From contig NZ_LGJH01000165.1 of assembly GCF_001298105.1 (NCBI RefSeq), forward strand, positions 186,001 to 250,000: DNA of 64,000 nt, given 5' to 3'. The position numbers and the translations under genes are program-made. The notes under the pieces are model-generated. The model saw only the letters and a list, made by a program, of their open reading frames with translations. It was not told the DNA's origin and ran no database searches. Source of the stretch: Novosphingobium sp. ST904 (GTDB lineage Bacteria; Pseudomonadota; Alphaproteobacteria; Sphingomonadales; Sphingomonadaceae). The first letter of the stretch is position 1, and every line of letters starts with the position of its first letter. Positions 1-64,000 of the stretch are shown one piece after another.

Positions 1-749
1 TCCTTCACGCCTCGCCGGGCAGTTCGCGCCAGCAAGTGCGCCTGATCGAGGATTTCGCGGGCGAAGCCATGGTCTTCGCGCCCGACACCCCCGGAAACGG
101 CGATTCCGATGCGCTTTGCGCCGAGGAGCCGGAGATTACCGCGCTGGCGGCAGCCATGGTGGACTATCTCGACGCAATGGGGCTGGAGCGGGTGCGTCTC
201 TACGGTTCGCACACCGGCGCCGCCATCGCCGCGGAACTGGCGATACTCGCTCCGGAGCGTGTCAGCCATCTCGTGCTTGACGGGGTGAGCCTGATCGAAG
301 GCGCCGAACTGGAGGAGATACTCGCCACTTACGCTTTCCCGTTCGAGCCCGACCTCGACGGCGCCTATCTGGCGCGGCTGTTCCAGTTCTGCCGCGATCA
401 GTACCTGTTCTTCCCGTGGTATCGCCGCACCCGCGCCGGGCGGCGGGACGGCGGGCTGGGCAGCGCGGAGGACCTGCACGCCTGGGTCACCGAAGTGATG
501 AAGGCGAGCACGACGTACCATCTCAATTACCGGGCGGCCTTCAAGTGGCCCGCAGACCGGCGCCTGTCGCTGATCCAGTGTCCCACGCTGGTGACGGCGG
601 CGACCAACGATCCGCTCTACGATGCCAGCGTGCGTCTGGCGCCGTTGCTGCCGAACGGCCGCTTCCTGGAACTGCCGCGCTTCGACGATCCCACATTCCG
701 CGCCGTTCGCCATGACGCGATGGCCGCCTTCTTCGCAGGACATTCCTGA
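1..749 (+). CDS. alpha/beta-hydrolase-fold protein with non-serine nucleophile elbow (5' end outside window)
   Basis: The frame is open from the first bases of the window and encodes HASPGSS before the first possible internal start at 36, so the gene is cut by the window edge. HASPGSS fits the oxyanion-hole strand of alpha/beta hydrolases, and PDTPGNGDSD is the next core strand. The nucleophile elbow reads GSHTG where active family members have G-x-S-x-G, which places His at the serine position. The acidic residue may be the Asp in TNDPLYD, but no clear catalytic GH motif follows. It is clearly paralogous to the N-terminal half of the protein at 5115-6842: both share the FP-x-P-D-x-DGAYLA and FPW blocks. 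It lies 3 bases before a membrane-protein gene. The fold is confident; the reaction is unknown. Confidence 0.8.
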   Translation, partial: LHASPGSSRQQVRLIEDFAGEAMVFAPDTPGNGDSDALCAEEPEITALAAAMVDYLDAMGLERVRLYGSHTGAAIAAELAILAPERVSHLVLDGVSLIEGAELEEILATYAFPFEPDLDGAYLARLFQFCRDQYLFFPWYRRTRAGRRDGGLGSAEDLHAWVTEVMKASTTYHLNYRAAFKWPADRRLSLIQCPTLVTAATNDPLYDASVRLAPLLPNGRFLELPRFDDPTFRAVRHDAMAAFFAGHS

Positions 750-752
750 ACC

Positions 753-1415
753 ATGGATATCGGTCTTTCGCTGCTCACGCTGCTTCACATCCTGATTCCG
801 GTCTACTGGCTGGGCGGCGATCTTGGCGCATTCTACGGTTCGCGCTTCATGGTCGATCCGAAGCGTTCGGTGGCAGAGCGCATGATGGCGCTCAAGATCC
901 TCAACAATATCGACATGGCGCCGCGCACCACGCTGATCCTCGCATTTCCGACCGGTTTCGGGCTTGCTGTCGCCAAGGGATGGCTGGATCTGCCCGCAAG
1001 CTGGGCGATCCTCGCAGGGGTGCTGGGCCTGGCATGGCTGGCGCTGGCCTGGACGGTACACCTCAAGCACGGCCCGCAGGGACAGGCGTTCAAGCGCTTC
1101 GACATTCTCGTGCGCTACATCGTGCTGGCCGGGCTGGCGGCGGCGGTGATCCTGGGACTTTCGGGCGAGATCGCGCTGCCGCTGTTCATCACGCTCAAGA
1201 TGCTGGCGCTGGGCGCCTGCATCACGCTCGGCCTTGTCGTGCGGCGCCAGTTGGTGCCGCTGTTCCCCGCCATCGTGCAGATGCGCGAAAGCGGCCCGAC
1301 GCCCGAGACCGACCGCGTGATCGCCGCCGTAAACGGCCGCGCGCGCATCAGCGTCCTCACCATCTGGGTGCTGGTGCTGATCGCCTGCTTCCTCGGCATC
1401 GCCACCCCTCTCTGA
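753..1415 (+). CDS. small integral membrane protein of unknown function
   Basis: The 220-residue protein is dominated by hydrophobic helices. I count about five membrane segments, starting with one near residues 5-25 that contains LLHILIPVYWLGG. The last helix, LTIWVLVLIACFLG, ends the protein. A charged loop with HLKHGPQGQAFKRF lies in the middle. It resembles CopD/DUF2269-like membrane proteins only loosely, so I do not assign a function. It starts 3 bases after the preceding hydrolase and is followed 14 bases later by another plus-strand gene, so the three form one operon. A role in uptake or electron transfer for the hydrolase pathway is possible but unsupported. Confidence 0.7.
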   Translation: MDIGLSLLTLLHILIPVYWLGGDLGAFYGSRFMVDPKRSVAERMMALKILNNIDMAPRTTLILAFPTGFGLAVAKGWLDLPASWAILAGVLGLAWLALAWTVHLKHGPQGQAFKRFDILVRYIVLAGLAAAVILGLSGEIALPLFITLKMLALGACITLGLVVRRQLVPLFPAIVQMRESGPTPETDRVIAAVNGRARISVLTIWVLVLIACFLGIATPL

Positions 1416-1429
1416 CTTACGGAGCAACC

Positions 1430-2158
1430 ATGCAGCAGCATCGCACGATCAGCGGAAAGATCCTCTACACCTCGCGCAAACCGGGCCGTGAAGGCCAGGA
1501 ACGCGGGCGCGAATGGTTCACTTTCACGCACCACACCGACGGCAAGCGCTCCCTGCGCGCGCGATGCGAGATCGACGAGCCCGCGCCCACCGTTCACCGC
1601 GACGTGGTCTACAGCCTCGACGAGAACGACCGTCCGATGGATTGCTTCGTCCGCCTGACGATCGGCGACAGGTTCATGGGTTCGGGCCTGTTCATCATCG
1701 GCGAGGACACGGTGGAATGCGAAAGCTACGGTCCCTCGATCGGCCGTATTTCGCAGAAGATGCCGATCGGCGGCGATTTCGACGGCTTCGGCACGCATCC
1801 GATCTCGGGCGACGCCTATATCACCAAGAAGATCGACCGCTCGCTGGGCGTGCACAAGCGCAATTTCCGCTGCTTCCTGCCTTCGCCTGACCATCGCGGA
1901 GCAACGCCGCCGCTGATCGCGGAATCGAACATCGACCTCGGCTTCGTCGGAGAGGAGACCGTTACCGTCGCGGCGGGGACGTTCGATTGCTACAAGTACC
2001 AGTTCACCGACGATGCAGGCGGCATGATCTCCGTCGATGGTCATGCCCATCCGCCCTACGAGCTGTGGGTGACGGCAGACGACGACGCGATCTTCGTGCA
2101 GGGCGGTGTCGGCGGATATATGCAGACATGGTATGAACTTGTCGAACTAAGTCGCTGA
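1430..2158 (+). CDS. DUF3108-like protein of unknown function
   Basis: The ATG at 1430 is preceded by GGAGC at the right distance; the open frame extends further upstream but only as a shadow of the membrane-protein gene. The 242-residue product has no signal peptide or membrane helix. It is rich in alternating beta-type sequence (VECESYG, VTVAAGTFDCYKYQF). The segment TVAAGTFDCYKY resembles the mid-region of DUF3108-like beta-sandwich proteins, but this is recognition by pattern only. It is the last gene of the plus-strand trio at the start of the window and converges on the FAD oxidase gene, with a hairpin between them. Confidence 0.65.
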   Translation: MQQHRTISGKILYTSRKPGREGQERGREWFTFTHHTDGKRSLRARCEIDEPAPTVHRDVVYSLDENDRPMDCFVRLTIGDRFMGSGLFIIGEDTVECESYGPSIGRISQKMPIGGDFDGFGTHPISGDAYITKKIDRSLGVHKRNFRCFLPSPDHRGATPPLIAESNIDLGFVGEETVTVAAGTFDCYKYQFTDDAGGMISVDGHAHPPYELWVTADDDAIFVQGGVGGYMQTWYELVELSR

Positions 2159-2171
2159 TAAAAAGCATGTA

Positions 2172-2199
2172 GCTGAGCCGGAAGGAACCCCGGCTCAGC
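2172..2199. terminator. bidirectional hairpin terminator
   Basis: A perfect 10-bp inverted repeat (GCTGAGCCGG / CCGGCTCAGC, loop of 8) lies between two convergent genes and overlaps the stop codon of the minus-strand FAD oxidase. An A-run at 2160-2164 lies on the side of the minus-strand exit. The position and symmetry suit a terminator serving both directions. Confidence 0.65.
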
Positions 2200-3772
2200 C
2201 CAGTTCGAGCGCGCCGGGGTTCATCAGCCCTTCGGGATCGACCGCGCGCTTGAGCGCTTCGAGCAGCGCGCGCGCTTGCGGGCGCAGGACCGAGGCATAG
2301 GGATAAGTGCGCCCGATCTGGTTCGACGCCGCGCCCAGTTGCGCGAACAGGGCGATCAGTTCCTCGCGAACTTCCATGACCAGCGCGCGTGCATCCGGCG
2401 CGGCGGGTGGCTCGTCCAGACGGGTCGCCGGGCCCAGCACGTCGCGGTGCAGCGGCAGCCAGGCATCGCGCCAGTTCAGGACCGGCTCGTAACTGAAGGC
2501 ATGGGTGCCCATCACGGTTATGAGGCGCGAGACGGTCACGCCGGCGGCGTCCAGTGCTGACTGGCGGCGGGCCAGCAGCGCTTCCACCGCCGCGGTGAGG
2601 CGCTGCGCCTCGCTGTGCGGGACTTTGGCGTTAAGGGCGATCCAGCGGTCTGCCAGGGGGCCGAGGATCATGTCCCTGACCGGCGGGAACAGGTCGGCGC
2701 GGCCCGCGCGCGGAATGGAGTCCGGCAGTTCGCGGCCGCCGAAACGGGCGGCGATTGCCCGCGCCGCCTGCCTGTCCGCCGCGATGGCCGCCTCGCTGCG
2801 GCCGGCGAGGACGAGGTGGAGCGAATGGCATCCCGCCGCGATGAACGAGCGCCCCGCCAGGGCGAGTTTCGCACCGGCCCTCAAGCCCTTCAGGAGCCCG
2901 CGTTCCTGCCCGGCGACCTTGGCCAGCATCCGGACGTCGCGGAGGAGATCGGTCGGGCCGGAGAGAGCGCTGCGGGTCTTGTCGGCGTCCATCAGGTAGG
3001 CATCTTCGGCAAGGTCGGAGCGGGCGACTTCGCAAAGCGCGGCGATGCCGTCGGCCTGTCGCTCGAAACCGAAGGAGAGATAGCCGAAGTGTCCCGGCGC
3101 GGGGATCAGGCGCAAGGTCACGCGGGCCTTGATACCCAGCGCGCCTGCGTCATGAACGAAAAGGCCGGTGGTATCGGGGCCGAAGGTGCGCAGGAACGGG
3201 CGCGGGGCGCGGGCGACGGCCCTTTGTCCGGTATGGAGGATCGAACCGTCCGCCAGTACCACTTCCATGCCAACGACCGCTTCCGCCGCCGAGACGTGAC
3301 GCGCGGTGCCGAGGAACAGCGCGCCGTTCGACAGGCCGCCGCCCACCGTGGCCCGGCTGCCGGAAAAGGTCCCGAAAAACGGCAATCGCAGGCCGAGCGG
3401 AGCAAGCGCATCGTGGATCTGCTTCCACGTCGCGCCGGCCTCCACGGTAATGGTCATGTCTTCTTCGCTCACCGCGATCACGCGGTCGAGGCGGGACAGG
3501 TCGATGGCGGCGAAGCGGCGGTCGGCGGGCGTATAGCCGCGAACATAAGTAAGGCCGCCGCCGCGCGGGGCCATGGCGATCCCGGCCCGCCCGATCAGCC
3601 CGACCGCTTCCGCAAGCGCCTCCACCGTAGCGGGGCGGACGACAAAGGCGCAGTCCGCGCCTTCGTCCAGCAGGTCCGAGCCATGGAGGCGCAGGCTGTC
3701 GGGATCGGTGAGGATGCCGTCCGGGCCGAGCGTCTCGGCCAGTCGGTCCAGCAGCGGGGCGAGGCCGGTCAT
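2195..3772 (-). CDS. FAD-linked oxidase (GlcD / vanillyl-alcohol oxidase superfamily)
   Basis: The 525-residue protein has a PCMH-type FAD-binding domain in its first 220 residues: PRGGGLTYVRGY is the flavin phosphate loop and TVGGGLSNGALFLGTAR the second flavin-contacting segment. The C terminus ends with VDPEGLMNPG, the usual tail motif of this superfamily, in which such enzymes oxidise hydroxy acids or phenolic alcohols. The start is set by an ATGA overlap with the upstream permease gene (4 bases), which indicates translational coupling. Upstream in the same operon are an MFS permease and a double alpha/beta hydrolase, so the substrate is probably an aromatic or hydroxy acid imported by that permease. 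Substrate assignment is inference. Confidence 0.85.
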   Translation of the reverse strand: MTGLAPLLDRLAETLGPDGILTDPDSLRLHGSDLLDEGADCAFVVRPATVEALAEAVGLIGRAGIAMAPRGGGLTYVRGYTPADRRFAAIDLSRLDRVIAVSEEDMTITVEAGATWKQIHDALAPLGLRLPFFGTFSGSRATVGGGLSNGALFLGTARHVSAAEAVVGMEVVLADGSILHTGQRAVARAPRPFLRTFGPDTTGLFVHDAGALGIKARVTLRLIPAPGHFGYLSFGFERQADGIAALCEVARSDLAEDAYLMDADKTRSALSGPTDLLRDVRMLAKVAGQERGLLKGLRAGAKLALAGRSFIAAGCHSLHLVLAGRSEAAIAADRQAARAIAARFGGRELPDSIPRAGRADLFPPVRDMILGPLADRWIALNAKVPHSEAQRLTAAVEALLARRQSALDAAGVTVSRLITVMGTHAFSYEPVLNWRDAWLPLHRDVLGPATRLDEPPAAPDARALVMEVREELIALFAQLGAASNQIGRTYPYASVLRPQARALLEALKRAVDPEGLMNPGALELG

Positions 3773-5118
3773 GCCGTTTCTCCCGCAAGTTCGGCGGCGG
3801 CGGCGCGGAAGCTGCGCCGCGCCGCCATGAGGACGAAGAAGGCGCCAAGGCCGCAGCCGAAGAATACGCTTCCCAGCGACCAGGCGATGCCGCTCCTGCC
3901 GGTGAACACCGTGTCCGACAGGAAGCCGACGATGAAATTGCCCGCGGTGAGCGCGATCAGGCCCGAAGCGATCGTCTGGAGCGCCATGACCTGCGCACGC
4001 AGGGCGTTGGGGGTGATCTGCGCGAAGCCGGAATAGACGGCCGAGGTGTTCCAGTTGAGGAACAGGGCGTTCAGCAGATATCCCGCCAGCGCAAGGCTGC
4101 CGCTTGGCGCAAGGCAGGCAAGCGTGCCGAATACCGCCATCGAGGCGGCGCAGCCCATCGCGCAGAGGATCGGTGCGTCGGTATGCCCGCGCCGGGCCAG
4201 CCAGGCGATGACCCAGCCGCTGTTCACTGCCGCGAAGATCGAGACGGGAAAGCCGTAGAGACCGAGAATCTTCCCGGTTTCGGCGGCGCCCCAGCCATGC
4301 ACGCGGATGAACAGCGCCGGGAACCAGCCGACGATGGCATAAACGCAGACGAGGTTCAGGACCGATCCCAGCATGAACAGCGCGAATGCGCCGGGACGGC
4401 GGGCGAACAGGCGAAGGATCGGGCGCAGGCTGATCGGTTCGGTCGCCCTTGCGCTGCCCTGCCGGGCCGGTTCCCGCGCCGTGAGCCAGAGCAGCAGGGC
4501 AAGAACGATGCCCGGCGCTCCGCAAAGCACGAAGACCACCTGCCAGGTCTGCATGCCGCCGAATACCGCGGGCAGCCCCGCGATCAGCCCGTCGGCCCAG
4601 TCGAGGAACAGGCCGCCCAGCGCCATGGCTCCGGCCGTGCCGAGCGAACTGCCGGTCACGAACAGGCCATAGGCCTTGGGCCGCACGTCCGGTGCGAAGT
4701 AGTCGGCGATCAGCGATGTCGCGACCGGCACCAGCGCCGCTTCGCCCACGCCCACCATCATTCGCGCGGCGAAGAGTTCGTGAAAGGTGGTGGCGAGCGA
4801 ACAGCCGATCGTTGCCAGGCTCCAGAGCGTAAGCCCGCCCAGCAGCAGCGGCACGCGCCGCCAGCGATCGCTCAGCATCCCCAGCGGTAGCCCCAGGACG
4901 CTGTAGACGACGCTGAACGCCATGCCTTGCAGAAGGCCGAACTGGGTATCGTCAATCGCCAGCAACTTTTGCAGCGGTTCGATCAGCAGCGCGATCGAAA
5001 CCCGGTCAAGGATAGCCAGCGCATAGGCCAGCGTCAGGAGCGCGAGGACGTACCAGGCATAGGACCGGCGCGGGAACGCGGCGGCGAGCGGCGCTGCGCT
5101 CTCGATGCCGGCGCTCAC
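3769..5118 (-). CDS. MFS transporter
   Basis: The 449-residue protein shows about 12 membrane helices. The loop between helices 2 and 3 carries GMLSDRWRRVPLL, the MFS motif A (G-x3-D-R-x2-R). The N-terminal helix contains LALLTLAYALAILDRVS, with an acidic-basic pair common in the spinster and ACS-type organic anion permeases. The GTG start at 5118 is preferred because it forms a GTGA overlap with the stop of the upstream hydrolase gene; the open frame upstream is only a shadow. It is the middle gene of a coupled three-gene operon (hydrolase, permease, FAD oxidase) and probably imports that operon's substrate. Confidence 0.88.
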   Translation of the reverse strand: MSAGIESAAPLAAAFPRRSYAWYVLALLTLAYALAILDRVSIALLIEPLQKLLAIDDTQFGLLQGMAFSVVYSVLGLPLGMLSDRWRRVPLLLGGLTLWSLATIGCSLATTFHELFAARMMVGVGEAALVPVATSLIADYFAPDVRPKAYGLFVTGSSLGTAGAMALGGLFLDWADGLIAGLPAVFGGMQTWQVVFVLCGAPGIVLALLLWLTAREPARQGSARATEPISLRPILRLFARRPGAFALFMLGSVLNLVCVYAIVGWFPALFIRVHGWGAAETGKILGLYGFPVSIFAAVNSGWVIAWLARRGHTDAPILCAMGCAASMAVFGTLACLAPSGSLALAGYLLNALFLNWNTSAVYSGFAQITPNALRAQVMALQTIASGLIALTAGNFIVGFLSDTVFTGRSGIAWSLGSVFFGCGLGAFFVLMAARRSFRAAAAELAGETA

Positions 5119-6842
5119 GAAGCGGCCGGGACGGCGGCGCCGAGCATGGCGGTCAGGATGGCCGCGCCTTCCTGCGGCGAGGCGGGCAGGACGAAGGTTT
5201 GCCCATCGCGCAGGAGGCCTGCGATTTCCTCCGCCTCGTGCTGGGCCGGATCGTCGCCAAGGGTCACGAAGGTCGGGACCGTGACTTCCCGCCACTTCTC
5301 TGCAGAGGCGGCAGTCAGGGCGGCGGCCACGCAGTCGCCATAACGCGGGAGTTGCTTGAGCACGCCGGTCAGCGCGGCGTGCATCTGCGCCGGTTCGGGC
5401 AGCGCCGCGGACTTGCGCGCTGCGCCTTGCGTGCCGTCGAACCATGGCCACTGCACCTGACTGTCCCGCAGCATATGCCAGATGCGGTGGAGATGGGTTC
5501 CGGCATGGGCATCGAAGGGGATGACCGGGCAGCAGGCGGCGTTGAAGGCAGCGTCGATGTCCAGGTGGGGGGCGCCGTGGATCACGAGCGTTTCCACCAG
5601 ATCGGGGCGTAGCGCTGCCAGTCTGGCGCCCAGCGGCGCGGCAAGGCCGATGGCGAGCACGTCCACTTTGCCGAGAGCCAGATGCTCGATGACTTGGGCC
5701 AGGCTACTGGCCAGAAGGTCGGCATCCGGTTTGGCCAACGGATCGGAATCGCCAAATCCGGGCAGGTCGGGCACGAGTGTCGGGCGCGAACCGGCGAGGG
5801 CCTGTGCCCATGCCTGCGCTTCCAGGGTGGTCGGCGCGGAAAGCGCGAGCACCGTCCGCCCGCTGCCCGACAGGTTCCGCCGCCAGTGAAGTTGACCTTG
5901 CGGAAGGTCCACATAGCCGGCCTGCGCATCCGGTGCGGCTTCAGGCGGGGGTGGCGATGCCGCTCCCGCTCCCGCTCCCGCTCCCGCTCCCGCAAGCGTT
6001 TCCGCCAGCCAGTCCAGCCATTCGTCGCGATCGCTGCCGAGCCTTTCGACCGTCAGCCTGTCGTTCTGATCGACGGGTACCTTGCCGAGAAACCCGTAGA
6101 GCACGTCGTCGCTACGGGCGGCCACCCGGGTCGGCACTTGCACGGTGCGCAGGTCCTCCAGCGGGTTCCAGCGCATCGCGGCGGCATAGGCGTCGGAATA
6201 GTGCGGTCCGGCGCTGAACAGGTCGATACCGTAGTCTTCCAGCCATTCCGGCGCCGGGGCATCCATCGCCATGCGGCTCTCGGCCTTGCGCGAGAACCAG
6301 GGGAACCAGCGCAGCATGTCGCGGGCATGAACCCATTCCGCCGCGAGGTAGGCCCCGTCGGCATCCGGGCGGAAGGGCCGCATATAGGCGTTGATGAAGG
6401 TTTCGGGGGCGGGGGCGTCGGGGATCGAGAGGCCGTCCAGCACCAGCAGCGGCATCTTGCCGCCCCGCGCGGCGAGGGCCAGCGCGATCTTGGCGCTGGT
6501 GTGCGTGGCGTAAAGCGGGGCTTCCTCCAGCCCCAGCGCCGCAAGCGCTTCGCGCAGAGCCTCGGCGAAATCGGGGATCGCGGGATCGATCAGGCCGAGC
6601 GGCTGCGAATTGCCGTAACCGGGCGTGTCGAGGGCGAAGACGCGAAACCGGCTGGCGAGCATTTTCATCGTGGCGGTGTGCAGGCGGGAGGATCGCGGGG
6701 AATCGTGAAGCATGACCACCGCCGGCCCTTCGCCGCAGACCCGGTAGTGAACCAGCCGGCCTGCTTCCGCTCCCTTGCCGATCGCTTTGCCGGCAATCGG
6801 GGCAGTCACGTAGCGGCGCCTGATGGTGCTGGCGGTGGTCAT
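5115..6842 (-). CDS. tandem fusion of two alpha/beta-hydrolase domains lacking the serine nucleophile
   Basis: This 575-residue protein holds two alpha/beta-hydrolase-fold halves. In the first (about 1-285) the elbow reads ATHTS instead of G-x-S-x-G. In the second (about 310-570) it reads GLAAP, so neither half has a serine nucleophile. The halves are joined by an Ala-Gly repeat linker encoded by a hexanucleotide tandem repeat. Both halves and the protein at 1-749 share the block PF-x-P/A-D-x-G followed by a PWF or FPW motif, so they are one subfamily with three copies in this window. Each half is near the length of a single-domain hydrolase. The gene heads a coupled operon with an MFS permease and an FAD oxidase. 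It could be a pseudoenzyme, a binding protein or an enzyme with altered chemistry. Confidence 0.82.
   Translation of the reverse strand: MTTASTIRRRYVTAPIAGKAIGKGAEAGRLVHYRVCGEGPAVVMLHDSPRSSRLHTATMKMLASRFRVFALDTPGYGNSQPLGLIDPAIPDFAEALREALAALGLEEAPLYATHTSAKIALALAARGGKMPLLVLDGLSIPDAPAPETFINAYMRPFRPDADGAYLAAEWVHARDMLRWFPWFSRKAESRMAMDAPAPEWLEDYGIDLFSAGPHYSDAYAAAMRWNPLEDLRTVQVPTRVAARSDDVLYGFLGKVPVDQNDRLTVERLGSDRDEWLDWLAETLAGAGAGAGAGAASPPPPEAAPDAQAGYVDLPQGQLHWRRNLSGSGRTVLALSAPTTLEAQAWAQALAGSRPTLVPDLPGFGDSDPLAKPDADLLASSLAQVIEHLALGKVDVLAIGLAAPLGARLAALRPDLVETLVIHGAPHLDIDAAFNAACCPVIPFDAHAGTHLHRIWHMLRDSQVQWPWFDGTQGAARKSAALPEPAQMHAALTGVLKQLPRYGDCVAAALTAASAEKWREVTVPTFVTLGDDPAQHEAEEIAGLLRDGQTFVLPASPQEGAAILTAMLGAAVPAAS
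5960..5993. repeat. hexanucleotide microsatellite (CCGCTC)5 encoding an Ala-Gly linker
   Basis: Five perfect copies of CCGCTC plus four bases of a sixth lie in frame inside the double hydrolase gene and encode alternating Ala and Gly. Unit length is a multiple of three, so copy-number changes would alter linker length without breaking the frame. Confidence 0.9.
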
Positions 6843-6949
6843 GCAGCCCGTCCTTTATGGTATATCAATATGACTATTACTGTGTCAGGATCGCGGCCTT
6901 GTCCAGTGTCCGTCCAGAGCGGGGCGGCCCAATCTCCGACAGGTGAAAA
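6843..6949. promoter_or_regulatory. divergent promoter region between hydrolase operon and MFS gene
   Basis: This 107-base gap separates two divergently transcribed transport and catabolic units. It contains an AT-rich core near 6856-6880 (TATGGTATATCAATATGAC) unlike its GC-rich surroundings, which suits -10 elements. An AGG at 6941 serves as ribosome site for the gene at 6950. The GntR-UTRA regulator at 8339 is a candidate regulator, but I see no convincing palindrome to name as its operator. Confidence 0.45.
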
Positions 6950-8260
6950 ATGCGTTCGAATTCGATGGTGACAGCAGCACCGTCTTCTGCGGAGATACGG
7001 CCTTCATCTCCCGAAGCGACGTCCGATCGCAGCCTTCCGGCGCGAGACAGCGGCGCGGGTTGGGTCGTGGTTTTCGCGGCGATGGTGGGACTGGCGATGG
7101 GGCTGAGCCCCTTGCCGTTCTATACGGCGGGCATGTTCGCGCCGGAGTTGCAGAAGGCTTTCGGCTGGAGCTTCGCCGCGCTCATGGGCGCGATTACCGT
7201 GCAGTCGCTGGTGGTCATGGCGACCGGGCCGATGGCGGGCTTTGCCGTGGACCGTTTCGGCGCGCGGCGGGTGGCGCAAGTCTCGCTGCTGCTGTTCGGC
7301 CTGACTTTCATGAGCCTCTCGCTCAGCGACGGCACGCTCTGGATCTATTACGGCCAATGGGTGCTCATGTCGGTGGTCGGCGCCGGAACCCTGACGGCGA
7401 CGTGGATGCATGCCGTCAACGGCTGGTTCGACCGTCACCGCGGGCTCGCCATCGGCGTGGCCAGCACCGGCACGGGCATCACCGGTTTCCTCGTGAAGCC
7501 CTTGGCTGCCTGGCTGATCGGTGACTTCGGCTGGCGCTGGGCGTTCGTGGCGATCGGGGCGCTGCCGATCGTGATCGGCTTCCCGGTGGTTTCCCTGCTG
7601 TTTCGCGAAAGGGGCGAGCGGCGCGGTTCGGGCGAGGAAGAATCGCCGATCATGGAAAGCGGGCTGACCCTGCGCGAGGCGCTGCGTGACAGGCGCTTCT
7701 GGATCATGACCTTCGCCTTCCTGCTGATCGCCTTCGCGCTTACCGCGCCTACGCCCAATCTTGAGAATATCCTGCGCACCCGGCACTTTTCGCTGGCGGA
7801 GATTGGCGCGATCACGGCCGGATTCGGGCTTTCGGTGATCGCCGGTCGGGTGATCGGCGGCTGGCTGCTCGACCGGTTCTGGGCGCCCGGCTGCGCGCTG
7901 GTGATTCTCGCCATGCCCGCCACCGGCAGCTTCATGATGGCGCAGCCGCAACTCGACACCACCCATGCCGTGCTTTCGGTGATTGCGCTGGGCCTTGGGG
8001 CGGGCTTCGAGTTCGACCTGTTGGCCTATCTCATCGCGCGCTACTTCGGGCGGCGGAACTACGGCACGATCTACGGCTGTTTCTATACCGTGATCGCGCT
8101 GGGCGGAGGCCTTGGCCCAGTGGTCTACGGGTGGGCCTTCGACACGATGGGGCGCTACGATCCGGCGCTCATGGCGGGGGTCGGCTGCCTGGTGGCGGGA
8201 GGGTTCTCGCTGCTGCTGATGGGCCGCTATCCGGTCTGGCGCGTGGCGGCGGCGACTTGA
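6950..8260 (+). CDS. MFS transporter (monocarboxylate / oxalate-formate antiporter-like)
   Basis: The 436-residue protein has about 12 membrane helices in two blocks separated by a charged loop (RERGERRGSGEEE, near residue 220). Motif A appears as GFAVDRFGARRVAQ. The helix with LMGAITVQSLVVMATGP and the second-half repeat GRVIGGWLLDRF resemble permeases of the MCT/OFA branch, which carry small carboxylates including aromatic acids. It starts with ATG at 6950 after an AGGTG ribosome site. It is divergent from the double-hydrolase operon and is followed by a hairpin and then a GntR regulator gene, which may control it. Confidence 0.85.
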   Translation: MRSNSMVTAAPSSAEIRPSSPEATSDRSLPARDSGAGWVVVFAAMVGLAMGLSPLPFYTAGMFAPELQKAFGWSFAALMGAITVQSLVVMATGPMAGFAVDRFGARRVAQVSLLLFGLTFMSLSLSDGTLWIYYGQWVLMSVVGAGTLTATWMHAVNGWFDRHRGLAIGVASTGTGITGFLVKPLAAWLIGDFGWRWAFVAIGALPIVIGFPVVSLLFRERGERRGSGEEESPIMESGLTLREALRDRRFWIMTFAFLLIAFALTAPTPNLENILRTRHFSLAEIGAITAGFGLSVIAGRVIGGWLLDRFWAPGCALVILAMPATGSFMMAQPQLDTTHAVLSVIALGLGAGFEFDLLAYLIARYFGRRNYGTIYGCFYTVIALGGGLGPVVYGWAFDTMGRYDPALMAGVGCLVAGGFSLLLMGRYPVWRVAAAT

Positions 8261-8289
8261 CTAAGCGGGGGCGGGCTCCGAAGAGCAGG

Positions 8290-8320
8290 GTCGGACCAAG
8301 ACGGGCGTCCTTGGCCCGAC
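8290..8320 (+). terminator. hairpin between MFS and GntR genes
   Basis: A strong imperfect stem pairs GTCGGACCAAGACG with CGTCCTTGGCCCGAC around a GG loop, with one bulge. There is no T-tract, so it may be a weak terminator or attenuator that lowers expression of the regulator gene relative to the permease. Confidence 0.45.
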
Positions 8321-8338
8321 ACCTCCCGGGGGAATGAC

Positions 8339-9076
8339 GTGCTCGATCGCGATGCGGCAGTGCCGCTCTATCACCAGATCTACCTCATGTTGCGCGACGA
8401 GATCCTGAGCGGCCAGCGTCCCTTTGGCAGCGCCATGCCCACGGAGGCGGAAGTCTCCGAAATCTACGGCGTCTCGCGCATTACCGCGCGCCGCGTGCTG
8501 AACGATCTGGCCGAGCAGAACTATGTCGAGCGCAAGCGCCGCCTTGGCACGCGCGTGGTGTTCAAATCCCCGGCCAAGCCGCTGGAGGCCAACATCGACC
8601 AGGCGGTGGATTCGCTGCTGGCGCTGGGGCAGGGCACCACGGTCAACGTGATCTCGGTCGAAAGGCGCGAGGCGACCGCCACCGTGGCAAGCGCGCTGGG
8701 GCTGGGCGTTGGGGCCGAGGTGGTCCGCGCGGTGCGCGTGCGCTGTCTTGACGGGGTGCCTATCGGCTATGTCGTCAGCTACGTTCCGGGCGAACTGGGC
8801 GCGGTGGTCAACGAGGCGTCGCTGGTGCGCGCCCCGATCCTCAAGCTGCTGGACGAGGCGGGCCACCACGCCGCGCGGGCAGAACAGACCATCGGCGCCA
8901 TGCTGGCCGACGTGCTTTGCGTGGAACGGCTTCAGGTGGAGCCGATGTCCGCGATCCTGCGCATCACCCGCACCGTCTATGATCGGCAGGACCGGCCGTT
9001 CCTGCGCACTTACGCGCATTATCGTTCGGACAGATTCAATATCCGCATGGATCTTCAGAACCCCGGCGCGGAATGA
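8339..9076 (+). CDS. GntR-family transcriptional regulator, HutC subfamily (UTRA domain)
   Basis: The 245-residue protein begins with a winged helix (residues 5-70): PLYHQIYLMLRDEI followed by SRITARRVLNDLAEQNYVER, typical of GntR recognition helices. Residues from about 90 to 235 match the UTRA ligand-binding domain, including PIGYVVSYVP and the tail segment RPFLRTYAHYRSDRF. UTRA regulators bind small effectors such as sugars or aromatic and carboxylic acids. The start is GTG at 8339 with GGGGGAA just upstream. Its last four bases overlap the start of the sensor kinase gene (ATGA), so the two are translationally coupled. Targets are probably the adjacent permeases and the catabolic operon. 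Confidence 0.88.
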   Translation: MLDRDAAVPLYHQIYLMLRDEILSGQRPFGSAMPTEAEVSEIYGVSRITARRVLNDLAEQNYVERKRRLGTRVVFKSPAKPLEANIDQAVDSLLALGQGTTVNVISVERREATATVASALGLGVGAEVVRAVRVRCLDGVPIGYVVSYVPGELGAVVNEASLVRAPILKLLDEAGHHAARAEQTIGAMLADVLCVERLQVEPMSAILRITRTVYDRQDRPFLRTYAHYRSDRFNIRMDLQNPGAE

Positions 9077-12041
9077 GGCCACTGGCTCGCCGTTTCGCGG
9101 CGCTGCTCTGGACCTTGCCGCTGCTGGGCCTTGCCGGGCCCGGCGCCGCGCTCGATCCGGCCCGCAGGCTCGATCAGTTCCGGCATACGCGCTGGTCGCT
9201 GGGAGACGGCGCTCCGGGCAATATCCGCGCGATGGCCCAGGGGCGCGACGGGTTCCTCTGGCTCGGCACTTCCACGGGGCTTTACCGCTTCGACGGCATT
9301 CGCTTCGAACGGGTCAATCCGGTGGACGACGATCCCGGCCGGTCGATACAGGTCACGGCGCTGCTGGCGGCCCGCAACGGGGACATCTGGGTCGGCTATG
9401 ATTTCGGCGGCATCGCGGTGCTGCGCGGCAGCGGTCCTCATCGCGGCGTGCTGCGAGGGGCGAACCCGCGGCCGCCTTCGGGCGGGGTGGACAGCATCCG
9501 GCAGGGCCGCGACGGCGCCGTCTGGATCGCGGTTGACCGCAAGGGCGTGATGAACCTGTCGCGCTACCTCAACGGACGATGGACCTATTTCGGACCGGCG
9601 CAGGGCTTTGCCGAGGCGGCGATGGGCTCGATGCTGAGCGCATCGGACGGCAGCTTCTATGTCGCCCAGCCATCGCGCGTGCTCCGCCTTGCTCCGGGGG
9701 CCTCGCGCTTCGAACCGCTGGGGGCCCGCGCCGGTTCGTTCGCTGCGCTTGCCGAGGATTCCCGTCATCGTATCTGGCTGGCCGACGAGGGCGGGCTTCG
9801 CAACCTCTCGGGCGGCGGGCCTATCGCCCCGCTGTCTCCCGTAAACACGCCCTACGTTCGCCGGCAGATCGCCTTCGATCGCGGCGATGCCCTGTGGATC
9901 GCCGGTCAGGATGATGGTCTCGCCCGGGTCGTTCCCTCCACGGCGGCGGGGAGGCCCGTGTTCGATCGGCTTCCCGACCGGGACGGGCTGACCGCATCGC
10001 TTGCCCTGTCGGTTCTGGAAGACCGCGAGGGCAATGTCTGGGTAGGCACCGAATCCGGTCTCGACCGGTTTTCCGCCAGCAATGTCGCCCGGCCGCGCAA
10101 TCACGAAGCGGTGGTGACGGGGTTCGTGGCCGATCCGCGCTCGGGGCATGTGTTCTATGCCGGGCTTTCCGGTGTCTACCGGGCCGGGCGGGACCGCGAG
10201 GAGCCGGAACTGATCTTCCGCAAGGCGTCCCTCGGCGTCCTGTGCGGCGATGCCCGGCGCCTGCTGGCCATCGGCCTTGATGGGAATTACCTGCTGACAT
10301 TGCGGGGCGACGGAACCGTCGCGCAGTCCAAAGCGATAGCAGGTCCGCTTTCGGTATCCTGCACCCTGGACGATACGGGAACGTTCTGGACCGGCATGGA
10401 CCGGGTCTATCGGCTTTCAGGCACTCGGCTGGAGCCTGCCTCCGGTCCGGCAGGAGACCGGAACGGCACCGTGCTGACCCTGCGCCCCGATGGGCCGGGC
10501 ACATTGCTCGTCGGCCGCAGCAAGGCCGGATTTCAGCGCATCGCGGGCGGCTCGGCGACCAGCCTCTGGCCGGCAGGCGCAAACCGCATCGGTTCGGTCA
10601 ACCTCGTCGTCGGGAGCGGGGGGAGCTTGCTGTTCGGCGGGCAGAAGGGCATCGCGCGGCTGCGGGGCACGCGTCTCGAGAGCCTTTCCGAGCGGGACTA
10701 TCCCGTGCTGGCCGGCGTGACCGGCATTGGCCGAACCGGGGACGGTGCGGTCTGGACCATCGGGGCGACGGGGATCGCACGCATTCCGGCCAAGGGGCTG
10801 GACCGCGCCTTCCAGAGGCCCGGCGCCGCCCTGCCGTTCGACCGCTTCGGCCATGAGGAAGGGTTCCGGGCAAGATCCAATGTGTTCGGCACCAATGACC
10901 TGGCGGCAGATGGCGGCGGGCGGCTCTGGCTGGCGTCCAACCAGGGGCTGGCCTGGATCGATACGGAACGGCTGACGCGCAACGACGTCGTGCCGCCGGT
11001 GATGATCCGCTCGCTGATTGCGGGCAAGACCCTGCATGCTCCGTCCGATAGCGTGATCGCACTGCCGGTCGGCACGGACCGCGTAGAGATCGAATTCGCC
11101 GCTCTCAGCCTTACCGATGCCGGTGCCAACCGATACCGCTATGTCCTGCGCGGCGCTGACGGCAACTGGGTCGATGCCGGGCACCAGCGCCAGGCGCTTT
11201 ACACGAACCTTGGTCCGGGGAATTACGAGTTCCGCGTCATCGCCTCGAACAACGACGGCGTCTGGAACCGGCAGGGCGCGAAAATCGCCTTCACCATCGC
11301 TCCGGCCTTCTACCAGACGGGCTGGTTCCTCGCTCTCGCATGTCTGGCGATCGGCGCGGTGGTCTGGGCATTCTATCGCTGGCGCCTGCGAACGGTGGCG
11401 GCGCAGGCCAGCAGCCGATTGGAGGCCCGCCTCTCCGAGCGGGAGCGGATCGCGCGGGAACTTCACGATACCCTGCTGCAGGGTTTCCAGGGCCTGATGC
11501 TGCGGTTCCAGTCCATCGTCGAACTGCTCCCCAAAGGAGACAAGGCCCGCAGCGCGCTCGAGGATACGCTGGAGCGGGCGGACGACGTGCTGCTCGAAGG
11601 GCGCGACCGCGTCCGTTCTCTGCGGGAGGACCGCGAGCCGGTGCCGCTGGCGCCCTTGCTGGCTCCGCTCGCGGCCCGCATCGTGCCTTCGGCCCTGCGC
11701 TGGACGATCGTGGAGGAAGGCAGTGTCCGGCCGATCCGCGCCTCGGTGGCGGACGAACTGGCCCGCATCGTTGGCGAGGCGCTGGCCAATGCCGTTCGCC
11801 ATGCGGAGGCTTCATCGGTCGAAATCCGTATCCGGTATGCGGCGGACAAGCTCACCCTCTCCATCGCGGATGACGGTATCGGCCTGCCCGATGCGATCCG
11901 GGAAGCGGGGCGCCGCGAAGGTCACTATGGGCTGGTAGGAATGCGCGAACGCGCGTCCGGCTGGGCGGCACGCTGGAATTCCGCGCCCGGCAGCCGCACG
12001 GCACCGAGGTCTTTACGGCAGTGCCTTCGCGCCTGGTATGA
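9073..12041 (+). CDS. two-component sensor histidine kinase, Reg_prop/Y_Y_Y type (frameshifted near 11957)
   Basis: The protein starts with a signal peptide (WTLPLLGLAGPGAALD), followed by repeated beta-propeller strands with W-L/V-G-T motifs (GFLWLGTSTGLYRFDG, GNVWVGTESGLDRF). A Y_Y_Y domain follows (GPGNYEFRVIASNNDGVW), then one membrane helix near residues 755-775. The HisKA_3 box RELHDTLLQGFQGL has the phospho-acceptor at about His798, and the ATPase domain contains NAVRHAEA, ADDGIGLP and YGLVGMRERA. After MRERA the frame is lost; adding one base at about 11956-11959 restores RLGGTLEFRARQPHG and a stop at 12041. Such kinases pair with NarL-type regulators, but none is encoded nearby. It is coupled to the GntR gene by an ATGA overlap. 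Confidence 0.85.
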
Positions 12042-12050
12042 GGCCGGCGT

Positions 12051-12950
12051 TCACCGGGAGCGTGCTGCCGTCATCAGCTTGTCCTTGAACCAGATCATCC
12101 CTGCATCGGTGGTGCGGGCGGCATGGTACTGGATCATCTCGCGCATCGCCGGCATGGCCATCGGCGCCGGACGGATTTCCAGCGGCAGCAGCGGCGCGAA
12201 GACCTGGGCGAGGCGTTCGTGCATCAGGGCCAGCAGGTTCGTGCCGGGCAGCAACCATGGCACCAGCGAAAACGATGGCGCCGTCACCTCGATCCGGCGG
12301 CGGTCTTCCGATGCCAGCAGGTGGCGTTCGGCAAAGGAGGGAACGCCGGTGATCCGCACCGCGACCTGACCGCAGGACAGGAACGCTTCCTCTGTCATTT
12401 CCTGCCGGAACACCGGATTGCCCGACCATCCGACAACGACGTGCCGTTCCTCGAACAGGAGTTCGCTGGGGTGGTCGGGGCTGAGGTATTGTTCGGGCGT
12501 GAGCTGGAAATCGAGCTTGCCGTCTTCCAGAAGCGCGCTCGATTCCCGGTTGGGCAGGACGACGTTGATCTCCACCCCGGGCGCCTCGTGCTTGAGCTGG
12601 GGCAGCAGCGGGCTGAGGAGCACCGTCGAGATATAGTCCGAAGCCGCGATCTCGAAGCGGCGATCGGACGTGGCGGGATCGAAGGCGGTCGCGCCCGAGA
12701 TCAGCACGCGAAGATTGCGCACCGCTTCCGATACCATCGGCGCCAGCGCCAGCGCATGGGGCGTGGCCACCATCCGGCGGCCGTGCGGCACCAGCAGTTC
12801 ATCGTTCAGCGCCAGTCGAAGCCGACCCAGCGCGGCGCTCATCGCGGATTGCGTCAGGTTCAGTCTCTGTGCCGCTCTGGTGACGTTCTGTTCCTCCAGC
12901 AGCAGTTCAAAGGCGATCAACAGGTTGAGGTCGAACTTGTCCAGGCGCAT
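12051..12950 (-). CDS. LysR-family transcriptional regulator
   Basis: The 299-residue protein has the LysR N-terminal helix-turn-helix (NVTRAAQRLNLTQSAMSAAL, residues about 22-41) and a substrate-binding domain of normal length. The DKFDLNLL opening and LVPHGRRMVATPHAL segment resemble the NodD/PcpR/LinR branch that controls aromatic degradation. ATG at 12950 is chosen because MRLDKFDLNLL is the conserved beginning; the open frame upstream is non-coding. The gene is divergent from the monooxygenase operon at 13108, the usual LysR arrangement, and an ATT-N11-AAT site lies ten bases upstream of its start. It most likely activates the aromatic operon in response to a pathway intermediate. Confidence 0.88.
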   Translation of the reverse strand: MRLDKFDLNLLIAFELLLEEQNVTRAAQRLNLTQSAMSAALGRLRLALNDELLVPHGRRMVATPHALALAPMVSEAVRNLRVLISGATAFDPATSDRRFEIAASDYISTVLLSPLLPQLKHEAPGVEINVVLPNRESSALLEDGKLDFQLTPEQYLSPDHPSELLFEERHVVVGWSGNPVFRQEMTEEAFLSCGQVAVRITGVPSFAERHLLASEDRRRIEVTAPSFSLVPWLLPGTNLLALMHERLAQVFAPLLPLEIRPAPMAMPAMREMIQYHAARTTDAGMIWFKDKLMTAARSR

Positions 12951-12959
12951 CAGGTATTG

Positions 12960-12976
12960 ATTCCATCGTTGGTAAT
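12960..12976. promoter_or_regulatory. candidate LysR-type operator (ATT-N11-AAT)
   Basis: The sequence ATT, eleven bases, AAT contains the T-N11-A pattern of LysR boxes with an inner CCA-N4-TGG dyad. It lies between the divergent LysR and monooxygenase genes, almost touching the LysR start, which suits autorepression. An A-rich tract follows (12979-12991). Confidence 0.45.
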
Positions 12977-13107
12977 GGACAAAAACAAAAAATTTGATCT
13001 GTGGCAAGCGGTCCTGCAATCCCTCCGGCAACGGGCTCGCGATGGGCATGGGAGAAGAATGGCGGCGCATCGTGGCGGATGCGGATGGCGTTCCTGAAAG
13101 CAGGTAT

Positions 13108-14223
13108 ATGGAAAAACTCGATATTCTCGTGATCGGCGGTGGCATCGGCGGCCTTTCCGCCGCGATTGCGCTCCTTCGCAAGGGGCATCGCGTCACCGTG
13201 ATCGAGCGCGATCCTGAGTGGTCGGTCTATGGCGTCGGCATCATCCAGCAATCGAACGTGGTCCGCGCGATGGACCAGCTCGGCGTGCTCGAAGCCTTTC
13301 TGGATGCGGCCTGCGGGTTCGATGCCGTGGAGATCTACCTTCCCGACGGGACCCGCGTGGCCCGTATTCCCACGCCGAGACTGGTGGAGGGCAGGCCCTC
13401 CAATGTCGGTATCGGCCGCCGTGCCCTGCAGAAGGTGCTTGGCGACAGCGCCCGGGCCCTCGGCGCCGAGATCCGCCTCGGCGTGACTGTCGAACTGCTG
13501 GATCAGGATGAAACGGGCGTTTTCGTGCGCTTCTCAGATGGCTCCGACGGGCGCTATGATGTGGTGGTCGGCGCTGACGGCGTCTATTCGCAAACCCGCC
13601 GCATGGTCCTGCCTCAGGCGGAAAGCCCGGAATTCACCGGTCAATCGGTCTGGCGCTACAACTTTCCGCGCGCTGAAGGGCTTGATGCGCTTCACGTCTA
13701 CAACGGACCTACCGGCGTCGGCCTCGTGCCGATGTCGGCCGACACGATGTACATCTATGCGACCACGCCGGAGCCGGACAATCCCCGCTATCCGGTGGAT
13801 GGCCTGGCCGCGGCGATGCGCGCCAGGTTGTCCGGGGCCGCACCGGCAATCCGCGAACTGGCCGAACATATCACCGATGACGAGGGCGTGGTCTACCGCC
13901 CGCTCGAAGGCATGATGGTTCACGGCCCCTGGCATGCAGGACGGGTGGTGCTGCTGGGCGATGCCATTCACGCCACCACGCCGCATCTGGGGCAGGGCGC
14001 CGGCATGGCGATCGAGGATGCGCTGGTTCTGGCCGAGGAACTCTCGGCGCACACCGCTCCCGAGGAGGCATTCGCGGCCTATCGCGCCCGTCGTTACGAG
14101 CGCTGCCGCTACATCGTCGAGGCTTCGCTGGCGATCTGCCACGGCCAGATCGGCAAGGGCCCCCCGGTCGATAACCACAAGGCCACCGCTGAGATGTTCG
14201 CGGTTGTCAGCCAACCCATTTGA
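13108..14223 (+). CDS. FAD-dependent aromatic monooxygenase
   Basis: The 371-residue protein is a class A flavoprotein hydroxylase. It shows the Rossmann GxGxxG as VIGGGIGGLSAAIAL (residues about 7-21), the DG motif as VVGADGVYSQTR and the GD motif as LLGDAIHATTPHLGQGAGM. Length and motif order match single-component NAD(P)H hydroxylases that add an OH to a phenolic or hydroxypyridine ring. ATG at 13108 places the FAD motif at the N terminus as in relatives; the longer frame starting at 12994 is disfavoured. It is the first gene of an operon with an extradiol dioxygenase 25 bases downstream, so its product is probably a catechol-like diol. Confidence 0.9.
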   Translation: MEKLDILVIGGGIGGLSAAIALLRKGHRVTVIERDPEWSVYGVGIIQQSNVVRAMDQLGVLEAFLDAACGFDAVEIYLPDGTRVARIPTPRLVEGRPSNVGIGRRALQKVLGDSARALGAEIRLGVTVELLDQDETGVFVRFSDGSDGRYDVVVGADGVYSQTRRMVLPQAESPEFTGQSVWRYNFPRAEGLDALHVYNGPTGVGLVPMSADTMYIYATTPEPDNPRYPVDGLAAAMRARLSGAAPAIRELAEHITDDEGVVYRPLEGMMVHGPWHAGRVVLLGDAIHATTPHLGQGAGMAIEDALVLAEELSAHTAPEEAFAAYRARRYERCRYIVEASLAICHGQIGKGPPVDNHKATAEMFAVVSQPI

Positions 14224-14248
14224 CCATTTCATTCAAGGAATTGCAGCC

Positions 14249-15151
14249 ATGAGCCGAGTGACCGAAATCCGCTATGTCGGATATGGCGTTCAGGATTTCG
14301 ACGCCGAGCGCGCCTTCTATACCCAGGACTGGGGCCTCGTGGAGGTCGCCGCGCAGGACGATTTCGCCTGGTTCAAGACCCACGGGCATGACGAGCACCA
14401 TGTCGTGCGCCTCCACAAGTCGGATGCCGACCATGTCGAGGTGATCGCGTTTGCCGCCGATACGCGGGGGGATGTGGATGGTCTGCACGAGAAGGTCGTG
14501 GCGGCAGGCTGCAAGGTGATCTTCGCCCCGCGCGAACTCGATGCCCCCGGCGGCGGCTATGCCTTCCGCTTCTTCTCGCCCGACGGCCTCCCCTTCGAGA
14601 TTTCGGCGGACGTGGAGAAGCTCGGCAAGCGGGCGATGGAGCGTTGGGAAGGCGTGCCGGTGAAGATCAGCCACATCGTCATGCACTCGCCTGATCATCA
14701 GGCGCTGGTGGCCTTCTTCACCGATGTGCTCGGCTTCAAGATCAGCGACTGGCTGGGTGACTTCATGTGCTTCCTGCGCTGCAACGGGGCGCACCACCGC
14801 GTCGCCATCCTGCCCGGTCCGCCCTGTCTCAACCATGTCGCCTACGATATGCTCTCGGTCGACGACATGATGCGCGGCGTCCATCGCCTGAAGCAGCGCG
14901 GCACGGACCTGCGCTGGGGGCCGGGCCGCCATACGGCGGGCAACAATACCTTCAGCTACTTCACGACGCCCGGCGGCTTCGCGGTCGAGTATACGTCCGA
15001 GCTGGAAGAGGTCGATTTCGAAACGCATCAGCACAAGGTCCACATTCCGGGGCCGCAGATCATGGACCAGTGGGGCATCGGTGTCGGGGGCCCGCAGACG
15101 ATGCCGCATCCCGCACCCGATGCGCGCCTGTTCCAGCCGGCGGAGGCCTGA
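14249..15151 (+). CDS. VOC-family extradiol ring-cleavage dioxygenase
   Basis: The 300-residue protein has two vicinal-oxygen-chelate domains, like 2,3-dihydroxybiphenyl and catechol 2,3-dioxygenases. The C-terminal domain carries the likely Fe(II) triad: His in ISHIVMHSP, His in LNHVAYDM and Glu in FAVEYTSE. TAGNNTFSYFTTPGGF matches the conserved active-site loop of this family. Length equals that of typical type I extradiol enzymes. The ATG at 14249 follows the monooxygenase stop by 25 bases. In the pathway it would cleave the diol made by the monooxygenase next to one hydroxyl, giving a product for the C-C hydrolase encoded 3 bases downstream. The exact substrate cannot be read from the sequence. 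Confidence 0.9.
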   Translation: MSRVTEIRYVGYGVQDFDAERAFYTQDWGLVEVAAQDDFAWFKTHGHDEHHVVRLHKSDADHVEVIAFAADTRGDVDGLHEKVVAAGCKVIFAPRELDAPGGGYAFRFFSPDGLPFEISADVEKLGKRAMERWEGVPVKISHIVMHSPDHQALVAFFTDVLGFKISDWLGDFMCFLRCNGAHHRVAILPGPPCLNHVAYDMLSVDDMMRGVHRLKQRGTDLRWGPGRHTAGNNTFSYFTTPGGFAVEYTSELEEVDFETHQHKVHIPGPQIMDQWGIGVGGPQTMPHPAPDARLFQPAEA

Positions 15152-15154
15152 ACC

Positions 15155-16312
15155 ATGGCTCTGTTCGAATACTTTCCGAACTACATCTGGAACCTCTCGG
15201 TTTCGATCGCGATGGAATCGGGCGCGCAGCTTGGCGAGATCATCGACATGTGCCAGCCGATCCGCGACGCGGCGGCCAGCGGCGCCGATGCCGGTACGCC
15301 GCAGTTCATGAAGGTATGGGCGGCGATGGGCGACAAGCTGCTCGAACTTGCGGCCGAGGACGAGGCTGCGGGGCGCAAGTTCTCCGCCTCGAACAAGCTG
15401 GAGCGCGCCTCGCTCTACCTCATCACCGCGGAACGCATGCAGGGCCACGGCCATCCCGGCCGCCAGGAAACTTACGCAAGGGCGCGCGAAGCGTTCGACC
15501 GTTCGACCGCGCTGGGCCGGATCAACCGCGAGCGCGTGGAAATCCCGCTGGAAACCGGCACGATGCCTGCGCTGTTCACGCGGGCACCCGGAGAGGGACG
15601 CCAACCGGTGGTGGTGTTCTGCAACGGTCTCGATAGCTGCAAGGAACTGCTCTACTGGACCCGCCTGCCGCAGGAACTGGCGCGGCGGGGCATCTCCACG
15701 CTCTGCGTCGACCAGCCCGGATCGGGCGAGGCGCTGCGCCTTCAGAACCTGCCGGTCGATCCCAATTCGGAAAGCTGGGCGAGCAAGGCGGTGGACTGGC
15801 TGGAGCAGCAGCCGGACGTCGATCCGGCGCGCATCGGCATGACCGGCATCTCTCTTGGCGGCCACTTCGCGCCGCGCGCGGTCGCTTACGAACCGCGTTT
15901 TGCGTCCGGCGCGGTCTGGGGGGCCAACCACAACTGGCGCGAAGTGCAGGACAAGCGCATGGCACGCGAGGGCGAGAACCCGGTGCCGCACTACTGGGCG
16001 CATGTCCACTGGGCCTTCGGTGCCGAGGATCAGGACGATTTCCTGGCGAAGTCTGATGCGATGAACCTCAACGGCCACATGGACCGCATAAAGGTGCCCT
16101 TCCTCGTCACTCACGGCGCGCAGGATCGCCAGATCAGCGTGAACTACGCCAGCGATCTCTACGACCAGCTGGTCAATTCGCCGCGCCGCGAGAAGGTGAT
16201 CTTCACGCCCCGCGAAGGCGGCGTCGAGCACGTCGGAGCGGACAACATGGCTTATGGCCGCGATCTGATTTCAGACTGGTTCGCCGAGACGCTGGGAGGA
16301 AAGACCGCATGA
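15155..16312 (+). CDS. alpha/beta hydrolase, 2,6-dihydroxypseudooxynicotine hydrolase-like (C-C hydrolase)
   Basis: The 385-residue protein has an N-terminal helical cap region (about 1-125) followed by an alpha/beta-hydrolase core. The nucleophile elbow is GISLGG with Ser at about residue 233, and the catalytic His is probably in GVEHVGADN near the C terminus. The long N-terminal helical part and VVFCNGLDS before the elbow resemble FrsA/DHPON-hydrolase proteins, which cleave carbon-carbon bonds of ring-derived diketones. It follows the ring-cleavage dioxygenase by 3 bases and overlaps the next gene by 4 (ATGA), so it is central in the operon. Its role as hydrolase of the ring-cleavage product is inference. 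Confidence 0.85.
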   Translation: MALFEYFPNYIWNLSVSIAMESGAQLGEIIDMCQPIRDAAASGADAGTPQFMKVWAAMGDKLLELAAEDEAAGRKFSASNKLERASLYLITAERMQGHGHPGRQETYARAREAFDRSTALGRINRERVEIPLETGTMPALFTRAPGEGRQPVVVFCNGLDSCKELLYWTRLPQELARRGISTLCVDQPGSGEALRLQNLPVDPNSESWASKAVDWLEQQPDVDPARIGMTGISLGGHFAPRAVAYEPRFASGAVWGANHNWREVQDKRMAREGENPVPHYWAHVHWAFGAEDQDDFLAKSDAMNLNGHMDRIKVPFLVTHGAQDRQISVNYASDLYDQLVNSPRREKVIFTPREGGVEHVGADNMAYGRDLISDWFAETLGGKTA

Positions 16313-17100
16313 CTCGCCGTTTCGTCGATCTCTCGATCTCGCTTTGCAACGATGTCGTCAGTGATCCGCCGTTCCTGAAGCCGGAGATCACCTACCAGAC
16401 CCATTCCGAAACGGTGGGCGAACTGAACATGTTCTTTCCCGGCGTGACTGCCGAGGATACGCCGGATGGTGCCGGTTTCGCCGCTGCGGAATGGGTCAGG
16501 CTGACGACGCACAGCGGCACGCATCTTGACGCGCCTTATCATTTCCATCCGACCATGAACGGCAAGGACGGAGAGCCTGAACGTTCTCTCACCATCGACG
16601 AAGTGCCGCTGGAGTGGTGCTTCCAGTCCGGCGTTAAGCTTGATTTCCGGCACTTCCCGGATGGCTATGTGGTTACGGCCAGGGATGTCGAGGATGAACT
16701 GGCCCGCATCGGCCATACGTTGAAGCCGCTCGATATCGTCCTCGTCAACACCGCCGCCGGCAAGGCGCTGGGCGAGCCGAACTATGTCAACCGCGGTTGC
16801 GGCATGGGCTACGAGGCGACCATGTACCTCACCGAGCGGGGGGTACGGGTGACGGGCACCGATGCCTGGTCATGGGATGCGCCGTTCAGCTACACCGCTG
16901 AAAAGGTCAAGGAAACCGGCGATCTGTCCCTGATATGGGAAGGCCACAAGGCAGGCCGCGATATCGGGTATTGCCACCTCGAAAAGCTGCACAACCTCGA
17001 AGTGCTGCCCGGCCATGGCTTCACCGTCTCGTGCTTCCCGCACAAGATCAAGGGTGCCTCGGCGGGCTGGACCCGCGCCGTCGCGATCTTCGAGGATTGA
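16309..17100 (+). CDS. cyclase-family metal-dependent hydrolase (kynurenine formamidase-like)
   Basis: The 263-residue protein has the signature metal site of the cyclase/KynB family, HSGTHLDAPYHFH (about residues 66-78). In this family such a motif binds divalent metal for amide, ester or lactone hydrolysis. The size fits the family. The start is fixed by the ATGA overlap with the C-C hydrolase gene, and the next gene begins 3 bases after its stop. Within the operon it could open a lactone or hydrolyse a formyl or amide group left after ring cleavage, but no residue seen here decides the substrate. Confidence 0.87.
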   Translation: MTRRFVDLSISLCNDVVSDPPFLKPEITYQTHSETVGELNMFFPGVTAEDTPDGAGFAAAEWVRLTTHSGTHLDAPYHFHPTMNGKDGEPERSLTIDEVPLEWCFQSGVKLDFRHFPDGYVVTARDVEDELARIGHTLKPLDIVLVNTAAGKALGEPNYVNRGCGMGYEATMYLTERGVRVTGTDAWSWDAPFSYTAEKVKETGDLSLIWEGHKAGRDIGYCHLEKLHNLEVLPGHGFTVSCFPHKIKGASAGWTRAVAIFED

Positions 17101-17102
17101 GC

Positions 17103-18061
17103 ATGCGCCTTGCAACTCTGGAAAACGGCCGCCCGGATGGCGCGCTGGCGGTCGTCTCGACCGATGGCGCACGCTATCTGGAGGCGGCCGGGCTGAGCCT
17201 GCTGTCGGCCATGGAGGACTGGCCGGCGGCCGAGCCCGATCTCCTTCGGCTTGCCGCGGCGCTTGAGGGCGGAGCGGGCGGACGGCTCGATCCCGCCTGC
17301 CTGCGCGCGCCGCTGCCGCGTTCGTGGCAATGGCTCGACGGGTCGGCCTTCGGCACGCATGGCGAACTCATGCAGGTCGCTTTCGGCCTGCCTCCGGTCG
17401 ATAGCGACGGCCGCTGATGTACCAGGGTGTTTCCGACCGCTTCTACGGCCCGAGCGACGCGGTGCCGTTTGCAGACGCTGCCCACGGCATCGATTTCGAG
17501 GGCGAGTTCGGCGTGATCGTCGATCACGTTCCCATGGGCACCCGCGCCGAGGATGCGTCGAAGCACATCAGGCTGGTGGTCCAGATCAACGACTGGTCGC
17601 TGCGCACCCTGGCGCCGGTGGAGATGAAGACCGGCTTCGGCTGGATCCAGGCCAAGCCGCCGTGCTCGATGGCGCCGTTCGCCGTAACCCCCGCCGCGCT
17701 CGGCAATGCGTGGCGCGATGGGCGTGTCTGCCTGGATCTGGAGATAGATCTCAATGGGCAGCGGTTCGGCGCCGCGAGCGGTTCGGCCATGGATTTCGGC
17801 TTTCATGAACTGATCGCCCATGCCGCGCTGACGCGCGATCTCGTTGCCGGAACGGTGATCGGTTCCGGTACGGTGTCCAATGCGAACTACGCAGAAGTGG
17901 GATCGAGCTGCATTTCCGAAGTCCGTGCCATCGAGATCATCCGGGAGGGCAGACCCGTTACGCCGTTCATGGTGCATGGCGACACGATCCGCATGACGGC
18001 AACCGGCGCGGACGGCACCGCGCCGTTCGGTTCGATCGATCAGGAAGTCGTCGTTATCTGA
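17103..18061 (+). CDS. fumarylacetoacetate hydrolase family protein (frameshifted near 17409)
   Basis: The first part (17103-17410) encodes the N-terminal domain of FAH-family proteins, ending GTHGELMQVAFGLPPVDSD. The second part resumes in another frame with MYQGVSDRFYGPSD and the FAH core: GIDFEGEFGVIVD (metal-binding Glu pair), VVQINDWSL and KTGFGWIQAKP. One missing base at about 17409 explains the break, because adding it gives the family sequence DRPLMYQG across the junction. The repaired length, 319 residues, is normal. FAH-family enzymes hydrolyse acylpyruvates or decarboxylate and hydrate muconate-type acids, so this is probably the last step of the aromatic operon, releasing central metabolites. 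Confidence 0.88.
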
Positions 18062-18071
18062 TTTTCCATAA

Positions 18072-18090
18072 ATTGCGATTGGTTCGCAAT
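18072..18090. promoter_or_regulatory. Fur-like iron-responsive operator
   Basis: A perfect 19-base palindrome, ATTGCGA-N5-TCGCAAT, lies in the 54-base gap directly upstream of the ECF sigma gene. The TGCGA/TCGCA arms match the form I recall for Fur boxes of Caulobacter and sphingomonads. Its place before a heme-uptake operon supports iron-dependent repression by Fur. Confidence 0.7.
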
Positions 18091-18115
18091 AAGTGATCTG
18101 CTATCCGTCCCGGCC

Positions 18116-18655
18116 ATGGATCGAGCAGACAGGGAAAACGGAGCATCGTCCGATGGCGAACTGCTGCGCGTCTTCCTGGCGCAGCGTTCCGAACTCGTCC
18201 GTTATACCGCGAACATCGTTGGGGACCGGGCCGGGGCGGAAGACATCGTCCAGGAGGCCTGGCTGCGTTTCAATGCTGCGGCGAAGAAGCAGCTTATCGG
18301 CGAACCTCGGGGATTCCTGTTCCGCATCGCCCGTAACCTTGCGCTCGATGGCCGGCGCCGCCGCAGCTTCGAGCAGAAGCTGTTCAGCGGCGACGACAGC
18401 GGCGTGGCCGAACTGATTGCAAGCGACGAGCCTTCCGCACAGACCCGGCTGGAGGCGATGGATGAGCTTTCGATCATTCGCACGGCCATGGACGCCCTGC
18501 CGGAGCGGACGCGGCTGGCGTTCACCATGCACCGGTTCGAGGGCGCGCGCCTGATCGACATCGCGGAGCGGCTCGGCATTTCCAGGAGCCTGGCGCAGGA
18601 ACTCGTGGTGGATGGTCTGGAGCGCTGCCGCAAGGCCTTGCGGCGGCGGCCATGA
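18116..18655 (+). CDS. fecI: ECF sigma factor, FecI-like
   Basis: The 179-residue protein has region 2 with GAEDIVQEAWLRF (about residues 40-52) and region 4 with LPERTRLAFTMHRFEG and DIAERLGISRSLAQEL. Both the length and the pairing with a FecR gene 63 bases downstream are those of iron-starvation ECF sigma factors. In this family the sigma is held or activated by FecR when the cognate outer-membrane receptor binds its ligand. It lies behind a Fur-like palindrome and is the first gene of the heme-uptake operon, so it probably drives the receptor, hemophore and Slam genes. Confidence 0.9.
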   Translation: MDRADRENGASSDGELLRVFLAQRSELVRYTANIVGDRAGAEDIVQEAWLRFNAAAKKQLIGEPRGFLFRIARNLALDGRRRRSFEQKLFSGDDSGVAELIASDEPSAQTRLEAMDELSIIRTAMDALPERTRLAFTMHRFEGARLIDIAERLGISRSLAQELVVDGLERCRKALRRRP

Positions 18656-18718
18656 CGATACCTGCATTTTTATCCGGATTCCCGGCGGCGTCGTTCGTCT
18701 CAATCATGTGGAGTCTCG

Positions 18719-19714
18719 TTGGCGACAGGAAATGCGGCAAGACCCGTGATGAATGACGAAGTGGATATGGGCGCGGTCGAGCGAATGGCATCGACCTGGC
18801 TGGTTCGTCTCGATGACGATCCGGAGGACGCCGGATTGCGCGCGGAATTCGAGCAGTGGCTCGATGCCAGCCCTGAGCATCGCCGGGTATGGGCGGAAAC
18901 GCGGGATCTCGATCTCCTGCTTGAGGCTGCAAGGCCGGTGGATGCCGTAGCGCTGCCTGCCGGGAATGTCGTTCCGTTGAAGTTTCGCCGCAAGGCGCGG
19001 GGCAAATGGCGTGTGTTCGTGCCGCTCGCGGCAGCAGCCTGCCTTGGGCTGGTTCTGGCGGCCGACATTCCGGTCTGGATGCAGGCGCAGGATATCGCGC
19101 GCACCGGAGAGGTTCACAAGGTGGCCTTGCAGGACGGCAGCACCGCCTGGCTCGCGCCCGGCGCTGCGATGGCATTCTCGATGGACGCAGAGGGCCGGCG
19201 CCTGAAACTTCTGCGCGGAAAGGGCTATTTCGACGTGGCCCACGATCCTGCCCATCCCTTCCGCGTGGAGGCCGGAGACGGGGAGGTGAAGGTTCTCGGC
19301 ACCGCGTTCGAGGCAGGGTTCAACGAGCAGGGTATGGCGGTTTCCGTTCGGCGGGGGCTTGTGGAGGTTTCCTATCCCAAGGGCCGGGTGCGAGACCGGC
19401 TGCGCCCCGGACGATCGATCGCGGTGCCCTGGGCCGGAAGCCCTTCGCGCGGCCAGGTCCGGCCAGACCGGATCGCGGCGTGGATGAACGGCCGCCTTCT
19501 GGTCAACGATCGCCCGGTAAGGGACGTGCTCGAAGCGCTGCGTCCCTGGTACGGGGGCTATATCGTCGCGCGAGGGCCGGGGCTCGACACGAGGCGGGTA
19601 ACGGGCATTTACGATCTGCGCCATCCGGATGCAGCGCTGGAGGCGCTTGCGAGAGCCCACACCATCGCCGTGCGCGACATTACGCCATGGCTGAGGATCG
19701 TCACCGTAGAGTGA
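18719..19714 (+). CDS. fecR: FecR-family anti-sigma / signal-transducing protein
   Basis: The 331-residue protein has a cytoplasmic N-terminal DUF4880-like segment (WLDASPEHRRVWAE), one membrane helix (about residues 100-117, FVPLAAAACLGLVLAA) and a periplasmic FecR domain containing LQDGSTAWLAPGA and LRGKGYFDVAHDPAHPF. A C-terminal DUF4974-like region follows (LLVNDRPVRDVLEALRPWYGG). A TTG start at 18719 is preferred because GGAG lies five bases ahead; an in-frame ATG at 18749 is the alternative. It transmits the signal from the TonB receptor at 19882, whose N-terminal STN domain fits this role, to the adjacent ECF sigma factor. Confidence 0.9.
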   Translation: MATGNAARPVMNDEVDMGAVERMASTWLVRLDDDPEDAGLRAEFEQWLDASPEHRRVWAETRDLDLLLEAARPVDAVALPAGNVVPLKFRRKARGKWRVFVPLAAAACLGLVLAADIPVWMQAQDIARTGEVHKVALQDGSTAWLAPGAAMAFSMDAEGRRLKLLRGKGYFDVAHDPAHPFRVEAGDGEVKVLGTAFEAGFNEQGMAVSVRRGLVEVSYPKGRVRDRLRPGRSIAVPWAGSPSRGQVRPDRIAAWMNGRLLVNDRPVRDVLEALRPWYGGYIVARGPGLDTRRVTGIYDLRHPDAALEALARAHTIAVRDITPWLRIVTVE

Positions 19715-19839
19715 GCCGGGGGATGGCCGGCAGGCGCTGAGAAGGCTGCTTTTCCATGCAGTTTCCCTTAGGCTTCAATTAATTCACCGCTCACTGCATT
19801 TTTTTCCGGAATTTCCTGAGCCTCGCCCGTCGTTAGGAT

Positions 19840-19856
19840 ATGCGACTGACTTGCAT
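19840..19856. promoter_or_regulatory. imperfect Fur-like palindrome upstream of the TonB receptor
   Basis: ATGCGA-N5-TTGCAT differs from perfect symmetry by one base and resembles the box at 18072. It lies 26 bases before the receptor start. Upstream, GGAATTT at 19808 and CGTCG at 19829 could form an ECF-type promoter. Both readings are tentative. Confidence 0.35.
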
Positions 19857-19881
19857 TAGCATTTAGTCGCCCGTTTGACGA

Positions 19882-22800
19882 ATGGGGGATTTTGACGGTG
19901 ATTGCGGGGGTGAAGTTTTGCGGGATGGGGCGGCGCGTGCCTGGGCGGGAGCGCTTCTGGCGTCGGTATCCGCAGCAGGGCTGGCTTTTCCCGCTGTGGC
20001 CGCAGCGCAGGCCAGCACAAGCGGCGAAGCACGGGCGTTCAGCATTCCGGCGCAGTCCCTGGCCGATGCGCTGACGGATTTCGGAGAGCAGTCCGGCCTG
20101 CAGGTCAGCGTCAATGCGGATGATGTGCGCGGCCGTTCGACCGGCGGCGTGAGCGGCCGCATGGCTCCGGCGCTGGCGCTGGGGCGCCTGCTGGCGGGCA
20201 CCGGCCTCGGTTATCGCATCGAAGGCAGCGTGGTCAGCCTCTCGAAACTGCCTGCCGCATCCGACGGAAGCGTCCAGCTCGGCCCGCTGCGGGTCGAAGG
20301 CAGCGTGAGCAACGCGGCGGAGACCGGCGCTGAGCGCGATACCCGGCAGCGCGATGCGGTCTACGATCAGGATATCTCTTCGACTTATGCGGGCAAGGAG
20401 GAGGTCGAACGCTACAAGGGCGTGAATACCGCCGACGTGCTGAAGGGCATGGTCAATGTCTTCAGCGGCGATGCCCGTAACGGCGGCGCGCTCGACCCCA
20501 GCATTCGCGGCATCCAGGGGCCGGGCCGCGTGCCCGTGCTGATCGACGGAACCGAGCAGGCGCTGACGGTCTGGCGCGGATACAACGGCGCCAGCAATCG
20601 CAGTTACATCGATCCCAGCCTGATCTCGGGCGTGCAGGTGCTCAAGGGGCCGGTTTCCACCCGCGGGGTCAACGGATCGACCGGCGGTGCCGTGGTCATC
20701 AACACGCTCGACGCCAGCGACATCCTCAAGCCCGGGCAGAGCTTCGGCGTGGAGATGCGGCTGGAAGGCGGCAACAACTCCACCGATCCGCGCCTGCCGA
20801 CGCTGCTGACCGGGCTGGACTATCGCGATATTCCCGGCTTCGTCGGCACCGGCGTGGGCGCTTCGCCGACCTATCCCTATGCGGACCCTTCGTTGCGGGT
20901 GAACCTGAAAGGCAGCGACGACAACGAATTCGTCTCATTCGGCGATCGTGCCGCGCGGCTGGCCGTGGCGGGGCGCGTGGGAGACTTCGAACTGTTCGGT
21001 GCTTACGCCTACCGCGAGCGCGGCAACTACTTTTCGGGCAAGACGGGGGCCGGTTATTACCAGCAGGAAGACCTGCCGCTGAACGCCGATACTTATGTGC
21101 GGAAGCTGGGCCTCAATTACGAACCCGGCAACGAGGTTCCCAATACCTCGAGCGAGCTGGAATCGTGGCTGCTGAAGGCAACCTGGAAGATCGCCGACGA
21201 TCAGGCTCTCCAGATCGGTTTTCGCGACAGTCGCTCGAAGTTCGGCGAGATCATGCCATCGCGGATCATGACCGCCGGAGGCGGATATTTCGGCAATATC
21301 CAGTGGCCGCTCAGCAAGGTCCATGCACAGGCCTGGAACGGGGAGTACAAGTGGGACCCGGATAGCCGCCTGATCGATTTCAAGGCCAATCTCTGGGCGA
21401 CCCATACCGTTGGCGATACCTACAGCGCGGGTGGCTTTCCGAATGCCGCTTCGGAGGCGGACCCGATCATCACCAATAAGGCGCTCTCCAACTCGCGGAA
21501 CAACCGCTATGGCCTGACCGCCAGCAACCAGTTCGAACTGACCTCGACGCTGGACCTGCTGATGGAGGGAAGCTGGCAGCACGAGAAGCTGCGTTCGGAC
21601 GACGAATATTCGGAGGCGATGGCCAACGGCTGGCGTCAGTTGCCGCGCGCGGGACGGCGCGAGGAATATCGCCTCAGCCTCAAGGGCGAATGGCGCCCCG
21701 CGCAATTCCTGAAGTTCAATGCCGGACTGACCTATTCGGGATATTGGGCGAAGGACGATTTCCTGCCCAAGTATCTCGAACTGCAGGGCGGTTCGATCTC
21801 GCAGTATGTCACGCCCTCGTGGAAGACCACTTATGAAACGGAGGAATCCGGCGCCGCCGCGTGGGAAGCCTATCGCCGGGCCTATTGGACCGGGCTGAAC
21901 ATGCCGCAATCGGTGATCGACATCATCCTGCCGATCGAGATCGCCAGCTACGCGGCCAATCCCTATACTTTCGTCGTCAGTCACGACGGGCCGGACTGGA
22001 CCCCGGACGCCTCGGGCAACTTCCACCGCGCGGACAATTTCTGCCTGAACGGTTCGACCGACAGCATCGCCGGCTTCGTGGCGGGCCGCTGTGTGGTCAG
22101 CGCCCAGAACGAACTGGTCGCGATAACGCAGGCCAAGCGCAAGTCGGGCAGCGGCTGGGCGCCGACGCTTTCGGCCACCGCTTACATCAGCAGCGCCAGC
22201 CGGGCCTATCTGCGCTATGCCGAGGCCTATCGCTTCCCCAGCATGTTCGAGAGCACGATCGGCTTTTCAGCCTCGATCAACCCCTCGCGCGATCTGAAGC
22301 CCGAGCGCATCCGTTCGTGGGAAGCGGCCTGGATACAGGACCTGCGCCCTCTGTTCGGCCTGAACGACGGCCAGTACGCCGACCTCAAGCTGACCTGGTA
22401 TCACAACACCACCCGCGACGTGATCGAGCGCGACATCCACCTGATGTTCAGCAATCTCGACAAGCAGGTGATCGCCGGCTTCGAGCTTCAGGCGCGGTAT
22501 GACAACGGGCGCTTCTTCACCGATCTGAGCGCCGGCCATATGACGACCAATAAGGTTTGCGACGAGAGCCAGGCGGCGACCATGGACCCGAGCCGGGGCC
22601 GGGTGCCCGACTGCGTGAAGTACGGCTTCATCGCCGGTTTCCTGCTCACGCAGGCCACGCCCGAGGATACGGTGAACTGGACGGTGGGCGGCCGTTTCCT
22701 CGACCGTCGGCTCGAACTGGGCGGCAGGCTCACCTGGTATGCGGGCTACGACAACCCGCAACTGGCCGAATTCACCAACGAGGCGGACTGCATCGGCGGC

Positions 22801-22998
22801 TGCGCGCTCAATATCCCGTACACCTGGGGAGAGATCGTGACCCTGGATGCCTTCGCGAAGTTCCGCATCAACGACCGGTTCAGCGCCGAGCTGACCGGCC
22901 TCAACCTCAACAACCGCTATTACCTCGACCCGCTGTCGCGTTCGTTGCTGCCCGCACCGGGACGCACCGTGAAGCTCAGCGTGACCGGCCGGTTCTGA
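19882..22998 (+). CDS. TonB-dependent outer-membrane receptor with signalling (STN) domain, probable hemophore/heme receptor
   Basis: This protein of up to 1038 residues has a signal peptide (ALLASVSAAGLAFPAVAAAQA) and then an STN domain (about residues 50-118, FSIPAQSLADALTDFGEQSG), the hallmark of FecA-type receptors that signal through FecR. A plug domain follows (ADVLKGMVNVFSGDARNGG, GVQVLKGPVSTRGVNGSTG), then a 22-strand type barrel ending in VKLSVTGRF with the terminal Phe. The position between fecR and genes for a hemophilin-like protein, Slam and heme oxygenase makes heme or heme-hemophore the likely ligand. The ATG at 19882 gives a long n-region; TTG at 19918, after a G-rich ribosome site, is a plausible alternative start. 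Confidence 0.9.
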   Translation: MGDFDGDCGGEVLRDGAARAWAGALLASVSAAGLAFPAVAAAQASTSGEARAFSIPAQSLADALTDFGEQSGLQVSVNADDVRGRSTGGVSGRMAPALALGRLLAGTGLGYRIEGSVVSLSKLPAASDGSVQLGPLRVEGSVSNAAETGAERDTRQRDAVYDQDISSTYAGKEEVERYKGVNTADVLKGMVNVFSGDARNGGALDPSIRGIQGPGRVPVLIDGTEQALTVWRGYNGASNRSYIDPSLISGVQVLKGPVSTRGVNGSTGGAVVINTLDASDILKPGQSFGVEMRLEGGNNSTDPRLPTLLTGLDYRDIPGFVGTGVGASPTYPYADPSLRVNLKGSDDNEFVSFGDRAARLAVAGRVGDFELFGAYAYRERGNYFSGKTGAGYYQQEDLPLNADTYVRKLGLNYEPGNEVPNTSSELESWLLKATWKIADDQALQIGFRDSRSKFGEIMPSRIMTAGGGYFGNIQWPLSKVHAQAWNGEYKWDPDSRLIDFKANLWATHTVGDTYSAGGFPNAASEADPIITNKALSNSRNNRYGLTASNQFELTSTLDLLMEGSWQHEKLRSDDEYSEAMANGWRQLPRAGRREEYRLSLKGEWRPAQFLKFNAGLTYSGYWAKDDFLPKYLELQGGSISQYVTPSWKTTYETEESGAAAWEAYRRAYWTGLNMPQSVIDIILPIEIASYAANPYTFVVSHDGPDWTPDASGNFHRADNFCLNGSTDSIAGFVAGRCVVSAQNELVAITQAKRKSGSGWAPTLSATAYISSASRAYLRYAEAYRFPSMFESTIGFSASINPSRDLKPERIRSWEAAWIQDLRPLFGLNDGQYADLKLTWYHNTTRDVIERDIHLMFSNLDKQVIAGFELQARYDNGRFFTDLSAGHMTTNKVCDESQAATMDPSRGRVPDCVKYGFIAGFLLTQATPEDTVNWTVGGRFLDRRLELGGRLTWYAGYDNPQLAEFTNEADCIGGCALNIPYTWGEIVTLDAFAKFRINDRFSAELTGLNLNNRYYLDPLSRSLLPAPGRTVKLSVTGRF

Positions 22999-23016
22999 GG
23001 AGAATTTCAGGACCGC

Positions 23017-23055
23017 CGCCGGTGCTCTTGATCCTGACAGAGCAGGGCACCGGCG
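23017..23055 (+). terminator. intercistronic hairpin between receptor and hemophore genes
   Basis: A perfect 9-bp stem (CGCCGGTGC / GCACCGGCG) with an inner short stem lies in the 114-base gap. No T-tract follows. It could be an attenuator or an RNA-stability element giving different receptor and hemophore levels. Confidence 0.45.
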
Positions 23056-23112
23056 ACGATCCTGGATCAACGCGCCCGAACGATCGGGCGCACCAACTGC
23101 AGGAGAAGTAGA

Positions 23113-23884
23113 ATGAAGTCTGCCTATCTCAAAGCAATTGCTGCCGCCTTCACCCTTTCGACCGCGCTGGCCGGTACGGCCCAGGCGCAAGTGGTCGGTG
23201 CATCGAGCGACACGGCGAAAGTGAAGATCGCCGCCAGCACCGTCAGCGGCGGACCTCACGTGGCCGGACGCGTGGGCATCAACGTGCCGAGCCTGACCAG
23301 CGTGCAGTACGTCGATTTCCAGGGGCTCCAGGCCTATGCCGCAGCTGATGCCAACGGCGTGACCTCGGTTGCGCAAGTCACCGGCACCGTCACCGACCAC
23401 AGCAAGTACGGCCGCTTCGACTTTGCCAAGGTCGGCACGCAGGATGTCTACTTTGGCGAATGGTCGCAGACCGGCAGCGCCACTGCCGGCGATCACACCG
23501 TCTACTACGGCGGCACCGGCCAGACGAGCGCAGTGCCCAACAGCGGCGCCGCCAGCTACTCGGTCAAGGGCATCAGCGACTATGCCAACAAGGGCATCCT
23601 GACCGGTACCTTCAACGCGACGTTCACGGGCGGCGGCACCGGCATTCTGACCGCAGCTCAGCAATGCTTCGGGAAGCTACGGCGTCAACATCGGTACGGC
23701 GGGCATCAGCGGAGGCGCCTTCTCCGGCACTACCGCCACGGCTACCAGCGGCACCACCACGGTCGCCACGAACGGCGCCGTCAGCGGTAGCTTCTTCGGC
23801 ACCAATGCCGATGCGCTGGCCGGGATCGTCAACTTTGCGTCGGCCCGCCAGTACAACACCGCGTTCGGCGGCACCAAGAACTGA
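23113..23884 (+). CDS. hemophilin-like secreted hemophore, Slam substrate (frameshifted near 23660)
   Basis: The protein begins with a Sec signal peptide (AAAFTLSTALAGTAQAQ) ending in an AQA cleavage site and has no lipobox cysteine, so it should be soluble rather than a lipoprotein. An N-terminal handle region is followed by a small beta-barrel with the pattern VYYGGTG..VPNSGAASYSVKG and LTGTFNATF, resembling the TbpB/hemophilin C-terminal barrel recognised by Slam. At about 23660 the frame shifts: removing one base restores NASGSYGVNIGTAGISGGAF and later ADALAGIVNFASARQYNTAF, ending GGTKN at 23884 (about 256 residues). GGAGAAG precedes the ATG. Gene order (receptor, this gene, Slam, heme oxygenase) supports heme binding; direct heme ligands cannot be fixed. 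Confidence 0.8.
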
Positions 23885-23960
23885 TCCGAGCGTGAAATCG
23901 GGATCGGGCGCCGCCGTGCGTCCGGTCCCACCACGTGCGAACGGGATAGACACGATCCTC

Positions 23961-25451
23961 ATGGCCGCCTTTCGCAAGTACCTGCTGCTGCTCTGTGCGG
24001 GCATGCCGCTCGGAACCCCCTCGGCAGTGGCACAGAGCGGAAGCGGGCAGGACACGCGCCTGCGCCTGGACCAGCAGATCGACCGGCAGCAAGCCCAGCG
24101 CGAAGCCGAAGCGCGGGAGGATGCCGAAGCACTGGACGAAGTGCCCTCTTCAATGGTGATCGACGGCGAGACCTATGCGGTCGGCAACAATGCCAGCGAC
24201 CTCGGGCAGGCGCTCTACATTTCCGTCTCTCGCAAGCAATGGCGCGACGTGCGCCGTTTTCTGGCGGCCTACCGCAAGCTGGAAGATCGCGATCCGATGC
24301 TGGAGCTTTACGCTCTCGGCGCGCTTGCCCGCAGCGAGGGCAAACTGGCGCAGGCGGAACGCGATTACCGTGCGCTGCTGGACCTCAAGCCGGATTTCCT
24401 GCCCGGGCAGCTCGAACTGGCGCGGACGCTGTTCGAGAACCGCAAGGACCGGGAGGCCGCCCGCATATTCCGCGCCGCGCGGCTTCAGGTGGCCGGAGGC
24501 GGGCCGCAAGGCGAAGGAGTGCTGCGCTCGATCGACGCTTTCCTCTCCGCATTGAAGACGCGGCAGGGCTGGCAGGGCAGCCTGGCGCTTGGGCCGGGCT
24601 ACAGCACCAATCTCAACCAGTCCTCGGCAAGCTATACCTGCCTCCTCGCCGCCGATGACGGCACCTGCCTGATCGATCGCAAGGTGCCGGATGCGATCGC
24701 CTCCACCGGGATCAACATCGAGGGAACGCTCAGCCGCCGCATCGCGCTCGGCGGGCATGGCGGGCTGCGGGCAAGGGCGATGCTGTTCGGGGACATCTAT
24801 CCCGAGCATCACGCCTATTCGCAAACCACCGCGATCATGCGGCTCGGCTACGATTACCAGACGGCCCGAGACGGCGTGGCCATCTCGCCCTCCTTCGATC
24901 TGGGGACCTTCGGTTCCTCGATCCTCTACACGGCCTGGGGCGTGAATGCGGAGTGGACGCATACCCTTTCTCCGCGCGCGCTGTTCAAGCTGGAGGGCAA
25001 CTACCGCCGGTTCGACTATGCCCTGGCCGGCTACGACACGCAGGACGGCGGGCTGGCCGATCTGTTCCTCACCGGCTGGTATACCCTGCCGCACGGCTGG
25101 ACCCTGCTGGGCGGGCCCGATGCGCTCGACAAATCGGCGGGCGATCCCGTCGATGCCTATCGCCAGCTGGGTGCGCGCCTCGGTGTGGCGAAGTCCTTCG
25201 GCAATGCCGCCAGCCTGCTCCTGCTCGGCTCCGCGAGGGAGCGCCGCTACCGGGCCTACAGCGAACTTTTCGAAGCGAAGCGCCGGGACCGGGAGCAGGT
25301 CTATACCGCAATCCTGCGCGTGCCGGCGCTCAGGCTGGCGGGGCTCGTGCCCGAGGCGCTGGTCCAGCACAACCGGGTGAAGAGCAATATCGACTGGCTC
25401 TATTCCTACCGGCGCACGACCGTCAGCCTCCGGCTTAGCCGCTCCTTCTGA
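23961..25451 (+). CDS. Slam (surface lipoprotein assembly modifier, DUF560) outer-membrane translocator
   Basis: The 496-residue protein has a signal peptide (LLLLCAGMPLGTPSAVAQ) and then a periplasmic TPR-like helical domain (about residues 60-195), for example AQAERDYRALLDLKPDFLPG and LARTLFENRKDREAARIFRA. A C-terminal beta-barrel of about 14 strands begins near GSLALGPGYSTNLNQ and ends VSLRLSRSF with the terminal Phe. This is the Slam architecture, in which the barrel exports TbpB- or hemophilin-type substrates. The ATG at 23961 is used; the open frame further upstream is a shadow of the hemophore gene. It lies between the hemophore and heme oxygenase genes, so the hemophore is its expected substrate. 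Confidence 0.88.
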   Translation: MAAFRKYLLLLCAGMPLGTPSAVAQSGSGQDTRLRLDQQIDRQQAQREAEAREDAEALDEVPSSMVIDGETYAVGNNASDLGQALYISVSRKQWRDVRRFLAAYRKLEDRDPMLELYALGALARSEGKLAQAERDYRALLDLKPDFLPGQLELARTLFENRKDREAARIFRAARLQVAGGGPQGEGVLRSIDAFLSALKTRQGWQGSLALGPGYSTNLNQSSASYTCLLAADDGTCLIDRKVPDAIASTGINIEGTLSRRIALGGHGGLRARAMLFGDIYPEHHAYSQTTAIMRLGYDYQTARDGVAISPSFDLGTFGSSILYTAWGVNAEWTHTLSPRALFKLEGNYRRFDYALAGYDTQDGGLADLFLTGWYTLPHGWTLLGGPDALDKSAGDPVDAYRQLGARLGVAKSFGNAASLLLLGSARERRYRAYSELFEAKRRDREQVYTAILRVPALRLAGLVPEALVQHNRVKSNIDWLYSYRRTTVSLRLSRSF

Positions 25452-25478
25452 AACCGATCCCCGAAAAAGGAGAGTTCG

Positions 25479-26078
25479 ATGACCATGACCACCGATACCG
25501 TTCCCCTTCCGCTTTCGAAGCGTCTCAAGGTGGAAACCGAAAGCGTTCACGAGGCACTGGACAAGCGGATCATGTCTGCCGATCCATTCGCGGACCGTGA
25601 GCGCTACGGGCGCTTCGTTGCCGTTCAGTACCTGTTCCACCGCGATATCGATGCGCTTTACGAGCAGCCCGCGCTGGCCGCCTTGCTCCCCGATCTTGCT
25701 GACCGCCGCCGACTGCCGCTGATCGCGTTCGATCTTGCCGATCTCGGCCTTGCGGTTCCCGAGGCGGGCGCGGCGCCGGCCTTCGGCGCAGGCGCGGACA
25801 TTCCCACGGCGCTGGGCTGGCTCTATGTTGCGGAAGGCTCAAACCTGGGGGCGGCGTTCCTGTTCAAGGCGGCGGCGGCACTGGGTCTGGACGAGAATAG
25901 CGGCGCGCGCCACCTCGCCGGTCATCCCGAGGGCCGCGCACGGCACTGGCGCAGCTTTACTGCCGCACTGGACGCGGCGGCGCTTTCCCCGGCAGAGCAG
26001 GCCCGCGCGCGCGCCGGAGCGGAAGCGGCATTCCTGCGGGTGAGGGGGCTCGTCGAGGATCATCTCGCCCGTGCCTGA
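25479..26078 (+). CDS. hemO: biliverdin-producing heme oxygenase
   Basis: The 199-residue, all-helical protein matches bacterial heme oxygenases of the HemO/PigA type in length. The proximal heme ligand is probably His24 in VHEALDKR, and the distal helix shows LGWLYVAEGSNLGAAFL with the flexible glycines over the heme. It opens the porphyrin ring with oxygen to release iron, biliverdin and CO in the cytoplasm, the final step of heme use. AGGAGAG precedes the ATG. It ends 8 bases inside the start of the tonB gene. No inner-membrane heme permease is encoded in the operon, so heme entry into the cytoplasm must rely on genes elsewhere. Confidence 0.92.
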   Translation: MTMTTDTVPLPLSKRLKVETESVHEALDKRIMSADPFADRERYGRFVAVQYLFHRDIDALYEQPALAALLPDLADRRRLPLIAFDLADLGLAVPEAGAAPAFGAGADIPTALGWLYVAEGSNLGAAFLFKAAAALGLDENSGARHLAGHPEGRARHWRSFTAALDAAALSPAEQARARAGAEAAFLRVRGLVEDHLARA

Positions 26079-26768
26079 TTTAAGGGCAGGCCAGACAGGT
26101 TACGCACCGGCCCGCAATCCGGCTGCATTCGGGCTGAGCGTGGCGCTGCATCTGGCTGTTGCCGGGGCCATGCTGGTGGTCTGGCGGGAGGCGCCGAGGA
26201 TACTGTCCGCCTCCACGCCTGCGCTCACGGTCAATCTCGTACCGCTTGCGGCGCCCGACCGGTCCGCGATGTCGCGCCCGGGCCGGAGCAGGTCGAGAGG
26301 CAGGAGGAACGGGTGGAGGTCCAGGCCGAGGAAGCCCCCGTCTTCACGCTGCAGAAGGTTTCCATCCAGCCTCGGGAGGAGCGGCAGGAAGTGGCCGAGC
26401 CGGTCGATCCCGGCCCGCCGATACCGGAAACGACCGCGCCGAAGAGCATCCAGGCGCCGCCTGCGCCGCGGCTTTCGAACATGGCCGAGCCGGACTGGGA
26501 AGCCCGGCTTCTTGCGCATCTTGAACGGTTCCGCCGCTATCCGGCGCGCGCCCGCTCGGCGCGGCAGCAGGGCACCGTTCTGGTGCGCTTCAAGGTTACG
26601 CGCGGCGGGCAGGTTCTTGCTGCCGTCATCCAGCGCAGTTCGGGCTTCTCGGGACTGGATCAGGCGGCGCTCGAAACCTTTGGGCGCGCGCAGCCGCTGC
26701 CCCGTCTTCCCGAAGACCGGCCGGACCCGCTGGAACTGACGGTTCCTGTGGAATTCTACTTGCGCTGA
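26071..26768 (+). CDS. tonB: TonB energy transducer (frameshifted near 26265)
   Basis: The first frame encodes a short cytoplasmic tail and one membrane anchor (FGLSVALHLAVAGAMLVVW, about residues 18-36) followed by a proline-containing stretch. One base is missing at about 26263-26267. The second frame then continues with an acidic, proline-rich linker (PVDPGPPIPETTAPKS) and the TonB C-terminal domain with RRYP, GTVLVRFKVTRGGQV and LELTVPVEFYLR. Repaired length is about 232 residues, normal for TonB. The GTG start overlaps the hemO end by 8 bases. As the last gene of the operon it probably energises the receptor at 19882. Confidence 0.85.
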
Positions 26769-26773
26769 AAAGA

Positions 26774-26806
26774 GAAGGGCCGGGCGCTCCCCGCGCCCGG
26801 CCCTTC
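26774..26806. terminator. bidirectional terminator hairpin
   Basis: A perfect 14-bp stem (GAAGGGCCGGGCGC / GCGCCCGGCCCTTC) with a five-base loop lies between the convergent tonB and TonB-receptor genes. A purine-rich GAAAAGA segment on its left gives a T-rich tail on the minus strand. It closes the heme operon. Confidence 0.85.
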
Positions 26807-26831
26807 CTTCGTAGTTGAATGAAGACCGCGA

Positions 26832-29341
26832 TCAGAACGTGATCTTGGTCTGGATACCGGCCGTGCGCAGTTCCGGCAGGCCCAGCATGAGCGCGGAGTA
26901 GCGCGCGGTGTAGCTGAACGTCGGGTTGAACACGAAGTTGTCCGATACCGAGATCGGCGTGTGGTTGTTGAACAGGTTGTTGACGAATGCCTCCACCGTG
27001 ATCTGGCCGTGAGTGATGCCGGCACGCACATTGAAGAGGTGCAGGTCCGGCGTCTTCGCGAGGTTGGCCTCGTTCGACCATTGACCGGACTTGAAGTTCC
27101 AGTCGCCGCGCACGAACCAGCGGCCTTCGTCCCAACCGGCGATCTCGGTGCCCAGAGTCACGCCGACGTTGGCCGAATACTTGGAGGTGTTCTTCATCTC
27201 CTTGCCGGAGAAATCGTAGATGCCCGTCAGCGCGCTGATGGTGGTGCTGGTGAACTTCTGGATGTCGGTTTCGTTGACCGCGCCGGCCGCATCGATGGTG
27301 ATGAAGTCGGTCGGCCGCCAGGAAACCTCGCCCTCGACACCGTAGAGATCGACGTCGCCCGAGTTGGCCGAGGTGTTGACGAAGCTGAACCCGGTAGCCT
27401 GCGTGGAATCGGGCGCGACGATGGTCACCGCGTTGATCTGGTCGCGCCACTGGGCGTAGTAGGCCGCCAGGCTGTAGCGCAGGTTGCCGCCCAGCGCCTT
27501 GCCCTTGAGACCCAGTTCGTAGTTGGTGATCTTCTCCGGCTTGATCGAGAGCTGGCCGCCCGCATCGAGCGCGGCCTGCTGCACGGTTGCCGCGTTGGAC
27601 AGGATCGAGGTGTTGAACTGGGCGGGATTCACGCCCTTCGACCACGAAGCGTAGACCATCATGTCGGGCGAGATCTGCCAGTTGATGATCGCACGCGGCG
27701 TGAAGTTCTTGTAGGTGGCGCTGGCCAGCAGCGAACCGCCTTCGTAGAACCCGGCCGGGATGAAGGCGCTGGAGGCCACGGTGAGCCCCGATGCGGTGGC
27801 GAAGGCCTGCAACTTGTCGATCTGGTAACGACCTTCGACACTGGCCGAGATGGTGTCGGTCAGGTCATAGGTCAGGCCGAAGAAGAAGCCGGTCGTCTTG
27901 TTGCGGCTGAGACCGCCGGGGAACATCGACGCGGTGAGCAGGGAGCCGGTGCTGCCGCCGTTGCCCTGGATCTGGTCGGCGCTGAGGTAGCTGACACCGG
28001 CGACGCCGCGGAACGGCCCCTTGGTGTAGGACAGGCGCCCTTCGAGCGAGAAGTCCTCGATCTTGCGCTCGATCAGGTAGGGATAGTCGAAGTAGCCCTT
28101 TCCGTAGTTCGCGGGCGGATCGTAGGAGTCGTTGCTGAAGGCGCGGGTATCGTAGCCGTCGAGGTCGATCAGCGTGGTCCAGACCTCGCGGTTGTAACCG
28201 GCGAGGGCGGAAGCGGTAAGGTTGTCTGTCAGGTCCACGTCGATGGTGCCGTGGACGTGGCGGGTCTTGCGCAGCAGGCCGTAGCCCGAGACGGTATCGT
28301 CAGGCGAGACGACGCGGCCGCGCGTGCTGGCCAGGAACTGGCGCACCTGGTCGGTATTCTCGACGTTGGCGGTGACGGGGTTCGCGATCGTCGGGATCGT
28401 GCCGCAGAAATAGGGATTGCTGACGGCGGTACCGATCGGCTGGCCCGTGGTGGGATCGAGCACGCCGCGCGTATCGCCGGTCAGGGTGCAGTTCGACTGG
28501 CCCTGAAGCACGACGCTGCCGTTGGGGGCGGTGACGGTATAGGCGCTGAGGCGGGTCTGTGCCGCCGGGCCGTCCTTGTCCTCGCCCATCATGCCGAAGA
28601 GCTTGATGGTGACGGAGGAGGAGGGGGTGATCGCCAGCATCGCGGTGCCGACGGTGGAGGACTGGTCGCCCAGCGTGCTGCCGTCGTAGTTCTTCCACGA
28701 GCCGCTCTTCGACCACTTCTCGCCGGTGACGCGGAAGGAAATCAGGTCCTCGATGATCGGCCCTTCTACAGAGCCCTGCAGGCGCCAGTTGTCGCGCGTG
28801 CCGACCATGCCGAGGATCTGGCCGCCCCAGTCGTTGCCGGGCACCTTGTTCACGACGTTGATGGCGCCTGCAAACGTGTTGCGGCCGAAGTAGGCGCTTT
28901 GCGGGCCCTTGAGGATTTCGATGCGCTCGGGATTGCTGATCGCGCCGACCTGCGAGGGTGACGAGACAGGCACGCCGTCAATGAAGGTCGAAACCGTGGT
29001 CGCCAGCGTCGTCGACGGCGTGAAGCCGCGCAGCACGACCTGCTGGAACGAGCGATCCGCATGGCCCGAGGAACTGTTGTTGATGTTGATGCCGGGCGTC
29101 GAGTTGGCGACATCCACCATCGAGACGATGCCCTTGGCTTCGAGCGTCTCGGACGTGATCGCCGTCACCGTAACCGGCACCTTGAGGATGTCCTCGCCGG
29201 TCTTGCGCGCGTGACGACGATGTCGCCACTGGTGTTTTCGGGAGCTTCGGCCATGGCCGGTGCCGACCATGTCATACCGGCGACGAGCGCCAGGGTTGAT
29301 AGCGTGGAAGCGAGACGGATGGTGTGAGAATTGCCAGTCAT
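26832..29341 (-). CDS. TonB-dependent outer-membrane receptor (frameshifted near 29208)
   Basis: The start at 29341, with GAGGGAAAAC ahead of ATG, gives a signal peptide (LASTLSTLALVAGMTWSAPAMA). The TonB box region (SGDIVVT) is followed by a frame break: adding one base at about 29205-29211 yields VVTARKTGEDILKVPV, the family consensus. The plug continues with PERIEILKGPQSAYFGRNT, and the barrel ends GIQTKITF. Repaired length is about 836 residues. There is no STN domain, so it does not signal through FecR. It is the CirA-like type that sphingomonads often use for aromatic or hydroxamate ligands. It lies downstream of the amidohydrolase/LeuCD-like operon on the same strand, so it may import that operon's substrate. 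Confidence 0.87.
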
Positions 29342-29797
29342 GTTTTCCCTCAATGCTGATCGAAAGGACACGCAAGGGCGCATCGCTTCAAATTGAGTCC
29401 CTGCTGCTTGAACACTTTGTTCTTGCAAGGCGTCAGGATCGCGCTTCAGCGCTTGTCTCCGGATGTTCGCCCGATTTGTTCTTCAGATTGTATTCTGGTT
29501 GTTTTTACGTGTTCTTGGGGTGTTGTTTGGCGGTCCCGATATTTGTCCGGGTTGTCGCCATGATTGCTTCTTCCCTCTTTTTGTCTTGCGTCCCGATCGA
29601 GCGGGCCGCTGCTTTTTTGTCAGTGATAGATTTACTTGAGTCTCGTCAGAATGACGGCGAATCTGGTGCGTATTCGCCTGTCGGATGAGCGTGCGCGGCG
29701 CTCGCGGCCGGCCCATGCGCTGCGAACCCGCGCGGGCTGGGCCCGGCGGGTTCGGCATGTGATCGTGCTGGGAATGCGCCTTTTCAGGCGCGCCGAT
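29342..29797. other. 456-base non-coding gap upstream of the TonB receptor
   Basis: No credible gene is seen. The part from 29480 to 29650 is unusually T/G-rich on the plus strand, so a minus-strand leader of the receptor would be A/C-rich and largely unstructured. A small hairpin (GCGCCT-TTTC-AGGCGC, 29776-29791) lies just past the end of the amidohydrolase gene and may end its transcript. The remainder probably holds the receptor promoter and leader. Confidence 0.5.
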
Positions 29798-30433
29798 TCA
29801 GCGGCTCAGGCCCCCGAGGAAGGCAATCGTCTCCGCCTCGCTCACGACGTCCGCGTATTTTGCGTTCATGTCGAAGAGGTTGGCATCGTGCGGCGCCGCG
29901 TGACGGTCGCCGCAGGCCTCGGCAACGACGGCGGTGCGGAAGCCGTGGCTCATCGCATCGACGCAGCTCGCGCGGACGCAGCCGGAGGTCGTGAGGCCGG
30001 TGAGGATCACGCTGTCGATCCCTGCCGCCGTCAACGTCGAGGCGAGCGATGTGCCGAAGAAGGCGCTCGGATATTGCTTGGACACGACGAGTTCGTCATC
30101 GAACGGTTCCAGCCCCGGTCCGAAGGCGCCCATCGGGCTGCCCTTCAGGAAGTTCTTCAGCGGCATGGCTTTCTCGTAGAATCGGCCGCCGTCGAACCCG
30201 GTGGGGTGATAGACGACATTGGTCAGCACCACCGGCACGCCCGCCGCCCGGGCGGCCGCGCGCACGCGCAAGGCCGATTCGAGGGCATCGTCGACTTCGG
30301 AATAGAGCGCGTTACCCGGTTCGAAATAGGCCTGGCAGAAGTCTATCAGGATCAGCGCCGGACGCGATCCGAAGCCGACGCGGTTGTCATAGGCCTTCCT
30401 GTAGTTGGCCAGCAGGTCTTCCTCGCTGCTCAT
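29798..30433 (-). CDS. isochorismatase-superfamily cysteine amidohydrolase (maleamate / N-carbamoylsarcosine amidase-like)
   Basis: The 211-residue protein shows the Asp-Lys-Cys catalytic triad of the family: Asp in LILIDFCQAY, Lys in VVSKQYPSAFFGT and Cys in LTTSGCVRASCVDAMSHGF. TTSGCVRAS is typical of N-carbamoylsarcosine amidase-like members, a group that includes maleamate amidohydrolase. The start forms an ATGA overlap with the LeuD-like gene, so it is coupled to that hydro-lyase. If the partner is a maleate hydratase, this enzyme would convert maleamate to maleate and ammonia; this is an inference from context. Other small amides remain possible. Confidence 0.85.
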   Translation of the reverse strand: MSSEEDLLANYRKAYDNRVGFGSRPALILIDFCQAYFEPGNALYSEVDDALESALRVRAAARAAGVPVVLTNVVYHPTGFDGGRFYEKAMPLKNFLKGSPMGAFGPGLEPFDDELVVSKQYPSAFFGTSLASTLTAAGIDSVILTGLTTSGCVRASCVDAMSHGFRTAVVAEACGDRHAAPHDANLFDMNAKYADVVSEAETIAFLGGLSR

Positions 30434-31059
30434 GCGTCCTGTTCCTTGTGATGCAGCCATGGCTGCGTGCGGCGCTGCCGCTGTTCGAAAGAGTCTATTT
30501 CGGCGCCGTACTGGTTGACGATCTGGTCGGTCTCGTCCCACCCGTTCAGCATGGCGAGGCGCCGTTCGGGCGGAACATCGAAAGCCCGCGCGGGGCGCCC
30601 TTCCACACCGAGTTGCTGCGCATCGAGATCGACCGTGAACCGGGCGCCGCTCTCCGCTGCATCCATCAGCGCGGAAACATCGGCTTCGGGCAGCACTATC
30701 GGGACCACGCCGTTGCGCAGGCAGTTCGAATAGAAAATCTCGCCGAAGCTGGAAGAGATCACCGCACGGGTACCGCGGCCGAGCAGGGCCCAGACCGCCT
30801 GCTCCCGGCTGGACCCGGAACCGAAGTTCGCCCCTGCGACGATCACCGGCGCATCGCGGAACCTGTCCGAATTGAGCACGAAGCCGGGTACTTCCTTGCC
30901 GTCCGGGTCAAATCGGCGGTCATGGAAGGCATATTCGCCGAGCCCGGCCCGCGCGGTGATGAGCAGGAAGCGGGCGGGGAAGATGATGTCGGTGTCGATA
31001 TTCTCCTCGCGCATGGCGGCGGCGAGGCCGGAGACGGTGACGAAAGGCTGGTTCGGCAT
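30430..31059 (-). CDS. LeuD-like small subunit of an aconitase-family hydro-lyase
   Basis: The 209-residue protein is a swivel-domain subunit with ENIDTDIIFPARFL at the N terminus and the substrate loop NFGSGSSREQAVWAL. In leucine-pathway LeuD this loop reads NFGCGSSREHAPWAL, so three usually conserved positions (Cys, His, Pro) differ. That argues for a substrate other than isopropylmalate. The start shares one base with the stop of the LeuC-like gene (TGATG). Related LeuCD-type enzymes hydrate maleate, citraconate or dimethylmaleate. With the coupled amidohydrolase, maleate to D-malate is my preferred reading; leucine biosynthesis is the conservative alternative. Confidence 0.85.
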   Translation of the reverse strand: MPNQPFVTVSGLAAAMREENIDTDIIFPARFLLITARAGLGEYAFHDRRFDPDGKEVPGFVLNSDRFRDAPVIVAGANFGSGSSREQAVWALLGRGTRAVISSSFGEIFYSNCLRNGVVPIVLPEADVSALMDAAESGARFTVDLDAQQLGVEGRPARAFDVPPERRLAMLNGWDETDQIVNQYGAEIDSFEQRQRRTQPWLHHKEQDA

Positions 31060-32464
31060 CAGGCGAAGTCCCTCACGTCGGCCAGGTGGCCGGAGACGGC
31101 GGCGGCGGCGGCCATGGCCGGGCTCATCAGGTGTGTGCGCCCGCCGGGGCCCTGCCGTCCCTCGAAGTTGCGGTTGGAAGTGCTGGCACAGCGTTCGCCC
31201 GGCGCGAGGCGGTCATCGTTCATGGCCACGCACATCGAACAGCCCGCAAACCGCCACTCGAATCCCGCGTCCCGGAACACGCGGTCCAGCCCTTCGGCCT
31301 CGGCCTGCGCGCGGGTCGCGGCGGAGCCTGGCACGACCAGCGCGCGGACGCCTGCGGCGACCTTGCGCCCCGCTGCAATCCGGGCGGCGGCGCGCAAGTC
31401 CTCGATGCGGCCATTGGTGCAGGAGCCGATGAAGACCTGATCGATGGCCACCTGCGATAGCGGCTGGCCGGCCATGAGGCCCATGTAGGCGAGCGCCTTC
31501 TCCGTCTCGCGGCGCTCCGAGGGGTCGGTGATTGCCAGAGGATCGGGAACGAGGGCGCCGATCGGCAGCGTCTGGTTGGGGCTTGTGCCCCAGCTCACCT
31601 GCGGCTCTAGCCGGTCCAGGTCGAGCGTGACGACCTTGTCGTAGACCGCGCCGGGATCGCTGGCGAGCGTGCGCCAGTAAGCGGTGGCCGCATCCCACAT
31701 CTTCCCTTCGGGCGCGAGACGGCGGCCGGCCAGATAGGCGAAGTCACCTCGTCAGGCGCGACCAGCCCCATGCGGCTGCCGGCCTCGATGGTCATGTTGC
31801 ACAAGGTCATGCGCTCGGACATCGCCATGCCCGCCACTGCCGCCCCCACATATTCGACCGCGTGGCCGACCGCGCCGTGCGCGCCGATTTTCGCGATCAG
31901 GGCCAGGGCGATGTCCTTGGCATCGATCAGGGGATGGCGTTCGCCGAGCAGTTCGACCTTCATCGTGCGGGCCCTGGCCTGCGGCAGTGCCTGCGCCGCC
32001 ATGACCGTGCCTTGCTCGCTTGCGCCGATCCCGAAGGCCAGCGCGCCGAACGCGCCGTGGGTGGTCGTGTGGCTATCCCCGCAGACGATGGTGGTGCCGG
32101 GCAGGGTGAAGCCGGTTTCCGGGCCGATGACGTGGACGATGCCTTGTTCCGGCCCATCGAGCTGCGCGTAGGGCACGCCGAACTCGGCGACGTTGTCCTC
32201 CAGTTCGGCCACTTGCGCGCGGGCCTGCGGATCGGCGATTTCGCCGCCGCGGCTCCGGGTCGGCACCGCGTGATCGGCTACGCCGAGGTGCGTCTCGGGA
32301 CGGCGAAGCTTTCGCCCGCTCTCGCGCATGGCGACGAAGGCCTGCGGACTGGAAACTTCGTGGACGATGTGGCGATCGATGTAGAGCAAGCTGGCGCCGC
32401 CGGGCATTTCGGCGACGACGTGGCTGTCCCACAGCTTCTCGTAAAGCGTGCGCGGTGCGGTCAT
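31059..32464 (-). CDS. LeuC-like large subunit of an aconitase-family hydro-lyase (frameshifted near 31741)
   Basis: The protein begins [12 protein letters not shown] and contains [19 protein letters not shown] and [18 protein letters not shown]. It carries the [4Fe-4S] cysteines in [10 protein letters not shown] and [11 protein letters not shown], and ends with [18 protein letters not shown]. One missing base in an A-run at about 31741 breaks the frame; adding it gives [20 protein letters not shown], as in the family. Repaired length is 468 residues, normal for LeuC. The segment after GIG reads [11 protein letters not shown] instead of the usual TSEVEHVLATQ, again suggesting changed substrate specificity. 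It heads the coupled trio with LeuD-like and amidohydrolase genes. Confidence 0.87.
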
Positions 32465-32548
32465 GCCCTCTTACTAGGCCGGAACCGGACGGGAAGGAGG
32501 GCGGGGCGGCATAGTCTCCGAACAGCGGGCACTCGGCGCCCGTCCCGG

Positions 32549-33559
32549 CTACCGCGCCGGATCAGGCGTCCCCGCCTCGACATAGGCGGCGATCAGCTGG
32601 GCGAAGCGGTCCGGAACTTCCAGCGGCGGATAGTGGCCCACGTCAGGCATGATGACCTTGGAAATCTGGGCATGGGAAAGATAGCGCGTGATCGCGGTGA
32701 CCGCCGATTCCGGCAGGAGCGGGTCGGCACCGCCCCAGATCAGGAACGTGGGCTTGTCGACCTTGGCCATTTCTATCGAAGCCTGCTTGCCGTCGCCGAT
32801 GCGGGCGATCAGCGCGATGAGGTTCTTTTCGGGCACGCGGCGGTAGAAATCGTAGTATTCCTTACGCGTCTGAGTGGAAATGCGGGAGGCATCGCCGGCG
32901 AAATAGCTCAGGAACTCGTTCCAGAAATCCTGGTCGCGAAAACCGGTCTGCCTGGCCCGGGCCTGCGCATCGAGAAAGCTCTTCGGCATGACGAGATGGC
33001 TGGTGTCGACAGGATCGGAAGGCGTATTCGACAGGATCAGCCGCTCGACCATGTCCGGCCGTCTGGCCGCAAGGTACATGCCCATGGTGCCGCCGCTGGA
33101 AACGCCCACGAAAGTGACCTTCTTCACGCCCAACCGGTCCAGCAGGGCGATGGGGACGTCGGTGGGTGAGAGGGTTTTCGCCGCCTCGTCGGTCGCGCCG
33201 TCCGACAGGCCGTAGCCGGGCAGGTCGAAGCGGATCACGCGGTATCGGCCCTTGAGCACTTGTGCGATACGGTCCCAGGTCCGCAGGCTGCTTTCCGACC
33301 CATGGACCATCAGCAGGACGGGCGCACCGCGCGGGCCTTCGTCCTTGTAGTGGATGGAGAGCCCGCCCACGGTGAAGAACCGGCTTTGCCTGTCCGTATA
33401 GGTCTTGCGAAGCTGCGTGACGGTCAGCCATGGATGGGCCTGCGCCGCGGCATCCGGCGCGGCAATCTGGGCGAGGGCGGAGGGCGCAACCGACAGCGAC
33501 AGGGCCAGCCCGGCGGCGAGCACCGCCAGAGCGCGGTCGATGTTTCGCTTTATCGTCAT
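32549..33559 (-). CDS. secreted alpha/beta hydrolase
   Basis: The 336-residue protein has a Sec signal peptide (LAVLAAGLALSLSVAPSALAQ), so it acts in the periplasm. The oxyanion segment is LLMVHGSESS, the elbow is VGVSSGGTMG with a normal serine, the acid is probably Asp in GGADPLLPES, and the catalytic His is in DVGHYPPLE. This is a complete triad, unlike the hydrolases at the start of the window. GGAGG precedes the ATG at 33559. It lies 84 bases upstream of the LeuC-like gene on the same strand and could release the carboxylic acid or amide used by that operon from an ester. That link is inferred from position only. Confidence 0.85.
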   Translation of the reverse strand: MTIKRNIDRALAVLAAGLALSLSVAPSALAQIAAPDAAAQAHPWLTVTQLRKTYTDRQSRFFTVGGLSIHYKDEGPRGAPVLLMVHGSESSLRTWDRIAQVLKGRYRVIRFDLPGYGLSDGATDEAAKTLSPTDVPIALLDRLGVKKVTFVGVSSGGTMGMYLAARRPDMVERLILSNTPSDPVDTSHLVMPKSFLDAQARARQTGFRDQDFWNEFLSYFAGDASRISTQTRKEYYDFYRRVPEKNLIALIARIGDGKQASIEMAKVDKPTFLIWGGADPLLPESAVTAITRYLSHAQISKVIMPDVGHYPPLEVPDRFAQLIAAYVEAGTPDPAR

Positions 33560-33687
33560 GAGGTTCCTCCGGGGCCGTCTGTTCGCGGGCGCTGTTCTTT
33601 CCAGACGCCGGTTCTGCCGGTGCCGCTGTCGCTGTCGAATGCGCGAGGATGAAATGTCCGCCTGTAGGATAGTCCGTCCTCCACGGA

Positions 33688-34983
33688 TCAAAGGGCGGCG
33701 GGTATCTCGATCTCCACCCTGAAGCCGCCTTCGGGCAGGTTTCGGGCGGTGATGAGCCCGCCGTGCACGGCGATGGCCCGCGACGCGATGGCCAGCCCCA
33801 GTCCGAGGTTCTTCCCGTCCGGCCTGCCGCGCACGAAAGGGTCGAAGATCGTGTCCACCAGTTCCGAAGGAACGCCGGGCCCCTCGTCGCTCACCGAAAT
33901 CACGAAGCGGTTCTCCTGCTCCCGGTAGGTGCAGCACACGTCGATATGTCCGAGCGGCGCCGAAAAGCGCAAGGCATTGCGAACGATGTTGTCGATCGCC
34001 CGGCGAAGAAGCTCGGAGCTGCCGCGAACAGGCGGGAACTGATCGGCCATGGCGGCGGGCGGTTCGAAGGAGATTTCGATGCCGCCGGGCTGCGCTTCAT
34101 AGCGTGCATCGGCCACGACGCTTTCGGCGATCCCGGCGATATCGAAATACTCGTCGCCCGGATTTTCCTCGTTCTCGACCCTCGCGAGGATCAGCAGTTC
34201 GCCGACGAGCCCGTCTAGCCTGTCGACCTCGCGCTCCATCCGTTCCATCGCACTTTCGAACCGCTCGGGGGCCTGGCGTGCGAGCGCGATGGCGAGTTGC
34301 AGCCGGGCCAGCGGCGAGCGCAACTCGTGCGAGACATCGTGCATCAGCCGCTCACGGCTTTCGACGAGTTTTTCTAGCCGACGCGCCATGCGGTCGAATT
34401 CGCGTGCGAGGTCCGCCACTTCGTCGCGCCGGCTGCCGATCGCCGGCGAGACGCGGGCGGTCAGTTCGCCGCGCGCGAGCCGCTGGAAGCCGCGGCGGAG
34501 ATGCTCGATCGGGCGCACCAGATACCAGGCGAGGAACGCGCTGAACAGCAGCCCGGCGATGACGCCGATGAAGAGAAGTTCGGGCGGGACATTCAGCCGC
34601 CAGGGCTGCCTGTCCCGGTGGTAGCGGAAGCGCACGACGAAGGGATTTCCGGCCTGGTCGGTCACTCCGCGCTCCATCGCGGCATTCTCGGGATCGTCCG
34701 CGAGAGGCGCCGGGACCGGCTGCCTTGCATCGAAGATGTCGAGGCGGCGGCGCTGGTCCTGCGGCAGGTGGCTGGCCATCTCGTCGTACCGCGTCCTGCC
34801 GCCTGCCGCGACGGCCTGGGTGGCCGCCTCCAGCACGGCGGGGCCGATCTGCTGCGTCACCAGCCATTCGGGAAACTCGCGGTCGTCACGCAGGGCGAAC
34901 AGCAGCCATACCGCCTGCGTCATCAGCAGGAACGTCACCAGGAAGCCCAGCAGGATCTTCCAGAACAGCCTGCGCCGCATCAT
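33688..34983 (-). CDS. two-component sensor histidine kinase (CpxA/EnvZ type)
   Basis: The 431-residue protein has a first membrane helix (ILLGFLVTFLLMTQAVWLLFA), a periplasmic sensor segment of about 125 residues and a second helix (LLFIGVIAGLLFSAFLAWYL). A HAMP segment with RPIEHLRRGFQRLARGEL follows. The dimerisation box is HDVSHELRSPLARLQ with phospho-His at about 219. The ATPase boxes are NIVRNALRFS, VSDEGPGVPS and NLGLGLAIASRAI. Its start overlaps the response-regulator stop by four bases (ATGA), so the pair is co-translated. The closest well-known type is the envelope-stress sensor CpxA. The likely targets are described under the direct-repeat operators at 35741 and 39672. Confidence 0.92.
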   Translation of the reverse strand: MMRRRLFWKILLGFLVTFLLMTQAVWLLFALRDDREFPEWLVTQQIGPAVLEAATQAVAAGGRTRYDEMASHLPQDQRRRLDIFDARQPVPAPLADDPENAAMERGVTDQAGNPFVVRFRYHRDRQPWRLNVPPELLFIGVIAGLLFSAFLAWYLVRPIEHLRRGFQRLARGELTARVSPAIGSRRDEVADLAREFDRMARRLEKLVESRERLMHDVSHELRSPLARLQLAIALARQAPERFESAMERMEREVDRLDGLVGELLILARVENEENPGDEYFDIAGIAESVVADARYEAQPGGIEISFEPPAAMADQFPPVRGSSELLRRAIDNIVRNALRFSAPLGHIDVCCTYREQENRFVISVSDEGPGVPSELVDTIFDPFVRGRPDGKNLGLGLAIASRAIAVHGGLITARNLPEGGFRVEIEIPAAL

Positions 34984-35681
34984 CGGACCTGAAGCCGGTA
35001 GCCTACCCCGCGGATCGTCTCGATCGTGGCCGCACCCTGCGAGGCGCCCTCCAGCTTGATGCGCAAGTTGCTGACGTGGACGTCCACGCTGCGGTCGTAG
35101 GACTGGCGCGCGCGGCCCAGCCCCCTCAGCGAGAGTTCGTCCTTGGTCGAAACCGCCTCGGCCGCGCGGGCCAGCACGAGCAGGATGTTGAACTCCGATG
35201 CGGTCAGTTCCACCGCGCTGCCCAGCCATAGCGCCTTGCGGGCGGCCACCTGCACTTCGAGCCCGCCTGCCTCGACGACCGAGGGCGGCAGCGGCGTCCG
35301 GTCGGCCGGGTAGTGCCGGCGCAAGTTGGCGCGCAGGCGCGCGACGAGTTCGCGCGGGTAGCAGGGTTTCGCCACATAATCGTCCGCGCCGAGTTCGAGC
35401 CCGATCACCTTGTCCACCTCGTCGCCGCGCGCCGAAAGCATGATGACGGGCACTTCGTTGTTCTCGCGCAGCTGGCGCAGCACCTCTATCCCGTTCAGGC
35501 GCGGCAGCATGATGTCGAGTACGACCGCGTCGTGTTCTCCGGACAGGGCGCGGCGCATGCCGTCCAGACCGTCCGTCACGATCTCGACCCGGAACCCTTC
35601 GCTTTCGAGATACTCGCCGAGCATGGCGCCCAGTTCGAGGTCGTCGTCGATCAGCAGGATGCGTTTGGCTTCCTCTTGCAC
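34980..35681 (-). CDS. OmpR/CpxR-type response regulator
   Basis: The 233-residue protein has a receiver domain with the acidic pair LLIDDD, the phospho-acceptor Asp56 in VVLDIMLP and the conserved Lys in YVAKPCYPREL. A winged-helix output domain follows, with ELTASEFNILLVLA and RSVDVHVSNLRIKLEG before the tail IRGVGYRLQV. The start is GTG at 35681. It is the first gene of the minus-strand operon with the kinase. The gap upstream, shared with the divergent TonB receptor gene, contains two CTTTAC direct repeats 22 bases apart, and the same arrangement occurs before macA. These are probable binding sites for this regulator. Confidence 0.92.
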   Translation of the reverse strand: MQEEAKRILLIDDDLELGAMLGEYLESEGFRVEIVTDGLDGMRRALSGEHDAVVLDIMLPRLNGIEVLRQLRENNEVPVIMLSARGDEVDKVIGLELGADDYVAKPCYPRELVARLRANLRRHYPADRTPLPPSVVEAGGLEVQVAARKALWLGSAVELTASEFNILLVLARAAEAVSTKDELSLRGLGRARQSYDRSVDVHVSNLRIKLEGASQGAATIETIRGVGYRLQVR

Positions 35682-35740
35682 ACCCCCTGATGGCGCAGTC
35701 CGCCGCGAATGTCAGCCTTTCGCGTTGCGCCTTACGAAAA

Positions 35741-35768
35741 CTTTACGATGCGCTTGCGAACTCTTTAC
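35741..35768. promoter_or_regulatory. direct-repeat operator A (CTTTAC-N16-CTTTAC), probable response-regulator site
   Basis: Two CTTTAC hexamers start exactly 22 bases apart between the response regulator and the TonB receptor gene. The reverse complement is GTAAAG repeated in tandem, which recalls the CpxR half-site GTAAA. A nearly identical block (shared CGAACTCTTTACCCACAA) occurs at 39672-39699 before the efflux operon. Position suggests autoregulation plus control of the receptor. Confidence 0.65.
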
Positions 35769-35875
35769 CCACAAATGCATCGCCTCGCGCCATATCCTCA
35801 TTACTCGGACAAATAGAGGTCCGGTCTAGTTTGAAGGGGCATGGTATCGGCCAGCCCCTCAGGGAGGGTTGATTC

Positions 35876-38680
35876 ATGGCGCTCAAGCCATTCGCATTCT
35901 GCACCGCATCCGTTCTCGCTCTCGGCCTTGCCGGGATGGCCCAGGCGCAGGACGCCGGGTCAGGCCAGGGTGCGGCGGATAATGCCGCCAGCGACGACAG
36001 TTCGCAGCCGACAGCGGAAGACATCATCGTCACCGGCGTGCGCGCCTCGATTGTCGGCGCGCTCAACGTGCGCAAGGAGAATATCCAGATCGTCGACTCG
36101 GTGGTGGCCGAGGACGTGGGTAAATTGCCGGACAATAACGTGGTAGAAGCGCTCCAGCGCGTCACCGGCATACAGATCACCGATCGCGCCGGCGGCGAGG
36201 CGGGCACCGTTACCATTCGCGGGCTTCCCGACGCGGTGACGACGATGAACGGCCGCAACATCTTCACCTCGACCGGGCAGTCCTTCGCGCTGCAGGACAT
36301 TTCCGCCAACCTCGTGAAGCAGGTGGACGTCTACAAGACGCGCTCGGCCGATCAGCTCGAAACCGGGCTGGCCGGACAGATCGACGTCAAGACCCGCCGT
36401 CCGTTCGATTTCGATGGCCTGGCGGTCTCCGGCCTCGTGCGCGGCATCTACAACGAGGTTTCTGACAGCTTCAATCCGAACGTGGCGCTGCTCGTGTCCG
36501 ACCGCTGGGAGACACCGATCGGCGAGATCGGCCTGCTGGTGAACGGCAGCTACAGCCAGACGAAGTATCGCAACGAGACCGTCACTGCCGGCGCACTGGT
36601 GCCCTTCGCCACCGAGAACCCGACGGAAGGCTCCGGCCTTTCCCCGCTCGAACGCATCTTCTCGGGCTGGACGCCCGGCCTAAATGAAGGCCTGCCGACC
36701 ACGCCCGGTTCGACGATCAACTACAACGGCGTAGAGGTGCCTTACTACCTTTCGCGCGATGCGGTGTTCTCCACCGACCAGTACGGCAAGCGCAAGCGTC
36801 CCTCGTTCAACGCGGCGCTCCAGTGGGCCCCCAACAGCAGTTCGGTCTACACCGCCGAGGTGTTCTACACCGGCTATCGCAGCTCGCTCTACAGCGACAT
36901 GATGTTCAGTTATGTCGATTACTGGAGTAATCCGGGCGCCTTCGAGCTCTACCCCGACACGAACATCATCAAGTCCCGCACGACCGACGACGTCTACGGC
37001 TTCAACAGCGGCGACTATACGAGGTCGAAGACCGACAGCTACGTCTACGCGCTTAACGGCCAGTGGGATCTGGGCGATCGCGGCAAGATCACCGGCGACC
37101 TCGCCTATCAGACCAGCACCGCGAAGACCTCGTTCATCGCCATGCGTACCGATCGCACGGCCGACCAGATTTCGGTGGACTTCAACTCGGGCGGCGGCGT
37201 GCCCTCGTACCACTTCGACGACGATTCCCTGCTCACCGATCCTTCTGCCTGGAACGTCGCGCAGCTTTACGACAACGCCAACAAGGACAAGGGCAGTGCC
37301 GTCACGGCCTCGCTCGATGGCTACTATACCTGGGACGAAGGGTTCATCCGCCGCATCAAGGCGGGGCTGCGCTACGACGATCGCAAGGCGTCGAGCTACG
37401 TGCGCACCGCCGATGCCGCCAGCCTCGGCACCAGCCTGACCACGCTGCCCGAAGCCGCCTATTTCACCAACTCCGGTTTCATGAGCGGCGAGGCCGACGT
37501 GCCGCGCAGCTGGGTGACGGTTGATGGCGCGTGGCTTTACAATAACGCCGACTATGTGCGCAGCCTCTATGGCCTGCCGACCTCGGAATCGCTGGTCCTC
37601 AACAAGACCTTCGACATCGACGAGATTACCATGTCGGCCTACCTGCTGGCGGATGGGCAGGTCTCTGTCTTCGGGCGTCCGCTCGATATCGAGGGCGGCG
37701 TGCGCTATGTGAACGTAGCGACCGATTACAACTTCTTCGACCGCTACAACGATTATGCCCGCAGCCGCGCCAATTCGGGCTCGGCGAAGTTCCTGCCGAC
37801 CTTCACCGCGCGCTATGCCATCACCGACCGCCTGCGCCTGCGCTTCAACTATGGCGAGACGCTGCGCCGCCCGAACTTCAGCGACGTGAACCCGACCTAT
37901 TCGCTCACCGGCGATCTCACCAGCGTCGGTTACGGCAGCGGCACGGCGGGCAATGCAAGCCTGAGGCCCACGCATTCGAAGAACTACGACGTGGCGCTGG
38001 AATGGTACTTCGACCGCGACAGCGCGATTACCGTGACCGCTTTCCGCCGCGAGATCGACGGCCTCGTCGTCAGCCTGCCGGTCATGACCTACATCCCCGG
38101 CAACGGCATCGTCGCGGGCGCCACGGACTATTTCGTGGTGACGAAGCCGGTGAACGCATCCGACGGCGTGCTGAAGGGCGTTGAGGTGGGGCTGACCTAC
38201 TTCCCGCACTACTTGCCCGGGCCGCTGGACGGGCTCGGCTTCCAGGGCAGCCTTACGGTGCTCGATTCCAGCCAGACCATCCCGGTCACGGACTCGGCCG
38301 GCACGATCACCGGCTATTCGCGGTCGGCGTTCTTCGACGTCTCGAAGCTCTCGTACAATGCCACGCTGGCCTACGACCGGGGGCCGTTCAACGCGCGCCT
38401 CTCCTACATCTGGCGCAAGGGCTTCCTGCACAACAACGAGTCCAGCCTCTTCGCGAACCCGATCGGCATCTGGTACAAGTCCGAGGAGAGCCTCGACTTC
38501 CAGCTGACCTGGAACGTCACCAAGGCGATCGGCGTGACTTTCGACGCCACCAACCTCACCAAGTCGAAGCAGCAGAGCTACTACAAGTTCGCCGATGCCG
38601 GCGGCTCCACCACCGACAATCTCGGCACGACCCTGCTGGCGCGGACGTTCGCCATCGGTGCGCGCTTCACGTTCCAGTAG
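35876..38680 (+). CDS. TonB-dependent receptor of the Xanthomonas-Caulobacter (TIGR01782-like) type
   Basis: The 934-residue protein has a signal peptide (ASVLALGLAGMAQAQ), a TonB-box region (AEDIIVTGVRASI) and the plug motif VVAEDVGKLPDNNVVEALQR followed by VTIRGLPDAVTTMNGR. These are characteristic of the large receptor family expanded in Caulobacter, Xanthomonas and sphingomonads, which often import oligosaccharides. The barrel ends FAIGARFTFQ. AGGGAGG lies ahead of the ATG. The promoter region holds operator A, so expression is probably under the adjacent two-component system. Downstream is an FCD-type GntR regulator. The ligand is unknown. Confidence 0.9.
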   Translation: MALKPFAFCTASVLALGLAGMAQAQDAGSGQGAADNAASDDSSQPTAEDIIVTGVRASIVGALNVRKENIQIVDSVVAEDVGKLPDNNVVEALQRVTGIQITDRAGGEAGTVTIRGLPDAVTTMNGRNIFTSTGQSFALQDISANLVKQVDVYKTRSADQLETGLAGQIDVKTRRPFDFDGLAVSGLVRGIYNEVSDSFNPNVALLVSDRWETPIGEIGLLVNGSYSQTKYRNETVTAGALVPFATENPTEGSGLSPLERIFSGWTPGLNEGLPTTPGSTINYNGVEVPYYLSRDAVFSTDQYGKRKRPSFNAALQWAPNSSSVYTAEVFYTGYRSSLYSDMMFSYVDYWSNPGAFELYPDTNIIKSRTTDDVYGFNSGDYTRSKTDSYVYALNGQWDLGDRGKITGDLAYQTSTAKTSFIAMRTDRTADQISVDFNSGGGVPSYHFDDDSLLTDPSAWNVAQLYDNANKDKGSAVTASLDGYYTWDEGFIRRIKAGLRYDDRKASSYVRTADAASLGTSLTTLPEAAYFTNSGFMSGEADVPRSWVTVDGAWLYNNADYVRSLYGLPTSESLVLNKTFDIDEITMSAYLLADGQVSVFGRPLDIEGGVRYVNVATDYNFFDRYNDYARSRANSGSAKFLPTFTARYAITDRLRLRFNYGETLRRPNFSDVNPTYSLTGDLTSVGYGSGTAGNASLRPTHSKNYDVALEWYFDRDSAITVTAFRREIDGLVVSLPVMTYIPGNGIVAGATDYFVVTKPVNASDGVLKGVEVGLTYFPHYLPGPLDGLGFQGSLTVLDSSQTIPVTDSAGTITGYSRSAFFDVSKLSYNATLAYDRGPFNARLSYIWRKGFLHNNESSLFANPIGIWYKSEESLDFQLTWNVTKAIGVTFDATNLTKSKQQSYYKFADAGGSTTDNLGTTLLARTFAIGARFTFQ

Positions 38681-38755
38681 GGCGGACTTGGCCGTTCGTC
38701 TTCCTCCCGGCAGCCAGCGACGTACCGCCATTCTGTCGCCGGTGGCCGAGGGTGC

Positions 38756-38786
38756 CCCGTCCTTCGCGATTTTCGCGGAGGACGGG
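38756..38786 (+). terminator. hairpin after TonB receptor gene
   Basis: A two-part stem pairs CCCGTCC with GGACGGG and, inside, CGCGA with TCGCG. It lies 76 bases past the receptor stop and is followed by GTCTTCCCCTTTCC, which is only moderately T-rich. Confidence 0.55.
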
Positions 38787-38840
38787 CGTCTTCCCCTTTC
38801 CATCTCGCGGGTGCGTCGCGCTTGAAACGGACCTGACCGG

Positions 38841-39590
38841 ATGAACAAGATGACCTTTTCGCTCACGCCCGAGCCTGACGCCCTTGCAGCTGCGGGGCAC
38901 GGAAGGCTGCATCACGACGTGGCTCGTCGCCTGGCGCTGCGGATCGTTTCGGGCGAATATCCCACGGGCCATCTGTTCACGGCCGAAGTGGAACATGCCG
39001 ATGCGCTGGGCGTCTCGCGTTCGGTCCTGCGCGAGGCGTTCCGCATGCTCACCGCCAAGGGGCTCGTCTCGAGCCGGCCCAAGGCGGGAACCTGGGTCAA
39101 CGAGCGCAAGCGCTGGAACCTGATCGATCCCGACGTGCTCGCCTGGCAGCTCCAGTGCGGCGCCAGCGATGCGTTCCTGAGGGACCTGTTCGAACTGCGC
39201 AGGGTGGTGGAGCCCCAGGCCGCCGAAATGGCCGCGCTCCGCCGCGAGGAAAGCCAGCTTCTGGACATGGCCAATGCGCTCGACACGATGGAGCATCACA
39301 CGCTCCAAAGCGAAAAAGGCCGCGCCGCCGACTTGCGGTTCCACGCCCTGCTCATGGAAGCCACACACAACGAGATGCTGCTGGCGCTGTCGAATTCGAT
39401 CCTCACGGCGATCGCCTCGACCACGGCGGTCAAGCAGCACATCCATGTCCATCCGCGCGACCCGATGCCGGAGCACCGCGAACTCCACCGGCATATCGCC
39501 GATCGCAGCCCCGGCCGTGCACGGCGTGCCATGCGCAAGCTCATCGACCTGGCGCTGGGCGACATGGAAATGGCGCTCAAGCATTTCTGA
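38841..39590 (+). CDS. GntR-family regulator, FadR subfamily (FCD domain)
   Basis: The 249-residue protein has a winged helix (about residues 22-90) with LHHDVARRLALRIVSGEY and SRSVLREAFRMLTAKGLVSS. An FCD effector domain follows with LRRVVEPQAAEMAALR, RFHALLMEATHNEML and the metal-site histidines in EHRELHRHI. FCD regulators usually bind hexuronates, gluconate or other carboxylic acids. It lies between the TonB receptor and the MacAB efflux operon, on the same strand as both. A sugar-acid-responsive role with the upstream receptor is plausible. Confidence 0.9.
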   Translation: MNKMTFSLTPEPDALAAAGHGRLHHDVARRLALRIVSGEYPTGHLFTAEVEHADALGVSRSVLREAFRMLTAKGLVSSRPKAGTWVNERKRWNLIDPDVLAWQLQCGASDAFLRDLFELRRVVEPQAAEMAALRREESQLLDMANALDTMEHHTLQSEKGRAADLRFHALLMEATHNEMLLALSNSILTAIASTTAVKQHIHVHPRDPMPEHRELHRHIADRSPGRARRAMRKLIDLALGDMEMALKHF

Positions 39591-39671
39591 AGGCGGGCAT
39601 TTTCCGGGGATGACCGGCGGCAAGGCGCGATGACGGTCCAGCAACACTTCGCAACCCTTTCCTTGCGATAA

Positions 39672-39699
39672 CTTTACAGTTCGCTTTCGAACTCTTTAC
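39672..39699. promoter_or_regulatory. direct-repeat operator B (CTTTAC-N16-CTTTAC), probable response-regulator site
   Basis: Two CTTTAC hexamers with 22-base periodicity lie 36 bases before the macA start. The right half and flank are identical to operator A over CGAACTCTTTACCCACAA. The conservation at two unlinked promoters, with little similarity outside, supports a shared regulator rather than a duplicated gene segment. Confidence 0.65.
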
Positions 39700-39734
39700 C
39701 CACAACCGCCTCGTCCCTCGCCATACCGCATGGC

Positions 39735-40926
39735 ATGTCGACCAAGCGCCGTCTCGTGATCGGGGGCATTCTCGTTGCCGCCGCCCTTGCCCTGCTCCTT
39801 GTCTGGAAGCTCTTCTCGGGACCGGCCGAACCCGTCGTCGCCACCGCGAAAGTGACGCGCGGCACGATGGAGCAGACCGTCGAGGCGACCGGCACGCTGG
39901 AGCCCAAGGAACTGGTCAGCGTGGGCGCGCAGGTTTCCGGGCGGCTCGAACAGCTCAACGTCGCGGTGGGCGAGTCGTCCATCAGGGGGACCTTATCGGC
40001 CTGATCGATCCCCGCACGCAGACCAACAGCCTCGAAACCGCCAGGGCCGACCTTTCCAACATGCAGGCCCAGCTTGCCGGAGCGAAAGCCACGCTCGTCA
40101 AGGCGCAACTGGCGTTCCGGCGCCAGCAGGCGCTCGCGCGGGCGAGGCGACCTCCCAGGCCGATTTCGAGGCTGCGCGGGCAGAGCTCCAGTCGGCGCAG
40201 GCCAGCTTCGATGCCTTTCAGGCGCAGATCCGCGCGGCCGGGGTCAGCGTCGATACCGCGCAGGTCCAGCTTGGCTACACCAAGATCACCGCGCCCATGG
40301 ACGGGGTGGTGGTTTCGGTCGTCACCAAGCAGGGGCAGACGGTCAACGCCAACCAGTCGGCTCCCACCATCGTCATCCTCGCCAAGCTGGACGTGATGAC
40401 GGTGAAGGCCGAAGTTTCCGAGGCCGACGTGATCGACGTGAAGCCGGACCTGCCCGTCTACTTCACGATCCTGGGCGATCCTGACAAGCGCTACGAGGCA
40501 AAACTGCGGCTGATCGAACCGGCACCGGAATCGATCGTCAACGAAGTGGATTCCTCGTCGACCACCTCGTCCAGCAGCACCACGGATTCGGCGATCTACT
40601 ACAACGCCCTGTTCGAGGTTCCCAACGAGGACGGCAGGTTGCGCGCGCTGATGACCGCCAAGGTCAGCATCGTTCTGGCCAAGCGCGCCAATGCCCTGAT
40701 GATCCCTTCGACCGCGCTCGGCGCCAAGGGCAAGGACGGCACATATTCCGTCCGCGTGAAGGGCGAGGACGGCAAGATCGCCGCCCGCAAGGTGCGCATC
40801 GGCATCGACAACAATATCAGCGCCGAAGTGCTCTCGGGCCTGAAGGAGGGCGAATCCGTTGTGGTGGGCGAGGCCAGCACCGCGGCCAAGACCAATCAGG
40901 GGCCGATGGGCCCGCCCCCGGTCTGA
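39735..40926 (+). CDS. macA: MacA-like periplasmic adaptor of tripartite efflux (two frameshifts)
   Basis: The protein has an N-terminal membrane anchor ([18 protein letters not shown]) and the adaptor opening [19 protein letters not shown], followed by lipoyl and coiled-coil regions ([20 protein letters not shown]) and [15 protein letters not shown]. The frame is broken twice by one missing G, at 39985-39989 and at 40140-40142; repairs give [17 protein letters not shown] and [16 protein letters not shown]. Repaired length is about 397 residues, normal for MacA. A Ser/Thr-rich segment ([13 protein letters not shown]) interrupts the beta-barrel region. It links MacB to the outer-membrane channel at 42895. 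Operator B lies directly upstream. Confidence 0.87.
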
Positions 40927-40942
40927 GCCGCCGGCCCGTTCG

Positions 40943-42890
40943 ATGACCAGCACCCCGCTCATCACCCTGTCGCACGTCCGGCGCGAGTATCCCTCGGGCG
41001 ACGGTGTCTTCGCGGCGCTCAAGGACATCGACCTGTCGATCGAGGCGGGAGAGATGGTTGCCATCGTCGGCCAGTCCGGCTCGGGCAAGTCTACCCTGAT
41101 GAACATTCTGGGCTGCCTCGACCGGCCGACTTCGGGGTCCTACCGCATCAACGGGCGGGACACCGGAGACCTCGAGCCCGACGAACTGGCCGCGCTGCGC
41201 CGGGAGCATTTCGGCTTCATCTTCCAGCGCTACCACTTGCTGACCGACCTGTCGGCCCTCGGCAATGTCGAGGTGCCCGCCGTCTATGCCGGCCGCGCGC
41301 GCGGGGAGCGGGCAGGGCGGCCCGCGAGATACTCGCCCGTCTCGGCCTTGCCGAGCGTACCGGCCACCGGCCGGGGCAGCTTTCGGGCGGCCAGCAGCAG
41401 CGTGTCTCTATCGCCCGCGCCCTGATGAACGGCGGCGAGGTGATCTTCGCCGACGAACCGACCGGCGCGCTCGATTCCGCCAGCGGCGTGGAAGTCATGG
41501 CCATCCTAGGCGAGCTTCATGCCGAGGGCCACACCGTCATCATCGTCACGCACGATATGAAAGTGGCCGAGCACGCGGACCGGATCATCGAGATCCGCGA
41601 CGGCGAGATCATCGATGACCGCCGCACCCGCGAAAACGCGGTGCGCCCGGCCGTGCAGAAGGCCGCGCCGGTCGCCAGCGGCTTCCAGCAGGTGGCAGAC
41701 CGCTTCCGCGAAGCCTTCCGCATGGCGGTGCTGGCGATGTCCGCCCACAAGCTTCGCACGTTCCTGACGATGCTGGGCATCATCATCGGCATTGCCTCGG
41801 TGGTTTCGGTAGTGGCGCTGGGCGGCGGCGCGCAGGAGAAAATCCTCTCCGATATCAGCAGCCTGGGCACCAACACGCTGACGATCTATCCGGGCAAGAG
41901 CTTCGGCGACATGCGGTCGGCCAGGATCGAGACGCTCAAGGATGCCGATGCCGATGCGCTCGGCCAGTTGCCTTACGTCGACAGCGTCACCCCCAGCGTC
42001 TCGACCAGCGTGACCGCCCGCTATCGCAATGTCGCGGCGACCGCGCAGGTCAGCGGCGTCGGTGCCGACTACTTTCGCGTGCGCGGGCTGGAACTGATCT
42101 CGGGCGGCCTGTTCGATGCCCAGAGCGTGCGCGAACTGGCGCAGGACGTGGTTATCGACGAGAATTCGCGCGATACCCTGTTCCCCAATGTCGAGGACCC
42201 GCTCGGCAAGGTCGTGCTGCTGGGCAAAGTGCCCGCGCGGATCGTCGGCGTGGTCGGCACCCAGCAGCAGGGCTTCGGCGGCAGCGACAGCCTGACCGCC
42301 TATGTGCCCTACACCACGGCGATGAGCCGGATGCTAGGCCAGACCTACCTGTCCAGCATCACCGTGCGCGTGAACGACGATACTTCCACGGCGGCGGCGG
42401 AATCGGCGGTGACGCAGCTTCTCGCCAAACGGCACGGGACCACGGACTTCTTCATCAGCAATTCCGACGATATCCGCGAGACCATCACGAACGCCACCAA
42501 CACGATGACACTGCTGATCGCCGCCATCGCGGTGATCGCGCTGATCGTCGGCGGGATCGGGGTGATGAACATCATGCTCGTTTCCGTGACCGAGCGTACC
42601 GCCGAGATCGGCGTGCGCATGGCCGTGGGCGCGCGCCAGTCGGACATTCTCCAGCAGTTCCTGATCGAGGCGTGCTGGTCTGCCTGATCGGCGGCGTGAT
42701 CGGGGTGGGCCTGTCGCTCGCGGTCGGCGTTGCGATCTCCTTTACGCCGATCGACTTTCGCATGGCCTATTCGGTCACTTCGATCGTCGCCGCCTTCGCC
42801 TGTTCCACGCTCATCGGCGTGATCTTCGGCTTCCTGCCCGCCCGCCGCGCGGCCCGGCTCGACCCGGTCGATGCCCTTTCGAGAGACTGA
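40943..42890 (+). CDS. macB: MacB-like ABC efflux transporter, ATPase-permease fusion (two frameshifts)
   Basis: The N-terminal ATPase has Walker [16 protein letters not shown], signature [15 protein letters not shown], and Walker [14 protein letters not shown]. The C-terminal permease has the first membrane segment near [20 protein letters not shown], a large periplasmic domain and three final helices. One base is missing at about 41315-41317 and another at about 42667-42671. Repaired sequences across the junctions match the family ([29 protein letters not shown]), giving about 649 residues. MacB uses ATP to drive export of periplasmic substrates (macrolides, lipopeptides, peptides) through the TolC-type channel encoded next. 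Confidence 0.88.
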
Positions 42891-42894
42891 CCCC

Positions 42895-44289
42895 GTGCCC
42901 CAGCAGACCAAGCCCTTCCGCCCTGTCCTGCTGGCCACGCTGGCGCTCGCGCTGGGCACCGGCGGCTGCGCGGGTGTGACGCGTTCTCGCTATGCCGCCC
43001 CGGAACTGCCGATCGCGGATGCATGGGACCAGCCCTCGCAAGGCGCGGCCCGAACGGCGGGCGCCCCGTGGTGGAACGAATTCGGCGATCCGGCGCTGAG
43101 CGCGCTTGTCGATCAGGTGCTGGCCGCCAATGCCGATCTGGCGGCGGCAGGCTTGCGGCTGAATCAGGCCCGCCTTTCCGCCGAACAGGCGCGGCAGGGC
43201 CTGTTCCCGAGCGGCACTGCCAGCCTCTCGTCCAGCGGCTCGAAAGCGCTGGACGGCGGGGCGGGTTGGACGAAATCGAGCGCCGCCTCGCTCGGCGTGT
43301 CGTGGGAACTGGACCTCTTCGGCCGCCTTGGCGCCACTGCCGATGCCGCGAAGTGGGAAGAACAGGCTAGCGCGCAGGATCTGGCCGAAACGCGGCTCTC
43401 GCTGATCGGCACGGCGGCGCAGGCCTGGTGGCAGCTCGGCTATGCCAACGAACAGATCGCCATAGGCGAGGAAAGTCTGGGCTATGTCCGCCGTGCGCTG
43501 GACCTCGTGCAGCGCCAGTACGATGCGGGCGCGGTGTCACGCCTCGAACTGCGCGATGCCCAGCAATCGGTCGCGGCGCAGGAAGCCTCGCAGACCCAGC
43601 TCGTGCAGGCGCGTGTCTCGGCATTGAAGACGATCGCCGCGCTGGTGAACCGCCAATCCTACGAAGGGACCGAGCTTCAGGCTCTTCCCCGGCAACCGCT
43701 GCCGCAGATCGCCGCAGAGGCGCCGGCCTCGCTGCTGTCTCGCCGTCCCGACCTCGCCGCCGCCGAACTGCGCCTGCGCAAGGCGCTGGCCGCCAGCGAT
43801 GCCACCGTCGCCGGCTATTACCCCAGCTTCAGCCTGACGGGCGGACTGGGCACGGCCAGCTCGGCGCTGCTGGGGTTCTTCAGCGATCCCGCAGCCAGCC
43901 TTGGCGCGGTGCTGTCACTTGCCGAACTCAACCCGGAGAAAATCCGCCTCGGCACCGGCATCGCCCGGGCCGACTACGAAATCGCGGTGCAGGATTTCCG
44001 CCAGACCTTCTACGATGCCTTGCGCGATACGCAGGTCTCCCTCTCGGCGCGGGAGCAATATCTGAAGCAGGCGGGCTTCGTGGAGGCGAACTACGCTGCC
44101 GCGCGTGACGCCGAAAGGCTTTATGAACGGCAGTACCGGGCCGGGGCAATCCCTTTGCGCGACTGGCTGGACGCGCAGGAACGCCTGCGCAGCGCCCGCA
44201 CCGGCCTGATCCAGAACCGCTATAATCAACTGGTGACACAAGTTCAGGTCTATCAGGCACTTGGTGGAGATACTTCACCAGAAAGCTGA
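42895..44289 (+). CDS. TolC/NodT-family outer-membrane efflux channel (lipoprotein type)
   Basis: The protein of about 464 residues has a signal sequence ending in GTGGC, a plausible lipobox, as in NodT/OprM-type channels. Two internally repeated coiled-coil halves follow: PWWNEFGDPALSALVDQVLA opens the first, and SLLSRRPDLAAAELRLRKAL opens the second, a hallmark of the family. GTG at 42895, four bases after the macB stop, gives a compact signal peptide; ATG at 42871 inside macB is the alternative. It completes a MacA-MacB-channel operon and would form the outer-membrane exit duct. Confidence 0.88.
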   Translation: MPQQTKPFRPVLLATLALALGTGGCAGVTRSRYAAPELPIADAWDQPSQGAARTAGAPWWNEFGDPALSALVDQVLAANADLAAAGLRLNQARLSAEQARQGLFPSGTASLSSSGSKALDGGAGWTKSSAASLGVSWELDLFGRLGATADAAKWEEQASAQDLAETRLSLIGTAAQAWWQLGYANEQIAIGEESLGYVRRALDLVQRQYDAGAVSRLELRDAQQSVAAQEASQTQLVQARVSALKTIAALVNRQSYEGTELQALPRQPLPQIAAEAPASLLSRRPDLAAAELRLRKALAASDATVAGYYPSFSLTGGLGTASSALLGFFSDPAASLGAVLSLAELNPEKIRLGTGIARADYEIAVQDFRQTFYDALRDTQVSLSAREQYLKQAGFVEANYAAARDAERLYERQYRAGAIPLRDWLDAQERLRSARTGLIQNRYNQLVTQVQVYQALGGDTSPES

Positions 44290-44576
44290 GATCTATCCGG
44301 CCTTTTTGATCCTGCCGCTCCGGGAAGCCGGAACCCGGCCGCCGTTCGCGATTTTACGCTGCCGATCACGACGTTTCCGATCCGGGGGCCTAATGCACGG
44401 TGTGATTTCCGGCCGACGATCCTGCAAGATTGCCCCGGCACGCGCTTGCGCGGAACCGCGCCCGGCGCAAACGCGCTCCTTCCGGCCGGACTTCGCCTGC
44501 AGATACAGTCCCACATATCGGCCTACGTGCCCGTTATCCTGACCGGCATCCATCCTCCTACCCGCAAGGGGAACCG

Positions 44577-46675
44577 ATGACATTTGCATTCGCCAAGCCC
44601 GACCGCCAGTACCATGAACTCGGCGCGGAATTCACGGGGGACGGAACGCACTTCGCGGTCTTCTCCGAAAATGCCGAGGCGATCGAGCTCTGCCTCTATT
44701 CGGACGATGGCGACGAGGAACTGGCGAGGCTGGAAATGCCGAGCCGGGAGGGGGCGATCTTCTCCGGCTACGTTCCGGGGGTGCGGCCCGGCCAACTCTA
44801 CGGCTACCGCGCGCACGGCCCCTATGCGCCGGAACAGGGCCACCGCTTCAACCCCAACAAGCTTCTTCTCGATCCCTACGCCCGCGAGATCGCCGGCAGC
44901 CTGAAATGGGACGACGCGCTCTGGGGCTACGACCTTGCCTCGGGCGACGACATGACTTTCGACACCCGCGATTCCGCGCCGTTCATGGTCAAGGGCGTGG
45001 TCCAGGACCCCGAATTCGACTGGGAGGGTGACAATTCCATCCGCCACCCATGGAATGAAACCGTGGTCTACGAAGCCCACGTCCGCGGCCTGACCATGTC
45101 CCATCCCGACGTGCCCGAGGAATTGCGGGGCACTTATGCCGGCATGGTCAGCGAGCCCATCCTCGATCATTTGCGCAAGCTGGGCGTGTCGGCGATCGAA
45201 CTGCTGCCCTGCCAGTATTTCCTCGACGACCGGATGTTGCTGGACAAGGGGCTCTCCAACTACTGGGGCTACCAGACGCTGGGCTACTTCGCGCCGGAGC
45301 CCCGCTATCTCGGGCCCAAGCGGGGCAAGGCGCCGGCGATCCGCCAGTTCAAGGACATGGTGAAGCGTTTTCACCGGGCCGGGATCGAAGTGATCATGGA
45401 CGTGGTCTACAACCACACGGCCGAGGGTTCCGAGCGCGGTCCGACATTGTGTTTTCGCGGGCTGGACAATGCCAGCTACTACCAGCTTTCACCGGAAAAC
45501 CCGCGCTACAGCTTCGACCAGACCGGTACCGGCAACACGCTCAGCGTGGCCCATCCGATGGTCATCCGCATGGTGCTGGATTCGCTGCGCTACTGGGTAC
45601 AGGCGATGCACGTCGACGGGTTCCGCTTCGACCTCGCCTCCACCCTCGGCCGCGAGGCCATGGGTTTCGACAGGGAAGGCGGCTTCTTCGACGCGATCAG
45701 GCAGGACCCGATCCTCTCCGGCGTGAAACTGATCGCGGAGCCATGGGACGTGGGCAGCGGCGGCTATCAGGTGGGCGGTTTCCCTTATCCGTTCCGCGAA
45801 TGGAACGACAAGTTCCGCGATACGGCACGCGGCTTCTGGCGGGGCGATCCGGCGCTTGTGGGCGATCTGGCCAACCACCTGATCGGTTCGCCCGAACAGT
45901 TCAACCATTCCGATCGGGGGGCGACGTCCTCGGTCAACTTCCTCGCCGCCCATGACGGCTTCACTCTGCTTGACACGGTTTCCTTCAACGATCGCCATAA
46001 CGAGGCGAACGGCGAGGGCGGGGCCGATGGCCATGACAACAACCTGTCCGACGACATGGGCGCCGAAGGCGCGACCGGGGATGAAGCCATCAACGCCGCC
46101 CGCGCGCGCCGCCGCCGCGCCATGCTGGCAACCCTGCTGCTCAGCCAGGGCGTGCCGATGATCCTGGCCGGGGACGAGATCGGCAACAGCCAGCAGGGCA
46201 ACAACAACGTCTACTGCCAGGACAACGAGACGGCCTGGATCGACTGGCCGTGCCGGGATGACGCCCTGCTGGAGTTCTGTGCCCGGATGATCGGGTTCCG
46301 CCGGGACCATCCCGTGCTCTCTCAGGACAACTTCCTCAACGGCGAGCCTGCCGAAGACGGCCGCGTGGAGATCGCGTGGCACCAGCCCGACGGGCGGCAG
46401 ATGGACGCGGAGCTATGGGGGCAGGCCGAACTGCGCATCCTGGGCTTCTTCCTGAGCTACTCGGCGCAGGAGCCTTCGTAGAAGGCGAGCGGCCGCTGTT
46501 CATCGTCCTGAACGCGGGCGATCCCGTGGACTTCGTCCTCCCGGCGCATAACGGGGTTTTGAAATGGCACCGCGTGCTGGACACCTCGCGCGATCTCGCT
46601 TTCGAGCCTGAGCCGGTCGAAGGAGAGGCGGCGACGATTCCGCCGGCCAGCGTCTGCGTCTTCGCACCGGAATGA
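44577..46675 (+). CDS. glgX: glycogen debranching enzyme GlgX/TreX (frameshifted near 46478)
   Basis: The protein is a GH13 enzyme with an N-terminal CBM48-like domain (TGDGTHFAVFSENAEAIELC) and a catalytic barrel: DVVYNHTAEGS, FRFDLAS (nucleophile Asp), LIAEPWD (acid Glu) and FLAAHDGFTL (third acid). The frame stops at 46481 after SYSAQEPS; adding one base at about 46476-46480 continues with VEGERPLFIVLNAGDPVDF to the stop at 46675. Repaired length is about 699 residues, normal for GlgX. It hydrolyses alpha-1,6 branches of glycogen. Its end overlaps treZ by 4 bases, so it supplies linear maltodextrins for trehalose synthesis. AAGGGGAA precedes the ATG. Confidence 0.9.
46600..46624. repeat. 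dispersed palindromic repeat of sphingomonad type, in frame in glgX
   Basis: The segment TTTCGAGCCTGAGCC then GGTCGAAGG has TTCGA/TCGAA arms. It encodes FEPEPVEG in the C-terminal tail of GlgX. Similar short palindromes (CTGAGCCTGTCGAAGG type) are, from memory, abundant in sphingomonad genomes. Only this copy was noticed in the window. Confidence 0.45.
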
Positions 46676-48417
46676 CGGGGCCGGAATTGGCGATGCCGCA
46701 GGATCTCGACTGGACGTGGGGAGCGCGGCCCCTCGGCGGCGGCAACTGGCGGTTCAGGCTCTGGGCGCCGGACGCGGGAATGGTGGCGGTGGAACTCGCC
46801 GATGGCCTTATGCCGCTGGAGCGCGGGGAGGGCGGTTGGTGGAGCATCGACACCCGGGCCGCCTGCGGGGCAACATATCGGTTCCGGGTGGACGACGCGG
46901 CCTTTCCCGATCCGGCCGCCCGCGCGCAAGAAGGCGATGTTCACGGGGCCTCGGTTCTGGTCGATCCGGCGGCATATGCTTGGCAGGCGGAGTGGCGGGG
47001 CATCCCGTGGTCGCAGGCGGTCATCTACGAGCTGCACCTCGGCACGTTCACCGAAGAAGGCACTTTCGCCGCCGCCGCCGGGAAGCTGCGCCATTTGCGC
47101 GATCTCGGGGTGACGATAGTGGAAGTGATGCCGGTGGCCCAGTTCGACGGCGAGCGGGGCTGGGGCTACGACGGCGTCCTGCCCTATGCGCCCCACAACG
47201 CCTATGGATCGCCCGGCGATTTCAGGCGCTTCGTGGACAAGGCGCACGGTCTTGGCATGGGTGTCCTGCTGGACGTGGTCTACAACCACCTGGGGCCCTC
47301 CGGTAACTACCTTGCCGCGTGGGCGCCGTCCTTCTTTCATGCCGACCGCCGCTCGCCTTGGGGACAGGGCATCGCCTATGAGCAGCGCGCGGTCCGCGAC
47401 TACTTCATCGAGAACGCGCTCTACTGGCTGGACGAATACCGGCTGGACGGCCTGCGCCTCGATGCGGTCCATGCGATCGAGGATCGCTCCGAGGTTCATT
47501 TCCTGGACGAACTGGCCGAACGGGTACGCGCGGTGGAATGGGGCCGCCCGGTTCATCTGGTCACCGAGGACGAGCGTAATCCCGCGTCCGGCTTCGGGCC
47601 GGGAGCACCTTTCGACGCGACGTGGAACGACGACTGGCACCACGCCCTGCATTGCCTGCTCACCGGCGAGGACGAGGCCTATTATGCCTCTTTCGCCGTC
47701 GACCCGCTGGCCGATATCGAAACCGCGCTGCGAGACGGCTATGTAGAGCAGGGCCAGCCTCGCAAGGGGGCCTCTCATCCGCGCGGGGAACCTTCCGCCG
47801 GGATGGCGCGAACCGCCTTCATCAATTTCCTCGGCAATCACGATCAGGTGGGCAACCGGGCAAGGGGCGAGCGGCTGCACCACCTCGTCCGAGACCGGAA
47901 CGCGCTTCGCGTGGTTACGGCGATGACGCTGCTTTCGCCTTCCGTGCCGATGATCTTCATGGGCGACGAATTTCTCACAAGTGCCCCGTTCCAGTTCTTT
48001 GCCGACTTCACCGGCGATCTCGCCGCAGCGGTACGGACGGGGCGGGCCGAGGAGTTTGCCGGTTTCACGGCGTTCGGCGGGGAGGTTCCGGACCCGATCT
48101 CGCCGGACACCTTCCTCGCCTCGAAGATCGGACATGCCGTTGGCGCAGATCAGGTCTCGCATGAGGCTTTCGTCCGCGACCTCCTGGCGCTGCGCCGAGA
48201 CCGGATCGTGCCGCTGCTCGCCGCGGGCGCCCATCCTCAAGTGAAAGTGACGCGGGACGGCGGCGCGATCGACGTGACCTGGACGTTCACCAAGGGCCGG
48301 CTGCTGATGCGCGCCTCCCTCGGCAGCGGGACGTTTGTGCCGCACGATGATCCGCTCATCGAAGTGGGAGGCGGGGCAAGCCGCTTCGCATTCTCCGCAG
48401 CGCTTGGGAACGGATGA
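46672..48417 (+). CDS. treZ: malto-oligosyltrehalose trehalohydrolase
   Basis: The 581-residue protein is a GH13 enzyme with an N-terminal beta-sandwich (FRLWAPDAGMVAVEL) and the catalytic motifs GLRLDAVHAI (nucleophile Asp), LVTEDERN (acid Glu) and FLGNHDQVGN (third acid). FDATWNDDWHHALH is typical of TreZ. In this pathway it releases trehalose from maltooligosyl-trehalose made by TreY. It begins with ATG overlapping the glgX stop and its own stop overlaps the treY start (ATGA), so the three genes are tightly coupled. Length is normal. Confidence 0.94.
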   Translation: MTGPELAMPQDLDWTWGARPLGGGNWRFRLWAPDAGMVAVELADGLMPLERGEGGWWSIDTRAACGATYRFRVDDAAFPDPAARAQEGDVHGASVLVDPAAYAWQAEWRGIPWSQAVIYELHLGTFTEEGTFAAAAGKLRHLRDLGVTIVEVMPVAQFDGERGWGYDGVLPYAPHNAYGSPGDFRRFVDKAHGLGMGVLLDVVYNHLGPSGNYLAAWAPSFFHADRRSPWGQGIAYEQRAVRDYFIENALYWLDEYRLDGLRLDAVHAIEDRSEVHFLDELAERVRAVEWGRPVHLVTEDERNPASGFGPGAPFDATWNDDWHHALHCLLTGEDEAYYASFAVDPLADIETALRDGYVEQGQPRKGASHPRGEPSAGMARTAFINFLGNHDQVGNRARGERLHHLVRDRNALRVVTAMTLLSPSVPMIFMGDEFLTSAPFQFFADFTGDLAAAVRTGRAEEFAGFTAFGGEVPDPISPDTFLASKIGHAVGADQVSHEAFVRDLLALRRDRIVPLLAAGAHPQVKVTRDGGAIDVTWTFTKGRLLMRASLGSGTFVPHDDPLIEVGGGASRFAFSAALGNG

Positions 48418-50618
48418 CTTACATGGTTATCGTATCCAATTATTCATACGAAATAACAGCTACATACAGATTACAGCTGCGAAGCGGTATGAGCCTTGAT
48501 GACGCGCGTGAGCTTCTGCCTGAACTGGGTGCGCTTGGCGTCAGCCATCTCTATCTCTCGCCGCTTTTCAGGGCAGCGACTGGCTCTACCCATGGTTACG
48601 ACGTGATCGATCCCAACGAGGTGGACCCGGTGCTGGGCGGGGAGGAAGCCTTCATCCGCCTGAGCGACGCGGCAAGGATTGCCGGGATCGGGGTGGTTCT
48701 GGATATCGTGCCGAACCATATGGCCTGCGTACCGGAAAACCCGCTGCTGTATGACCTCATGAAGGGCGGCCGCGATAGCGCCTCCAGTGAGATTTTCGAT
48801 ATCGACTGGGCCAAGGGGCCGCTGCATTTCCCGGTGCTTGACGGCACGCCGGACGAAGTCCTTGCCGCAGGGCAGATCGCGATGGGGCGATTGGGCGATG
48901 ATGCCGTGCTGGAGGTCTACGGTCAGAGCTATCCGCTCGCCGATACGCCCCTGTCGCGGGAGCTTGCGGAGCGCGGTGAACTGGATGCGTCAGCGCTTGC
49001 CGACCTGCTGGCGGAGCAATGCTGGTCCATCGGGGACTGGCGGCAGTCCGCTCAATCCATAAATCACAGAAGATTTTTTAATATCAGTAGTTTGATCGGT
49101 GTTCGTCAGGAAAGTATAGGAGTATTCCGGCTTACCCATCGCTGGATTTCGCGGCAAGTCGAAGCCGGCCGAATTCAGGGGCTTCGGGTCGATCATGTCG
49201 ATGGTCTGGCGCAGCCCGGCGGCTACCTTGCGCACCTGCGGGAGCTTGTCGGACCAGATGTGCCGGTGTGGGTGGAGAAGATCGCCAAGGAAGGCGAGGA
49301 TATCCCGGACTGGCCCGTGCAAGGCATGAGCGGGTATGAGTTCATGACCCCGGTCACGCAGTTCCTCACGCAGCCGGACGGGCTTGCCGCGATGCGGGCG
49401 GCGGCCCGGCATGCCGTGCCTGAAGATATGGCGGATGAAGTGCGGAACGTCAGGCGGGCCTTGCTGCACGGCACTTTCGTGCCCGAGCACGCGCGCGTCG
49501 TCGATGCGGCCATGGCGGCGCTAGGCTGTACCGAGGCGCTGCGGGGTGCGGTCGAGCAGGCGGTGGAAGCACTTGCGCTGGTCTGGCCGGTCTACCGTTC
49601 TTACACGGCCGACGGTCTTCCACTCTCGCCGGAATTCGCGGGGCTGCGCTCTGCCGGTGGGATGGCGGGGGCATTGCTGGACTTGCTGCAAGCGGCTGCC
49701 GGAGATCCGCAGGCCCGGCAGTTCGCAGCCCGGTTCGAGCAGTTGACCGGAGCGCTCACCGCCAAGTCCGAGGAGGATACCGTCTTTTTCCGTGCGGTAT
49801 CCTACCTGCCGTTCTGCGAGGTGGGCGCCGAACCCGAACTTCAGACCATTTCGAGGAGTGCGTTCGAAGCCTTGATGAACCGGCGCGCGGCGCGGACGCC
49901 TTACGGGCTCAACGCGCTTTCGACGCACGATACCAAGCGCTCGGCCGATGCGCGTGCGGCGATCGTCGCGCTCTCGTACTTTCCCGCGCTCGCTAGCCGG
50001 TTTTACGCTCATGCGGGCGCACGCGCTTCTGTGTGCGGTTTGGCGCCGCGCTGGGGCATTTATGCGATGCAGACGGCTCTTGCCATGCGGGAGGAACCCG
50101 ATGCGCAGGCCCGCCTGGTGGAACACATGACGAAGGCAGCACGCGAGGCCAAGGATTTGTCCAGCTATGAGAACCCGGATGAAGGTGCCGAGCGGCAACT
50201 CGGCGCGCTCGCTGCCGGGCTGCTGGAGGAACTCGCCGGGGATGGCATCTGGAACGGGAAGGAGGAGGCGTCGTTCCATGAGGTGCTCGATGCGGTGATC
50301 CTGGCTCAGGTCGCGCTCCAGATCACCGCGCCGGGCATCCCGGACATATATCAGGGCACGGAGTGGGTCTCGGCAAACCTCACCGATCCGGACAACCGCC
50401 GCGCCGTGGATCGCCGGGCCGAACACGCCGCCGGCTCGCTGCCGGAACGGAAGTTCTCGCTCACCGCCCGTTTGCTGGCTTTACGGAAATCGGCGCCCGA
50501 ACTTTTCGCGAGAGGAAGCTATGAACTTCGCGCCGCGGAGCGGGAATGGATCGTCAGGCGGACATGGCAGGGGCAATCCGCCGAAGTGCCGGTTCCGCGC
50601 CCGTTGCCGCCGGAATGA
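48414..50618 (+). CDS. treY: maltooligosyltrehalose synthase
   Basis: The 734-residue protein is a GH13 isomerase with ATYRLQL at the start, YLSPLFRAATGSTHGYDV, the nucleophile segment LRVDHVDGLAQP, the acid in VEKIAKEGE and the third acid in NALSTHDTKRS. It converts the reducing end of maltodextrin into an alpha,alpha-1,1 linkage for TreZ. Length is somewhat below 750-800 as in several proteobacterial forms. Two patches have AT-rich codons unlike the rest of the gene: the first 20 codons (48417-48478) and 49052-49136, the latter covering the conserved INHRRFFNIS segment. It is the last gene of the trehalose operon. Confidence 0.93.
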   Translation: MTYMVIVSNYSYEITATYRLQLRSGMSLDDARELLPELGALGVSHLYLSPLFRAATGSTHGYDVIDPNEVDPVLGGEEAFIRLSDAARIAGIGVVLDIVPNHMACVPENPLLYDLMKGGRDSASSEIFDIDWAKGPLHFPVLDGTPDEVLAAGQIAMGRLGDDAVLEVYGQSYPLADTPLSRELAERGELDASALADLLAEQCWSIGDWRQSAQSINHRRFFNISSLIGVRQESIGVFRLTHRWISRQVEAGRIQGLRVDHVDGLAQPGGYLAHLRELVGPDVPVWVEKIAKEGEDIPDWPVQGMSGYEFMTPVTQFLTQPDGLAAMRAAARHAVPEDMADEVRNVRRALLHGTFVPEHARVVDAAMAALGCTEALRGAVEQAVEALALVWPVYRSYTADGLPLSPEFAGLRSAGGMAGALLDLLQAAAGDPQARQFAARFEQLTGALTAKSEEDTVFFRAVSYLPFCEVGAEPELQTISRSAFEALMNRRAARTPYGLNALSTHDTKRSADARAAIVALSYFPALASRFYAHAGARASVCGLAPRWGIYAMQTALAMREEPDAQARLVEHMTKAAREAKDLSSYENPDEGAERQLGALAAGLLEELAGDGIWNGKEEASFHEVLDAVILAQVALQITAPGIPDIYQGTEWVSANLTDPDNRRAVDRRAEHAAGSLPERKFSLTARLLALRKSAPELFARGSYELRAAEREWIVRRTWQGQSAEVPVPRPLPPE

Positions 50619-50639
50619 GGGCGGCGCGAACGTGGTTCA

Positions 50640-51841
50640 TCAGGCCTCCTGTGCGGGTACGGTTTTCGCCGGGGCAGGATGGTTCTCTACCGAGTGATCG
50701 GGGTAGGGCATGATGAGCTTGCCGTCGGGTGAGGCGGTGTAGGTCGTCTGGGTCGGATAGGGGATGGAGATGCCCTCGGCGGCGAAGCGCCGCATGATCG
50801 ACACCAGCAGCCGGTCGCGCAGCGGATGCGCGACGACCAGTCCGCACCGGGCACGTCCACCAGCAGGGTGAAGTCCAGCGAACTCGCTCCGAACGCCTCG
50901 AACCCGGCGCGAGCAGCCTTGCCGCCTTCGGCTTCGACCAGTTCGGACAGGATGCCCGGTATGCGGGCGAGCGTGTCGGGCGGGGTTTCGTAAGCGACAC
51001 CGATGGTGAACTGCAGGCGGATATGATCGCGCCGCGTGACGTTGAGAATTTCCTTATCAAGCAAACTCTTGTTGGAAATTACTCGCAATTCACCTGAATA
51101 GGCGCGGATGCGCGTGGACTTCAGGCCGATGGCTTCGATAGTCCCGGTGCTGGTGCCGAAGCTGATTGCATCCCCCTTGCTGAAGGGGCGGTCGAAGATG
51201 ATGGCCAGCGCCGCGAACAGGTCCGCGAAGATGCCCTGCGCAGCAAGGCCGATGGCTATGCCGCCGACGCCGAGACCCGCGACCAGACCCGTCACGTTGA
51301 CCCCGAGGTTATCGAGCAGCACCACCGCCGCGACGGCGAAGACCACCACGCTGACGAGGAGGCGGATCAGGCCCATCGCATTGATGATCGCCTCGCCCTG
51401 GAAATGTTCGGCGGAAGTGCGGTGTTCGATTGCGCCGAGGATCAGTTCGCGCGCCCAGATCGCGCCTTGCAGGACCGCTGCGATCGTGAACAGGAACGTT
51501 ACCAGACCGTCGAGCGCGGGCGGCGTCTGTGCATAGCCGTCCACCACGCGGATCGCGACCATGACGATGAAGTAGTTCGTGGTCTTGGTCACGGCGCGGC
51601 CGATCACGGTCAGCCAGGCACCCCTGCCGCGTTCCGCCCGGCAGAGGCGATTGCCCAATCCGCGAAGGGCATAGAGGCCGGAGGTTATGGCAATGGCGAT
51701 CAGTCCAGCGACGATGATCTGGAGCCAGTAGGTCTGGAACCACGAGACCTGGCGCTCGACAGGTTATGGACCTGCGTGGCCACGTCCGGCATCGCGTGGG
51801 CGCCGGGGCTGGGGCTCGGGGGGGAAGTGGGGGGTGCTCAT
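50640..51841 (-). CDS. MscS-family mechanosensitive channel (two or more frameshifts)
   Basis: The core has membrane helices (YFIVMVAIRVV, LLVSVVVFAVAAVVLLDNLG) and the pore-lining helix with VTGLVAGLGVGGIAIGLAAQ, followed by the beta-domain with FDRPFSKGDAISFG and GTIEAIGLKSTRIRAYSGE. One missing base at about 50830-50834 interrupts the C-terminal domain; repaired sequence runs VAHPLRDRLLVSIMRRF to a stop at 50640. Another near 51760 separates the N terminus, where repair gives HNLVERQVSWFQTYWLQ. The true start is uncertain: ATG at 51841 (needs a further indel near a G7 run) or ATG at 51792. Such channels release solutes on hypo-osmotic shock, fitting the neighbouring trehalose operon. It converges on treY. 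Confidence 0.8.
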
Positions 51842-52056
51842 CCTGCGCTCAATCCATGTTCGTTTCGGCGACCGTGGCTGCCGCCGATATCGCGGCATGC
51901 CGACATGCGAACGGCCTTACCGTGCAAGACGGCCAAGGCTCAACGTCTTGCAATGGCTCGGTGGACGAGTTGTTCCTTGCGTTTTTCGGGAGTTCGGTTG
52001 CGCCGCAGCGGCGAGCGGCCCGGCCACAGGGCTCGGGCCGCCCCTGCATCAAGGCG

Positions 52057-52515
52057 TCAGCCGTGGTGGCCGATTTCCTCGACCTGATCGAGATAATCGC
52101 CGTAACCCTCTGTTTCCATGTCTTCACGCGGCACGAACCGCAGGGCGGCCGAATTGATGCAATACCGCAATCCGCCCTGATCGCGCGGCCCGTCCTCGAA
52201 CACGTGGCCGAGGTGGCTGTCGCCGTGGGCGGAGCGCACTTCGGTGCGGATCATGCCATGGCTGATGTCGCGCAGTTCGCTGACGTTGGCCGGTTCGATG
52301 GGCTTGGTGAAGCTCGGCCAGCCGCAGCCGGACTCGTACTTGTCCGAGGAGGCGAACAGCGGCTCGCCCGAAACGATGTCCACGTAGATTCCGGCGCGCT
52401 TGTTGCCAAGGTATTCGCCTGAGCCGGGGCGCTCGGTCCCGCTGTGCTGGGTGACGTGGAACTGCTCGGGGGTCAGGCGTGCGATCGCCTCGTCGGATTT
52501 CTTGTAGGTTGGCAT
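52057..52515 (-). CDS. msrB: peptide methionine-(R)-sulfoxide reductase MsrB
   Basis: The 152-residue protein shows the MsrB core: [37 protein letters not shown] and the catalytic Cys in [10 protein letters not shown]. The two CxxC pairs that bind structural zinc in many MsrBs are absent (DIVSGEPLF stands where CVVCGAPLF is usual), so this is the zinc-free form. GGAGAA lies ahead of the ATG at 52515; the open frame upstream is not needed. It reduces the R-epimer of methionine sulfoxide in proteins, with electrons from thioredoxin. Confidence 0.93.
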
Positions 52516-52656
52516 GGATCGTTCTCCTTGGCGCCCTAGATGGGGAGAACGCGGGCCGGGGTGAAGTCCTTTTTCATTCATTGCTGTCATTGTAGGGCGC
52601 AATTGCCGCCGCGTCGCCCGGGGGCCGCCTGTCGGCAGCCCCGCCCGGCGGTGGGG

Positions 52657-53237
52657 TCAGAAGTGGTAGGCTACGCCGACAAGCGCGTGATGGCGGTCGA
52701 AGTCATGGTCGTTGTTGCCGAGATCGGAATAACGATACTCGATGCGGGCCGTTACGTTCTGCAGGATCGCGCGCTCCACGCCGCCGCCCACGCTCCATCC
52801 ATCGAACGTATCATGACCGGTCGCCGTGCCATCCGAAATGCGGGCGCGCATGTTCTCGTAGCCGCCGCGCACATAGAGCAGCGTTTCCGGGGTCACGAGG
52901 TAGCCGGCGCGGGCCGACAGGTCGAAGGAATGGTTCGGGTCGATCACGGCTGCGCCGCTGCGCAGGGCGTCGGCGGCGCCGATGTCGAAGCTGCCTTCCG
53001 CGCCGATCACGACATGGGGCGTGAGCCTGTAGTTATAGCCTGCAAAGGCGCCGCCGATGAAGCTGTCGCGGGAATCGCGCACGTTGACTTCGCCGATGTC
53101 GGTATCCGCGCCGCGGGCGCGGTCGTGGTTCAGGCCGGCCTGACGCCGACATAGGGGCCGTCGAACGTTTCGGCGAAGGCGGGGGAAGCTGCCATCACGG
53201 AAGCTGCGGCCATGATCCCTGCGATAATCCTGTTCAT
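52657..53237 (-). CDS. small outer-membrane beta-barrel protein (Omp25/OmpA-like; frameshifted near 53141)
   Basis: A signal peptide (IIAGIMAAASVMAASPAFA) is followed by FDGPYVGV. The frame then breaks: adding one base near 53141 gives QAGLNHDRARGADTDIGEV and continues into the barrel. Alternating strands follow (FIGGAFAGYNYRL, HVVIGAEGSFDIG, LLYVRGGYENMRARI, VTARIEYRYSDLG), ending HALVGVAYHF with the outer-membrane terminal Phe. Repaired length is about 193 residues with eight predicted strands. Such porin-like proteins in alphaproteobacteria are abundant envelope components. It is divergent from poxB with a 263-base gap. Confidence 0.85.
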
Positions 53238-53500
53238 TGTCTTGTTCCCTGATTCATGTCCGGATCGGACAGGAGCGATATGGCCCTCGAACAACAGGCG
53301 GATAATCCGGGGTGATCGAGACAGACTGATTCCCGCAGGGAGACAATGCGACCGGCTCATACTTTGGTCAGGGTTGCCCCTCGCCGGGAAAGCGCGCGTT
53401 CTGAAACCGGGGTTGCAGGGATCGCACGGCACTTCCGCGGCCCCTGACCGTTCAGAAGGTTTCCCAACAGCCGCGCGCGGCGAACGACGAGGAGTTGCAG

Positions 53501-55237
53501 ATGGCCAGGAACGTAGCGGACCAGTTCATCGCCACGCTGGAGGCAGCGGGCGTGCAGCGGATCTACGGTCTCGTCGGAGACAGTCTGAACGGACTGACCG
53601 ATGCCATCAGGGCTCGCGGCACCATCGAATGGATCCATGTCCGCCATGAGGAAGTTGCCGCCTTCGCCGCCGGGGCCGAGGCGCATCTCACCGGAAGCAT
53701 CGCGGTTTGCGCGGGAAGCTGCGGCCCGGGCAACCTCCACCTCATCAACGGACTGTTCGACTGTCATCGCTCGCGCGTGCCGGTGCTGGCCATCGCCGCC
53801 CATATTCCCTCGCCGGAAATCGGCTCCGGCTATTTCCAGGAAACCCGGCCGCAGGACCTCTTCCGCGAGTGCAGTCATTACTGCGAACTCGTGTCCGATC
53901 CGTCGCAAATGCCGCGCAGCCTTGAAATCGCCATCCGCACCGCGATCGGGGAAAAGGGCGTCTCCGTTGTCGTCATTCCCGGAGACGTGGCCTTGCAACC
54001 GGCGACCGCCGCTGCCGAGCCCCCGCCCGCCTCGCTCCTGCCCCGACCGCCCGTGGTGATCCCGGACGAGCCGGACCTCGCGGCGCTGGCGGCGATGTTC
54101 GACGACGAGAGCCGTGTCACGATCCTGTGCGGCTCGGGCTGCGCCGGCGCTCACGCGGAAGTGGTGGCCCTGGCCGAGCGGCTCCAGGCGCCCATCGTCC
54201 ATGCGCTGCGGGGGAAGGAACATGTCGAATACGACAACCCCTACGACGTGGGCATGACCGGCCTGATCGGATTTTCCTCGGGCTACTATGCGATGATGGA
54301 TACCGACGTGCTGCTGATGCTGGGCACGGACTTTCCCTATCGCCAGTTCTATCCGGCGGGCAGCGGCGTGCGGACCGTGCAGGTCGATATCCGGCCCGGC
54401 CAGCTCGGCCGCCGCACTTCGCTGGACCTCGGGGTGGTGGGCGATGTCGGCGCTACGGTGCGGGCCTTGCTGCCCCGCCTGCGGGCAAGGACGGATGGCA
54501 GGCATCTGGAAAAGGCGCTCAAGCATTATCGCCGCGCCCGCGAGGACCTCGATTCGCAGGCGGTAGGCCGTCCCGGCAAGACGCCGATCCATCCGCAGCA
54601 GGTCGCCAGGGCGATCAGCGATCTTGCGGCGGACGATGCGGTGTTCACCTTCGATGTCGGGCTGCCTACCGTATGGGCCGCCCGCTACTTGCGGATGAAC
54701 GGCAGGCGGAGACTGATCGGTTCGCTGTGGCATGGCTCCATGGCCAATGCGCTGCCGATGGCCATCGGCGCCCAGAGCGCCTTTCCCGGCCGGCAGGTGA
54801 TCTCGCTATCGGGCGATGGCGGGCTGGCCATGCTGATGGGAGACCTGCTTACCCTGCGGCAGAACCGGCTCCCGGCGAAGATCGTGGTCTTCAACAACGG
54901 CACGCTCGGTTTCGTGGAGGTGGAGCAGAAATCGACCGGATTCCTGCCGTTCGGAACCGATCTCGACAATCCCGACTTTGCCGCCATGGCCGAGGCGATC
55001 GGCATCAAGGGCATTCGTCTCGAAGACCCTGCCGATGTCGAGCAGGGGATCCGCCGTGCGTTCGAGCATGACGGCCCGGTCCTGATCGACGCGGTCGTCG
55101 CGCGGACGGAACTGCCCATTCCGCCCAAGATCAATGCCGAGATGGCCAAGGGCTTCACCCTCTACATGGTCAAGGCCGTGATGAGCGGCCGGGGTGACGA
55201 GATCGTCGATCTGGCGCGGACCAATCTCTGGCATTGA
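53501..55237 (+). CDS. poxB: thiamine-diphosphate-dependent pyruvate dehydrogenase (quinone) / pyruvate oxidase
   Basis: The 578-residue protein has the three-domain ThDP fold. The catalytic Glu lies in [17 protein letters not shown], and [15 protein letters not shown] is the pyrimidine-binding region. The diphosphate motif is [15 protein letters not shown] through [10 protein letters not shown]. The FAD domain segment is [17 protein letters not shown]. The tail [13 protein letters not shown] matches the membrane-associating end of PoxB. It decarboxylates pyruvate to acetate and CO2 and passes electrons to ubiquinone. ATG at 53501 with GAGGAG upstream is preferred to the TTG six bases earlier. 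trxC follows after 52 bases on the same strand. Confidence 0.92.
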
Positions 55238-55289
55238 TCCGCTGGCGGGATAAAGGGAAGAGCAAAGCTTACGGAAAAAGGGAAAGACC

Positions 55290-55739
55290 ATGCCCACCGA
55301 CAGGGGCGATGCCCTGCTGATCGCCTGCCCGCACTGTGCGGCGCGCAACCGGGTGCCGTCCGATCGGCTTGCCGCGGGCGGAAAATGCGGGCGCTGCGGC
55401 CAGCCGCTTTTCGCCGGCGTCTCGATCACGCTGACTTCGGCCAATTTCGATGCTCATGCCGCGCGCTCGGGCATCCCGCTGCTCGTCGATTTCTGGGCGA
55501 GCTGGTGCGGGCCATGCCGGCAGATGGCGCCTGCCTTTGGGGCCTCGGCCCGGCTGCTGGAGCCGCAGGTCCGCCTCGGCAAGCTCGATACCGAGGCGGA
55601 AAGCGCGATTGCCGGGCGCTATGGCATACGCTCGATCCCCACGCTCATCCTGTTTTCGCAGGGCCGGGAGATCGGGCGCCAGTCCGGCGCCATGCCGGAG
55701 CGGGCTATCGTGGACTGGACGCGGGGGCTGCTTGGCTGA
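55290..55739 (+). CDS. trxC: thioredoxin 2 with N-terminal zinc ribbon
   Basis: The 149-residue protein has two CxxC pairs at the N terminus (CPHC and CGRC) that form the TrxC zinc finger, and the redox motif WASWCGPCRQMAP (about residues 67-79). The cis-proline lies in IRSIPTLILF. Length and domain order match TrxC, which reduces disulfides in the cytoplasm and is typically linked to oxidative stress. MsrB, a thioredoxin-dependent enzyme, is encoded 3 kb away. A GGAAAAAGGGAAAG stretch serves as ribosome site. Confidence 0.94.
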   Translation: MPTDRGDALLIACPHCAARNRVPSDRLAAGGKCGRCGQPLFAGVSITLTSANFDAHAARSGIPLLVDFWASWCGPCRQMAPAFGASARLLEPQVRLGKLDTEAESAIAGRYGIRSIPTLILFSQGREIGRQSGAMPERAIVDWTRGLLG

Positions 55740-55758
55740 AGGTCTGCCCCCGCCCGCC

Positions 55759-58104
55759 TCAGTCGAACGTGATGGAGATGCGCGGAATGTCTCCCTCGAT
55801 CGCGCCATGAGGCACGGGATAATCCGTGACGGTGACGCCGAGATCCCGCCCGATGTCCAGCGTCTCGCCGCCGCCCGCCGGGGTCAGGATACTGGTGGGC
55901 AATGAGCCGCGCGCCAGTTCCTCACCGCCGGTGCTCAGTGCGATTTCGGCCGGGCCGCCCGGTTTTGCCACGGCGAAGCGAAGACGCAGGGTCGTGGCCC
56001 CCTGCGGCAGCGCATGGGCGGCGCGGACCCTGACGATCTCGTCCGGGTCGGTGGAGCGGGCCCAGACGAATGTCGGCACTCCGCGATCGAGGTAGAGGCT
56101 CCAGCCGCCGAAGCGGCTTCCAAGCGCCACGACGGCACCGGAGGCTGAGGCGGTGTCCAGCCTCAAGTCCGCATCCAGCGTGAAGGAACGACCGATCAGC
56201 ACGGGTTCCGTGGTGGAGGGGATCGACACGTCCTTGCCCCAGAACGTGAACTGCTTGCGCCCGCTGGGGCGCATGGCCGCCACGGCGCGGGCCATGGCGA
56301 AGCGGTGATCGAGCGGGAATACGTTGTTGCGCCGTGCTTCCTGCTGCCACAGCTCCAGCATCCGTTTCAGCCTTTCCGGCTCCTTCGCGGCAAGATCGAT
56401 GGACTGCGAGAAATCCTTCGAGAGATTGTAGAGCGACCATTGCATGCGGGGCCGGGGCCCTTCGGGCGGCAGGTTCTCCCAGGCCATCCGGCCATCGTCG
56501 CCCGAGAGGAACCAGCCGTCGTGATAGAGGCCGACCTTTCCGCCGATCTCGAAATATTGGGTGCGCGGCATGGCCGGATCGCAGGAAGCGAGGCCGGGCA
56601 GGAGGCTGCGGCCGTCGAGCGGCTTCTGCGCCGAGCCGAGCACGTTCGCCGGCATCGGCACGTTCGCCGGCATCGGCACGTGCGCGGCATCCAGCAGGGT
56701 CGGCGCCATGTCCACCAGATGGCTGAACTGCCCGCAGATGCTGCCGGGCCGAGCGACGTGGCCCTTCCACGACAGGATCATCCCGTTGCGGATGCCGCCC
56801 AGCATGGAGGCATATTGCTTGGTCCAGCGCAGCGGCGTGTTCATTGCCCAGGTCCAGCCCGCCGGATAGCTTTCGTAAGTATCCGGCCCGCCGAGCCGGT
56901 CGAGATTGGCCGTCATCCAGGCTTCGGCCTCGTCATGGCGGCCCATGCTGCGCATCTCGTTGATCGTGCCGCGCGGGCCGGCCTCGGCGCTGGCGCCGTT
57001 GTCCCCCTCGATGATCGCGACGATGGTGTTGTCCAGCTGGCCCATCCGCTGGAGTTCGTCCAGCACCCGGCCCACCTGCTCGTCCTGGAACACGAGCTGC
57101 GCCGCGGCCACTTCCATGGTTCGCGCCGCAAAGGCCTTCTGCGCCGGGGTGAGCGTGTCCCACGCGGGAATTTCCGGCGGGCGGGGCGTCAGCCGGGTTC
57201 CTTCGGGAACGATGCCCATCGCGACCTGGCGGCGGAAGGTCTCTTCGCGCACCTTGTCCCAGCCTGGTCGAACTTGCCCTTGAAGCGCGCGATATAGGCG
57301 GGCGGCGCCTGATGCGGCGCATGCGTGGAGCCGGGGGCGAGATAGGCGAGGAACGGCTTGTCCGGCGCTCCGGCCTTCTGGTTGTGGATCCAGCGGATCA
57401 TGTCGTCCGCAAGCCGCTTGTCCAGCAGTTCGCGCGGGCCATCCTGCGGATCGGCGCGCTGGACGCCGCGATAGAGCATCGGCGAATACTGGTCGCTGTC
57501 GCCGCTGACGAAGCCGTAGAAATATTCGAAGCCAAGGCCCGTGGGCCATGCATCGAACGGGCCTGCCTCGCTGCGTTCGTTCGACGGGGTGTTGTGGTGC
57601 TTGCCGAACATGGCGGTGTTGTAGCCGTTTAGCCGCAGGATCTGCGCGACGGTGGCGGTTTCGGGCAGGATCTTTCCGCCATAACCGGGGTAGGGGGAGG
57701 GAACGTCGCTCAGCCAGCCCACGCCGGCGGCATGGTGGTTGCGCCCGGTCAGCAGCGCCGCGCGCGAGGGGGAGCAGATGCCGGTGGTGTGAAAGCGGTT
57801 GTAGCGCTGGCCCTGCGCGGCGACCCGCATCGAAATTGGGTGTCGGCACCGGGCCGCCGAATGCGCTCGACATGGCGAAGCCCACGTCGTCGCTCATCAT
57901 CACGAACATGTTCGGCGCGCCGACAGGAGCGCTGACGGGTCTTGCCGTGCCCCGCCGCGCGTCAAGGACGTTTTCGGCGAATGTGCCGTCGAACGGCGCG
58001 GTCGGCACGGGCAGCACCGCTCGCCCGGTTTCCTCCTGCGCATTCGCCGTCCCGCCCGAAAGCACGGTGGCCGCCAGCAGCCACCCCATCCATCGATTTC
58101 CCAT
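55759..58104 (-). CDS. periplasmic type I arylsulfatase (two frameshifts)
   Basis: A signal peptide (GWLLAATVLSGGTANAQ) precedes a sulfatase domain: the metal-binding pair in FVMMSDDVGF, and the modification motif GICSPSRAALLTGRNHH, whose Cys becomes formylglycine. IVAIIEGDNGASAEAGPRG and the C-terminal jelly-roll-like part follow. One extra base near 57829 and one missing base near 57264 shift the frame; between them lies an intact 190-residue stretch. Repaired junctions read NFDRVAAQGQRYN and FDQGWDKVREETF. Net length is 781 residues, as in long-form arylsulfatases. GAGGG precedes ATG. It hydrolyses sulfate esters and is divergent from a LysR gene, its likely regulator. A formylglycine-generating partner is not in the window. 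Confidence 0.88.
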   Translation of the reverse strand: MGNRWMGWLLAATVLSGGTANAQEETGRAVLPVPTAPFDGTFAENVLDARRGTARPVSAPVGAPNMFVMMSDDVGFAMSSAFGGPVPTPNFDAGRRAGPALQPLSHHRHLLPLARGAADRAQPPCRRRGLAERRSLPLPRLWRKDPARNRHRRADPAAKRLQHRHVRQAPQHPVERTQRGRPVRCMAHGPWLRIFLRLRQRRQRPVFADALSRRPARRSAGWPARTAGQAACGRHDPLDPQPEGRSAGQAVPRLSRPRLHACAASGAARLYRALQGQVRPGWDKVREETFRRQVAMGIVPEGTRLTPRPPEIPAWDTLTPAQKAFAARTMEVAAAQLVFQDEQVGRVLDELQRMGQLDNTIVAIIEGDNGASAEAGPRGTINEMRSMGRHDEAEAWMTANLDRLGGPDTYESYPAGWTWAMNTPLRWTKQYASMLGGIRNGMILSWKGHVARPGSICGQFSHLVDMAPTLLDAAHVPMPANVPMPANVLGSAQKPLDGRSLLPGLASCDPAMPRTQYFEIGGKVGLYHDGWFLSGDDGRMAWENLPPEGPRPRMQWSLYNLSKDFSQSIDLAAKEPERLKRMLELWQQEARRNNVFPLDHRFAMARAVAAMRPSGRKQFTFWGKDVSIPSTTEPVLIGRSFTLDADLRLDTASASGAVVALGSRFGGWSLYLDRGVPTFVWARSTDPDEIVRVRAAHALPQGATTLRLRFAVAKPGGPAEIALSTGGEELARGSLPTSILTPAGGGETLDIGRDLGVTVTDYPVPHGAIEGDIPRISITFD
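56641..56676. repeat. 18-base tandem duplication in the arylsulfatase gene
   Basis: Two perfect 18-base units and part of a degenerate third lie in frame and encode a repeated VPMPAN in a surface loop after the domain's HVPMPAN. The unit is a multiple of three, consistent with in-frame slippage. Confidence 0.85.
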
Positions 58105-58223
58105 TGCCCGCCCTCTTGCCCGCTGTTGTTTCAAGCGGCGTGTTTGGGCTTGGCGCGCCATTACGTCCAATGCATATCAATGCTCCATTCCATGCCCCGT
58201 GGTAATGGAAAGGGAGTGCTGCC

Positions 58224-59120
58224 TTGGAACATGTCCGTCTTCGCCACATCCTTGCGGTCGCGCGCACGGGCAGCTTTTCGCGCGCGGCCGAGGAAGAACG
58301 GATCACCCAGCCCGCCCTCAGCCGCAGCATCGCCGCGTTCGAACAGCGCCACGCGGTGATCCTCTTCGATCGCGGGCGCGGCGGGGCGCGGCCGACCCCG
58401 GCAGGCGAACTGGTGATCGAGCAGGCGCGGACCCTGCTCGCCGCCGCAGACGATCTGGAACGCAGCCTGCGGCTCTATGGCACGGGCGATGTCGGCCGCG
58501 TCGCCTTCGGGCTCGGCCCGATGCTGGCAAGTCTGCTGCTTCCCGATCTCGGGCAGGCGCTGCTCCGGGCGCGGCCGGGGCTGAGGATCGTGACCGTCAC
58601 CCGCCCCCCGGAGCAATTGCTGCCCGAACTGCTGGACGACCGGATCGAGATGATCGTCGGCAACAACTGGAAGATGAGCCACGTTCCCGGCACGGAAAAG
58701 CGCGATCTGGGCAGGGTGCGGCTGGAGGTGATGGTCCGCGCGGGCCATCCGCTGGCGGGCCGGACTGCGGTATCCACGCCGGATCTCGACGGCTATCCCA
58801 CCGCAAGCGCCGTTGAGCTGTCCTCCGGCGGTTTCGGCGGGGCGCGGGGGATCGTTTGTCTGCGACACTTCCACGTCCTGCGCGACTTGGTGCTCAGGAC
58901 CGATTGTGTCTGGCTGTCCTCGCCCGCCTTCGTGGCGGGGGAGCTTGAGCAAGGCAGCCTTGTCCGGCTGGCGGTAAGCGATCTGGCGCCGATCGACAGC
59001 GAAATCTGCATGCTCCTGCGGCGAGGGCGCTCCCGCTCACCCGCCGCGCTGGTGGTGGCGGCAGAGATAGAGGCCATGCTCGGCCGGATCGGCGGGGATA
59101 CCGCGCTTTCCGCCGCCTAG
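58224..59120 (+). CDS. LysR-family transcriptional regulator
   Basis: The 298-residue protein has the LysR helix-turn-helix (FSRAAEEERITQPALSRSIA, about residues 18-37) and a ligand domain with GDVGRVAFGLGPML and MIVGNNWKMSHVPG. TTG at 58224 is the likely start, with GGGAG seven bases ahead; no in-frame ATG or GTG fits the conserved MEHVRLRHILAV opening. It is divergent from the arylsulfatase, separated by 119 bases that include CATT-N6-AATG and T-N11-A patterns (near 58161-58178), so it probably controls the sulfatase. Its 3' end overlaps that of the convergent efflux permease gene by 4 bases. Confidence 0.87.
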   Translation: MEHVRLRHILAVARTGSFSRAAEEERITQPALSRSIAAFEQRHAVILFDRGRGGARPTPAGELVIEQARTLLAAADDLERSLRLYGTGDVGRVAFGLGPMLASLLLPDLGQALLRARPGLRIVTVTRPPEQLLPELLDDRIEMIVGNNWKMSHVPGTEKRDLGRVRLEVMVRAGHPLAGRTAVSTPDLDGYPTASAVELSSGGFGGARGIVCLRHFHVLRDLVLRTDCVWLSSPAFVAGELEQGSLVRLAVSDLAPIDSEICMLLRRGRSRSPAALVVAAEIEAMLGRIGGDTALSAA

Positions 59121-60648
59121 GCGGGTTCGCGCTTCGTTTCGCCGTCCGGCTCGGACTGGACATGTCCGCTGATCTCGCCGCCCGCCTCGGGCGCGAAGCG
59201 CAGGTTCCAGAGCGTTGCCGTCAGCGAAATGGAGGTCACCACCCAGAATGCCGCCGAAAAGTCGCCAAGGGAGGGCGTCTCGTTCCCGCTGGCGAGCATG
59301 GCAAGGTGCAGCGCGATCGCCGCCACGCAGATGCCCAGCGAAAGCATGAGCTGCTGGAAGGTCGAATAGAACGCGGTCGCGCTGCTCATGTGGCGCTTGT
59401 CCACGCCGTCATAGGCGATGGTGTTGTAGGCGGTGAACTGGAACGACATGAAGAAGCCGGACAGCGCCAGCACGCAGAACATCGTCCACACCGGCCAGCT
59501 TGGGCGGAACAGGCCGCAGATCGCATAGCCTGCGGTGGCGATCACGCCGTTCCAGATCAGCGCGCGGCGAAAGCCGAAGCGGCGCAGCAGCCGGGGCGCG
59601 AAGCTCTTCATGGCCAGCGAACCTATCGCGGTCGCTACCGTGATCGTGCCGCTGCGCGCGGCGGAAAAGCCGAAACCGACCTGCATCATCAAGGGCAGCA
59701 GGAAGGGCTGGGCGCCCTGCGTGATGCGGGTGATCGAACCGGCGATCACGGAAAGCCGGAACGTATCGTCCTTGAGCAGGGCGAGATCGAGGATCGAGCC
59801 TTCGTGCCGGCGGGCGTGGAGGATGTAGAAGAACCCGGCCACGCTCCGACGGCGATCAGTCCCGCCGCGATGGCGCCTTCGCCGGGACGGCTCACCATTT
59901 CGAAGCCGAACAGCAGGCAGCCGAGCGAAATCCCGCTGAGGATGAAACCAAGGGTATCGAACCGACCGGGTTCGTCCTCGCGGATATTGGCGATGTAGCG
60001 GCTGGTCAGCCAGAACCCGAGCATGCCCATCGGCAGGTTGATGTAGAAGATCCAGCGCCAGTCGAGATAGGTCACGATGAACCCGCCGAGCGGCGGCCCC
60101 ACGATCGGCCCGATCAGCGCGGGCACCAGCAGCCAGGACATGGCATTGACCATGTCCTGCTTGGCGACCGAGCGCAGCAGCACGAGCCGCCCCACCGGGA
60201 TCATCATCGCGCCGCCGATCCCCTGCACGAAGCGGGAGGCGACCATCATCTCCAGCGATCGGGACTGGCCGCAAGCAAGACTGCCCAGCACGAACAGCAC
60301 GATCGCGGCACGAAACACGGTTCGCGATCCGAAGCGGTCGGCCAGCGAGCCGGAAGCCGGAATGAATACGGCAAGCGCGAGCAGGTAAGAGGTCAGCGCC
60401 ACGCTCATCTCTTGCGGGCGAACGCCGAAGTCCCGGGCCATGGTGGGAAGGGCGGTGGCGAGCACCGTGGCGTCCACGAATTCCATGAACAGTGCCGACG
60501 CGATGATGAGCGCGACGAGCCGGTAGTTCGCTCCGGATTCGGCTGGGCCGAGATCGCGGGTCTTGGCGATGGAGCCGGCGGCCGGGACGATGCCGTCACG
60601 CACTTCCGCGTTGACGGAGGCGATACCGCGCCGCCTGGGCCTCAGCAT
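59117..60648 (-). CDS. MFS drug-efflux transporter, DHA2/EmrB type (frameshifted near 59842)
   Basis: The protein has 14 predicted membrane helices. The first is LVALIIASALFMEFVDATVL, typical of DHA2 transporters with the D in helix 1. Motif A is GSLADRFGSRTVF, and motif C is ALIGPIVGPPLGGFI. One missing base at about 59842 breaks the frame between GLIAVGA and AGFFYILHARRHEGS; repaired length is about 510 residues. No EmrA-type adaptor gene is adjacent, so it may work alone or with an adaptor elsewhere. The start at 60648 has CCGAGG just upstream. Confidence 0.87.
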
Positions 60649-60939
60649 GGGGCCTCGGGGAGATTGGCAAGCTGGATCATGGGCATGTTTCCGGTTGGCG
60701 TACTGACAAGGACGTCCCCCCAAATCCAAGGCCGTCCATCTTCCGTGCGGGCGTACCGGTGCCGACCATATAGGTGCAATGCAGCATTTTGAAACCCACC
60801 GCCTGACGATAGGCTATTCGTTTGCGCTAACTCTGCCGTCGTACCGGGCGCCCTGCTGAACGGCGGGAAATGCGGCAGGGAATAGGGCGTTGCCATGGCG
60901 CCGGTGATCCCATAGTCGCCTTTCGTCGGGGGATTTCGG
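60649..60939. other. 291-base divergent intergenic region before efflux and BtuF-like genes
   Basis: An 84-codon minus-strand frame (60642-60896) overlaps the permease start by 7 bases. It has no recognisable domain and only weak coding character, so I do not call it a gene. I looked for a cobalamin riboswitch upstream of the plus-strand gene and did not find a B12-box. The segment around 60800-60830 is the most AT-balanced and probably holds promoters; ATAGGCTAT at 60809-60817 is a small dyad. Confidence 0.4.
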
Positions 60940-61872
60940 GTGGGAGAGCATCACCGAAAGAATCTCGATAGCGTCTCAGGATTGGCGAACAAGTCTATGA
61001 AATTGCGTGGTGCGATGAAGGAGTTTGCCCGGCATCGGAATCTCGGCGTCGTTGCCGGGGTCATGCTCGCGCTCTTTCCGGGCGCGGCGACCGGGAATGC
61101 CCCTCCTGCTGCGGCAAACAAGGGCGCGGTTCCGCATCGCATCGTATCGCTCAATCTTTGCGCCGACCAGTTGCTGGTGGCTCTGGCCGACCGTGACCAG
61201 ATCGCCGGACTTACGCGCTATGCTTCCGATCCCGAAATGTCCGCCGTGGCGTCTCAAGCGAAGGGGCTGCCCGTTTTCGGAGGGTCGGCGGAGGAGGTCA
61301 TGGCGGCGGATCCCGATCTCGTGGTGGGCATGCCGGCAAGACGCAATCCGGCCATCGCGGTGCTGCGGAACCGCCATTATCGCTCGCTCGATCTCAAGTC
61401 GGCGCATGACTATGACGAGATCGTCGCCTCCATACGCGACGTGGCGCGGGCGGTGGGACATCCGAAGCGCGGAGAGGCACTGATTGCGCGAATGAACGCC
61501 GATCTCGCCGGAATTCCCCGCGTGCGGGGCGGCAAGGTTGCGGCCTATTACCAGCGCCGGGGCTATCTCACCGGCACCGGCACGCTGATCGACGACCTGA
61601 TGGTGCGGGTCGGCCTCGTCAATCTCGCCGGTAAGCTGGGAAAACCGTCGCTTTCGCAGATGAGCCTGGAGGAAATGGCGATGGCGCGTCCGGACTACAT
61701 CGTGATCGACAGTGCCACGCAGAAGGTCTCGGATCAGGGCACCGAGATGATCCATCATCCGATCCTGCGCGACATTCCGCGCGTCGCGATCCCGCAGGCC
61801 TGGACGGTCTGCGGCGGTCCCGCCTACGTCAAGGCGGCGCGCAGCCTTGCGCGGCAGGTCAACGCTCGCTGA
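60940..61872 (+). CDS. BtuF-like periplasmic substrate-binding protein (cobalamin / iron-chelate type)
   Basis: The protein has a signal sequence (LGVVAGVMLALFPGAATG) and a helical-backbone metal-receptor fold: HRIVSLNLCADQLLVALADR opens the binding domain, VMAADPDLVVGM marks the typical strand-helix, and ARPDYIVIDSA the second lobe. A long internal helix joins the lobes. It most resembles the BtuF/FepB type. GTG at 60940 has a GGGGGA ribosome site but gives a long n-region; ATG at 60997 or 61015 gives a more usual signal peptide. No permease or ATPase gene follows. Its convergent neighbours are bluB, cobO and cobN, which favours a corrinoid ligand. Confidence 0.8.
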   Translation: MGEHHRKNLDSVSGLANKSMKLRGAMKEFARHRNLGVVAGVMLALFPGAATGNAPPAAANKGAVPHRIVSLNLCADQLLVALADRDQIAGLTRYASDPEMSAVASQAKGLPVFGGSAEEVMAADPDLVVGMPARRNPAIAVLRNRHYRSLDLKSAHDYDEIVASIRDVARAVGHPKRGEALIARMNADLAGIPRVRGGKVAAYYQRRGYLTGTGTLIDDLMVRVGLVNLAGKLGKPSLSQMSLEEMAMARPDYIVIDSATQKVSDQGTEMIHHPILRDIPRVAIPQAWTVCGGPAYVKAARSLARQVNAR

Positions 61873-62496
61873 CGTTCGTTCGCCAGTCGAGCCGCGCCTG
61901 CCAGCCCCGCCGCTGGAGTTCGGGGACCATGTCCGGTTCCTCGGGGTGGCCCAGACACAGCAATGCGATGAAACGCCAGCGCGGCGGCACGCCCAGGAGC
62001 GCGGTGACGAAATCGGGCTCGACGATGGATATCCAGCCCAGCCCCAGCCCTTTCGCCCGTGCCGCCAGCCAAAGCGTATGGACGGCGAGCACCACCGAAT
62101 AGGCCCGCGTCTCCGGCATTGTCGCCGCGCCGAGGCCGCCGCCCTCAGCGCGCCTTCGTCGCAGAATACCGCAATGATCTCCGGCGCCTCGCGCAGGCCG
62201 TGGAGCTTGAGCGAGGCATAGGCGGCACGCCGGGCCGGGTCTGCCAGGCCCGATCCGGCGGCGGCCTTTTCGGTATCGGCATGCTCCGCCAGTGTTTCGC
62301 GCAAGTCCGCCGAGCGGACGCGCACGAACCGCCAGGGCTGCGAGTTGCCCACCGACGGCGCAAGCTGCGCCGCCGCCAGCAGTTCGGCCACCACGCTTTC
62401 ACCCAGCGGATCGCTGCGGAAATGGCGGACATCACGCCGCCATGCCAGCAGCTCGCCCAGCTGCTCCCGGAATTCGGAGCCGAAGCGCGGCGGCAT
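61859..62496 (-). CDS. bluB: 5,6-dimethylbenzimidazole synthase BluB (frameshifted near 62138)
   Basis: The protein shows the BluB-type nitroreductase opening AWRRDVRHFRSDPL and the flavin-site segment LAPSVGNSQPWRFVRV. The second half, in another frame, has TRAYSVVLAVHTLWLAARA and GLGLGWISI, and ends DWRTNVSER. One missing base at about 62135-62142 explains the break; repaired sequence reads AAGLGAATMPETRAYS. Repaired length is 212 residues, normal for BluB. It cleaves FMNH2 with oxygen to make the lower ligand of vitamin B12. It starts 2 bases after cobO on the same strand and overlaps the end of the BtuF-like gene by 14 bases. Confidence 0.87.
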
Positions 62497-62498
62497 CT

Positions 62499-63110
62499 TC
62501 AGAATTCGATGCCGGCCTGTGCCTTCACGCCCGAACGGAACGGATGCTTCACCAGCGTCATCTCGGTCACGAGATCAGCGGCTTCCATCAGCGCTTCGGG
62601 GGCGTTGCGGCCGGTGACGAGCACATGCTTCATCTCGCCGCGCGCGGTCAGTACGTCCAGCACTTCGTCCAGCGGCAGATAGTCATAGCGCAGCACGATA
62701 TTGAGTTCGTCCGCCAGCACCATGTCATAGCCCGGATCGGCGACCATCCGCTTCACTTCCTCCCACGCCTCGCGCGAGAGTTCGATGTCGCGGGCGCGGT
62801 CCTGCGTGTTCCAGGTGAAGCCTTCGCCCATCGGCTTGAATTCGACCTGATCCGGGAAGGCATCGAAGACGACCTTCTCGCCGGTGGTCATCGCGCCTTT
62901 CACGAACTGGACGACGCCCACTTTCTTGCCGTGGCCGATGGCGCGCACCACCATTCCGAGCGCGGCGGTCGTCTTGCCCTTGCCCTTGCCGGTGTGGACG
63001 ATCAGCAGGCCCTTTTCGACCGTCTTTCCGGCCATGATCTTGTCATGCGCGGCCTGCTTCTTCTTCATCTTCTCGGCGTGCTGTTCGTCACTGCGTTGCA
63101 CCATGGTCAT
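62499..63110 (-). CDS. cobO: cob(I)alamin / corrinoid adenosyltransferase
   Basis: The 203-residue protein has the P-loop HTGKGKGKTTAALGM (about residues 39-53) and the conserved segments VVQFVKGAMTTGE, ADELNIVLRYDYLPLDEVL and VLVTGRNAPEAL, typical of CobO/BtuR/CobA-type adenosyltransferases. It attaches the 5'-deoxyadenosyl group to cobalt of the corrin ring. The start overlaps the cobN stop by four bases (ATGA), and bluB follows after 2 bases, so the three form one cobalamin operon on the minus strand. Confidence 0.95.
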   Translation of the reverse strand: MTMVQRSDEQHAEKMKKKQAAHDKIMAGKTVEKGLLIVHTGKGKGKTTAALGMVVRAIGHGKKVGVVQFVKGAMTTGEKVVFDAFPDQVEFKPMGEGFTWNTQDRARDIELSREAWEEVKRMVADPGYDMVLADELNIVLRYDYLPLDEVLDVLTARGEMKHVLVTGRNAPEALMEAADLVTEMTLVKHPFRSGVKAQAGIEF

Positions 63111-64000
63111 GCTCCTGAGAGGGCCGCGAGCGTCAGGCCCGCGCTGTTCGATCGGGGTTTCCAGAGGCCGCGTTCGAGCGCCTCGGCAAGGCGTGCGGCG
63201 GTTTCGCGCAAGGCGGCGGGATTGGCCTTGGCCATGAAATCACGCACCGCCTCGTCCTCGATGAAGGCGGTGTGGACGGCGTCGAAATGGTGGTCCTTCA
63301 CCGCGTGGGTCGTGGCGGCGAAGGCGAAGAGGTAATCTACCGAGGCAGCGATCTCGAACGCGCCCTTGTAGCCGTGGCGCATGACGCCGGCGATCCACTT
63401 GGGATTGGTGACGCGCCCGCGCACGATGCGGCCGATCTCATCCTCCAGCGTGCGGACGACCGGGCGTTCCGGGCGGCTGTGGTCGTTGTGATAGCTGATC
63501 GGCGCGCTGCCCTTCAGATGCTCGACGGCAGCGGCGATGCCGCCTTCGAACTGGTAGTAATCGTCGCTGTCGAGCAGGTCGTGCTCGCGGTTGTCCTGAT
63601 TCTGGACCACGGCATCGACCGAGGCGAGGCGCGCGGCGAAAAGGCCGCGCTCGGCATCACCCTCCACGCCGCCGCCATAGGCGTAACTGCCCCAGTCGAG
63701 ATAGACATCGGCCAGATCGCTACGTTCGTGCCAGATCTTCTCGTCGATCATGGCCTGAAGTCCGGCGCCGTAGGCACCCGGTTTCGATCCGAACACGCGC
63801 GTTCCGGCGCGGCGGGTGGCCTGCGTTTCCGCCTCGCCGCTTTCGATGAGCCCCGCGGTTTCGGCGCGGTGGCGCTCGGCGGCGGGGTTGTCGCCCAGCG
63901 GTTCGTCGAGCGCCATAACCGCGCGCGCGGCGCTGTCGATCAGGTCGATCTGTTCGGGGAAGGCATCGCGGAAGAAGCCGGAGACGCGCAAGGTCACGTC
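63107..64000 (-). CDS. cobN: aerobic cobaltochelatase subunit CobN, C-terminal part (5' end outside window)
   Basis: About 297 residues of the C-terminal end are visible, with the gene running off the right edge of the window. The CobN signature appears as TRVFGSKPGAYGAGLQAMID, followed by DLADVYLDWGSYAYGG, YHNDHSRPERPVV and NPKWIAGVMRHGYKGAFEIA. Full-length CobN is about 1250 residues, so roughly three quarters of the gene lies outside. With CobS and CobT it inserts cobalt into hydrogenobyrinate a,c-diamide in the aerobic B12 pathway, which indicates that the host uses that route. Confidence 0.95.
   Translation of the reverse strand, partial: DVTLRVSGFFRDAFPEQIDLIDSAARAVMALDEPLGDNPAAERHRAETAGLIESGEAETQATRRAGTRVFGSKPGAYGAGLQAMIDEKIWHERSDLADVYLDWGSYAYGGGVEGDAERGLFAARLASVDAVVQNQDNREHDLLDSDDYYQFEGGIAAAVEHLKGSAPISYHNDHSRPERPVVRTLEDEIGRIVRGRVTNPKWIAGVMRHGYKGAFEIAASVDYLFAFAATTHAVKDHHFDAVHTAFIEDEAVRDFMAKANPAALRETAARLAEALERGLWKPRSNSAGLTLAALSGA

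Follow-up and report, generated by a model that had tools for sequence, protein, structure and literature searches.

Does a run of seven genes in a soil sphingomonad encode a whole hemophilin system, with its own regulators, receptor, hemophore, exporter, and heme oxygenase, and are these genes intact? The run lies at positions 18072-26768 of the window (the whole stretch of 64,000 nucleotides analysed here), in a genome that belongs, as had been proposed, to a sphingomonad, of the genus Novosphingobium. All on the plus strand, it holds a hemO-type set made of an ECF sigma factor, FecR, a receptor, a hemophilin, a Slam, a heme oxygenase, and TonB; the order and coordinates given in the preliminary description hold, and each named family scores above its Pfam cut-off (Table 1). 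Very probably, then, the seven genes form a heme-uptake operon of the hemO/hphRA type known from A. baumannii, built around a Slam-dependent hemophilin and here carried by Novosphingobium. This reading is based on family assignments, synteny, the fold of a relative's protein, histidine conservation, upstream sites that recur among loci, and the open frames of a same-species genome.

Table 1. Genes and candidate sites of the operon (window positions), with the basis of each assignment.
Feature	Position	Strand	Basis
Fur-like palindrome TTGCGA-N5-TCGCAA, upstream of fecI	18073..18089	.	perfect match
ECF sigma factor, FecI type	18116..18655	+	Sigma70_r2 2e-12, Sigma70_r4_2 2e-9; syntenic
FecR-type anti-sigma factor/sensor	18719..19714	+	FecR 3e-15, DUF4880 1e-12
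Candidate ECF-sigma promoter GGAAT-N15-CGTC, before hphR	19808..19831	+	pattern recurrence among loci
Second Fur-like site, between the ECF promoter-like site and hphR	19841..19856	.	pattern recurrence among loci
hphR, TonB-dependent heme/hemophore receptor with STN signalling domain	19882..22998	+	STN 7e-9, Plug 2e-14
hphA, secreted hemophilin	23113..23884	+	HphA_N 7e-38, HphA_C 1e-15, on two pieces
Slam/T11SS outer-membrane protein	23961..25451	+	SlipAM 8e-31, TPR_Slam 3e-24
Heme oxygenase	25479..26078	+	PF01126 3e-24
TonB	26071..26768	+	TonB_C 2e-17

The protein encoded from position 23113 had been read as hemophilin-like, and both profiles and structures agree. The intact HphA of the same species also matches HphA_N and HphA_C in a profile search, while NF041636 gives 61.1 and 54.1 on the two halves of the window protein, each below its cut-off of 80. 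By sequence, the nearest solved chain is the hemophilin 8gmm from Stenotrophomonas maltophilia (3e-24), which is also the nearest solved hemophilin by fold: for the AlphaFold model of the intact HphA of Sphingobium vermicomposti (pLDDT 86), the first eight PDB matches are all hemophilin chains, with S. maltophilia HphA at the top (E 3e-18). HphA has the layout of hemophilins, i.e., an N-terminal heme clamp followed by a C-terminal 8-strand barrel. Its signal peptide ends in AQA, and the first 30 residues, inspected by eye, contain no cysteine and no lipobox. In A. baumannii, HphA binds heme via H43 and H106, and its release needs its Slam (PMC8560813). In our HphA alignment, from which the near-copies L035 and L040 are omitted, H96 is present in at least 90% of rows and aligns with H106; H49 is invariant (19/19 rows) and sits two residues off H43, so that the case for its equivalence to H43 comes from the S. 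maltophilia alignment and from this invariance.

The arrangement is not peculiar to this strain, as the seven genes are syntenic in 24 of the 25 other sphingomonad loci in the comparison, the remaining one, L088, being truncated by its contig end. The set had been called complete; all seven genes are indeed present, but the window operon lacks an eighth, DUF454, which is matched beside the heme oxygenase in 22 of the 24 other full sphingomonad loci. DUF454 was not matched in L041 or in the locus of the same-species genome, Novosphingobium sp. RL4, and in the window's genome it is matched solely on other contigs, C95 and C137. The idea that it sits beside another heme oxygenase elsewhere in the genome was rejected, the other oxygenase matches being on C101 and C102. 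The window shares the order oxygenase then TonB with 14/24 full loci; the order Slam-TonB-oxygenase, that of the A. baumannii hemO cluster, is kept in 10/24.

Choosing between a Slam and a generic TPR-porin for the barrel at 23961 was less simple by fold than by family. The Slam model (pLDDT 83.7) combines TPR helices with 14 long strands, consistent with a TPR domain and a DUF560/SlipAM barrel; among the best 50 rows, Foldseek returned weak matches to TPR-barrels and porins (BcsC, PelB, and OmpG; TMq at most 0.39), led by BcsC and PelB with low scores, and no solved Slam, so that this comparison does not separate the two. Taken at face value, these nearest solved folds would favour a porin, HphA leaving the cell by some other route. 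We consider this extremely improbable: both Slam-specific Pfam models match, between them spanning the TPR part and all of the barrel, the seven Pfam families listed include no model of BcsC or PgaA type for it, and the window Slam groups with hemophilin-linked rows in a Slam tree in which long branches are flagged and from which L008, L011, and L013, Slams of the order that are not hemophilin-linked, were dropped by a length filter. The ligand could also be another tetrapyrrole or a metal complex, the operon oxygenase then serving endogenous turnover. To our knowledge, no heme source has been described for free-living sphingomonads, and this counts for such a ligand, as do the two other heme oxygenase matches in the genome. 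Another T11SS cargo is, moreover, named cobalt receptor protein, CrpC (PMC12282271). A non-heme ligand, nevertheless, seems very unlikely: the model matched by the clamp domain, HphA_N, is a heme-binding one, H49 and H96 are both present, the NCBIfam model nearest to HphR is that of a heme/hemoglobin receptor family, TonB-hemin (2e-68; 231.5 bits, below its cut-off of 316.85), and each of the 24 sphingomonad loci that no contig end truncates has an oxygenase match within the operon.

The assembly as written would not give a whole HphA or TonB, because their frames are broken, near 23660 and 26255, respectively. A frame break had been placed in hphA, and hphA is broken; the damage is, however, not confined there, since tonB is broken too and hphR starts off-frame, with one base fewer in the window near 19930 than in the same-species genome. 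Together with the missing DUF454, these breaks could point to decay of the operon in this strain, with true pseudogenes in place of hphA and tonB and a remaining receptor that could use the hemophores of other cells. We find this very unlikely. In RL4, rated as the same species and 98.98% identical to the window over 20 kb, hphA, tonB, and hphR are all open frames (257-aa for HphA and 232-aa for TonB), and the 7 gap bases in this 20-kb comparison, in 6 places, are all missing from the window, with none extra. The open frames and the one-sided gaps lead us to read the broken frames as assembly error, not decay. Unrelated genes of the same contig are likewise broken (a hydantoinase, a PQQ-dehydrogenase, and an AcrB-type pump), the pieces of each, in different frames, matching consecutive parts of one model. 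The identity of hphA to other sphingomonads is, furthermore, similar on either side of the break (53-68% before and 45-74% past it), so no relaxed stretch is seen. A codon-usage scan, run over 350 kb without a false-positive control, gave 113 close same-strand frame changes, the upstream frame continuing for more than 45 bases in 32 of them; 8 of these 32 were extracted and 5 pairs searched against Pfam, of which three are consecutive parts of one model, one is a TonB-dependent receptor plug plus barrel, and one has no family. The scan flagged neither hphA nor tonB; a direct frame change lay outside its settings, none was called, and the segments were re-read afterwards.

A Fur-like palindrome had been noted ahead of the operon, and the site proves to be a perfect one, which we take to be a candidate Fur site by its likeness to alphaproteobacterial Fur boxes. 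At up to one mismatch, it is the sole match in the window (chance expectation 0.27), and the full 17-mer has no second match across the 6.27-Mb genome. With the same tolerance, 17 of 32 upstream regions, among them those of the window and of close relatives, carry the palindrome and the other 15 do not (Markov-shuffled mean 0.07, max 2). Beyond what had been described, the fecR-hphR gap holds both an ECF-type promoter-like site and a second Fur-like site. The promoter pattern, picked after viewing the window, is found in 7/32 loci in its strict form (shuffled mean 0.23, max 2) and in 15/32 in a relaxed form (shuffled mean 0.96, max 4), 17/32 lacking even the latter; the second Fur-like pattern, picked after viewing the loci, is found in 18/32 and not in 14/32 (shuffled mean 0.49, max 4). 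One should bear in mind that several of the 32 loci in these counts are close kin.

Studied relatives are our basis for inferring secretion, heme binding, delivery, and regulation, as well as the sequence of these steps. At low iron, Fur would no longer hold back fecI-fecR and hphR; a cleavable signal peptide would take HphA through the inner membrane, and Slam would release it across the outer one. Heme, held by HphA between H49 and H96, would be passed to HphR and imported by HphR and TonB, its iron then being freed by the heme oxygenase. A FecI/FecR-type signalling layout is present, with an STN domain on HphR and a linked FecR and ECF sigma factor, and loaded HphR may act through STN, FecR, and FecI to increase transcription from hphR onward. 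In A. baumannii, an hphR mutant is not fed by holo-HphA, and HphA is an accessory, HphR alone still being able to take heme (PMC8560813).

The operon is rare (4/396 sampled genomes of the order and 11/195 of the genus), its tree does not follow genus, and the RL4 copy is located on a 1.82-Mb “plasmid” record. One might tentatively picture a hemophore system that is mobile among environmental sphingomonads, crossing genus boundaries in part on large second replicons, and that induces itself, the loaded hemophore switching on the operon via STN-FecR-FecI. Its heme would come from neighbours or from hemoproteins in the environment, soil and plant-associated bacteria being the proposed takers; we hold this as a possibility, on the doubtful side. 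The literature we consulted treats hemophilins as tools of bacteria that live with animals. With the full set present in scattered sphingomonads, of which several come from soil or plants, one can ask which heme source they use and whether the hemophore is shared or private; they also offer an environmental model in which to examine whether a hemophilin signals via its receptor.

Among known systems, the Acinetobacter cluster had been said to have the same components, and the A. baumannii hemO table in PMC10483418 bears this out, listing an ECF sigma factor, an anti-sigma factor, hphR, hphA, hsmA, a TonB-related gene, a heme oxygenase, and, last, a hypothetical gene. The window operon differs from it in having the oxygenase before TonB, no DUF454, and an environmental alphaproteobacterium as carrier, the RL4 copy being on a “plasmid” record. 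The operon of Xanthomonas sp. AmX2 (L044), in which all seven genes and DUF454 are matched in synteny, is gammaproteobacterial, and its HphA is 41% identical; in our trees, the Stenotrophomonas/Xanthomonas type falls in a sister group to the sphingomonad clade. Serratia HasA-HasR-HasS-HasI follows the same idea of hemophore, receptor, and sigma/anti-sigma signalling, but HasA has a fold unrelated to HphA and depends on an ABC type I system for its export. Shin, in 2024, reportedly placed HphA in alpha-, beta-, and gammaproteobacteria. The full set in a sphingomonad had been presented as extending the known range; the set is there, but the claim is weakened because the A. baumannii cluster already has an ECF sigma and an anti-sigma factor (PMC10483418), and because Sphingomonadaceae are already in print as carriers of T11SS genes, as are the alphaproteobacterial Rhodobacteraceae/Roseobacteraceae for hemophilin-like cargo (PMC8406197, PMC12282271). 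Sphingomonadaceae T11SS subcluster 1C has its Slam superfamily and host family in common with the window Slam (PMC8406197, PMC12282271). Unlike HphA, the “Sphingomonas surface protein” cargo has several barrels with Pro-Thr repeats, and 18/30 were counted as lipoproteins (PMC12282271). The window's genome itself carries a second Slam, on contig C87, with TbpB_B_D neighbours and a position outside the hemophilin-linked clade of the Slam tree.

The preliminary description had read the operon as FecI, FecR, an STN-type TonB receptor, a hemophilin-like secreted protein, Slam, heme oxygenase and TonB, and this set stands, with the receptor named here HphR and the hemophilin HphA, each of the seven genes having a Pfam match (see table). 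In NCBIfam, the nearest model for the hphR product is a heme/hemoglobin receptor family (2e-68, under the curated cut-off), and the nearest for both HphA halves is the Slam-dependent protein model NF041636, each half falling under its cut-off. It is well supported that the window operon belongs to the already known hemophilin-Slam kind. The A. baumannii hemO cluster comprises genes for an ECF sigma factor, an anti-sigma factor, hphR, hphA, hsmA, a TonB-related protein, heme oxygenase and a hypothetical protein (PMC10483418).

Features of the operon in the window and their family matches
Feature	Position	Strand	Evidence
Seven-gene operon	18116-26768	+	
ECF sigma factor	first gene	+	Pfam
FecR	second gene	+	Pfam
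hphR, TonB-dependent receptor with STN and plug	third gene	+	Pfam
HphA_N	23113-23676	+	Pfam, 7e-38
HphA_C (frame differs from HphA_N piece)	23660-23884	+	Pfam, 1e-15
Slam	fifth gene	+	Pfam, SlipAM 8e-31 and TPR_Slam 3e-24
Heme oxygenase	sixth gene	+	Pfam
TonB, TonB_C domain	seventh gene	+	Pfam

The proposed hemophilin identity of the 23113-23884 product is borne out by the HphA_N and HphA_C matches, by sequence similarity and by the fold modelled for a relative. The closest solved chain by sequence is the S. maltophilia hemophilin 8gmm (3e-24), followed by 6om5, 8glo, 9us7, 7re4 and 8gm3; the predicted structure of Sphingobium vermicomposti HphA (pLDDT 86, pTM 0.84) matches hemophilin chains in its first eight PDB hits, then TbpB and fHbp. 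Across 19 aligned rows, of which 16 are sphingomonads (the window's first piece included), one is Xanthomonas and two are Psychrobacter, H49 never varies and H96 reaches at least 90% conservation; the window HphA has both under the same numbering. The heme ligands of A. baumannii HphA are H43 and H106 (PMC8560813, in part); H96 aligns to H106, and H49 aligns to a histidine of 8gmm and falls two residues away from H43. Two genomes of one genus outside the class carry a tandem pair of hemophilin genes between receptor and Slam (L094:9535-11114 and L095:9483-11062), with HphA_N above cut-off in both copies of each.

The Slam assignment of the 23961-25451 product likewise holds on its SlipAM and TPR_Slam matches. 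Its model (pLDDT 83.7) combines a set of TPR helices with 14 long strands; a structure search with it returned BcsC and PelB first, at low scores, with no solved Slam among the 50 matches listed. In a tree of 43 Slams, in which the program flagged long branches and from which a length filter had removed three more non-hemophilin Slams of the order, the 25 sphingomonad hemophilin-linked Slams, the window's included, form one clade (SH-aLRT 100) adjoining gammaproteobacterial and other hemophilin-linked Slams. The order's other seven Slams lie outside the hemophilin-linked clade. They include the second Slam of the window's genome, which is on contig C87 (L026:5094-9786) and adjoins two TbpB_B_D proteins that begin like lipoproteins and of which one contains a Pro-Thr repeat; these neighbours resemble the published "Sphingomonas surface protein" cargo.

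In the window, the hphA and tonB frames are each interrupted, and hphR starts off-frame. Novosphingobium sp. RL4, from rhizosphere soil of Rheum palmatum and rated the same species, is 98.98% identical to the window over 20 kb; its hphA (257 aa) and tonB (232 aa) translate without internal stop, and its hphR forms a single open frame coding for 1035 aa, while the window gives another reading of the hphR start. Over these 20 kb, 7 gap bases at 6 places are all absent from the window, which has 0 extra. On the rest of the window's contig (C78), three genes lie in fragments in differing frames, with the fragments of each covering successive parts of a single Pfam model: those for a hydantoinase, a PQQ-dehydrogenase and an AcrB-type pump. 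Such breaks in ordinary genes, for example near contig positions 165821, 280530 and 292584, point to missing-base errors across the assembly. From the open RL4 frames, the one-sided gaps and these further breaks, we conclude that the broken operon frames are an assembly error.

A synteny survey of sphingomonads, as the preliminary description had called for, covered 25 other loci, including RL4 and two S. sanguinis: all seven genes matched in one run in 24, and the remaining one (L088) ends at a contig edge. Among the 24, the gene order is oxygenase-TonB in 14 and TonB-oxygenase in 10, and an eighth gene matching DUF454 lies beside the oxygenase in 22, with no such match in the RL4 and L041 loci; Pfam verified DUF454 in L028, L034 and L044. 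One FecI match (L042) has an early stop as extracted. The full operon, DUF454 included, is also matched in Xanthomonas sp. AmX2 (L044:4850-15647), with TonB about 1.5 kb beyond, and FecI-FecR-HphR-HphA-Slam matches occur in 5/8 phylum-sample loci outside the class, three of the five from one genus. The window's left neighbours, a cyclase and a FAH-type hydrolase, have no match in any locus of the HphA-based comparison, so the operon is flanked by other genes there. At the end of the window's operon, a further, convergent open frame (26832-29375, minus strand) resembles by eye a TonB-dependent receptor.

With the window's genome counted each time, HphA_N was found in 4/396 genomes sampled from the order (2/84 genera), 11/195 of the genus, 9/398 of the phylum sample and 1/385 of the class sample, the one being the window's own. 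Slam (PF04575) occurs in 49/196 genomes of the order; the exporter is thus common, and hemophilin accompanies it only rarely. Species genomes were scanned with the HphA piece by means of short conserved peptides, which can miss distant relatives; of the 20 loci recovered, 17 are from sphingomonads (Sphingobium, Novosphingobium, Sphingomonas, Pelagerythrobacter and Hephaestia), one is from Xanthomonas and two are from Psychrobacter. Sphingomonadaceae make up most of T11SS subcluster 1C (PMC8406197, in part), and hemophilin-like 1 cargo is reported from Rhodobacteraceae/Roseobacteraceae (PMC12282271, in part); our search of the open literature, with incomplete coverage of the most relevant work, found no description of a sphingomonad hemophilin operon.

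On a 27-row tree from concatenated HphR, Slam and heme oxygenase, 5 changes are required to account for the 9 Novosphingobium rows, and a single clade of these rows is rejected by the AU test (p 6e-5). The operon lies on records named as plasmids both in RL4 ("plasmid unnamed", NZ_CP141945.1, 1,820,724 bp) and in N. resinovorum SA1 (1.76 Mb).

Candidate control sites were counted in 32 loci (among them the window, its same-species counterpart, near relatives, and six loci from gammaproteobacteria or other groups) with patterns picked after viewing the sequences, against first-order Markov shuffles. TTGCGA-N5-TCGCAA, with at most 1 mismatch, lies upstream of fecI in 17/32 (shuffled mean 0.07), a second Fur-like site before hphR in 18/32 (0.49), and GGAA-N16-17-CGT in 15/32 (0.96); by their resemblance to consensus sequences, these are candidate Fur and ECF sites. 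Many heme receptors have a histidine between the FRAP and NPNL boxes; in the stretch between the boxes that we presume to be FRAP-like and NPNL-like (22230-22310 in the window, within hphR), a histidine is missing from all 9 receptors, out of 36, in which the pattern matched.
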